Assembly (NCBI GenBank): GCA_001783695.1 | Contig: MFNE01000018.1 | Span: 1-36,221, forward strand | Source: Candidatus Lambdaproteobacteria bacterium RIFOXYD2_FULL_50_16 | GTDB lineage: Bacteria > SAR324 > XYD2-FULL-50-16 | DNA length: 36,221 nt | Direction: 5' to 3' | Shown: one piece after another, positions 1 through 36,221 of the stretch | Layout: each line of letters begins with the position of its first letter | Numbering within the stretch: the stretch's first letter is position 1 | Program-made: the position numbers and the translations under genes | Notes under the pieces: model-generated | Seen by the model: only the letters and a program-made list of their open reading frames with translations | Told to the model about the DNA's origin: nothing | Database searches by the model: none

Positions 1-128
1 TCGACCTCCTCACCAGCCCCGGCCCAAAACCCGCCGGGCAAGAACTACTAGGCCTCTCCCAAGCCAAAGCCAAACAAATGGCGGAGGAGTTGAGGGGATT
101 GCTTAAACTAGAAACGGTTTCGGTATAG
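1..128 (+). CDS. C-terminal fragment of an unidentified protein (5' end outside window)
   Basis: The frame starting at base 3 is open from the window edge to a TAG at 126-128 and gives 41 residues, including AKAKQMAEELRGLLKL, which looks like an amphipathic C-terminal helix. The other two plus frames hit stops earlier (near 51 and near 110) and give Arg/Pro-rich, non-protein-like translations, so this is the likeliest coding frame. There is too little sequence to assign a family. The gene would run in the same direction as the nitroreductase downstream but is separated from it by 426 bp that contain a repeat element. Confidence 0.45.
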   Translation, partial: DLLTSPGPKPAGQELLGLSQAKAKQMAEELRGLLKLETVSV

Positions 129-554
129 GGTAGGGGTCGGCGAATTGGCGAGTTGAATGATTGTTGCTAAGGAGCCCCAGAGGGCCTTGGGGTTTGGCGC
201 AGTAGTTCTTTTTTGACTCGCCTTCGGCGATGGCTGTTTGTGGCAACGCTCCAGGTATTCGCGTTGCACGCCCGTCGCCCTCGGCTTACGCCTCGAAGCT
301 CCTTGGCGAATCGCCTTCGGCGATGGCTGTTTGTGGCAACGCTCCAAGTATTCGCGTTGCACGCCCGTCGCCCTCGGCTTACGCCTCGAAGCTCCTTGGC
401 GAGTCTGAACGCTTTCTTTCTCCTCACGGGGTCCGGCGCGAGTCGGGCCCCTAGAGAAAGTCCAGCGTTGAGGCCAAAAGCCGGGACTGTTTTTGGCCTT
501 GATCCCCTGATTTTGAACGGGCACCATGGCAAAAAACACCTCCCCTAGGCTTTT
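129..554. other. 426-bp intergenic stretch holding a tandem palindromic repeat
   Basis: I see no credible gene here. Open frames cross the region in several phases on both strands, but only because the 93-bp repeat is a multiple of three; their translations are the same Arg/Leu/Ser-rich unit twice. The right part (406-540) is GC-rich and ends just before the nitroreductase start at 555. No convincing promoter was found. Confidence 0.6.
215..405. repeat. Two 93-bp tandem repeats with inverted ends (REP/MITE-like)
   Basis: Two head-to-tail copies at 218-310 and 311-403 differ at only about two bases. Each begins with the hairpin TCGCCTTCGGCGA and contains a second stem, GCAACGC pairing with GCGTTGC over an 11-nt loop, and a GCTT/AAGC pair. 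The outer ends are an 8-bp inverted repeat, GACTCGCC at 215-222 and GGCGAGTC at 398-405, and the junction between copies reads GGCGAATCGCC. The layout resembles bacterial extragenic palindromic elements or small non-autonomous mobile elements. There is no transposase nearby and I see no target-site duplication. Confidence 0.8.
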
Positions 555-1244
555 ATGAACGACCATCCGCTTTGCTATCCTCAAGTAAATCAAGCTATTG
601 TTTCCAGGCATAGTTTCCGCGCTTTTACTAAGGAACCAGTGGATCAAGCCCAGATTACCCGGATCTTGAATGTCGCCCGTTTCAGTCCCAGTTCTACAAA
701 TATGCAGCCCTGGCAAGTAGCTGTGGTCATAGGGGAGAAGAAGCGAGCGTTAGACCAACTTCTTTTAAACGCCTTTGACCAAAATACCCCGGCAAGCCCC
801 GAATTAAGCGCCTACCTAAAGGATTGGTTCGAGCCCTATAAAAGCCGTCGTTTCGCTTGTGGCACCGGTCTGTATGAGGTGATTCAAATCGCCAAAGAGG
901 ACCGCGCGGCAAGAGTGGCCCAAACACGAAAAAACTTCGAGGCCTTCGGTGCGCCGGCGGTGCTTATTTTTTATATGCATAAAGACCTTAACGAAGGCAG
1001 TATCTTTGATATGGGGATGTTTTATCAGTCGGTGATGTTGGCCGCCCTGGCCGAGGGACTGGAAACCTGTCCAGAAGCCAGTTTGATCGCCTATCCAGAC
1101 CTGTTGCGAAATTTTTTAGACCTCCCCCAAGAAGCTCGGATGCTTTCGGGGATGGCGTTGGGTCACGGGGACTACCAGGCCCCGGTGAACCAGTTCCGCA
1201 CCTCGCGCGAAGAGGTACAGGCATTTGCACGGTTTTATGAATAG
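555..1244 (+). CDS. Nitroreductase family FMN-dependent oxidoreductase
   Basis: A 229-residue protein of the nitroreductase superfamily, cytoplasmic FMN enzymes that use NAD(P)H to reduce nitroaromatics, quinones or other electron-poor compounds. The N-terminal FMN-binding signature RHSFRAF (from Arg18) is followed by ARFSPSSTNMQPW, the segment that packs on the flavin, and the C-terminal half has the MALGHGDY segment typical of the last FMN contacts. Length and domain layout are normal. The physiological substrate cannot be read from sequence. The start at 555 precedes the conserved N-terminal helix, but the ribosome binding site is weak. It lies just after the repeat element and 118 bp before rplM, which has its own promoter, so it is probably transcribed separately. 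Confidence 0.88.
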   Translation: MNDHPLCYPQVNQAIVSRHSFRAFTKEPVDQAQITRILNVARFSPSSTNMQPWQVAVVIGEKKRALDQLLLNAFDQNTPASPELSAYLKDWFEPYKSRRFACGTGLYEVIQIAKEDRAARVAQTRKNFEAFGAPAVLIFYMHKDLNEGSIFDMGMFYQSVMLAALAEGLETCPEASLIAYPDLLRNFLDLPQEARMLSGMALGHGDYQAPVNQFRTSREEVQAFARFYE

Positions 1245-1301
1245 AGGGCGGGGCTTTTGCGTCCAAGTAGGGTAATGCGCAAGAAATTTTATTGCTCCCT
1301 A

Positions 1302-1330
1302 TTGACAATTTGCCGGGTGCAGGATTAAAT
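1302..1330 (+). promoter_or_regulatory. Sigma70-type promoter of rplM-rpsI
   Basis: A perfect -35 box TTGACA at 1302-1307 is followed after exactly 17 bases by TTAAAT at 1325-1330 (four of six consensus bases). TACAAT at 1330-1335 is a better -10 by sequence, but its 22-bp spacing is too long. The start of transcription would fall near 1337-1342, leaving a leader of about 20-25 nt before the rplM start. Confidence 0.6.
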
Positions 1331-1362
1331 ACAATCCTTAAACAAAAAACGACTTTAGAGCC

Positions 1363-1809
1363 ATGAAAACCACTCCATCCGTTAAAAAACAAGATTACCA
1401 TGAAGGCGTCCTGCAAAAGGAATGGTACCTAGTTGACGCAGCCGACCAGACCTTAGGCCGGATCGCTACGGAAATCGCGATGATTCTCCAAGGTAAGCAC
1501 AAGCCAACCTATACCCCGCACGTGGACACTGGCGATTACGTAGTTGTAATCAACGCTGCCCAGATTAAGGTATCTGGCGCGAAGACTAAAAATAAGATCT
1601 ATTACCATCACACCGGTTTCCCCGGCGGGATTAAACAAGCCAACTTCGAAGAGTTGATGGCAAAAAAACCAACCGCTGCGATCGAAAAAGCGGTTAAAGG
1701 GATGTTGCCAAAAAATCAATTGTATCGGGAAGGGATCAAAAAGCTCAAGGTATATGCCGGAGCCGAACACCCCCATCATTCACACCCTTTGACTCCCTTG
1801 GAGTTCTAG
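1363..1809 (+). CDS. rplM: 50S ribosomal protein L13
   Basis: A 148-residue full-length L13, an early assembly protein of the large ribosomal subunit that binds 23S rRNA. Typical segments are present in order: [15 protein letters not shown] near residue 26, the [21 protein letters not shown] strand region, [10 protein letters not shown] near residue 84, the AVKGMLPKN segment, and the closing [11 protein letters not shown]. An N-terminal extension of about ten residues is within the family's range. The gene ends three bases before rpsI, the arrangement found in most bacteria, and both are expected to be co-transcribed from the promoter at 1302-1330. Confidence 0.98.
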
Positions 1810-1812
1810 CCC

Positions 1813-2199
1813 ATGGAACAGTATTACGGCACTGGCCGACGCAAAAGCAGCGTTGCTCGAGTTTTCCTTCGCCCTGGAACGGGCAAGTTGATTATTAACC
1901 AAAAAGAAGCGGATCAGTATTTCCATCGGGAATTATACTTGACCCAAATCTCTGAACCCTTCGAGGTCACCGCCTTGGCGGGTAAATACGACCTACTTGC
2001 CACTGTAAAAGGTGGGGGCACCACCGGCCAAGCTGGGGCACTACGCCACGGCATCGCCCGCGCCTTGTTGCAGATCAACGAAGAAAACCGGGCTGCTTTA
2101 CGCCAAGCTGGTATGTTGACTCGGGATGCTCGTGAGGTGGAACGCAAGAAATATGGTCAACGTGGTGCCCGCGCCCGTTACCAATTCTCCAAACGTTAA
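1813..2199 (+). CDS. rpsI: 30S ribosomal protein S9
   Basis: A 128-residue S9 of the small subunit, whose C-terminal tail reaches the P-site tRNA. It opens with [16 protein letters not shown], contains the [19 protein letters not shown] core, and ends in the basic tail [17 protein letters not shown], the invariant C-terminus of the family. The start codon lies three bases after the rplM stop, so translation is probably coupled. A strong hairpin terminator follows 17 bases downstream. Confidence 0.98.
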
Positions 2200-2216
2200 G
2201 CTTCAAAAACGATCAA

Positions 2217-2248
2217 AGAAAAAACCCGCTTCTGGCGGGTTTTTTTTT
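2217..2248. terminator. Intrinsic terminator after rpsI, probably bidirectional
   Basis: CCCGC (2225-2229), loop TTCTG, GCGGG (2235-2239) is flanked by a run of A on the left and nine T on the right, so A-T pairs extend the stem. The hairpin can end rpsI transcription on the plus strand. Its A-rich left flank would supply a U-tract to the minus-strand gene that converges from 2290. Confidence 0.92.
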
Positions 2249-2289
2249 GGGCAGAGTTGGGAGCAAAGCGGGGTTGGCGCGGTGCAGGC

Positions 2290-2628
2290 CTACTCGGTGA
2301 AGCCCAAAAAATCTTCGGGATCGAGCAGGAAGAAGGTGTCTTCGAATTCTAGCTTTGTCCCTAGCCCGTTGGGGTTGGGGACTGGGAAGAAGTCGGGTTC
2401 GTCTGGGCCTAGGCGCAGGAAAGGCAGGCTTTGGAGTCGGGTCTCGTCGGTTTCGGTGCCCCGCAAGATGCCGATTTTAATATTGCCCATCTGTAATAAG
2501 TGCATCAGGTCTTCAACCAGCGTTTCTCCAAACTGGCTCACCTCAACATCGCCCGCTTCTTGGGCTAGGGCTTTGATTGCTAGAGCAACAGCCTGCTCTT
2601 TTATCTCGCTAGAAAGTTCGAAGTCCAA
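2290..2628 (-). CDS. Small acidic hypothetical protein
   Basis: A 112-residue protein that I do not recognise. It is acidic, with no signal peptide or membrane segment. The N-terminal half looks helical (EIKEQAVALAIKALAQEAGD, then VEDLMHLLQMGNIKIGIL) and the C-terminal half is rich in Pro, Asp and Phe (DEPDFFPVP near residue 77, ending DPEDFLGFTE). The start is a TTG at 2626-2628 preceded by AAGGAG four bases upstream, which makes it a credible gene despite the rare start. It lies between the rpsI terminator and the receiver-ATPase gene on the same strand, with an 82-bp gap to the latter. Cytoplasmic location is inferred. Confidence 0.7.
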   Translation of the reverse strand: MDFELSSEIKEQAVALAIKALAQEAGDVEVSQFGETLVEDLMHLLQMGNIKIGILRGTETDETRLQSLPFLRLGPDEPDFFPVPNPNGLGTKLEFEDTFFLLDPEDFLGFTE

Positions 2629-2710
2629 CTAACTCCTTTTTGTTTACCCTGTTTGTTATTCTTGCCCGGCTTGGATACCTACTTAACCTTTATACCTCTA
2701 TCCCCACACC

Positions 2711-3535
2711 CTAACCCTTTGGACCTGAAGCTAAAAGTTTTAATAGGTTGATTTCATTTCCTTTGTGATTAAAAGACACCTCATCCATTAAGTGTTTTAT
2801 TAATCCCAACCCTCGGTGTTTAGCCTCTTCCCCGGTATCGGTAACCTTTTGTGCATCGAAGCCAGCGCCCTCGTCTTTGATTTGTACCAAAATCCGGTCC
2901 ATTTTTAAATGAATTTGGAAAAATATGTTTTTATTGACGTTTTTTAAATTTCCATGTTCCACCGCGTTCGCCAGCCCCTCGTATATCGCCATTTTAAGGT
3001 CTGGAAAACTATCGTATTCTTCAGGGTAAATCAATTCGATTAGGTTATCCACCGTGTCTAAAAGTTTGAGGCTAGAGGCTTCACTAGACTTGATCACGGC
3101 CTGATAAAGGTTGGTCATTTGATAATTGACCAACTGGTTTTTTTGGAACCGACTTTTGTGGTAACGGATCGCTCGGCGCAGTGTCTCTTCGATCTCCGCT
3201 AAGTTCAGTGGTTTTTTTAAAAAACCAGCCACCCCTAAGTTAATCGCTTCGACCGAGCGGGCCAAACTTTCTTGGTCGGCAATCACAACAAAAGGGAGGT
3301 TTTGGTCGCGCACCCTTAGCCTTTTTAGGAGGTCTAGCCCGCCCTCTTTGTCATGACCTAGGTTGAGGTCGCCAATAACCAGATCATAATGGTTCTTAAT
3401 TAGATTTTCCGCCCCTTTTTCGACCGTGCGCACCCAGTCCGCCTCAAAACGCTCTGCCACAAAAAATGGCCCTAACACCGGTTTTAATGCCGGGTCCAAA
3501 GCCAAAACCAATACTTTATAATGCAGCAATTCCAT
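2711..3535 (-). CDS. Response regulator receiver fused to an anti-sigma/HK-type ATPase domain
   Basis: A 274-residue cytoplasmic signalling protein. Residues 7-118 form a receiver domain with the acidic residue Asp14, phospho-acceptor Asp56 (in DLVIGDLN) and the conserved Lys107 or 108 (FLKKPL). After a helical linker, residues about 165-270 form a GHKL ATPase domain with an N-box (NAVEHGN, Asn190), G1 box DEGAGFD at 221-227 and G2 box RGLGL at 241-245. No dimerisation/phospho-histidine helix lies between them, so this is not an ordinary hybrid kinase. The ATPase looks most like the RsbW/SpoIIAB anti-sigma serine kinase group. A good GGAGG site lies upstream of the start (plus positions 3544-3548). 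No STAS or PP2C partner is in the window. A partner-switching output gated by phosphorylation is inferred. Confidence 0.85.
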   Translation of the reverse strand: MELLHYKVLVLALDPALKPVLGPFFVAERFEADWVRTVEKGAENLIKNHYDLVIGDLNLGHDKEGGLDLLKRLRVRDQNLPFVVIADQESLARSVEAINLGVAGFLKKPLNLAEIEETLRRAIRYHKSRFQKNQLVNYQMTNLYQAVIKSSEASSLKLLDTVDNLIELIYPEEYDSFPDLKMAIYEGLANAVEHGNLKNVNKNIFFQIHLKMDRILVQIKDEGAGFDAQKVTDTGEEAKHRGLGLIKHLMDEVSFNHKGNEINLLKLLASGPKG

Positions 3536-3650
3536 CGGTTTTTCCTCCAGGTCGGACTAAAAATGTACTTGGGTCGAGCGCCTTTGTCCAATTCCGGCTT
3601 GGTCTGGGAATCCACTTGACTTGAAGGGTTCGGCTTATTTATTCTTGGGC

Positions 3651-3679
3651 CTTGATCTGGCCTCTTTTTAGAGGTCAAG
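3651..3679 (+). promoter_or_regulatory. Bulged hairpin in the lsrF upstream region
   Basis: CTTGA (3651-3655) pairs with TCAAG (3675-3679) and CCTCT (3661-3665) with AGAGG (3670-3674) around a TTTT loop, leaving a 5-base bulge (3656-3660) on one side. It sits about 46 bp before the lsrF start in the divergent gap with the receiver-ATPase gene. It could be an RNA leader structure or a DNA operator. No T-run follows, so it is not a terminator. Confidence 0.4.
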
Positions 3680-3724
3680 ACACTTACAACTATATGGGGG
3701 CCTAGCCTCAAACTTGGAGAGAAA

Positions 3725-4606
3725 ATGGCAGATCTAGACGGCATCAAGGACGGCAAGGACTTCGGACTAGACCGACCCCAGCAAAACAAACCCTTTTTCC
3801 TAAAGGGTTTAAACAACGTTGATTGGGGTATGAAAGCCCGAATGTCCCGTTTGTTTAACCCAAAATCGGGTCGTACGGTGATGTTGGCATTTGACCATGG
3901 TTACTTCCAAGGCCCGACGACTGGTCTTGAGCGGATTGACCTCAACATTGCCCCATTAATGCCTTATGCAGACGTATTGATGTGCACCCGGGGGATTGCC
4001 CGCTCGGTGGTAGATCCTGAATTGGGCAAGCCTTTGGCGCTGCGCTGCTCTGGTGGTAACAGTATCTTGGGCGAACTTTCTAACGAAGCTGTGGCCGTAG
4101 ATATTGAAGACGCCATTCGACTAAATGCCTACGCTTTGGCCGCTCAGGTTTACATCGGTTCGGAATATGAGCACCAGTCGATTAAAAACGTCATTAAATT
4201 GATCGACACGGGCACCCGATATGGCATCCCCACCTTGGCAGTCACCGGGGTTGGTAAAGACATGGTTCGCGACGCTCGCTACTTTGGTCTGGCGACCCGC
4301 ATTGCCGCTGAGATTGGGGCCCATTACCTCAAAACCTACTTTGTAGAAGAAAACTTCGAAAACGTCTGCGCTGCTTGCCCCGTGCCGATTGTGATCGCCG
4401 GGGGCAAGAAGTTGCCCGAATTTGACGCTTTGACTATGGCTTATAAAGCAATTGACCAAGGGGCAGCCGGGGTGGACATGGGCCGCAACATCTTCCAGTC
4501 GGACGCGCCCGTGGCGATGATCCAGGCTGTAGGTGCGGTGGTTCACGATCTGATGAAACCCGAACAAGCCTACCAAATGTACCAAGACCTTAAAGCCAAA
4601 GGCTAA
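3725..4606 (+). CDS. lsrF: LsrF-like aldolase/thiolase (3-hydroxy-5-phosphonooxypentane-2,4-dione thiolase)
   Basis: A 293-residue class I, DeoC/FbaB-type TIM barrel. It matches Escherichia coli LsrF, as I remember that sequence, over nearly the whole length: MADLDxIKDGKDF at the start, [19 protein letters not shown] near residue 52, [38 protein letters not shown] and [12 protein letters not shown]. Lys203 (LKTY) is at the expected Schiff-base position. LsrF performs the last step of autoinducer-2 processing, moving an acetyl group from the phosphorylated diketone to CoA and releasing dihydroxyacetone phosphate. No lsrK, lsrG, lsrR or AI-2 transporter gene is in the window, so another phosphorylated ketose may be the substrate. 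A GGAGAG ribosome site lies just before the ATG, and a strong terminator follows. Confidence 0.88.
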
Positions 4607-4619
4607 GGTTCCGCCCCTG

Positions 4620-4644
4620 CCCCCCGCCCATTGCGGGGGGTTTT
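4620..4644 (+). terminator. Intrinsic terminator after lsrF
   Basis: CCCCCCGC (4620-4627), loop CCATT, GCGGGGGG (4633-4640), then TTTT: an 8-bp all-GC perfect stem with a short T-run. It lies only 25 bp before the next start at 4669, so the downstream aldolase/dehydrogenase is expressed by read-through or from a promoter I cannot see. Confidence 0.85.
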
Positions 4645-4668
4645 ACTCGATCTGCCTTTAAACAACCC

Positions 4669-6756
4669 ATGCAAAATCTCTGGTCTCCGGCCCTGCTTGA
4701 AGCTTTCGCTAAAACCCTGCCCGGCGTTGAATCCGCCTTAATCGAGCGGCTTTATGCGGCCCGCCTCTTGGGCCAAGAACCGGGGCTGATTTTACATGGT
4801 GGCGGGAATTCCTCGGTTAAACTTAAGCAAACCAACCTCTTTGGCGAAGCAGTGAGCGCCTTGTGTATCAAAGCTTCTGGCTTTGATATGGCCAACCTGG
4901 AACTGGCCGGGTTGCCCGCTTTGAATTTGGAAGGGTTAAGGAAACTAGGGCAACTCAAGTCGATGGACGACCAGCAGATGACAGGTGAGGTCCGTCGGCA
5001 ACTCTTTGACCCTACCCAAGCAAACCCATCCATTGAAGCCCTGGTCCACGCCTTTATTGCGGCTCCATATGTGGATCACACCCACGCCGATGCGGTCTTG
5101 ACCCTGACCTGCCAAGCAGGAGGCCAAGCGCTCTGCGAGGCAACCTTTGCCGGTTTTGTGGTGTTGCCCTACGCCGAGGCCGGTTTCCCCTTGGCCCTGG
5201 CGGTTAAAGAGGCTGTTGAAAAACATCCCCAAGCCAAAGGACTGATTTTGATGCATCATGGGATTATCACTTGGGGTGATACTGCCCAGGCTAGTTATAA
5301 AGCGATGATTGATGCGGTCACCTTGGCTGAAGAAAAAATCAAAACTTTAAAATCCAATGAATTTGCTGCGGTTACCGAGCTTCAGGTAACAAAAGCCCTG
5401 GCCCAATATCAAGCTCTGGCCCCCCAATTGCGCGGAATGCTGGCCAAAGCTAGTGGTGGCAAACGCTGGGTGTTGCGCCCCTTGATCGAGGCCTCAACCC
5501 AGGCGGTGGTTTTGCAAGCCCTCAACAGCCTCGATTCTGGCCCGTTAACCCCAGACCATTTGATCCGCACCAAGGAAAAGCCGGTGATTATTCGGGGTTT
5601 GCAGTCTGGTGATGCAGAGGGGAACAAAGCGAAGATCGAGGGTGCCTTGGCCCAATACGCGGCGCAGTATGAGGCCTATTACCAACGGCATGAAGCCAAG
5701 TTATCTCCCAAACTCGAACCTTTTGACGCCTTGCCGCGGATGATCCTATTAGAAGGCATTGGGGCCTTGGCAATTGGGCCCGACCAACGGCACGCCGAAG
5801 TAGCCAAAGATATTTTGCGCCAAACGATCCTGACCAAAGGCCAGATCCATTTAATGGGCAAAGTTTTCCAGGGCCTGGAGGAAGACCACCTCTTCACCAT
5901 GGAATATCGCCCAATGCAGCATCACAAACTGGCTAAAACCACCAACAAACCACTTCGAGGTCGTGTGGCCTTGGTTACTGGGGCGGCGGGGGCGATTGGA
6001 TCGGGCATCTGTGCCGAGTTGGCCGAGGCTGGGGCGCAAGTGGTGATTACCGACTTGCCCGGTGACAATCTTAAAATGGTCACCGAAATGTTTAACGAAC
6101 AGTTCCCCCAGCAGATCTACAGCCATTCCTTAGACGTCACCAGCGAGGAAAGTATCCAGGCCTGTTTGGACGCGGTGATTGGCGAATTAGGTGGGTTGGA
6201 CCTCTTTGTGGTCAACGCCGGCCTGGCCCACGTCTCTACTTTAGAAGAAATGGACCTAGAGCGCTTCCGGCTCCTTTCTCGGGTCAATGTGGACGGAACC
6301 CTTTTGATGTTAAAAGCGGCCAACCGCCACTTCCGCGCCCAGGCCTGTGGTGGCGATGTAGTGTTGGTTTCGACTAAAAACGTCTTTTCTCCTTCGGCCA
6401 GTTTTGGCGCTTACTCGGCGACCAAGGCGGCTAGTCACCAATTAGCGCGTATTGCCTCTTTAGAGATGGCCCCCTTAGACGTGCGGGTCAACATGATCGC
6501 CCCAGACGGGGTTTTTTCGGATCAAGGAAAGGTCAAGTCTGGGCTTTGGGCTTTAGTAGGTCCAGACCGGATGAAGGCTAGAGGACTAGACGAGCAGGGG
6601 TTGGAGAATTATTACAAAGACCGCAACCTCCTTAAAACCCAGGTAACCGCTCGGCATTGTGGAAGGGCGGTACTCTATTTCGCGACCCGCCAAAGCCCCA
6701 CTACCGGGGCCACCATCCCAGTGGACGGCGGATTGCCCGACGCTACCCCAAGGTAG
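4669..6756 (+). CDS. Bifunctional class II aldolase / short-chain dehydrogenase (RhaD-ADH type)
   Basis: A 695-residue fusion of the known rhamnulose-1-phosphate aldolase/alcohol dehydrogenase type. The N-terminal part (to about residue 420) is a class II aldolase/adducin fold with metal-ligand motifs DHTHAD near residue 136 and HHGIITWG near 196. The C-terminal part is a Rossmann short-chain dehydrogenase with VTGAAGAIGSG near 435, NAG near 517 and the catalytic YSATK near 582. Family members cleave a sugar 1-phosphate to dihydroxyacetone phosphate plus an aldehyde, and the dehydrogenase half oxidises the aldehyde. The true sugar cannot be told from sequence. It is separated from lsrF by a terminator and followed after 6 bp by the permease gene. 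The ribosome site is weak. Confidence 0.88.
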   Translation: MQNLWSPALLEAFAKTLPGVESALIERLYAARLLGQEPGLILHGGGNSSVKLKQTNLFGEAVSALCIKASGFDMANLELAGLPALNLEGLRKLGQLKSMDDQQMTGEVRRQLFDPTQANPSIEALVHAFIAAPYVDHTHADAVLTLTCQAGGQALCEATFAGFVVLPYAEAGFPLALAVKEAVEKHPQAKGLILMHHGIITWGDTAQASYKAMIDAVTLAEEKIKTLKSNEFAAVTELQVTKALAQYQALAPQLRGMLAKASGGKRWVLRPLIEASTQAVVLQALNSLDSGPLTPDHLIRTKEKPVIIRGLQSGDAEGNKAKIEGALAQYAAQYEAYYQRHEAKLSPKLEPFDALPRMILLEGIGALAIGPDQRHAEVAKDILRQTILTKGQIHLMGKVFQGLEEDHLFTMEYRPMQHHKLAKTTNKPLRGRVALVTGAAGAIGSGICAELAEAGAQVVITDLPGDNLKMVTEMFNEQFPQQIYSHSLDVTSEESIQACLDAVIGELGGLDLFVVNAGLAHVSTLEEMDLERFRLLSRVNVDGTLLMLKAANRHFRAQACGGDVVLVSTKNVFSPSASFGAYSATKAASHQLARIASLEMAPLDVRVNMIAPDGVFSDQGKVKSGLWALVGPDRMKARGLDEQGLENYYKDRNLLKTQVTARHCGRAVLYFATRQSPTTGATIPVDGGLPDATPR

Positions 6757-6762
6757 GGGGCC

Positions 6763-7809
6763 ATGGGGCTAATCGACCGCTATATCACTCGTGAGTTTGT
6801 GGTCTTTTTTTTAGCCTGTTTGTTAAGCCTGGTGTCGATCGCCCTGACCTTTGTGGTGCTCTCCGAGATGGACGGGATCGGTAAAGAAGGCGGGGTCGAG
6901 CGGTTTTGGGCGAGCTTGCGAGCGGCAGTGCCCCTCTTGATCGAGTTGATCACCCCCATTGCGGTATTATTAGGCACCATCTTAACCTTTACTAGTTTGT
7001 CTAAAACCAGCGAAGCCACGGCGATGCAGGCTGCTGGGGTTAGTTTGGGGCAGATGTTAAAACCAATCCTCTATTGCGGTTTGATCATAGCGGGGCTTTC
7101 TTACCTCAATCAAAGCCACTTGGCCCCCGCTTGGGGATCCGATAAAAAGTTAGGTTTTGGGGAGGTCAAGCCCTCGACCAGTCTCTGGCGTTTTTACCAA
7201 GGCCGTCTCTTTTATTTTACAGGATTAGACCAAGTCCAAGGCGGAGCCCAAAGGGCTGGGATCTTGAGCTTTAACTCAGGTCACCAGCTTACCCAAATCC
7301 AGGAAATCGGTGGGATTCAGGGGACGGAAGAAAAATGGGCTTTAGGCGAGGGGCGGCTTTTAAAGTGGGAAGGGGAAAAGATTGTTTTTTCTCAAACCCC
7401 CGCCCAAGAGACCAGAGCCGACCATTTCCCAATCATTTTTACCCCGGAGCTGGCCTACCCCAAGTATTCTGGGTTTATCCAGTTAGGGCAAGAAATCAAA
7501 ATCAAGGCAGAAGGGGCGGTTAACTATCAGCCGGACCTTTACGCCTTTTTCCAGAAGCTCGCCAGCCTCTTGGCGGTGTTTACTATGATGGCTTTGGCGC
7601 TGCCCTTCTCCCTCTTTTCTGGGAGGCAGGCCAACGCCAAAACCGGGATTGTGGTAGCTGTGATCTTAGGGTTCGTCTTTTGGCTCTTCGATCAATTGTT
7701 TTTGTCCCTCTTCGAGACTGGGGCTCTGCCCGCTTGGCTCGCCGCCTTTGGGTCCAATCTTTTGTTTGGGGGTCTGGCGCTCTTTCTGATCCGCCGCAAA
7801 CTGGGCTAA
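6763..7809 (+). CDS. LptF/LptG-family permease of LPS export (YjgP/YjgQ)
   Basis: A 348-residue inner-membrane protein. It starts with IDRYITREFVVFFLACLL, the family's N-terminal helix and first membrane span, then a second span (LLIELITPIAVLLGTILTFTSLS) ending in the conserved cytoplasmic segment SKTSEATAMQAAGVSL. A periplasmic jellyroll-like region fills the middle, and three further spans close the protein. LptF and LptG form the transmembrane core that, with the LptB ATPase, extracts LPS and passes it to LptC. The N-terminal motif leans to LptG, but only one of the pair is here, so the other must be elsewhere. It begins six bases after the aldolase/dehydrogenase gene. Its last 144 bp are overlapped on the other strand by obgE. 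Confidence 0.86.
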   Translation: MGLIDRYITREFVVFFLACLLSLVSIALTFVVLSEMDGIGKEGGVERFWASLRAAVPLLIELITPIAVLLGTILTFTSLSKTSEATAMQAAGVSLGQMLKPILYCGLIIAGLSYLNQSHLAPAWGSDKKLGFGEVKPSTSLWRFYQGRLFYFTGLDQVQGGAQRAGILSFNSGHQLTQIQEIGGIQGTEEKWALGEGRLLKWEGEKIVFSQTPAQETRADHFPIIFTPELAYPKYSGFIQLGQEIKIKAEGAVNYQPDLYAFFQKLASLLAVFTMMALALPFSLFSGRQANAKTGIVVAVILGFVFWLFDQLFLSLFETGALPAWLAAFGSNLLFGGLALFLIRRKLG

Positions 7810-8811
7810 CCGCCCAGCTTCAACCATCTCCCAAAGCCGCCATAAGAGGGACTCCAGCCCTTCCTTGCTAACCGCGCTGATTACAAAAAAGTCCTCACCC
7901 AACGCTTTAAACTGGGCCTTGAGTTCATCTAGGTCTAGTTCTGGATCTAACGAATCGGCTTTAGTGAGTACAATCACCCGTTTTTTTTGGGTTAAATCTT
8001 CTGAGAAAAGCCGCAATTCCTCGAGTAAACATTGGTAGGTCTCCATGGGGGGCTTCGCGGCAAATGCGGTCCCGTCTAATAGTAGGGCTAAGCCTTGAGT
8101 CCGGCGGATGTGTTTTAAAAACCGGTCACCTAACCCAAGCCCTTCATGGGCACCCTCGATAATCCCAGGAATATCGGCAATCACAAAGTTTTTATAGTCC
8201 GCCATCTGCACCGCGCCCAAGTTTGGAACCAGCGTGGTAAAGGGATAATCCGCAATCTTGGGGCGGGCTGCTGAAACACTTGAGATCAAGGTGGATTTGC
8301 CCGCATTAGGGAATCCAACCAAACCCACGTCGGCCATTACCCTAAGTTCTAAGTCAATCTCCATTTCCTCGCCCGCCTCACCCGGCTGGCACTTGCGGGG
8401 CGCCCGGTTGGTCGCGGTTTTATAATGCACATTGCCCTGTCCGCCTCGACCGCCCTTAAGTAGAATTTGCGGCTCTTCGTCTAAAACCTCGGCCACTAGC
8501 TCTCCCGTTAGGCTAGAAGTGATCAAGGTGCCTAAGGGTAATTTAATCACCAGGTCGGCCCCAGACTTGCCGCTGCGCTCCTTACCCATACCTCCGCCCC
8601 CGGTCCCGGCTTTTTGTTGGGGGTTTAGCCGCAAGTCTTGTAGGCTGGTCATTCGGTGGTCACCTTGTATATAAACATGCCCACCGCGCCCGCCGTCACC
8701 GCCGTCGGGGCCGCCAAACTCGATAAACTTCTCCCGCCGGAAGGAGGCGCACCCTGCCCCGCCTTTTCCACTAGCGGCGATAATTCTGGCACTATCTACA
8801 AACTGGACCAT
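7666..8811 (-). CDS. obgE: Obg GTPase (ribosome assembly / stress)
   Basis: A 381-residue Obg protein. Residues 1-158 form the glycine-rich Obg domain (FVDSARIIAASGKGGAGCASFRREKF, then GGPDGGDGGRGGHV). The GTPase domain follows with P-loop GFPNAGKST near 166, the switch/G3 DIPG near 213 and the G4 motif LTKAD near 283. After the G domain a 45-residue Lys/Gln/Pro/Glu-rich tail replaces a folded C-terminal domain. Obg acts in late 50S assembly and stress signalling. The gene starts seven bases after radC and is the last gene of the long minus-strand operon. The tail is encoded antisense to the last membrane spans of the permease gene, so it may have arisen by loss of an earlier stop codon. Confidence 0.96.
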   Translation of the reverse strand: MVQFVDSARIIAASGKGGAGCASFRREKFIEFGGPDGGDGGRGGHVYIQGDHRMTSLQDLRLNPQQKAGTGGGGMGKERSGKSGADLVIKLPLGTLITSSLTGELVAEVLDEEPQILLKGGRGGQGNVHYKTATNRAPRKCQPGEAGEEMEIDLELRVMADVGLVGFPNAGKSTLISSVSAARPKIADYPFTTLVPNLGAVQMADYKNFVIADIPGIIEGAHEGLGLGDRFLKHIRRTQGLALLLDGTAFAAKPPMETYQCLLEELRLFSEDLTQKKRVIVLTKADSLDPELDLDELKAQFKALGEDFFVISAVSKEGLESLLWRLWEMVEAGRLAQFAADQKERQTPKQKIGPKGGEPSGQSPSLEEGQKQLIEEPKDEP

Positions 8812-8818
8812 AGGTTAT

Positions 8819-10195
8819 TTAACCGGGTAACAGGTTTTCATCGACAAAGCTAAAATAGCGCTCTTCCGACAAGATTACATGGTCCAAAACCGCTATCCCG
8901 ATCAATTGCCCCGCCTTAGAGAGCCGATCGGTAATAGCTAGGTCTTGGTGACTCGGCTGAACATCACCCGAGGGATGGTTGTGGATCAAAATAATCGCAG
9001 CCGCCCTGAGTTGAATCGCTGGCGCAAACACCTCACGAGGGTGAACCAAGGTTTGATCCAAGAGGCCCATGCTGATCATCTTAAGCCCAATTTGCTGATA
9101 TTTATTGTCTAAAATAAGAATATGGAAACTTTCTTGTTTTTCTCGACCTAGCCGGAAACGGTAATGTTCAAAAATCCCTTGCGAGTTGGTTATCACCTGC
9201 CCAGGCTTTTCCCGCTCCATGTTGGCAATGCGAAACCCGGCTTCTTCTAAAGCCCTAGCAAACAATATAAATTCTTCTTCCTGCGGCCCAATCTTTTCTA
9301 AGATGGGCAAGGCTTCTAGCCGGCCAGTGGCAAAACCCTGGATCCACCGATTTTGAATCACCCCATTATGCCAGCGTTCTTGAGCTAAATATAACACCAA
9401 CTCACGGGCATCAATCTCGGCCCCTTGGCCAAGACGTAGCCGGTTTTCCAAAGCTAGCCGGGTATCGGTTAGGTAACGTTCCTTAAAAAAACGGCAACCG
9501 CTTTGCAAAAAACAAGAGGGGCAAAGGGGGCTATCCATACAAACACTAGGAAGGCTCAAGGGGGCCAAGGGACCAAAGATCAGATCCCATCTTCGGTCCA
9601 ATTGATAGGCCTCTTCTAGGCTCGCTTGATCCGTTAATTTATCGAACCATCCTTGGTAAGATTCGCTTTCGGTGCCGTCAAATCGCCGAAAAGCCCGGTA
9701 CGCCCCTTGGGAATGAGGAAAGCCATACCCAATCCGACTCAAAAACCTAGCTGCCGCCCAAGGTTCGTCTAGTCTAAGGTCTTGGTAAAGTCCAAAAAGC
9801 GTGTCAAAGGGGTCTTCGGCAATTTGGCGATGATAATCCCCCCTATGCCATTGGTTGATTCGCTCTTGAAAACGTAATAGGCGAATTTGTAATAATTCTT
9901 GATCCTCGGGCTCTAAAAAGCCCAGCGGACTCTTGGAGATTAAGGCCTTGATTTGGGGTTGAGTGGTAAATTCGTTAAGCTGTTCCAACTCCGTTTGCCA
10001 AGGTCCCAAGGGATTTTGGGGCAAACATAAACAAGCCCGTCCCGCTTCTGGTAAGGCTTCGGGCAAAAAAGCCCTCCAGAGGAATTGGTCGGTCAGGCGA
10101 GGCGGGCGTGGTTTAGGTGTTAGGGCCGCTATTTGAGGACCAAACCCTTGTTTTTGTATCCATTTTTCAACCAGTCGAGAAAACTGCTCAAACAT
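8819..10195 (-). CDS. RadC (JAMM/MPN) protein with N-terminal endonuclease III-like Fe-S region
   Basis: A 458-residue protein, about twice the usual RadC length. Residues about 335-458 are a RadC/MPN domain with an intact JAMM zinc motif: His405, His407 and Asp418 (HNHPSGD then D), Glu354 as likely catalytic acid, and the VHPREVF and LDHVIL segments of the family. The RadC-typical helix-hairpin-helix region lies just before it (ALPILEKIGP). The N-terminal 240 residues are extra: SPLGF then an LLRF helix (89-110), LSRIGYG (152-158) and the cysteines 219, 225, 228 and 234 spaced C-x5-C-x2-C-x5-C. This order resembles endonuclease III-type glycosylases with a [4Fe-4S] loop, but no catalytic Lys is evident. 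The start overlaps the nit stop by one base (TGATG). The biochemical role is unknown; nuclease or protease activity is not established for RadC. Confidence 0.8.
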   Translation of the reverse strand: MFEQFSRLVEKWIQKQGFGPQIAALTPKPRPPRLTDQFLWRAFLPEALPEAGRACLCLPQNPLGPWQTELEQLNEFTTQPQIKALISKSPLGFLEPEDQELLQIRLLRFQERINQWHRGDYHRQIAEDPFDTLFGLYQDLRLDEPWAAARFLSRIGYGFPHSQGAYRAFRRFDGTESESYQGWFDKLTDQASLEEAYQLDRRWDLIFGPLAPLSLPSVCMDSPLCPSCFLQSGCRFFKERYLTDTRLALENRLRLGQGAEIDARELVLYLAQERWHNGVIQNRWIQGFATGRLEALPILEKIGPQEEEFILFARALEEAGFRIANMEREKPGQVITNSQGIFEHYRFRLGREKQESFHILILDNKYQQIGLKMISMGLLDQTLVHPREVFAPAIQLRAAAIILIHNHPSGDVQPSHQDLAITDRLSKAGQLIGIAVLDHVILSEERYFSFVDENLLPG

Positions 10196-11016
10196 CAGCC
10201 CTTATCGATTCCCTTGACCTGGTGTGTAAAAACAGGCATCTGCACCCTCACTTTCGCCAAATAGTTCATGTCGATCTCGCCGTAACTAAGCCCTATCGGC
10301 AGGCCCCCATCGACCAATACTTTCCCCCACGGGTCAATCAAAAGCGAATGACCAAAAGACTCCCTTTTTGGGTTATGCCGCCCTGTTTGAGCAGGGGCAC
10401 AAATATAGACTTGGTTTTCGATTGCCCTAGCCCGTAGTAAGGTTTCCCAATGGTAGCGCCCGGTTTGGGCGGTGAAGGCGGCGGGCACAAAAATCACTTG
10501 CGCCCCCATCTCGCGCAGTTTTTGGAATTGGTTTGGGAAACGTAAATCATAACAAATGGTTAAACCAAATCGCCCTAATTCGTGGTCGCAGGTGACCAAT
10601 TGGTCGCCAGGGGAGACCGTTTTAGACTCGCAGAGGTTCAGTTCACCCAATTGCACGTCAAAGAGGTGAATCTTGCGGTAACTAGCCAGAATATTGCCAG
10701 AAGCGTCGATCAAAACCGAGGTGTTAAAGGTTTTAGTGGGATCAGCACTATTTTTTTCGCAAAACCCGCCGATTAAAATCGAGATTTTATGGCGATTGGC
10801 GGTCTCGCGAAAATTGGTAATCAAAGGCCCGTCCATGGATTGAGCGACCCCTAAATATTCCGCCTCACTTTGGCCTAAAAACAAAAAAGATTCAGGAAAA
10901 CCAATTAACTTGGCCCCATTGCGGGCGGCCTCTTGGACTTGCGTCAAGGCAAGGCTCAGGTTTTTTTCGATTTGATGGTCGGCGCTAGTTTGGGCGAGGG
11001 CAATTTTATAGGTCAT
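10195..11016 (-). CDS. Nit-type carbon-nitrogen hydrolase (deaminated glutathione amidase-like)
   Basis: A 273-residue member of the nitrilase superfamily with the complete Glu-Lys-Cys triad: Glu42 (GFPESF), Lys115 (YRKIHLFD) and Cys155 (TICYDLRFP). The segments RYHWETLLRARAIENQ, GRHNPKRESFGHS and DPWG are those of the Nit1 branch, whose members hydrolyse deaminated glutathione, a metabolite-repair reaction. A glutathione synthetase gene at 28760 makes that substrate plausible here. The enzyme is expected in the cytoplasm. The gene overlaps the cpoB-like stop by four bases (ATGA) and radC by one base, so it is embedded in the tol operon and probably translated by coupling. Confidence 0.88.
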   Translation of the reverse strand: MTYKIALAQTSADHQIEKNLSLALTQVQEAARNGAKLIGFPESFLFLGQSEAEYLGVAQSMDGPLITNFRETANRHKISILIGGFCEKNSADPTKTFNTSVLIDASGNILASYRKIHLFDVQLGELNLCESKTVSPGDQLVTCDHELGRFGLTICYDLRFPNQFQKLREMGAQVIFVPAAFTAQTGRYHWETLLRARAIENQVYICAPAQTGRHNPKRESFGHSLLIDPWGKVLVDGGLPIGLSYGEIDMNYLAKVRVQMPVFTHQVKGIDKG

Positions 11017-11927
11017 GGCGAATCAGCAGGGGCCGTGGTTATAGGTTTCGTTTTGGTCTTCTTTTTGGGTTTTTCTTTGGTTTTTTCTTTGGCCTGGGCT
11101 TTAGGCTTTTCCTCAGTTTTTGCTTGAGGGTCTGCCACTGGTGCTGGTTGAGCCAAAGCTTTGATCGCCGCCAACTTAGGGGTCGCCAAGGCGGCTAGTT
11201 CTGGATTTTGGGTTTGGCTAATCACCAGTTGCAAGTGTACCAACGCCGCTTCGCTCTCGCCAAGCTTTTCCAAACCCAAACTCAACCGCCAGTGAGCCTC
11301 AATCAGCTTGGGCGAGTCTGGGTACAATTTAATCAATTCCGAAAAATGACCGTTTGCCTCGCCGTAGGCTTCGGCCAAAAACTTTGCATAACCGGCCATA
11401 AACAATGCATCATCGGCCAAAGGCGACTTGGGGGCTTTTTTATATAGACCCAAGGCTAGCTCGGCGGTGCGTTGGTATTGCTTTGCCCCAAAGGCGGCTT
11501 GAGCTTCGGCAAAACCTCGATCTTCGGCCAAAACGGCGGCCTCGGAGGCCTCTCTTTGGGCTTTGATCATCTCCTTGAGTTCGAACAATTCTAGCGTATG
11601 CGCCGCCTGGGCCTGTTCTAACTCTTCTAATTTTGCTTGGACTCGGCGGGTCCCCTGTTGGCCCAATTCGGAGTCTTGGCCCACTTGGGACAGGTCCTTC
11701 TTTAGGCTTTCTACCTCTTCTAAAAACCCGCGGTTGGCCGCCTGTAGGGAAGTTATTCGTTTTTGGAGTTCCGTTTGGACTTCCGTATTTTTACGCTTTT
11801 CCTCAAGGTATAGGCGCTCTAAATCAACTAAGCGTTGCTCTGCGACTTTTAGGCGGTCGTCTAGGGATAAAGCCCAGAGTGAAGGGGCCAAAAGGAACAA
11901 AATGACACCGAAAACTATTGATTTCAT
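11013..11927 (-). CDS. cpoB: CpoB/YbgF-like periplasmic coiled-coil TPR protein
   Basis: A 304-residue exported protein. MKSIVFGVILFLLAPSLWA is a clean signal peptide. Residues about 20-135 are predicted coiled coil (long heptads rich in Glu, Lys, Leu), and about 140-245 contain tetratricopeptide-type repeats (ADDALFMAGYAKFLAEAYGEA). CpoB binds TolA and links outer-membrane constriction to peptidoglycan synthesis. The C-terminus carries about 50 extra residues rich in Lys, Pro, Thr and Ala, not usual for CpoB. I chose the ATG at 11927, which forms an ATGA overlap with tolB and starts directly at the signal peptide; a GTG at 11933 is the alternative. In many genomes pal lies between tolB and cpoB; here it is missing. 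Confidence 0.82.
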   Translation of the reverse strand: MKSIVFGVILFLLAPSLWALSLDDRLKVAEQRLVDLERLYLEEKRKNTEVQTELQKRITSLQAANRGFLEEVESLKKDLSQVGQDSELGQQGTRRVQAKLEELEQAQAAHTLELFELKEMIKAQREASEAAVLAEDRGFAEAQAAFGAKQYQRTAELALGLYKKAPKSPLADDALFMAGYAKFLAEAYGEANGHFSELIKLYPDSPKLIEAHWRLSLGLEKLGESEAALVHLQLVISQTQNPELAALATPKLAAIKALAQPAPVADPQAKTEEKPKAQAKEKTKEKPKKKTKTKPITTAPADSP

Positions 11928-13123
11928 GGCCACTCGATATCCCCGAAACTCCAGGTTGGGTTAAATTCTTGTACCGCTGGCAGAGAATTCGTCAAGCGGC
12001 GTTTATAGCTGCCATCAATCCTCATCAGATAAAGCTTTTGGACACCTCCCTGTTTATTAACAAAACAAATCTGGGTGCCGTCGGGACTAAAACGGGGCTG
12101 TTCGGAACTCCCAGGGCCAAAGGTCAGCCGCTTTTGTTTTAACCCCCTTTGGTCCATCAAGAAAATCTCAAATAGTCCGTCCTGTTGCCCAGTGAAGGCT
12201 AAAAAACGACCTGTTGGGTCCCAGGTGGGTTCAGCGTTGTAAGTGCCGTCAAAGGTCATCCGTTTGCTCTCCCCTGTAGTTAAATCCTTTTGGTAGATTT
12301 GTACAGTACCGCTCTGGTTGGAGACATATAGTAAGTGCCGCCCATCTTTGGAAAGCGCAGGGCTGGACTCGGTGGCAGTGCGGTTGCTTAGGGTAAATAA
12401 AACCGACGATTCTCGGTCGTAACGCAGCAGGTCCGAGTTCCCTCTGCGGGAGAGGGCTAAAATATATTCTTCTTTAATCGGCGTGAAACTGGCTTCAATG
12501 GTTTCGCCCAAGTGGTCGTCTAAGGGTTCGTCTAGGGTTTTTTTAAGGTGATAGATGCGCACCCTTGCTCCCCGGTTACCCAAGTGGGTGAACAAAATCC
12601 GCTTCCCGCCCCAATCGAAATGGGGCAACAAGACCACGCCTTTGGGCTGAAGTAAGGTTTTTTGGCGGGTGCCAAAGAAGTCGGTCAGTTCCAATCGAAA
12701 GGGCTGCCCTTTAATACGAGAGACATAGGCAATCACACTTTTAAAGGTGGGATACCTCCCGGTCAGGCCTTGAATTATATGGATGGCCTGGAGCTTTTGG
12801 GCTTCTTCTGAATCTGCTATTGGCAGGTTTAGGGTTTCGGCCATCAGGAATTCACCCTCACCGCCTATGACTTGGGTTTTTTGAACCTGCTCTTGGGTGA
12901 TCAACGCCAGGGTGATGTCTGCGTCTTCCTCCAGGGTGGTTTCTTCAAAAAGCCCAGACCATTTGAGTTTGTGGATTAACCCTTGGCCAAAGGGGGCCTC
13001 CATGCCCGCACCGGCATAAAGATATACCACTCTGGGCAAGGACCCAGTGATCTCGATAATCTCTTGGCCCTTGGCCATAGGGGACCAAAGTAGTAAAAAT
13101 ACCAATCCCCAAACCCGAACCAT
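11924..13123 (-). CDS. tolB: TolB periplasmic beta-propeller of the Tol system
   Basis: A 399-residue exported protein with an N-terminal signal peptide (VWGLVFLLLWSPMAKGQ). Residues about 25-150 match the alpha/beta D1 domain, and from about 165 the protein has beta-propeller repeats with the TolB pattern of WD40-like PD40 blades: SSPALSKDGRHLLYVSN, EPTWDPTGRFLAFTG and QPRFSPDGTQICFVN. TolB binds Pal and outer-membrane proteins and is drawn on by TolA during envelope constriction. Its start overlaps the tolA stop by one base (TAATG). Confidence 0.95.
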   Translation of the reverse strand: MVRVWGLVFLLLWSPMAKGQEIIEITGSLPRVVYLYAGAGMEAPFGQGLIHKLKWSGLFEETTLEEDADITLALITQEQVQKTQVIGGEGEFLMAETLNLPIADSEEAQKLQAIHIIQGLTGRYPTFKSVIAYVSRIKGQPFRLELTDFFGTRQKTLLQPKGVVLLPHFDWGGKRILFTHLGNRGARVRIYHLKKTLDEPLDDHLGETIEASFTPIKEEYILALSRRGNSDLLRYDRESSVLFTLSNRTATESSPALSKDGRHLLYVSNQSGTVQIYQKDLTTGESKRMTFDGTYNAEPTWDPTGRFLAFTGQQDGLFEIFLMDQRGLKQKRLTFGPGSSEQPRFSPDGTQICFVNKQGGVQKLYLMRIDGSYKRRLTNSLPAVQEFNPTWSFGDIEWP

Positions 13124-13851
13124 TAACCCTCCTCTGGGCTAAAGCGGAACCAAGCCTCATAACTTCCGTTAACCAAAAATTCCCTTGGCGGCGGGGGCAA
13201 GGGCTGGGAGGTTAAAATAGCTTTTTTGGCGGCTTGATCGAGTAACTCAAACCCAGAGGGCTCTTTGATCTCAAGATCGTCAATACGGCCATCAGGGGTG
13301 ATGGTGCAGCGCACCAAGATTCGGTAGTCAGCCTCGACTGGCGGGGTCTCCCAGTGGGCCTGGACAATCTGTTTCAAAAGGGATTGGTAACTGCGTTTAT
13401 TTAACTGGTTTTTTAGTAGGCCCGTGCCCGCCGGAGCCCCTCCTGCGCCGGTTGGTTCAGAAGTAGAGGTCGTTTCGACAGGAGGCGATGGAGCCGCGAT
13501 GGAGGTGGCATTTGACCCAGGAAGAGGAGAACCTTCTGCCTTGGGCGATGCTTCGGCTTTTTTAGGGGGAACCGGCTTGGGATTGGTTGATTTTAGTTTG
13601 GCGCTGCGAATCGCATCTGCTTCTTTTTTAGGTGTGGGTGGCAGCACTGGGGCTGGGACTGCGGGGGTGGGAGCCACCACCGGAGCAGGGCGAGGGTCTG
13701 GATTGGGAGCCAGGGCGGCCTCTTCAAAAAAAACCTCACTTGCAATCTCAAACAAAGGGGCTGGGGGCTCTTGTTGATACAAAACCCAAATTAGGCCCAA
13801 GACCCCAAGATGAAAAAACAACGATTGCCCGTACCCCTGCCAGCTAATCAT
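13123..13851 (-). CDS. tolA: TolA/TonB-family energy transducer
   Basis: A 242-residue protein anchored by one N-terminal membrane helix (SLFFHLGVLGLIWVLY), followed by a Pro/Ala/Lys-rich periplasmic linker (about 40-145) and a C-terminal TonB-type domain from about 150 (QIVQAHWETPPVEADY, VRCTITPDGRIDDLEI, ending with the EAWFRF strand). It transfers proton-motive-force energy from TolQ-TolR to TolB and the outer membrane. The linker is short and proline-rich rather than the long alpha-helix of E. coli TolA, so the TonB-like name is the alternative; position between tolR and tolB decides for TolA. It shares a 4-bp overlap with tolR and one base with tolB. Confidence 0.88.
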   Translation of the reverse strand: MISWQGYGQSLFFHLGVLGLIWVLYQQEPPAPLFEIASEVFFEEAALAPNPDPRPAPVVAPTPAVPAPVLPPTPKKEADAIRSAKLKSTNPKPVPPKKAEASPKAEGSPLPGSNATSIAAPSPPVETTSTSEPTGAGGAPAGTGLLKNQLNKRSYQSLLKQIVQAHWETPPVEADYRILVRCTITPDGRIDDLEIKEPSGFELLDQAAKKAILTSQPLPPPPREFLVNGSYEAWFRFSPEEG

Positions 13852-14276
13852 TTTTCCGCCACTAACAATCCTAAACGGTTGGCCCCGGCCTCTTTGAGTT
13901 TCGCCATTAAATGCACGACTTCTTGATACTTTACCGACTTATCGGCCCTGATAAAAACCCGTTGCCCTGGATGCGCTGCTACCCAGCGGTGGACCTTTTT
14001 ATAAAGTTCCTTTTCGGAAAACTCTTCGGACCCTAAAAAGAGTGCGCCCTTTTTATTGAGGCTTATAATCAACCGTTCCTCGGCTTTGGTATTGCGCTCC
14101 TTGACCTGTTCCTTGGGCAAATCAATGTTGATCTGGCGGTGCAAAAAGGGACTGGCTACCAGTAGCACTACCACCAAGACTAACAAAACATCCACAAAAG
14201 GGGTGACGTTGATCTCGGCGATGGGGTCCGAGCTGCGCTCTAGCCGCCGCCTCAAGGGGCCTCCTGATCGAAACAT
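13848..14276 (-). CDS. tolR: TolR/ExbD-family proton channel subunit
   Basis: A 142-residue inner-membrane protein with one transmembrane helix near the N-terminus. The motif INVTPFVDVLLVLVVVLLV contains Asp29, matching the functionally critical membrane aspartate of TolR/ExbD. A periplasmic domain follows, with VFIRADKSVKYQEVV, the region that binds peptidoglycan or dimerises in the family. TolR works with TolQ to convert the proton gradient to motion of TolA. The start lies 25 bp inside tolQ and the stop overlaps the tolA start by 4 bp. Confidence 0.95.
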   Translation of the reverse strand: MFRSGGPLRRRLERSSDPIAEINVTPFVDVLLVLVVVLLVASPFLHRQINIDLPKEQVKERNTKAEERLIISLNKKGALFLGSEEFSEKELYKKVHRWVAAHPGQRVFIRADKSVKYQEVVHLMAKLKEAGANRLGLLVAEK

Positions 14277-15004
14277 CCGATTAGTTCAAGTCCATAAGTT
14301 CGCAAAGATTCGCTACGAAAGCGGGACTTGGATTTGAGCAGGTTAAACGCCACTAGGGCCGGGATGGCAACAAACAAACCTAACGCCGTGGCCACCAAGG
14401 CGGCCGCAATCCCTGGGGCAATGGCCTGCAAATGGTCCGCCCCGCTTTGTCCTAATGCATAAAGCGAATCGATAACCCCTAAAACGGTGCCCAAAAGCCC
14501 AATAAAGGGGGCAGCGCTAGCCAAGGTCGCGAGCAGAACTAAGCCCCGGTTTTGAGCCGCCTCTTCTACTGCTAATTTCGCCTCAAAGGCCCGTTCTAGC
14601 CGTTCTAAAAATTGGGTGTGACGAATCCGGTCGGCAACCGGTTGGTTGCGACTGGCAGAAGGGGCCAGCTCTTTGGTAGGCCCTTCCTTGGGCGCGGGTT
14701 CTTTGCGGATCCGCTCCATATATTGCCGGTAAAAGTTCATCCCTTCGAGCGTGAGGTCCTTAAAGCCCCCTAAGGTTTTGTCCTCCACCGCCTTTTCTAG
14801 GTCGTCTAAATGCAGCGGGCGGCTTAGGTGACTTAGGAAACTACGATCCTGTAAATTCATCAGATTAAGGCCACGATTTTTAGAAAAAATCACGGCCCAA
14901 CTGACCAATGAAAGTAAAACCAAAAGCCCCATAACCCCTCGCGAGATCCAGTCTCCCTCTAAAATTAGGGTCATCAAACCGATATTTTGCGTTGCCTGAA
15001 TCAT
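14252..15004 (-). CDS. tolQ: TolQ/ExbB-family proton channel subunit
   Basis: A 250-residue inner-membrane protein. It has one N-terminal transmembrane helix (GVMGLLVLLSLVSWAVIFSK), a long cytoplasmic segment (about 45-155) with a Pro/Glu/Lys-rich insertion near 100-120, then two further helices holding the family motifs APFIGLLGTVLGVIDSL and AIAPGIAAALVATALGLFVAIPA. These form the pentameric stator with TolR inside. Its ATG follows the MurE-Alr stop after a single base (TAAAATG), which ties Tol expression to peptidoglycan precursor synthesis. Confidence 0.95.
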   Translation of the reverse strand: MIQATQNIGLMTLILEGDWISRGVMGLLVLLSLVSWAVIFSKNRGLNLMNLQDRSFLSHLSRPLHLDDLEKAVEDKTLGGFKDLTLEGMNFYRQYMERIRKEPAPKEGPTKELAPSASRNQPVADRIRHTQFLERLERAFEAKLAVEEAAQNRGLVLLATLASAAPFIGLLGTVLGVIDSLYALGQSGADHLQAIAPGIAAALVATALGLFVAIPALVAFNLLKSKSRFRSESLRTYGLELIGCFDQEAP

Positions 15005-15005
15005 T

Positions 15006-17651
15006 TTATAGCCACCGTTTGGGCATGCGGTTAGTCCAACAGGACAGGATTTGATAGGTGACCGTACCCGCCCCGCGAGCTATTTCCATAGCCGTAATTT
15101 CTTCATCTCCTTGTTTACCCAAAAGGACCACTTCATCGCCTGGATGCACAGGCAGTCCAGTCACTTCCACCATGAGCGCGTCCATTGAGTTGCCGCCCCG
15201 GATTGGGCAACGTTTTCCATGGAGGAGAACAAAGCCTTTGTTGCGTATTCTAGGATAACCATCTCCGTAACCAATTGGCAAAACCGCTATTTTTGCAGGC
15301 GCTTCGGCGGTCCAGTGCATCCCGTATCCGACCTTGTCTCCAGGTCCCAATTCCTTAACAAAAGCCACCTTGGCTTTGACCTCCATTGCGGGCGCTAGGC
15401 CCTTAATCCGGCGGCAAACCTCGGAGGGATAGACCCCGGTTAAAAGCGCCCCGATCCGCACCATATCGCCATGGGCAAAGGGAAGGTCCAGATAACCGCC
15501 CGAGTTGGCGGCGTGGACTAGAGGTGGTTTAATCCCCTGGCTAGCCAGTTCCTTAAGCACCTTTTCAAAACGTTGCCACTGGAGATGGGCGTAAGCTTTC
15601 TCGGCTTCGTCTGATTGGGCGAAGTGGGTAAAAAGGCCAATTAGTTCGACCTGGGGCAGTCCAGAGATGTCTGTAAACAACCGGGCTGCTTTCTCCGGCA
15701 GCACCCCATATCGCCCCATACCCGTATCGACTTTAAGGTGAAGTCGAGCGGTTTTGCCTAGCTCTAAAGCCACGCGGCTGATCTCCTGGGCCCGCTCTAA
15801 GCTTTGAACCTGAAGGTCCAGGTTAAGCTGTAACGCTAACTCCAGGTCGGCGGTTTGTCGTTCCCCAAAAACCAAAATCCCAATCTGGGCCAACCCCGCT
15901 TGGCGAAGGGCAATCGCCTCTTCCATGCAGGCCACCCCAAGATAGGCTAGCCCTTCTTCTTGAGCGATTTTTGCCACCTGAACCAGTCCGTGGCCCAAGG
16001 CTTCATCCTTTACGACCGCCATCACTGACAATTGAGCTGGCTTTTCGGCCAGTATAAGTCGTAGATTTTGGCGTATTTGCTCTGGATTGATCTCGACTTG
16101 GGCGCGGAAATGGGGTTCCTTATGGCGCTCAAAAAAAGCGCGCACTTGGACCCGATCCGAAAAAGGGGTTTGTTGGTGACCAATAATCTGGTAGGTTTCA
16201 TGTCCCTTACCTGCAATCAAAACCGAATCCATCGGCCCCGCCATCTCCAAGGCCAGAGCTATGGCCTTGGCTCGGTCTAATTCAATATAAAGATGGGTCT
16301 GGTCTTCAGGGGCGATCCCGGCGGCAATCTCCAGCGCGATTTTTTGGGGGTCTTCGGTTCTGGGATTGTCTGAAGTGACCACTACTTGGTCCGCATATTT
16401 ACTAGCAATCGCCCCCATAATAGGTCGTTTGGTTGCGTCCCGGTCGCCCCCGCAACCAAAGACGCAAATTCCTCGCCCTCGGCATAGGCTCATGATTTCT
16501 TTGAGGATTTTTTCTAAAGCGTCGGGCGTGTGGGCATAGTCTATAAAAATATCGGTCCCTTTTGGGCTTTCGATTTTTTCGAAGCGTCCGTCAATCTGGC
16601 GGGCTCGCTCTAGGCCCTGGATTAAGGTTTCGAGCCGAATATCCATAGCCAACCCGGCAGCAAAGGCGGCCACCGCGTTATAAATATTAAAGGTCCCGGC
16701 CATGGGAAGCCGCACCTCCCCAAGGTCGTTACCGCGAAGGGTCAACTGAAATCGACTGCTTTTGCCGGTCATTTCTATGGGTGTCGCGCGCAAATCTGCG
16801 TTTTTAGCCCTAATGCCGTAGGTCACCAGCAAAATCCGTCCCATTCGTTTGGCATAATCGTCTAGCGCCACCACAAACTCCCCCGCGTAAGGATCGTCCA
16901 GGTTGACAATGGCAACGGCCTTCTTTTTCCCTTGGCCTAACTGTTTAAAAAATTTGACCTTTGCTTTTAGATAGGCCTCCATCGAGTGGTGGTGGTCGAG
17001 ATGGTCTTGGGTCAGATTGGTGAAAATAGCGATGTCATAATCAAGCGCGTGATTCCGGTCGTAGTCCATCGCGTGACTGGTCACCTCCATCATCACCGCT
17101 TGGGCCTCCGCCTTTTTCATGCGGGCGCCAATGGCGAACAAATCAATGGCTAAGGGGTTGGAGAGATGGGTGGGTGGTTCTTTCGAATCAGGATAAAAGG
17201 TGCCGATGGTGCCAATCACCCCAGCTTTAAATTTAGCATGGGTCAAGATGCCGTCTAAGATTTGGCAGGTAGTGGTTTTCCCGTTGGTGCCGGTTATTCC
17301 AATCAGCCGCATGTGGGCATAGGGGTCCCCATAAAACCGTTTGGCAATTAGGGCCATCGCTTGGTTGAGGTGCCAACAAACCACCTGCACTACCCCGGCA
17401 GGCGGGTTAATCCGGGCTGCTTTACTCGTAAAAAGGCAAACCGCGCCCCGGTCTAAGGCCTCGCCCCAATGGTCTAAACCGCTGGGCTTGAGGTGGGGTT
17501 CCTGAAATTCTTCCTGCTCAAGACAAAAATACGCGCCTCCAGGGGTCACTTTCAGGGGATCGAAATGTAAAGAGGAAATCTCGGTCTGGAGGTTTCCAAT
17601 TACTTGCAAACCCGACTCAGGCAAACCGACCAACAATTCGGCCAGGGTCAT
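15006..17651 (-). CDS. murE-alr: MurE ligase fused to alanine racemase
   Basis: An 881-residue fusion. Residues 1 to about 515 are MurE, which adds meso-diaminopimelate to UDP-MurNAc-L-Ala-D-Glu: P-loop GTNGKT at 121-126, the lysine expected to be carbamylated at 231 (YLKAK) and DNPR at 428-431, the meso-DAP-selecting motif. Residues about 516-881 are a PLP alanine racemase that makes D-alanine: PLP Lys548 (AVVKDEALGHG), the KVDTGMGR segment, HAANS, and catalytic Tyr776 (VGYG). The second domain starts almost directly after MurE with no long linker. The usual RPGIxLYG motif is altered (RIGALLTG), though its Arg is kept. I chose the ATG at 17649-17651, one base after the upstream stop; an in-frame upstream start would overlap the previous gene by 83 bp and precede the conserved MurE start. 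Confidence 0.94.
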   Translation of the reverse strand: MTLAELLVGLPESGLQVIGNLQTEISSLHFDPLKVTPGGAYFCLEQEEFQEPHLKPSGLDHWGEALDRGAVCLFTSKAARINPPAGVVQVVCWHLNQAMALIAKRFYGDPYAHMRLIGITGTNGKTTTCQILDGILTHAKFKAGVIGTIGTFYPDSKEPPTHLSNPLAIDLFAIGARMKKAEAQAVMMEVTSHAMDYDRNHALDYDIAIFTNLTQDHLDHHHSMEAYLKAKVKFFKQLGQGKKKAVAIVNLDDPYAGEFVVALDDYAKRMGRILLVTYGIRAKNADLRATPIEMTGKSSRFQLTLRGNDLGEVRLPMAGTFNIYNAVAAFAAGLAMDIRLETLIQGLERARQIDGRFEKIESPKGTDIFIDYAHTPDALEKILKEIMSLCRGRGICVFGCGGDRDATKRPIMGAIASKYADQVVVTSDNPRTEDPQKIALEIAAGIAPEDQTHLYIELDRAKAIALALEMAGPMDSVLIAGKGHETYQIIGHQQTPFSDRVQVRAFFERHKEPHFRAQVEINPEQIRQNLRLILAEKPAQLSVMAVVKDEALGHGLVQVAKIAQEEGLAYLGVACMEEAIALRQAGLAQIGILVFGERQTADLELALQLNLDLQVQSLERAQEISRVALELGKTARLHLKVDTGMGRYGVLPEKAARLFTDISGLPQVELIGLFTHFAQSDEAEKAYAHLQWQRFEKVLKELASQGIKPPLVHAANSGGYLDLPFAHGDMVRIGALLTGVYPSEVCRRIKGLAPAMEVKAKVAFVKELGPGDKVGYGMHWTAEAPAKIAVLPIGYGDGYPRIRNKGFVLLHGKRCPIRGGNSMDALMVEVTGLPVHPGDEVVLLGKQGDEEITAMEIARGAGTVTYQILSCWTNRMPKRWL

Positions 17652-17652
17652 C

Positions 17653-18633
17653 TTATTTCCCGCCAAAACTAAAACTTCTGCCGCGAGAGGCCGAGCCCCT
17701 AAAACTGCTACCGACGGAGGAATTGTTGCGACCAAACCCCTGCCCAGCCTGCCCTAGTCGGCTTGATCCAGCACCTAATTGGGAAGGTCGTGCCGCTCGT
17801 TGCCCAAACCCGCCTTTGCCCACCTTTTGGCTAGCGGCTTTGGCTTGAAATTGTTTTTGGGTGCCGGTCGGTTTTTTAAGGCTACGGCTGATCCCCTGAT
17901 TAGCGGTTTTGCCTTTGTTGGGATTGTCTATTTTGGTTGGAGAGGTCTGTTGGTAGCGACTGGGCCCAACTACCACCGTGCGTGAGTAGCTGTGCATCGA
18001 GGACAGATAAAGGCTGGTGGCTATCAGCGAAAAGGGTGAAAAATAGCCAGGATAATACCCATAACCAAAGGGCGAGGCCCAGAGTGGCCTGGGATAAAAA
18101 TAGCTGCCATACATGGGGGGGTACCCCTCGCCTTGAGGGGCAGGCTGCGTGGTCCGTTCGACCGGGGCCCAGTCGTTAAAGACGGCGTTGTCCCCATAAA
18201 TCTGCTCGTTGCCCACCACCTGGATTTCGGCGCGGTCGCCATTTTTTTCAATGGTAGCTTCCGCGATTTCTTGGCGTTCCCCTTTGGCCGGTTCGGTATA
18301 AAGCGAAAAGCCTAGCTTATTCTCGGTGTTACCAAACTCCGTCACCTGAATATAGTCCACCTTTTCGTCGTCATTTAGGTCCAGGTTATTGATACTGCTG
18401 GGCTCATTTAGCCGTCTTTCTAATTCTTGCCCAGAGCGCACCTCTTTTGCCAACCCGGCCAAGGCTTCTAACTTAAAACCCTCTGCCGCTTCTAAAGCGG
18501 GCAGGGGCGCGGGTTGTTCAAGCTGCTCAATTTGTTGTTGATCAGAGGGATAACCCCCAGAAAGCCAGCCCACTAACGAATAGGCGAGGTTGGCAACCAG
18601 GATAAATACCAATGCGATTTTGAGGGCTTTCAT
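17653..18633 (-). CDS. Secreted or membrane-anchored hypothetical protein with Gly/Ser/Arg-rich tail
   Basis: A 326-residue protein of no family I recognise. An N-terminal hydrophobic helix (IALVFILVANLAYSLVGWL) is a signal anchor or signal peptide. Residues about 95-110 contain DLNDDEKVDYIQV, close to the calcium-binding loop of EF-hand/dockerin repeats but with Glu where Gly is usual. A Tyr/Pro/Gly-rich patch (YPPMYGSYFYPRP, then FGYGYYPGYF) lies near 165-195, followed by a basic, Gln/Lys-rich region. The last 50 residues are rich in Gly, Ser, Arg and Phe, ending GRSFSFGGK. It stops one base before MurE-Alr, so it is likely the first or an early gene of that operon. The tail may be disordered. 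Confidence 0.75.
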   Translation of the reverse strand: MKALKIALVFILVANLAYSLVGWLSGGYPSDQQQIEQLEQPAPLPALEAAEGFKLEALAGLAKEVRSGQELERRLNEPSSINNLDLNDDEKVDYIQVTEFGNTENKLGFSLYTEPAKGERQEIAEATIEKNGDRAEIQVVGNEQIYGDNAVFNDWAPVERTTQPAPQGEGYPPMYGSYFYPRPLWASPFGYGYYPGYFSPFSLIATSLYLSSMHSYSRTVVVGPSRYQQTSPTKIDNPNKGKTANQGISRSLKKPTGTQKQFQAKAASQKVGKGGFGQRAARPSQLGAGSSRLGQAGQGFGRNNSSVGSSFRGSASRGRSFSFGGK

Positions 18634-18693
18634 GGAACGATTTTTTTGAGGGTTGGCCCTAATCTTACAAAGGAGTAGGGCAGGGCGTCAATG

Positions 18694-19974
18694 TTATTGC
18701 TCCTCTTCTGTTTTGTGCAGGGCCGGAAGGTATTCGAGCATTATCGAGACGATTTCATTTTTTTTCATTTTCATCACCGTAAACTTATGGTGCCCAACGG
18801 TAACTTGGTCCCCGGTTTCAGGCAGGCAGTCCAAGGTGGACATAATCAGCCCCTGAACCGATTCATAGTCCCCTTCAATAGGGATTTCGCCAGGGATTTC
18901 CCGATTCAGCGTGACCACATCTAAACGACCAGGCACCAGCCATTTATGCTCGCCCATGGGCCTGATCAGGCCCATGGCCAAATCCTTCTCGTCGAATATT
19001 TCGCCGACTAGTTCCTCTAAGATGTCTTCTAAGGTCACCACGCCTACCATGCCACCAAACTCATCTACCACAATCGACATATGTATGCGCTCGGCTTGGA
19101 AGCGTTCGAGTACACTGGTTAAGGACTGGGTTTCATATAGGAAACTAGGTTGATCGGACAGATCTTTTAATTGACGCTCACCGTTTCCGTCTAAAAGTTC
19201 TTTGAGCGCGGTTTTGAGATTTAAAATACCCGTAATATGATCAAAAGTGTCCCCGTAAACTGGAATCCTTGAAAACATCTGCTCTAACAACTGGGCTTGC
19301 ACTTGGGTTAAGGTATGGGTGTCTTTAAGAGCAAATACCTTGTTGCGAGGGGTCACGATTGGGTAAACCTCACGGTCGTCAAACTGGAAAACCTTTTCGA
19401 TTAACTGGCGCTCTCGAGAGTTAATCACCCCTAATTCCTGGCCCCGCTCGACCATATTAATCAAGGTTGATTCGGTAATCCCATTTTGTTTTGAGGCCCC
19501 AAAAGCCTTACCCATATAGGTCGAGGCCAAAGACAAAAGGAGGGTCAAGGGACTTAGCACCTGTGCCAAAAAGTAAACAATGGGGGCGACAAAAAGGGCG
19601 ATACTGCGATTGTGCGTCATGGCGACCGTCTTTGGCGTAACCTCACCGAAGACCAGGATCATCAAGGTTAAAAAAACCGCAGACAAGGTAGCCGCAGAGC
19701 TTTTGCTAATATCTAAACTCGGGGCGGCGTCTATGGCTAAAGTAGTTGCTAGGGCAGACGCGCCGATATTAACCAGATTGTTGCCCACTAACACCGTCGA
19801 AAGCAACTTTTCGCGGTTTTCTAGGAGTCTCTTTAAAAGCTTACGGTTTTTGGCGCGAGATTTAAAAATCTCGACCTGATCAAGATCGCTTAGAGAGATA
19901 AAGGCGCTTTCAATGCCAGAAAAAAAGGCGGACAACGCAATCAAAACGATCAGCGCAACTATACCGGGTATCAA
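18694..19974 (-). CDS. CorC/HlyC-family protein: DUF21 membrane domain plus CBS pair
   Basis: A 426-residue inner-membrane protein of the CNNM/CorC family, linked to Mg2+ or Co2+ efflux. Residues 1 to about 185 form the DUF21 (CNNM) membrane domain, starting with an SAFFSGIESAF motif and including FGEVTPKTVAM. Two CBS domains follow (about 205-330, with ERIHMSIVVDEFGGMVGVVTLEDILEELVGEI), then a C-terminal CorC_HlyC domain (from about 345). Despite the hemolysin name of old annotations, family members are transport or regulatory proteins. The start read here is a TTG at 19972-19974 with a weak AGGG upstream. It begins 18 bp after the zinc-ribbon gene. CorA is also encoded in this window, at 25373. 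Confidence 0.9.
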   Translation of the reverse strand: MIPGIVALIVLIALSAFFSGIESAFISLSDLDQVEIFKSRAKNRKLLKRLLENREKLLSTVLVGNNLVNIGASALATTLAIDAAPSLDISKSSAATLSAVFLTLMILVFGEVTPKTVAMTHNRSIALFVAPIVYFLAQVLSPLTLLLSLASTYMGKAFGASKQNGITESTLINMVERGQELGVINSRERQLIEKVFQFDDREVYPIVTPRNKVFALKDTHTLTQVQAQLLEQMFSRIPVYGDTFDHITGILNLKTALKELLDGNGERQLKDLSDQPSFLYETQSLTSVLERFQAERIHMSIVVDEFGGMVGVVTLEDILEELVGEIFDEKDLAMGLIRPMGEHKWLVPGRLDVVTLNREIPGEIPIEGDYESVQGLIMSTLDCLPETGDQVTVGHHKFTVMKMKKNEIVSIMLEYLPALHKTEEEQ

Positions 19975-19992
19975 GGCAACCCTAAAATAGGT

Positions 19993-20721
19993 TTAACCAG
20001 CAGTTGAGGCTGGCTCGCCTTTGGGGCGATAAAATAGCAAGCGGCGACAATTGGGGCATTCGCCCTGACCGGCTCTGATGATTTCATTAAAAATTTGCGC
20101 CCTAATACTAATGGCACAACCCAAACAAAAGGCATCGTCAATGGCCACAGCCGCTGGTGTCAAATTGCGGGCAACCAATTTTTGATATTTAGCCAACAAT
20201 TCGGCCCCTACTTTAGAAGTAAGGGTTTCAATCTCCTTTTTAGCGGCCAGGATTGTTTGGCTTAGTTTGTTTTCTTCGGCTGCTAGTTCTTTGTCCTGTT
20301 CTTCAAAACGAGCAGCTTCTTGGGTGCGAATCTCCTCTACCTCTGCAAGTTCGACGTCAAACGGTTCCACCCTCTCTTCTAAGTCTAAGATTTGGTCTTC
20401 GACCTTTCTAATGGTACGAGTGGCCAGATCAATCTCCTTTTGCACCGCCATATACTCCTTCTGATTAGAAACCTCCATCATCCGGCGGTTGGATTCTTCG
20501 ATCTTTTTGTTTTCTACCTCGATCAGCCGTTCGCGGAGTTTCACTTGGAGTTTAAGCAGGCTCCGGTCTTGGGAAACCTTTTTCAGGCGTTGGTCAACCT
20601 TGTCTAGGTTGGCCCTTACCTTAGCTCGTTTATCCGGTATTTGCGAAAGTTTCTGCTGGCTATGGAGGATCTGACGGTCTTGATCGGCGATCTGAAGTAT
20701 CGCCAAACTGGATTCTTGCAT
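19993..20721 (-). CDS. Coiled-coil protein with C4-type zinc ribbon
   Basis: A 242-residue protein of the widespread bacterial C4 zinc-ribbon family (DUF164-type). The N-terminal three quarters is a long coiled coil (from about residue 10 to 175, with QKEYMAVQKEID, the signature stretch of this family). The C-terminus has the zinc ligands CLGCAI near 202 and CPNC near 226. The function is unsettled; a nucleic-acid or protein scaffold role is usually assumed. I start it at the ATG 20719-20721, preceded by GGAG; the longer in-frame reading back to 20760 would run into the tRNA. It lies 27 bp after the tRNA 3' end on the same strand, so the tRNA and this mRNA probably share a transcript. Confidence 0.88.
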   Translation of the reverse strand: MQESSLAILQIADQDRQILHSQQKLSQIPDKRAKVRANLDKVDQRLKKVSQDRSLLKLQVKLRERLIEVENKKIEESNRRMMEVSNQKEYMAVQKEIDLATRTIRKVEDQILDLEERVEPFDVELAEVEEIRTQEAARFEEQDKELAAEENKLSQTILAAKKEIETLTSKVGAELLAKYQKLVARNLTPAAVAIDDAFCLGCAISIRAQIFNEIIRAGQGECPNCRRLLFYRPKGEPASTAG

Positions 20722-20748
20722 GGGTCTCCAAAGGAGTCTTCCGCGGGA

Positions 20749-20825
20749 TGGTAGGCCCACCTGGACTTGAACCAGGGACCGTCCGGTTATGAGCCGGATG
20801 CTCTAACCAACTGAGCTATAGGCCC
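20749..20825 (-). tRNA. tRNA with anticodon CAT, probably tRNA-Ile2 (lysidine type)
   Basis: A 77-nt cloverleaf with encoded CCA. Acceptor GGGCCTA pairs with TGGGCCT, D arm GCTC/GAGC, anticodon stem TCCGG/CCGGA with loop CTCATAA, and T arm CCTGG/CCAGG with loop TTCAAGT, then discriminator A and CCA. Anticodon CAT fits elongator Met or the isoleucine tRNA whose C34 is changed to lysidine. C4-G69 and C5-G68, which the lysidine synthetase TilS recognises, favour Ile2. It lacks the three G-C pairs of an initiator anticodon stem. The G1 to U72 pair at the acceptor end is unusual. Confidence 0.95.
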
Positions 20826-20835
20826 CAATCAGTTA

Positions 20836-20864
20836 TTTTTACGAGGCCTAACCTTTTTGGTCAA
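20836..20864 (-). promoter_or_regulatory. Sigma70-type promoter of the tRNA and downstream minus-strand genes
   Basis: On the minus strand, TTGACC (plus 20859-20864) is followed after exactly 17 bases by TAAAAA (plus 20836-20841), 10 bp before the mature tRNA 5' end. The close spacing to the tRNA fits a tRNA promoter. No terminator is visible between the tRNA and the zinc-ribbon gene. Confidence 0.6.
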
Positions 20865-20877
20865 GCGATTCTCGCTT
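20863..20877. promoter_or_regulatory. Perfect dyad AAGCGATTCTCGCTT upstream of the tRNA promoter
   Basis: A 6+3+6 inverted repeat abuts and slightly overlaps the -35 box of the minus-strand promoter and lies in the divergent gap with eno. It is a candidate operator. As RNA it would form a short hairpin, but no T-run follows it in either direction. Confidence 0.35.
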
Positions 20878-20905
20878 AAAAGGTAAAACCTCTTTTTTGC
20901 TTTGA

Positions 20906-22297
<1,392 letters not shown>

Positions 22298-22309
22298 GCT
22301 AGGTCCTCT

Positions 22310-22726
22310 TTGGCGCTCTTACCTAGGCCAGAAAAAAAAGTGATCCAGGGCCTTTTGGTCCTGGTGATCTTGATTGTTTTTTTGCTCTCGATTGTAGGAG
22401 ACAAAGGGACCGTCGAACTCTCCAGGGTGCGTGAGCAAGAAGCGAAGCTAACCCAAGAGATTGGGGAACTGAAACGCCAAAAAGGGGAGTGGCTAAAAAA
22501 GCTGCAATCCCTTAAAGGCAGCCGCGAATACCTGGGCAGCCTCGCTCGTGAAGAGTTGGGTTATATCAAAAAAGACGAATTTTTGCTTTTGCCTGAGGTC
22601 GCCCCATTGGCCCCGATCCTCTCGGCCTCTCCGCAAAATCTGCCCCCCAATGCCAGCCCCGATTCAGGCCTTGCTGCCGAAGAAGAAGCCCCTACAGGTC
22701 CACCTGAAGAGGTTAGTTCCCCTTGA
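22310..22726 (+). CDS. ftsB: FtsB/DivIC-family septum formation protein
   Basis: A 138-residue bitopic membrane protein. One transmembrane helix (VIQGLLVLVILIVFLLSIVG, about 12-31) is followed by a periplasmic coiled coil (REQEAKLTQEIGELKRQKGEW) and the family's conserved end, SREYLGSLAREELGYIKKDEFLLL. FtsB joins FtsL and FtsQ in the divisome and helps activate septal peptidoglycan synthesis. A Pro/Glu-rich tail of about 40 residues is longer than in E. coli FtsB. The start is a TTG at 22310-22312 with AGGTCC upstream; no ATG precedes the membrane helix. Position after eno supports the call. Confidence 0.85.
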   Translation: MALLPRPEKKVIQGLLVLVILIVFLLSIVGDKGTVELSRVREQEAKLTQEIGELKRQKGEWLKKLQSLKGSREYLGSLAREELGYIKKDEFLLLPEVAPLAPILSASPQNLPPNASPDSGLAAEEEAPTGPPEEVSSP

Positions 22727-22732
22727 GTCCAA

Positions 22733-23134
22733 ATGGCTTATAACGCTTGTTCTTTAAAGCTAGCTTTGATTTGGCCCCTTTTGATTGCCCTTGGGACCTA
22801 CGATTTAGGGGCAGATTCCATGAAGGGCCCCGAAGAGGTACGCCTTAAACCCCTGACCTCAGAGGTGGGAAGCCCGTCTTGGATGGGCCAAAAGGCAGTG
22901 GGATTTTTCCAAAAGGTGATCAGCCCTGCCGATGGCCCCCGCAGCCCAAGCTACCCAACCGGCAGCGCGTATGCTTGGCAGGTTTTGGGGCAAGAGGGAT
23001 TTTTTTGGGGCCTATTAATGACCGGTGACCGACTTTTCCACGAGGCAGACCTACCTCTAGGCCCAATGGTGGAGATCCATGCCAAACAAAGATTTTACGA
23101 TCCGCCCAGGTACAACCGCTATTGGCGCGAATAA
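22733..23134 (+). CDS. YidD-like protein lacking the family cysteines
   Basis: A 133-residue protein with an N-terminal hydrophobic stretch (LALIWPLLIALGTYDLG) that looks like a signal peptide or anchor. Residues about 54-105 follow the YidD family: FFQKVISPADGPR, then SPSYPTGSAYAWQVL, GFFWGLLMTGDRLF and near the end YDPPRYN. YidD aids YidC-dependent membrane protein insertion. Where YidD has CRFxPTCSxY, this protein has SPSYPTGSAY, and the cysteine of the KCHP segment is also gone, so all three signature cysteines are lost. It starts six bases after ftsB and likely shares its transcript. Whether it acts like YidD or has a new role in the envelope is unknown. Confidence 0.72.
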   Translation: MAYNACSLKLALIWPLLIALGTYDLGADSMKGPEEVRLKPLTSEVGSPSWMGQKAVGFFQKVISPADGPRSPSYPTGSAYAWQVLGQEGFFWGLLMTGDRLFHEADLPLGPMVEIHAKQRFYDPPRYNRYWRE

Positions 23135-23723
23135 AAGGAATCGGGGAAATCGGTGTCCTTGAGTAAAAAGCGAGCAAGGAATTAGAGGAAGATTAGGGGT
23201 ATTTGATCTCTAAAGTCGCCAAATAAATTCCACCAAAGTCAATTTGGCTCGGCTTTCCCTATTAAAACTAAGAGACACTGGCAGGGCACTGAAAAAAACA
23301 CGAACCTGCCTAGGCTGGGCACCTTTTCCAAGCAGTGGAACCCTTGGGCTACTCCCAAACCAGGATTTACGCGCTTACAGCTTGGTTGGCAGAACCCCGC
23401 GTTACTATCCAGCTCAAATTTTAGGTTAAGCCCAATGCTAACCCAACCGATTCGGAGGGGGGGCAAACTGCGGGAGAAAGAAATCGATCCAAGGCCATTT
23501 TTTTTAAATTCCAAAAGGGGTGACCCAACGGTTTGGAAGGAGCAAATGGACTAGAGGTTCCAGCTAAGTCAAAATGTTCAAAGCTGGGCAGTTTAAATAT
23601 TTCCTTGGATCAAAAAAGTTTAGGGTTCCCACGGCTCAATTGAGCAGGTACGCCTAATAATCAAAAAAAGAGCCCCCTGCTTGGCACCCAAGGATTAAAC
23701 CCAGTTCCCCTCCCAAAGCGGGC
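23135..23723. other. 589-bp gap between convergent genes, no gene seen
   Basis: The longest gene-free stretch. Possible frames at 23239-23514 (minus) and 23244-23429 (plus) give cysteine- and serine-rich or low-complexity products without ribosome sites, so I treat them as chance. I do not recognise any RNA family (not tRNA, 6S, tmRNA or SRP by eye). A candidate minus-strand terminator lies at its right end. Two G runs and several A or T runs suggest non-coding sequence. Confidence 0.6.
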
Positions 23724-23725
23724 TC
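23663..23725 (-). terminator. Possible terminator of the small hypothetical gene
   Basis: Read on the minus strand, GAGCCC (plus 23720-23725) can pair with GGGCTC (plus 23670-23675), enclosing a small inner hairpin (CTTGG/CCAAG at 23680-23692), and seven T follow at plus 23663-23669. The long distance between the stem halves makes this tentative. Confidence 0.35.
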
Positions 23726-24206
23726 AAGTCAAAGCCGAAGTGGCGTCGCTGGGAACCGGCTGTATGCCGTAAAAGGCTAGTTCGGCAGCCTCGGCGATAC
23801 TATTGGGTAGTGGAACCTCCAATGCGTGATAAACCTCGGGCCACTGATTGTTTCCTAAAATTCCCTTTGATACAAGTTGGAGATGATCAAAAACCAAGCG
23901 TTTTTGTTCCTTGCTTAGTTGGCTTTCCAGTATTTTAAGGCAATGCTCAATCCCTGCTCGTTGCTCTATCGGATGAGCTAAGTGGCGGCGGGAAAGTTGT
24001 TTAAGACGGAGCAAATATTCGTCTAATTCCACCGCACTGACATTACCGTATTCTTTGGCAAAAGCGATGGCCTGAACCTGTTGATCCTCGGTCCAATCCC
24101 CTGAAGAACAAACCAACAAATAAGCTAAATAATAGATGCTTTTGGTGGCTTTAGGATTAAGCCGAGGCGGCATCCCAGGACGATTGATCTTAATCGGAGG
24201 CGCCAT
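23724..24206 (-). CDS. Hypothetical helical protein, possibly TerB-like
   Basis: A 160-residue, probably cytoplasmic protein. It looks all-helical: YYLAYLLVCSSGDWTEDQQVQ near residue 25, then AVELDEYLLRLKQLSRRHL, GIEHCLKILESQLSKEQKRLVFDHL and a final helix. The pattern of a helix ending in a small Gly-Asp turn followed by an acidic helix resembles the TerB (tellurite-resistance) fold, but without the clear acidic metal cluster, so this is only a guess. There is no strong ribosome site before the ATG at 24204-24206. Gene-poor DNA surrounds it on both sides, so it is likely a single-gene unit. Confidence 0.6.
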   Translation of the reverse strand: MAPPIKINRPGMPPRLNPKATKSIYYLAYLLVCSSGDWTEDQQVQAIAFAKEYGNVSAVELDEYLLRLKQLSRRHLAHPIEQRAGIEHCLKILESQLSKEQKRLVFDHLQLVSKGILGNNQWPEVYHALEVPLPNSIAEAAELAFYGIQPVPSDATSALT

Positions 24207-24539
24207 ATTTCATTCCGCAAAGCAGGGATAAAACCCTAGGTTACATTTTTATCTTACCCTCCCTGGTGGTCTGACCACAAGTTAGCGCCTGGAGTTAAAA
24301 AAGGGCATGTCGAGGGTTGTTTGGGACTAGGATATCAAATTAACCAATCTTTTCCACCTTCCTTTGGATTAGGAGTTTGGCACAATAGTCGGTTTTTTTG
24401 GCCAAAATACGAAAGCTAGTGGCAGGCTCTTAGGCTAAAAAAGGGCGTATTAAAACCTAAAAGCCACTTGATCAAAAACGGGGGAATCGTTAAGAGTGTG
24501 TAATAAAAGGGGATGGTGGGGATAAAAACCCAGGCCAGA
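24207..24539. other. 333-bp gap with two short palindromes, no gene seen
   Basis: This lies between the response regulator's 3' end and the small hypothetical gene, both on the minus strand, so it should hold that gene's promoter. GTGGTC-T-GACCAC at 24266-24278 and TTTTGGCCAAAA at 24396-24407 are perfect dyads, candidate operators. The direct repeat TAAAAAAGGGC occurs near 24297 and near 24439. No convincing -35/-10 pair was found. Confidence 0.5.
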
Positions 24540-25175
24540 CTAGAGGGTGACTAGTCCGGTTTGGATAGCGTAGCGGGTAAGTCCGGCGACACTGTGAATG
24601 TCTAGTTTGTTCATCACTTGGCGGCGGTGTGCCTCCACGGTTTTGACACTGATCTCAAGCTCAAAGGCGATTTCTTTGTTAGAAAGGCCCTCGGCAATCA
24701 ATTGCAATATCTCCCGTTCACGGTCAGAGAGTTGGTCTGGTTTGGGAAGATCCGCTTTAGGTGGGCCTGATTTTAAAAAAGCGTCTGTAACCTTGGGGCT
24801 GATAAAGCGGTCGCCCTTTTTAAGGGATTCCAGAGCCAAGCTTAATTCTTCAATCGCCGAATCTTTACTTAAAAAAGCGTCTGCCCCTGCGGCAAACATC
24901 TCGCGGACCACTTCCCCCTGGATGTACATCGAAAGGGCTATGATTTTAACCGATTCATCTTGAGCGCGTAACCTTTTGGCAAACTCGACCCCGTTCATTT
25001 CGGGCATATCAAAATCGGTAATCACTACGTCCAGAGCGTGCAAAAGGGCCAATTCCAAGCCTTCCTTGCCGGTAGAGGCAGTTAAGACCGTGTCATAATC
25101 GCCAATGCGCTCAAGCAGGGTTTTCAAGCCGAGTCTGAATATATTTTGGTCGTCAACAATTAAAACTTTGGCCAT
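24540..25175 (-). CDS. NarL/LuxR-type response regulator
   Basis: A 211-residue two-domain transcription regulator. The receiver (1 to about 120) has acidic residues in VLIVDDQ, phospho-acceptor Asp54 (TDFDMPEMNG) and a KDSA lysine. The C-terminal LuxR helix-turn-helix (about 147-205) includes LSDREREILQLIAEGLSNKEIA and SVKTVEAHRRQVMNKL. It should bind DNA as a dimer once phosphorylated. I start it at the ATG 25173-25175, preceded by GGAGGAGAG, rather than an in-frame start ten residues upstream. No histidine kinase gene adjoins it, so it is an orphan here; its targets are unknown. Confidence 0.93.
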   Translation of the reverse strand: MAKVLIVDDQNIFRLGLKTLLERIGDYDTVLTASTGKEGLELALLHALDVVITDFDMPEMNGVEFAKRLRAQDESVKIIALSMYIQGEVVREMFAAGADAFLSKDSAIEELSLALESLKKGDRFISPKVTDAFLKSGPPKADLPKPDQLSDREREILQLIAEGLSNKEIAFELEISVKTVEAHRRQVMNKLDIHSVAGLTRYAIQTGLVTL

Positions 25176-25372
25176 CTCTCCTCCAAAATCAGGCCCTATA
25201 AACAAAATAACCTAAACTGCTAGGCGCGAACATAACACGGATTGCGACTTGGGTCTAGGCTCAAATGCTTTGAGGATGCCAAATTATAGGTTTTTGGGGA
25301 TTAAACTTTAAAAACCTAACTTTTAGAGCGGTGAAAATCGGCGAAGAGATTAGTAAAGTAGAAACCTAAAAA

Positions 25373-26422
25373 TTATAACCAGCGGCGACTCTTAAAGAAG
25401 GCCCAGACCGAAAGGGCAGTGGTAGCCATAATTCCAAGCGCCCAGAAATAACCATATTCCCACTGTAGTTCGGGCATATAACGAAAGTTCATCCCATAAA
25501 CCCCGGCTAAAAAGGTTAGGGGAATAAAAATCGAGCCCATCATGGTTAATACCTTCATGATCTCATTCATGCGCTGGTTAGTAAGCGCCAAATATTGAGC
25601 CTGCAAGTTAATCAAAGCTTCGCGCTGTCCATTGAGGGTCTCGGTTAGATGATCGGCGTGGTCCACTAGGTCGTGTAAAAAAGGAGAAACCTTGGCGTTT
25701 AACATTGGGCTATCTGCGCGGATCAAAGCCAAAGAGATTTCTTTGAGGGGTCTCAGGTGCCGATGGAGTTGTAACACTAGCTTTTTAAAGCTGTGAATCT
25801 CTTCTAATAAGTCACCCTCGAATTGTTCAAACAAGGCCTCATCCAGGTCGGTAATGGCCTCCTCTAACCAGTCCAACAGTAAGGATTGGCGGTCTAAAAG
25901 TAAGTCGATCAAGGCAAAAAAGAGGTAGCCAAGCCCAATCTCCTGGATACGGTTTCTACGGATCTTTAGACGTTCGCGGATTAAAGAAAAATAGTCTTCA
26001 CGGCTGTTGTGGATGGTCAGAAGAAGTTTTTTATTAAGGATTAGGTTGAAGTTTTCTTGAACCACTTCTTCACCTAAGTGACTAAAAATCTTCAAAATCA
26101 AAAATAGGTTGTTAAACTCTGGCTGAAGTTTGGCTGGGTGACCTGCATCTAAAATGTCTTCTAGTACGAGCGGGTGAATACCAAAACGTTGGCCTAAAAC
26201 CTCCATTTGGGCTGCGGAGGGCATCCCTTGAAGGTTGAGCCAAGTGGGCAGTTCGGTTTCTGAATAGGCGAGGGCCTCTTCCAGGTCGGTAGTCTGCAAA
26301 ACCTCAAAGTGGTTTTGGTCGAATCTAACCACTTGGCACATAGCTAGCTGGTCTTCTTCTTCGCCAACAAAAACCAGGGCTCCTGGAGGTAAGCCGTATT
26401 TTTGGGAGGTTTTTTCGACCAT
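25373..26422 (-). CDS. corA: CorA-family Mg2+/Co2+ transporter
   Basis: A 349-residue CorA channel. The large N-terminal cytoplasmic domain includes WLNLQGMPSAAQMEVLGQRF and LVLEDILDAGHPAKL, typical of the family, then the long stalk helix, and two C-terminal membrane helices with the signature YGMN motif between them (FLAGVYGMNFRYMPE, about 302-316). It imports Mg2+ down the membrane potential and is gated by cytoplasmic Mg2+. The ATG at 26420-26422 lies 19 bp after the MscS-type stop. A TTG at 26461, overlapping that gene, is an alternative; neither has a good ribosome site. Confidence 0.92.
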   Translation of the reverse strand: MVEKTSQKYGLPPGALVFVGEEEDQLAMCQVVRFDQNHFEVLQTTDLEEALAYSETELPTWLNLQGMPSAAQMEVLGQRFGIHPLVLEDILDAGHPAKLQPEFNNLFLILKIFSHLGEEVVQENFNLILNKKLLLTIHNSREDYFSLIRERLKIRRNRIQEIGLGYLFFALIDLLLDRQSLLLDWLEEAITDLDEALFEQFEGDLLEEIHSFKKLVLQLHRHLRPLKEISLALIRADSPMLNAKVSPFLHDLVDHADHLTETLNGQREALINLQAQYLALTNQRMNEIMKVLTMMGSIFIPLTFLAGVYGMNFRYMPELQWEYGYFWALGIMATTALSVWAFFKSRRWL

Positions 26423-26441
26423 GGTTTGTTTTTTTAAAGTT

Positions 26442-28598
26442 TTAAGTCGATCTTGGATCAATCAAATGAACATCCAATTGAGGGAAGGCGATAACAAGCC
26501 CGGCCTCTTTAAAGGCTTGGTCAATAGCATGGCGCAGATTACTCTCAATCTGCCGCCGATCAATTAAGTCTTTAACGGCGATACTTACATACAAGGAGAA
26601 TGCCAAGGAGGAATCCCCAAAGTCTTGAAATAGCACTAAAGGCTTGGGCTCGGCTTGCACTCGGTCCGTTTTCATCGCCACCCTAAGCAGCACCTCTTCT
26701 ACCTTTCGACTAGGAGTGCCATAAGCGACCCCTATATCTACCCCGCAGCGGACCTCATGGCTCGAAAGGGTCCAGTTTGTGATATTTTTTTCTAAAAAAG
26801 TGCTGTTAGGCACCAAAATATGGACATTGGCCAAGGTCCTAACCCTGGTACAACGAGCCCCAATCTCTTCAATCACTCCAAAATTGCCGTCGATTTCGAT
26901 TAAATCCCCAATCTTAATGGGGCGCTCAAACATCATTATAAAACCGCTGATAAAGTTGTTCATCAGATTTTGCGCCCCAAAGCCCACACCAATGGCTAAA
27001 GCCCCTCCCAAAAAGGTGAAGGCGGTTAAGGGGATATTTACAATCGTCAAGGAAGCGAGGGAAACCAGCAATACCAGCAGATACCACACCCCCTTTTCGG
27101 TTGCGTCGCGGGCGCTTTCGTCTAAATGGGTTTGGCTAAGTAACTTTTTTCGAAGCAAATGGGTCAATCGGCGCGAGGCAATCAGACCTAAGACTAAAAG
27201 GACTAAAGACAAGGTTATTTTTTTTAAGGTGACCGGCTGATCGTCGATAACCCATAGCTCGACCTCCCATCCATCTTTAATTTTTTGGCCAGCAGCCCCT
27301 AACTTTTCTTTAAAAGCCAGACTTTTGGCTCTTTGGCGTAATTCGTCACTTAAACGTCCAAAAAGTCCTTTGACTCTTTGTAACTCGGCCAGATACTCCA
27401 TGCCCCGCTCTATCCTTTTGCGGATTGCGCCACTCCGGTTGTTTAGCTCCTTTTTAACCCATTCACTATTGGCCAGATCGGCCTCTTGTTCGGCGGGCAA
27501 AAGTAGGGCTTGCAGATGGGTCTGGGTTGTTTGTTGCACATGGACTAATCGTTCTAAATCAAGGATGGCCCCATTGGTCTCATTCTGCCAGAGGTTTAGG
27601 TCTTCTGGGGTTTTTTCTTGGAGCAGACGGTAGCGGCGCTGCCAAAGCCTTTGTTCTTTGGTGATCCAAGAGAGTTGAACCTCGGTTTGTTCTAGGACCT
27701 CCTGATAGGTCTCGCGCCAAGCTTGGCGGGACTTTAAAAGCGCGTCTGCCCGCTGGCGGTAGATCTCGGAGCGGCCCATCTCTAAGCTTTGGTTAGCCTC
27801 TAACCAGGAGGCCTCAATGTCTTTTTGCTCCTTTAATAATAAGGCGATACGAAGCTCTAAAACACTGCGCCGTTCCTTTAAACGGGCGAGTTGTTCATCT
27901 AAGGGTTCTTGAGCATAAATCAGATCTTTTAGAATTAGGGAAATCAGAGTTTCAACACGGGTGATTTTGCTTTGAGTAAGGTTTAACTCCTCTTCTAAAC
28001 CAGTTAAAACCAGATCCTCTACCTTCTGCTCGACTAAGCTTAAGTGGCGTTCTAGTTCAGCGTCTTCCAAATCGCCAGGGTTATTTGGCTTTTGATCTTG
28101 TAAACTCCGCAATCGGCGCTCAGCCTCTTTTAGGCGTTTACCGGACTCTTCCTTGGCTTTTTTAGCTAAGCTTAGGCTTAAATTTAAGGTAGCAAGCTTT
28201 TGCTGGGCGGCCTCTAATTGGTCTTTTTGTAGGTCAAATAAGGGGAGTTGGTAGGGAGGCGGGGGCAACTCTTGGTCTGGGCTCCAATCCTTGGCTGAGC
28301 TAGACGCGAGCGCCGCTTCTTGGCCTAGGGAGGCCAGCCGATTGGCCGCAGAGACTTGGCGCTGCAATTGGGACTGCAATTCGCGAAGTAAATTCAAACG
28401 TCTAGCTAGTTTTTCTACCCCTGGTGCTTGGTGTTTGCGTAGTTCGACGAGGCGAACGCTTAGCTCGTTGGCACGTTTTTCGGCCTCTTGGATCGTGATC
28501 CCAGGGCCCTCTGGCGGCTCTGGCACCGCCCCAGACAAATAGAGTGGCACAAACCAAAACAACAAAGTCAATAACAACAAGTACGGACCGCGCCTCAT
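26442..28598 (-). CDS. Large MscS-family mechanosensitive channel with periplasmic coiled coil
   Basis: A 718-residue protein with an N-terminal signal peptide (PYLLLLTLLFWFVPLYLSG), a periplasmic region of about 400 residues dominated by coiled coil, then membrane helices from about 460 and the MscS core. The pore helix ALAIGVGFGAQNLMNNFISGFIMMFERPIKIGDLIEIDG and the beta domain with VPNSTFLEKNITNWT are typical. It is built like MscK/YbiO-type channels, which release solutes under osmotic downshock. Next to corA on the same strand, suggesting joint control of ion and osmotic balance. The periplasmic coiled coil may contact peptidoglycan; that is inference. Confidence 0.9.
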   Translation of the reverse strand: MRRGPYLLLLTLLFWFVPLYLSGAVPEPPEGPGITIQEAEKRANELSVRLVELRKHQAPGVEKLARRLNLLRELQSQLQRQVSAANRLASLGQEAALASSSAKDWSPDQELPPPPYQLPLFDLQKDQLEAAQQKLATLNLSLSLAKKAKEESGKRLKEAERRLRSLQDQKPNNPGDLEDAELERHLSLVEQKVEDLVLTGLEEELNLTQSKITRVETLISLILKDLIYAQEPLDEQLARLKERRSVLELRIALLLKEQKDIEASWLEANQSLEMGRSEIYRQRADALLKSRQAWRETYQEVLEQTEVQLSWITKEQRLWQRRYRLLQEKTPEDLNLWQNETNGAILDLERLVHVQQTTQTHLQALLLPAEQEADLANSEWVKKELNNRSGAIRKRIERGMEYLAELQRVKGLFGRLSDELRQRAKSLAFKEKLGAAGQKIKDGWEVELWVIDDQPVTLKKITLSLVLLVLGLIASRRLTHLLRKKLLSQTHLDESARDATEKGVWYLLVLLVSLASLTIVNIPLTAFTFLGGALAIGVGFGAQNLMNNFISGFIMMFERPIKIGDLIEIDGNFGVIEEIGARCTRVRTLANVHILVPNSTFLEKNITNWTLSSHEVRCGVDIGVAYGTPSRKVEEVLLRVAMKTDRVQAEPKPLVLFQDFGDSSLAFSLYVSIAVKDLIDRRQIESNLRHAIDQAFKEAGLVIAFPQLDVHLIDPRST

Positions 28599-28759
28599 AT
28601 TTCACCTTTTTTTTAATAAAACTAACCTCATACTACCCATACTTTCCAAAAAAGGCCAATCCATAGCTCCCTGGGTTTCTCGGACCTTGTTGCACCGGCG
28701 AACTTGACAACTTTAGGAGGCAATGTCAGACCCGTGAACATCCCTTTCTTTGCGATTCT

Positions 28760-29701
28760 ATGAGCTATCACATCCTTTTTTTAATGGACCCTTACGCCTC
28801 TTTAAATTTAGAGACGGAGACCTCGCTGTTGTTGATGACCGAGCTTAAAGCCCAAGGGCACCGGGTTTACTGGACCGAAATGGACCGGTTATATCTGGAC
28901 AATGGCAAACTTCGGGGCAGGGTTAGCGAGGTGGAAGGGATTTCCCCCTTTAATCTTGGTGAAGATGAAGACCGAGCCTTAGAAGAACTTGATGCTTTGA
29001 TTAATCGCAAGGACCCACCCTTTGATTTGAATTATTTGCATCTTAGCTTGTTATTTGACTTTTTGCCAAAAGGGTTTCCTCAGATCAACGCCCCCAAAGC
29101 GCTGCGTGACCTTAACGAAAAGTTAGCGAGCCAACGGTTCCCTTCGCGCACGACCGATTGCCGGGTGAGTATGAACCCCAAACACTTGGCCGAATTTGCC
29201 TCCAAAATGGAGCGGGTAGTAGTTAAGCCCTTGGACGATTGTTCTGGGCGGGGGATTGTCATGCTGAAGGGAAACGACCCCGATCTAGAAGCCAAGCTAA
29301 CCGCCAGAATGCCACCAGGCGGTCAGTTTTTGATGGTCCAGCGGCATTTGCCGCTGGTGCATAAGGGGGACAAACGGGTCTTTTTGGCCGGGGGACAGGT
29401 TTGCGGGATTGTAAACCGGGTGCCTAAAGATGAGGATTCCTTGGGTAACATCCACATGGGGGCTCGCTGCGAACTGGCCACCTTAACCCCCCGTGAAGAG
29501 GAAACCTTGCGGCAGATCGTTCCTCTCTTAGAGGCCGAAGGGGTGCTGCTTGCGGGGGTGGATTTTATTGGTGAGGAACTCACTGAAATCAATCTAACCA
29601 GTCCCTCGGCGATGCGCCAGATCAACGAGGTCAGCGGCGGCCAGCGGGAAAAAGAGGTGGTGGGCGCGATTCTGCGGTTTATTAAAAGCCGCCAAGCCTA
29701 A
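28760..29701 (+). CDS. gshB: Glutathione synthetase
   Basis: A 313-residue ATP-grasp enzyme that joins gamma-glutamylcysteine to glycine. It follows the prokaryotic GshB pattern: FLMDPYASLNLETETSLLLM at the N-terminus, DPPFDLNYLHLSLLFD near 83, INAPKALRDLNEKL, the ATP-binding VVVKPLDDCSGRGI near 155, the QRHLPLVHKGDKRVFLAGG segment, GNIHMGARCE near 230, and the metal-binding DFIGEELTEINLTSPS near 271. Length is normal. GshA is not in the window. It stands 160 bp from the MscS-type gene transcribed the other way. No strong ribosome site was found before the ATG. Confidence 0.93.
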   Translation: MSYHILFLMDPYASLNLETETSLLLMTELKAQGHRVYWTEMDRLYLDNGKLRGRVSEVEGISPFNLGEDEDRALEELDALINRKDPPFDLNYLHLSLLFDFLPKGFPQINAPKALRDLNEKLASQRFPSRTTDCRVSMNPKHLAEFASKMERVVVKPLDDCSGRGIVMLKGNDPDLEAKLTARMPPGGQFLMVQRHLPLVHKGDKRVFLAGGQVCGIVNRVPKDEDSLGNIHMGARCELATLTPREEETLRQIVPLLEAEGVLLAGVDFIGEELTEINLTSPSAMRQINEVSGGQREKEVVGAILRFIKSRQA

Positions 29702-29760
29702 CCCTTGGCAAGCCAGGGCGGTTAGGGGTATGCTGGAGCCAACCCCTTTCCCCAATACTG

Positions 29761-30954
29761 ATGAAGCGCCTCTGGTTCTCTTTGATTTTGTTAGTTTACC
29801 TAAGCGAAGACGGCCAAGCCTATTTTGATGACCGTTATCAAATCAGCCGGCCTTACCTTCAACTGGAAAATTTCTTAGATATCAAGGCGTACCAACCCCC
29901 GATCCAGTGGGAGCGCGACTATTGGGCGGCTGATGCCGGATTTAGTGGCAGCGTGGGCAGCCTTAGCATGGAGCGTTTTTATCTCAAATACGACCTGAAA
30001 TTGGACCAGGAGCTTAGCGAAACGACCGGGTTTAGTTATCGTTATCAAGAGGAACAAATCTATGAATCGAATCCAGCACAGCAGGAATTTGGCTTTCGAT
30101 TGGGGTCTAGTTGGCGCTTTGATCTTTACGGGAGGCCCGCCCATGACAAACGATTTGGGGGGCTAGGGTTAGGGTTTGGTTATGGCAAACCGCAAGGTCC
30201 TCAATATGTTAGGCTAGGCCGGCTTTACCAAAATCCCCTTTACAACCAGAAATCCACGCCCTCCGATGACGGACCCATCACCTCCGAGGCGGTAGAGACG
30301 CCCACGGAAGACCGGTTTTTGGGGCATAGTTTTGGGCCCAATCATTTTATTTGGTTTGATTTTAGCCTAATGCGGCCCTCACAATTGCGCCAACTAGACA
30401 GCGGTAGAACCTATTTTCACCAAGGCTTTAAGGCGCAAGGTCGGGCAGAGGGGGGCAGGGAGTTGGTTTGGGGATTTTGGGGGCGGCTAGAGGAACAGCG
30501 GCGTAGGGAACAGCAGTCTGGAAACCCTGCGCAATCCCAAAAAATTGAGTTAGGTTGGGCCGATATCTATCTGCGCCAAACCTGGGGCCCCTTGAACCTA
30601 ACCTTGGGGGCCCAACGCGCCACCTTTCGTAACCACATCGAGGCAGAAGACCTAGCCGAGCAATACCTTCATCATCTCGAAACCGATCTGGTCTATACCC
30701 ACCTCGAATGGGCGCAAACACCGGGCAGCACTTGGATCTTGGGGCTGATCAGCGGTCCCGCTTGGACCCAAAAGCAATTTGCGGAAGTCTTTAAAAATTC
30801 TGAAGAACAATCCCAACAAACGAAAGCCAACATTGGCCTAGTCCTCCATCAGTCCAACCGCTGGCGTCTTTACTTTAACACCAGTTGGGACCTGGACCAC
30901 CCCTACCCCCGCCCTTGGGACGGCGGCAACCTCATGGCCGAGCTGCTGTTTTGA
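29761..30954 (+). CDS. Probable outer-membrane beta-barrel protein of unknown function
   Basis: A 397-residue protein with a signal peptide (RLWFSLILLVYLSEDGQA). The mature part is rich in aromatic and Gly residues in alternating beta patterns, such as TGFSYRYQEEQIY, FGFRLGSSWRFDLYG, LGLGFGYG and WRLYFNTSWDLD, and ends in Leu-Leu-Phe, the C-terminal Phe expected by the BAM complex. I count roughly a dozen candidate strands but not a firm number. No family is recognised. It follows gshB after 59 bp and its 3' end faces rsmE, only 7 bp away. Confidence 0.75.
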   Translation: MKRLWFSLILLVYLSEDGQAYFDDRYQISRPYLQLENFLDIKAYQPPIQWERDYWAADAGFSGSVGSLSMERFYLKYDLKLDQELSETTGFSYRYQEEQIYESNPAQQEFGFRLGSSWRFDLYGRPAHDKRFGGLGLGFGYGKPQGPQYVRLGRLYQNPLYNQKSTPSDDGPITSEAVETPTEDRFLGHSFGPNHFIWFDFSLMRPSQLRQLDSGRTYFHQGFKAQGRAEGGRELVWGFWGRLEEQRRREQQSGNPAQSQKIELGWADIYLRQTWGPLNLTLGAQRATFRNHIEAEDLAEQYLHHLETDLVYTHLEWAQTPGSTWILGLISGPAWTQKQFAEVFKNSEEQSQQTKANIGLVLHQSNRWRLYFNTSWDLDHPYPRPWDGGNLMAELLF

Positions 30955-30961
30955 AAAAAAG

Positions 30962-31678
30962 CTAACCTAAATCCCCAAAGTGGTGGCCCAGGAGGGTGAG
31001 GGCGGCCAAGGCGGCGGTGTCGGCGCGGAGGATGCGGGGGCCTAGGTGCAGGCGGGGGCCGCCGTAAGTTTGGGCCTCCTCCTCACTAAAGCCACCCTCA
31101 GGGCCAATCAGCAGGTTTAGCGAGTTTGCCTCCTTACCCCAAGCGGGCTGGGTTAAATCGAAATTCCCGCCTGGATGTAACATCAAGCTGGGTCCTTGAC
31201 CTAGTGTCTCCCAAGGGGCTTGGCGCTCTAAGCGGATGAACGGGGGGCGGACTCGCCCAGATTGTTTGCAGGCCTCTAAAGCGATTTTTTGCCACCGTTC
31301 CACTTTGTGGGCCTCTTCTCTAGGTTCAGGCAAGCGGGCGGCGTATTGGCTCTGGAAAAAAACTAACTCATAGGCCCCCAACTCGGTCGCTTTTTGCAAA
31401 ATATAATCAGCCGCCTTTTCTTTAACCATCGCCTGCCAAAGGTGGATGCTAAAGGCGGGCTCGGCGGGCGGGGTGAGTTGGATGAGGGTTTTTAGTTCCA
31501 GAGACTTGCGCCCCAGTTCTAAAATCTCACACAAAAAACGCTGTTCCTTTGGGTCTTGGATTTCGATCTTCTCCCCTAGACGAATCCGCCTTGCCCCTAA
31601 AAGGTGCTGGGCTTCTTCGCCAGATAGGGTAAAGGTCTGACCCAAAAAAAGGGTTTCTTCACTGATGAAATATCCCAT
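30962..31678 (-). CDS. rsmE: 16S rRNA (uracil-1498-N3)-methyltransferase RsmE
   Basis: A 238-residue SPOUT methyltransferase that methylates U1498 of 16S rRNA with S-adenosylmethionine. The N-terminal PUA-like part (LSGEEAQHLLGARRIRLGEKI) is followed by the trefoil-knot domain: QAMVKEKAADYILQKATELG, ACKQSGRVRPP, LLIGPEGGFSEEEAQ and the closing LGPRILRADTAALAAL. I start at the ATG 31676-31678, where the family's N-terminal strand (GYFISEE) begins; an in-frame start 23 residues upstream lacks conserved residues. The first bases face the transaldolase gene, transcribed the other way. Confidence 0.93.
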   Translation of the reverse strand: MGYFISEETLFLGQTFTLSGEEAQHLLGARRIRLGEKIEIQDPKEQRFLCEILELGRKSLELKTLIQLTPPAEPAFSIHLWQAMVKEKAADYILQKATELGAYELVFFQSQYAARLPEPREEAHKVERWQKIALEACKQSGRVRPPFIRLERQAPWETLGQGPSLMLHPGGNFDLTQPAWGKEANSLNLLIGPEGGFSEEEAQTYGGPRLHLGPRILRADTAALAALTLLGHHFGDLG

Positions 31679-31765
31679 CGCGGGGTTGCCAAAAGGGGGT
31701 TTCAAGAATAACCTAGGACGATTAAACTGTGACACAAGACCAAACACCTTTCAAGCACCGATCCC

Positions 31766-32728
31766 ATGTCTGGACAGCTAAGCCAACTAAGAGGTATGAC
31801 CGTAGTCGTCGCCGATACCGGCGACCTGGATTCGATCAAGCGTTTCAGCCCTGAAGACGCCACAACCAACCCTACCTTGATTTTAAAGGCGGTTCAGTCT
31901 GGAAAATATAATCATTTTATTGATCAAGCGATTGAATACGGTGAGGCCTTAGGCAACGATCCAGCGGCTAAGGTGGCTGCTTCCGTCGATCATTTGGCAG
32001 CCTCCATTGGTGCAGAGATCTTAAAGGTGGTTCCTGGGCGTATTTCCACCGAGGTGGACGCCCGCTTAAGTTTCGACGCCAAAGGCACCATCGCCCGCGC
32101 CCGTCGCTTGATCCATCTTTATGAAAAGAAAGGGGTAGGCAAAGATCGGGTGCTGATCAAAATCGCCAGTACTTGGGAAGGGATCAAAGCCGCCGAGGAA
32201 TTGGAAAAAGAAGGGATCAACTGCAACCTAACCTTGCTTTTTGGCTTCGCCCAAGCGGTGGCCGCAGCTCAAGCAGGGGTTTACCTGATATCGCCGTTTG
32301 TGGGACGAATCTTGGATTGGTACAACGCCAACAAACCTGGCGACTACGCCTTAGAGAAAGACCCGGGCGTTTGCTCGGTGGTACAAATCTATAAATATTA
32401 CAAAAAACATGGGTACAAAACGGTGGTTATGGGGGCCAGTTTCCGAAATCTAGGCGAGATTACCGAACTGGCTGGCTGCGACCGCTTGACTATCGCCCCT
32501 TCGCTTTTAGAAGAGTTAGAAAACTGCACCGAACCCCTTCCTATGAAGTTAAGTCCAAACATGGACTTTACCGGGGTTGAAGATAAGTTAGACTTGGACC
32601 AAAAGGCCTTCCGCTGGATGTTTAATGAGGACCCGATGGCGGTCGAGAAATTGGCCGATGGCATCCGGCGCTTTGCTCAAGACATCGAAACCCTAGAGGC
32701 CCATCTCTTAAAACTCAAGGGGGCCTAA
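31766..32728 (+). CDS. tal: Transaldolase (TalB type)
   Basis: A 320-residue transaldolase of the non-oxidative pentose phosphate pathway, moving a three-carbon dihydroxyacetone unit between sugar phosphates. It matches the long TalB subfamily: [29 protein letters not shown] at the start, the active-site Lys132 ([10 protein letters not shown]) at the same position as in E. coli Tal[30 protein letters not shown] and [11 protein letters not shown]. Its stop overlaps the folD start by one base (TAATG), so the two are translationally coupled. Confidence 0.97.
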
Positions 32729-33615
32729 TGCAAAGGTTGGCTGGCAAAGATATCTTCCCCCAAGTCCAAGCCAAGTTGGCCGAAGAGGTGGCCCGCTTAA
32801 GCGAATCTGGAATTTCGGTGACCTTAGCGGTGATCCTAGTTGGCGAGGACCCGGCCAGTCAGATTTATGTGGCTTCCAAGGAGCGCACCTGTGGCGAATT
32901 GGGGATCGGTTCTTTAGTAACCCGCCTACCCGCCGAGACTACCCAAGCCGAACTCTTGGAGCTGGTCCAACAATACAACGAAGACCCCCAAATCAACGGC
33001 ATCCTGGTCCAAGTCCCGCTGCCCGCGCCCTTAGACGAAGACGAGGTCTTACAGGCGATTAGCCCAGATAAAGACGTGGACTGCTTCCATCCCTATAACT
33101 TGGGTTTGCTGACCGCCGGTCTGGCCCGTTTTGTCCCTTGCACCCCTTTTGGGGTATTGCAGTTTTTAAAGCACCATCAGATCCCTACCAGCGGTAAGAA
33201 GATTGTGATTTTAGGACGCTCCAATATTTTCGGGCGGCCCATGTCAATCCTGCTTTCCCAAAAGCCTTGGGATGCGACCGTCACCCTCTGCCATTCACGC
33301 ACCCAAAATCTTGCCGAAGAGTGTAGGCAAGCAGATATTTTAATCGCTGCTATTGGCAAGCCAATGTTAGTCACCAAAGACTTTATTAAGCCCGGCGCGG
33401 TGGTGATTGACGTGGGGATCAACCGCATCGCCGACCCGAACCATCCCAAAGGCAGTCGGGTCGTGGGTGACGTGGACTATGAAGGGATCGCGTCGGTCGC
33501 GAGTGCCGCCACGCCCGTGCCCGGCGGGGTGGGAATCTCTACCATTGCCATGTTGATGTACAACGTGGTCAACGCTGCCCGATTTGCCAACGGACTTGAG
33601 GCCTTTGAACTCTAA
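32728..33615 (+). CDS. folD: FolD methylenetetrahydrofolate dehydrogenase/cyclohydrolase
   Basis: A 295-residue bifunctional folate enzyme that interconverts methylene-, methenyl- and formyl-tetrahydrofolate with NADP. Typical features: LVGEDPASQIYVASKERTC with Tyr47 and Lys51 of the catalytic site, GILVQVPLPAPLDEDEV, DKDVDCFHPYNLG, PCTPFGV, the Rossmann GRSNIFGRPMSILL segment and the C-terminal ATPVPGGVG. It begins in a one-base overlap with transaldolase, and its 3' end may overlap the M16 peptidase start by 32 bp. Length is normal. Confidence 0.97.
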   Translation: MQRLAGKDIFPQVQAKLAEEVARLSESGISVTLAVILVGEDPASQIYVASKERTCGELGIGSLVTRLPAETTQAELLELVQQYNEDPQINGILVQVPLPAPLDEDEVLQAISPDKDVDCFHPYNLGLLTAGLARFVPCTPFGVLQFLKHHQIPTSGKKIVILGRSNIFGRPMSILLSQKPWDATVTLCHSRTQNLAEECRQADILIAAIGKPMLVTKDFIKPGAVVIDVGINRIADPNHPKGSRVVGDVDYEGIASVASAATPVPGGVGISTIAMLMYNVVNAARFANGLEAFEL

Positions 33616-34900
33616 CCTTGATCGCCAGATCCTTGATCTGCCCGGGGGCCTTAAGCTCTACGCCCTTCGCCAAGAGGGGATAAAAACCCTTACGCTTCAT
33701 GCTTGGGTTCGGGTGGGTAGTCTCTTTGAAACCCCCGAGGTCAGCGGCATTAGTCACTTTTTAGAACACATGCTTTTTCGGGGCAATCAAAAGTTGGGCG
33801 ATTCGCTAGCCCTTAGTTTGGCCATGGAAGAGTTGGGTGGGGAGATCAACGCGGCCACGGGGATCGACCAGACCGAATATTGGCTTGAGTGCCACCAATC
33901 TTATTTAGAAGAAGCCATTCGCCGGTTTTCGCAATTTCTGCGTTACCCGCTCTTTGAGCAGATCGACACCGAGAAAAAAATTATCCTTGAAGAAATCAAG
34001 GCTGATTTTAACGAGCAAGGTCATTTGATCGACGGGGATCAGGTCAGCGCACAACTCCTTTGGCCAGACTCCACCATGGGTCTGCCGATCTCTGGCACTA
34101 ATCAGTCTCTTAAAAGCTTGGGTTTAGAAGAACTTAAATATTGGTATCAAACCCACTACACCTCCGCTAATTTGATTTTGGGAATTAGTGGAGATTTTGA
34201 GCCAATCGAGGCCCAGCGGCTGTTTGCTGAAGAGATGACCGGGCTGAGTAGGGGAAAAAGAAATAGCCTGCCCCTTCCCAAAGCCAAGCTTGGCGACCAG
34301 ATCTGCTGGGTGACCGATGGGGACAGTCAATATAGCCTACACTGGACCTTTTTGCTAGAAAAACTTGACCCGCAAATTCGTCTGATCACCCAATTAATCA
34401 GTCGATTACTCGACGACGGAGCCTCTAGCCGATTGCAAAGAATTGTCCGAGAAGAAAAGGGACTGGTGTATGATATTCGCGCCCAAGCCGGGTTTTACCC
34501 TGGCGGGGCCTACCTTTGTTTAATGTCGCAAGTGGGGCCTACTAGTTTGACCGAGTTAACCGCCACCCTGGCTGATTTGTTTAAAGAAATATTAGCCCAT
34601 GGCTTTACCCAGGCGGAATTAGACCTTTGTAAACTGCGTTTTCAGACCGCGTTGGACTGTTATTTGGACAGCGCCGAAGGGCGGCTTCATGAGTTGGTCG
34701 CCCCCGACCTATTCCCCTGTTATTTAACGGTGGACGAAATTAGCGCGGCCCTGCATTGTGTTGATTTAGCCCAGGTTAACGAACTTTGCCGCCAGTATTT
34801 GACTTCCGCAAATCGGGCCTTTGTGTTTATCGGCCCAGAACCCAAAAAACTAGAGGCTCAGGTTCGTGCGCACCTTGGGGCTTGGTATTCTAAAAATTAG
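33584..34900 (+). CDS. M16-family zinc metallopeptidase
   Basis: A 438-residue M16B-type peptidase with the inverted zinc motif HFLEH (His58, Glu61, His62) and the third ligand Glu137, 75 residues later in KKIILEEIKADF. N- and C-terminal halves follow the M16 layout, with GLVYDIRAQAGFYPGGAYL in the second. No signal peptide is seen, so it should be cytoplasmic; the substrate is unknown. The ATG at 33584 lies inside folD and lacks a ribosome site. TTG codons at 33596 and 33605 are alternatives, the latter with GAGG just upstream. Many M16B proteins pair with an inactive partner; none is present in the window. Confidence 0.88.
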   Translation: MPTDLRPLNSNLDRQILDLPGGLKLYALRQEGIKTLTLHAWVRVGSLFETPEVSGISHFLEHMLFRGNQKLGDSLALSLAMEELGGEINAATGIDQTEYWLECHQSYLEEAIRRFSQFLRYPLFEQIDTEKKIILEEIKADFNEQGHLIDGDQVSAQLLWPDSTMGLPISGTNQSLKSLGLEELKYWYQTHYTSANLILGISGDFEPIEAQRLFAEEMTGLSRGKRNSLPLPKAKLGDQICWVTDGDSQYSLHWTFLLEKLDPQIRLITQLISRLLDDGASSRLQRIVREEKGLVYDIRAQAGFYPGGAYLCLMSQVGPTSLTELTATLADLFKEILAHGFTQAELDLCKLRFQTALDCYLDSAEGRLHELVAPDLFPCYLTVDEISAALHCVDLAQVNELCRQYLTSANRAFVFIGPEPKKLEAQVRAHLGAWYSKN

Positions 34901-34979
34901 TTGAATTTGGATGGGTTTACTAGTAGGAAGAAAAAGACAAATCCCCTATGTATCCAACTCCCCTAGAAACTAGGTTGCC

Positions 34980-36221
34980 ATGTTCGGTTTTAAAAAAAGT
35001 GCCTCTGCTACCGCGGGTTCCAACTCCAGAGAAGAGTCTAAATCCGCATTTTCCCTTCTGACCACCCATGTTTCCTCAGTTTTTTCACTAGCGACCAATT
35101 CTGGTGATGACATCAGTATGCTCAAGGACCGGGTAGCCAATACAGCAGCCCAAACCACCGAGCTATCGGCGACTACTGAAGAATTAGATCGGAACACCAG
35201 GGACGTTTTAGAATTGGTCAAAGAAACCAAGCTGGCGGCGGAGGCCATGGGTAAGGCGGCTGGAGTGGGCAAAGAGGTTGTGGAAAAGATGTTAGTTGGC
35301 AACCGCCAATTAGCCCAAACAACCGCGCAGTCCACCCAGATTATTGAGGAATTAAAACAAGATTCAGCTAAAATTGGGAAAGCGGTGGTCATCATTGATG
35401 AGGTTGCGACCCAAACGAACCTTTTGTCCCTTAACGCAGCCATCGAGGCCGCCAAAGCCGCCGAGCAGGGAAAGGGGTTTGCGGTGGTGGCTACAGAGGT
35501 GAGAAACCTAGCCGGTCGCGCAGCAGACGCCAGCAAAACCATTCGAGAATCGGTCGAGGTGATGCAGGCCAAGGTGGAGCAAACCTTAAAGCAATTTGCC
35601 TTAATCGCCCAAATGGCCAAAGACAATCTGGCCCAGTCTGATCAAATCCAAACAACCTTTGGTAATATTTATACCCAAGCAGGGCAGGTGGAATCCAAGG
35701 CGGCCCGTTTAGACACTTCCATGGAAGAACAGTCCATGGCTATCTCTGAAACCGCCCGCACAGTGGAGGCACTTTCCGACGATCTCAGGGAAGAGGCCGA
35801 GCGTTTAGAGGAGAACCTAGAGCCCGCAATGGCCAAAACCATCACCGAAACCGGGGCGATGACCAAAGCACTGTTCGCTCTTAACATCGCTGAAAAGGAT
35901 TTACTCGATACGGCTATTGCGGACCACAAACGCTGGGTTTACCGGATCGAACGGATGTTAGGCGGCCAGATTCAACTAACGGTCGATCAAAGCCTCGCCG
36001 ACCACCATCTTTGCCGCTTGGGTCACTGGTATTTCGACAACTCCCATCCTAATATCGAACATAAGTCTGAAGCCAAAAAACTCTTCGAAGAGATCGACAA
36101 ACCCCACCAACGGATTCACCGGGTCTTTTACGACCTGATCCAATTTCACCAACAAGGCAAAAATACTGCCGAAATGGAGTCTGAACTCCAACGCCTTTCC
36201 AAAGATATCGTCGCCAAACTA
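34980..36221 (+). CDS. Cytoplasmic methyl-accepting chemotaxis protein with C-terminal CZB domain (3' end cut off)
   Basis: The frame is open from the ATG at 34980 through the window edge, giving 414 residues without a stop. No transmembrane helix or periplasmic sensor is seen; the protein starts directly with the helical bundle. The signalling tip [40 protein letters not shown] (near residues 142-181) identifies a chemoreceptor that controls CheA. From about residue 310 a CZB zinc-binding domain follows: [18 protein letters not shown] and HQRIH, holding the expected three His and one Cys. Such receptors sense zinc, or in some cases oxidants. It lies 79 bp after the peptidase gene. Flagellar and che genes are not in the window. 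Confidence 0.92.

Follow-up and report, generated by a model that had tools for sequence, protein, structure and literature searches.

The window analysed here, a stretch of 36,221 nt at the start of contig MFNE01000018.1 of Candidatus Lambdaproteobacteria bacterium RIFOXYD2_FULL_50_16, carries the organism's housekeeping radC gene, the product of which has an extra N-terminal module of about 240 residues. We identify this module with high confidence as a decayed glycosylase Fe-S module. It probably descends from a helix-hairpin-helix (HhH-GPD) glycosylase, and would now act as a non-catalytic pseudo-glycosylase that scaffolds or gates the JAMM domain of RadC. The fusion is found across the phylum of the window (hereafter the window phylum) and in a second phylum, and this phylum-wide variant of RadC is likely to be new.

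Domain layout of the fused RadC

The gene occupies 8819–10195 on the minus strand, an ATG-start ORF of 458 aa plus stop. The original prediction, which gave no strand, described a RadC/MPN end with His405, His407 and Asp418, preceded by about 240 additional residues with four cysteines spaced C-x5-C-x2-C-x5-C; all of these residues are exactly as described, the cysteines being C219, C225, C228 and C234.

The RadC JAMM/MPN domain (residues 335–458; 8822–9193, minus strand) retains an intact zinc site. It matches Pfam RadC (PF04002) over residues 335–454 (E 9.6e-40; 135.7 bits against a cut-off of 22.1) and the model of the protein aligns to structure 2qlc (Foldseek E 4.5e-11, TMt 0.91), to which the domain is 44% identical. 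The JAMM-site residues E355, H405, H407, S415 and D418 are invariant in all 50 rows of an alignment of 30 full-length window-phylum and 20 second-phylum proteins. In its E, HxH and D residues, and in being the single RadC of its genome, the protein resembles RadC/UPF0758 proteins (PF04002 with PF20582), but it differs from them in the module placed in front, in an unrecognisable UPF0758_N domain and in scores below the NCBIfam RadC cut-offs (NF000642, 142.9 against 180 bits; TIGR00608, 129.7 against 133.85 bits), which are narrowly missed for want of a recognisable N-terminal half of the usual kind. The place of the canonical UPF0758_N (HhH) domain is taken by residues 241–334 (9194–9475, minus strand), where PF20582 found no match, and the Pfam scan placed no family anywhere over residues 1–334.

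The AF2 model of the protein has a mean pLDDT of 90.5, with about 95 for the helical module. Residues 1–207 (9575–10195, minus strand) form this all-helical module, which is HhH-GPD (EndoIII/MutY/OGG)-like by homology via second-phylum orthologues, as judged from the AF2 helices and profile searches. It is followed by a predicted Fe-S cluster loop at residues 216–240 (9476–9550, minus strand), C219-x5-C225-x2-C228-x5-C234. The genome separately encodes three ordinary HhH-GPD proteins. A role in anti-phage defence was considered and is unsupported, as the PADLOC defence-system models gave no match to the window protein.

Relationship of the module to HhH-GPD glycosylases

The original prediction of a degenerate EndoIII/MutY-type Fe-S module is upheld by profile and fold matches of the second-phylum proteins, and indirectly for the window protein itself. 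When aligned by hhalign to an eight-sequence EndoIII/MutY/MagIII alignment, the second-phylum profile gave an E-value of 1.3e-11. With the Fe-S loop removed and all cysteines masked it still gave 2.2e-5, compared to 0.23 for the best of 60 column shuffles made on the combined alignment. Among 43 matches in a profile search of PDB sequences, 40 were glycosylases of the EndoIII, MutY, OGG or ROS1 types (best E 0.002). The AlphaFold model of a second-phylum protein (genome G211; mean pLDDT 87.6) retrieved, after RadC structures, MutY 1rrs (E 0.012, prob 1.00), MUTYH and MjOgg 3knt (TMt 0.63). The second-phylum module is thus an EndoIII/MutY/OGG-type HhH-GPD domain with an Fe-S loop, and its homology to the glycosylases is direct.

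The window-phylum proteins are more distant. The best glycosylase found by Foldseek for the window protein was SsOgg 3fhg, a weak match (E 1.3, prob 0.60, TMt 0.52). The window-phylum rows taken alone could be linked by sequence to EndoIII through the Fe-S loop only (hhalign E 1.8e-6), searches of PDB with the window-phylum module by phmmer and hmmsearch returned noise (MutY at E 8–9), and for the window protein neither Pfam nor NCBIfam gave an HhH-GPD or Fe-S domain above cut-off. Because the fold match is weak and the EndoIII link passes through the loop alone, HhH-GPD ancestry in the window phylum is inferred through the second-phylum homologue, and the domain is heavily decayed. The window-phylum module is homologous to glycosylases by transitivity through the second-phylum fusion, and the evidence is to that extent indirect. 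The fold found is that of HhH-GPD glycosylases, and the four cysteines are conserved across orthologues, as described next.

Like EndoIII, MutY, MagIII and OGG2 (PF00730 with PF10576), the window protein has a helical module in which a hairpin-helix, an Asp segment and a C-terminal four-cysteine loop with MagIII-like spacing follow in collinear order; it is unlike them in lacking the catalytic Lys/Asp pair and a Pfam HhH-GPD match, in being joined to RadC, and in the acidic character of the module in the window phylum.

Conservation of the four-cysteine loop

None of 100,000 shuffles of the window protein reproduced the C-x5-C-x2-C-x5-C motif, and its conservation puts it well outside chance. 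In 23 orthologues, the modules of which share 15–41% identity with that of the window protein, the columns that never vary within the first 250 residues are W146, W183, C219, C225, C228 and C234; the four cysteines have thus persisted in a module that has otherwise diverged almost completely. All four occur in 30/30 window-phylum and 20/20 second-phylum aligned proteins. In a slightly larger set the x5-x2-x5 spacing was found in 50 of 52 proteins, the exceptions being two: L133 of the second phylum, which has the EndoIII spacing (x6-x2-x5), and G398, which has lost one cysteine. The original prediction had taken the x5 spacing as a departure from the glycosylase family, but MagIII-like EndoIII proteins of other genomes share C-x5-C-x2-C-x5-C, so there is no deviation to explain. 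The Pfam model for the loop (EndIII_4Fe-2S, PF10576) gave weak, sub-threshold matches in 5/23 and 12/20 homologues.

A [4Fe-4S] cluster is bound by the four-cysteine loop in EndoIII and MutY, and likely also by the conserved cysteines of the RadC module. One RadC, outside the 52-protein spacing set, keeps the long extension and the JAMM site and has none of the four cysteines; it comes from a reduced genome of 1.5 Mb (G010, L084:4125-5537). The EndoIII-like protein of that genome still matches the Fe-S loop profile, which makes a loss of cluster assembly an unlikely reason for the loss of the cysteines. Together with the single cysteine missing from G398, this indicates that the cluster is not indispensable everywhere.

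Loss of catalytic residues

Residues 146–172 (9680–9760, minus strand) correspond to the HhH helix and the segment of the catalytic Asp, as placed by column counts over 30 window-phylum and 20 second-phylum proteins and by the hhalign register. In the second phylum this segment reads approximately L-x-G-L-R-A-x-x-F-L-x-x-I-G-Y-P-x-x-V-P-D; the residue aligned to the EndoIII catalytic Asp is acidic (D or E) in 14/20 proteins, and 15/20 carry R or K as the hairpin residue. For the aligned Asp position the window-phylum counts list S, Q, W, R or K and neither D nor E, and the expected place of the hairpin is occupied by the invariant W146; a conserved Lys and a HhH GxG hairpin are both missing. 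The window protein has S162/Q163 at the Asp position and so has no catalytic pair, as had been predicted. The heptapeptide LSRIGYG, described earlier as hairpin-like, is not the HhH hairpin: the second-phylum-led profile alignment puts it on the segment that follows the hairpin and immediately precedes the position of the catalytic Asp.

Since the counts show no acidic residue at the Asp position and W146 stands in place of the hairpin, the window-phylum module is unlikely to be a working glycosylase. Separate, ordinary glycosylases are kept in all 52 genomes of the window-phylum survey.

The window organism also encodes, on contig 28 (L037:1387-2067, minus strand), a MagIII-like HhH-GPD protein without the four Fe-S cysteines (FYRKKPYPSLDPVL). 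It is the reverse of the RadC module, where the cysteines stayed and catalysis went.

Distribution of the fusion

The N-terminal module was used as a profile to survey 52 window-phylum genomes, all of one class. The module turned up in 42 of these genomes, including all 15 of good quality, and in 25 of 26 genera. RadC was also matched in 42/52 genomes, and 41 of these 42 RadC bearers carry the module; G043 is the only RadC-bearing genome without it, and G048 has a fragment of the module at a contig edge and no RadC match. Outside the phylum, the window-phylum profile retrieved proteins of G211 (E 2e-9) and G099, both of them RadCs of 480–495 aa with the same C-x5-C-x2-C-x5-C loop. In the phylum of G211, the second phylum, 37/40 genomes gave matches, mostly over the full length. 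The same fusion is thus shared by other RadC proteins in both phyla and in G099. UPF0758_N (PF20582) is strongly matched in the second-phylum and G099 proteins and undetectable in window-phylum RadC proteins. The part of the module recognised in G099 is the second half of the barrel and the Fe-S loop only (profile positions 65–143).

Two domain-wide samplings (383 and 385 genomes, partly overlapping) revealed the module–RadC fusion in no further lineage. RadC itself was present in 269 of the 383 genomes, and the lineages sampled outside the fused groups carried plain RadC or lacked RadC. Among the best 150 or so matches listed from these 269 RadC-bearing genomes, long RadC frames belonged to the fused groups and to G272 only, and G272 was rejected as its extension is different and has no cysteines. 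The remaining module-profile matches that were inspected are stand-alone EndoIII-like or MutY proteins, and three other long frames with the cysteine motif proved to be MutY (L179, L180) or EndoIII-like (L178). A search for related loci in genome contigs gave plain RadCs only. Both fused groups were coherent in a tree of the JAMM domain (130 columns, SH-aLRT support only), a tree in which many forks are unresolved and in which one fusion event and several are indistinguishable.

In one genome (G005, L083:3197-4633) a stop divides the fused radC into two frames, one of 290 aa with the Fe-S module and one of 139 aa with the JAMM domain, representing either decay, an assembly error or a real two-gene version. 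Two others (G006, L202; G009, L204) have extra, short RadC copies of about 190–200 aa without the Fe-S module. The JAMM domains of these copies group among the fused RadCs of the family in the tree, and they are perhaps truncated duplicates on mobile elements.

Gene neighbourhood and other features of the window

The gene lies in a tight co-directional run on the minus strand, tolQ-tolR-tolA-tolB-cpoB-nit-radC-obgE, in which the radC start overlaps the nit end, with obgE a few bases beyond radC. The order nit-radC-obgE-lptF is found at most loci of the window's family, and not in other families or in the second phylum. The gene after radC is RlmE/FtsJ-like in a second family and encodes an ABC ATPase in several genomes of the second phylum. 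Being confined to one family, the order carries no functional signal, and assignment of a function from the operon was rejected as the neighbours differ among families. No conserved DNA-repair neighbour of the fused radC was found in the neighbourhoods compared.

The genes lptF/G (6763–7809, plus strand) and obgE (7666–8811, minus strand) overlap tail to tail at their 3′ ends by 144 bases (7666–7809). This antisense overlap appears to be conserved, since the tblastn matches of both genes overlap likewise in several of the family's genomes (e.g., L083, L089, L090). At 15006–17735 (minus strand) is a 909-aa fusion of a Mur ligase (MurE-like by sequence) and an alanine racemase (Ala_racemase_N and _C). 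A 93-nt direct repeat in two copies, 83% identical, at 184–369 lies over a 202-aa minus-strand frame with repeated residues, which is probably not a gene.

Possible roles of the module

We propose that an EndoIII/MutY/OGG-type glycosylase ancestor decayed into a non-catalytic pseudo-glycosylase on RadC, with selection retaining the four-cysteine loop and the zinc-type JAMM active site. The module would excise no bases; it would instead be a scaffold or sensor by which the JAMM domain is positioned, recruited or gated on its substrate. For second-phylum proteins this would probably take place on DNA, and in the window phylum a protein-contact, structural or redox role may be at least as likely as a role on DNA, because the module is acidic there and the HhH hairpins have been lost.

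Of the more specific roles, the likeliest is one close to the original prediction, in which the HhH/Fe-S fold still lets the pseudo-glycosylase scan or bind DNA (damaged bases, junctions or ends) and so bring the JAMM domain, as nuclease or peptidase, to the DNA. We regard this as possible, with the odds somewhat against it. Known Fe-S glycosylases bind DNA with the same fold, and in the second phylum the module is basic (median net charge +4, pI 8.6) and accompanied by UPF0758_N and HHH matches. However, both the window-phylum module (median net −4, pI 6.0) and the region that follows it (−3) are acidic, although charge alone is not decisive given that EndoIII relatives range from −5 to +10; the GxG hairpins are gone from both modules in the window phylum, and the neighbourhoods hold no conserved repair gene. 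DNA binding is therefore plausible for the second-phylum proteins and doubtful for those of the window phylum, and the suggestion in the original prediction that the fusion ties RadC to DNA is weakened for the latter by the acidic module and linker, the missing UPF0758_N domain and the missing GxG hairpin.

It is rather unlikely that the cluster is primarily a switch, sensing oxidation and altering JAMM activity or partner binding, with DNA of minor importance. Nothing in the protein is better conserved than the cysteine ligands and the JAMM residues (the rest of the module is at 13–30% identity), and the part recognisable in G099 includes the Fe-S loop and half of the barrel. Set against this, the clusters of EndoIII and MutY can be mainly structural, and the reduced genome G010 dispenses with the cysteines.

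The four cysteines could, in principle, form a small structural zinc loop within a helical domain, resembling the EndoIII loop by convergence: a four-cysteine loop can bind Zn, and the Foldseek match of the window protein to a glycosylase is weak. We consider this very unlikely, as the sequence of the loop matches EndoIII/MutY loops, it is placed as in EndoIII after the same helical segment, and the similarity of the second-phylum module persists with the cysteines masked and the loop removed. Least probable of all is an active DNA glycosylase or AP lyase using other residues, which the frequent D/E and R/K of the second phylum might favour, but neither position is strictly conserved there, the window-phylum counts hold no acidic residue at the Asp position and no conserved Lys, and ordinary glycosylases occur in every genome.

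Relation to known proteins and significance

The fused protein has partial parallels. RadC-like DinG helicases, known and unstudied (PMC11981726), are a further natural case in which a RadC JAMM domain is joined to a DNA-acting protein with an Fe-S domain, but they belong to helicase superfamily 2, carry the RadC domain at the N-terminus and have no glycosylase module. EndoIII3 of D. radiodurans, one of the inactive or unusual EndoIII homologues, is an EndoIII-like protein with no detectable glycosylase activity (PMC10523315), but a stand-alone one without fusion to RadC. No description of a RadC–glycosylase Fe-S fusion was found in the open-access literature searched; as this is only part of the whole, novelty is likely and not proven.

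The role of RadC in repair was disputed (Attaiech et al. 2008, cited in PMC5512222 and PMC11981726), and its function has been open ever since. That RadC is joined throughout a phylum to a decayed base-excision glycosylase, the putative Fe-S ligands of which are invariant, is a strong 'Rosetta stone' hint, suggesting that RadC works with the recognition of oxidative base damage or with redox state. It also represents a class of predicted Fe-S proteins missed by current Pfam and NCBIfam models, which have no family over residues 1–334. The fusion offers a first tangible clue to what RadC may sense or bind, and one that is measurable, through the cluster, DNA binding, and JAMM activity with and without the cluster.

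A bolder proposal, which we put forward as speculative and improbable as it stands, is that RadC in both phyla is a damage- or redox-gated JAMM enzyme, in which the pseudo-glycosylase Fe-S module would read lesions or oxidation state and switch on a JAMM peptidase or nuclease. We know of no precedent in bacteria for such a regulator of repair, and, if true, it would also give ordinary RadC its function.
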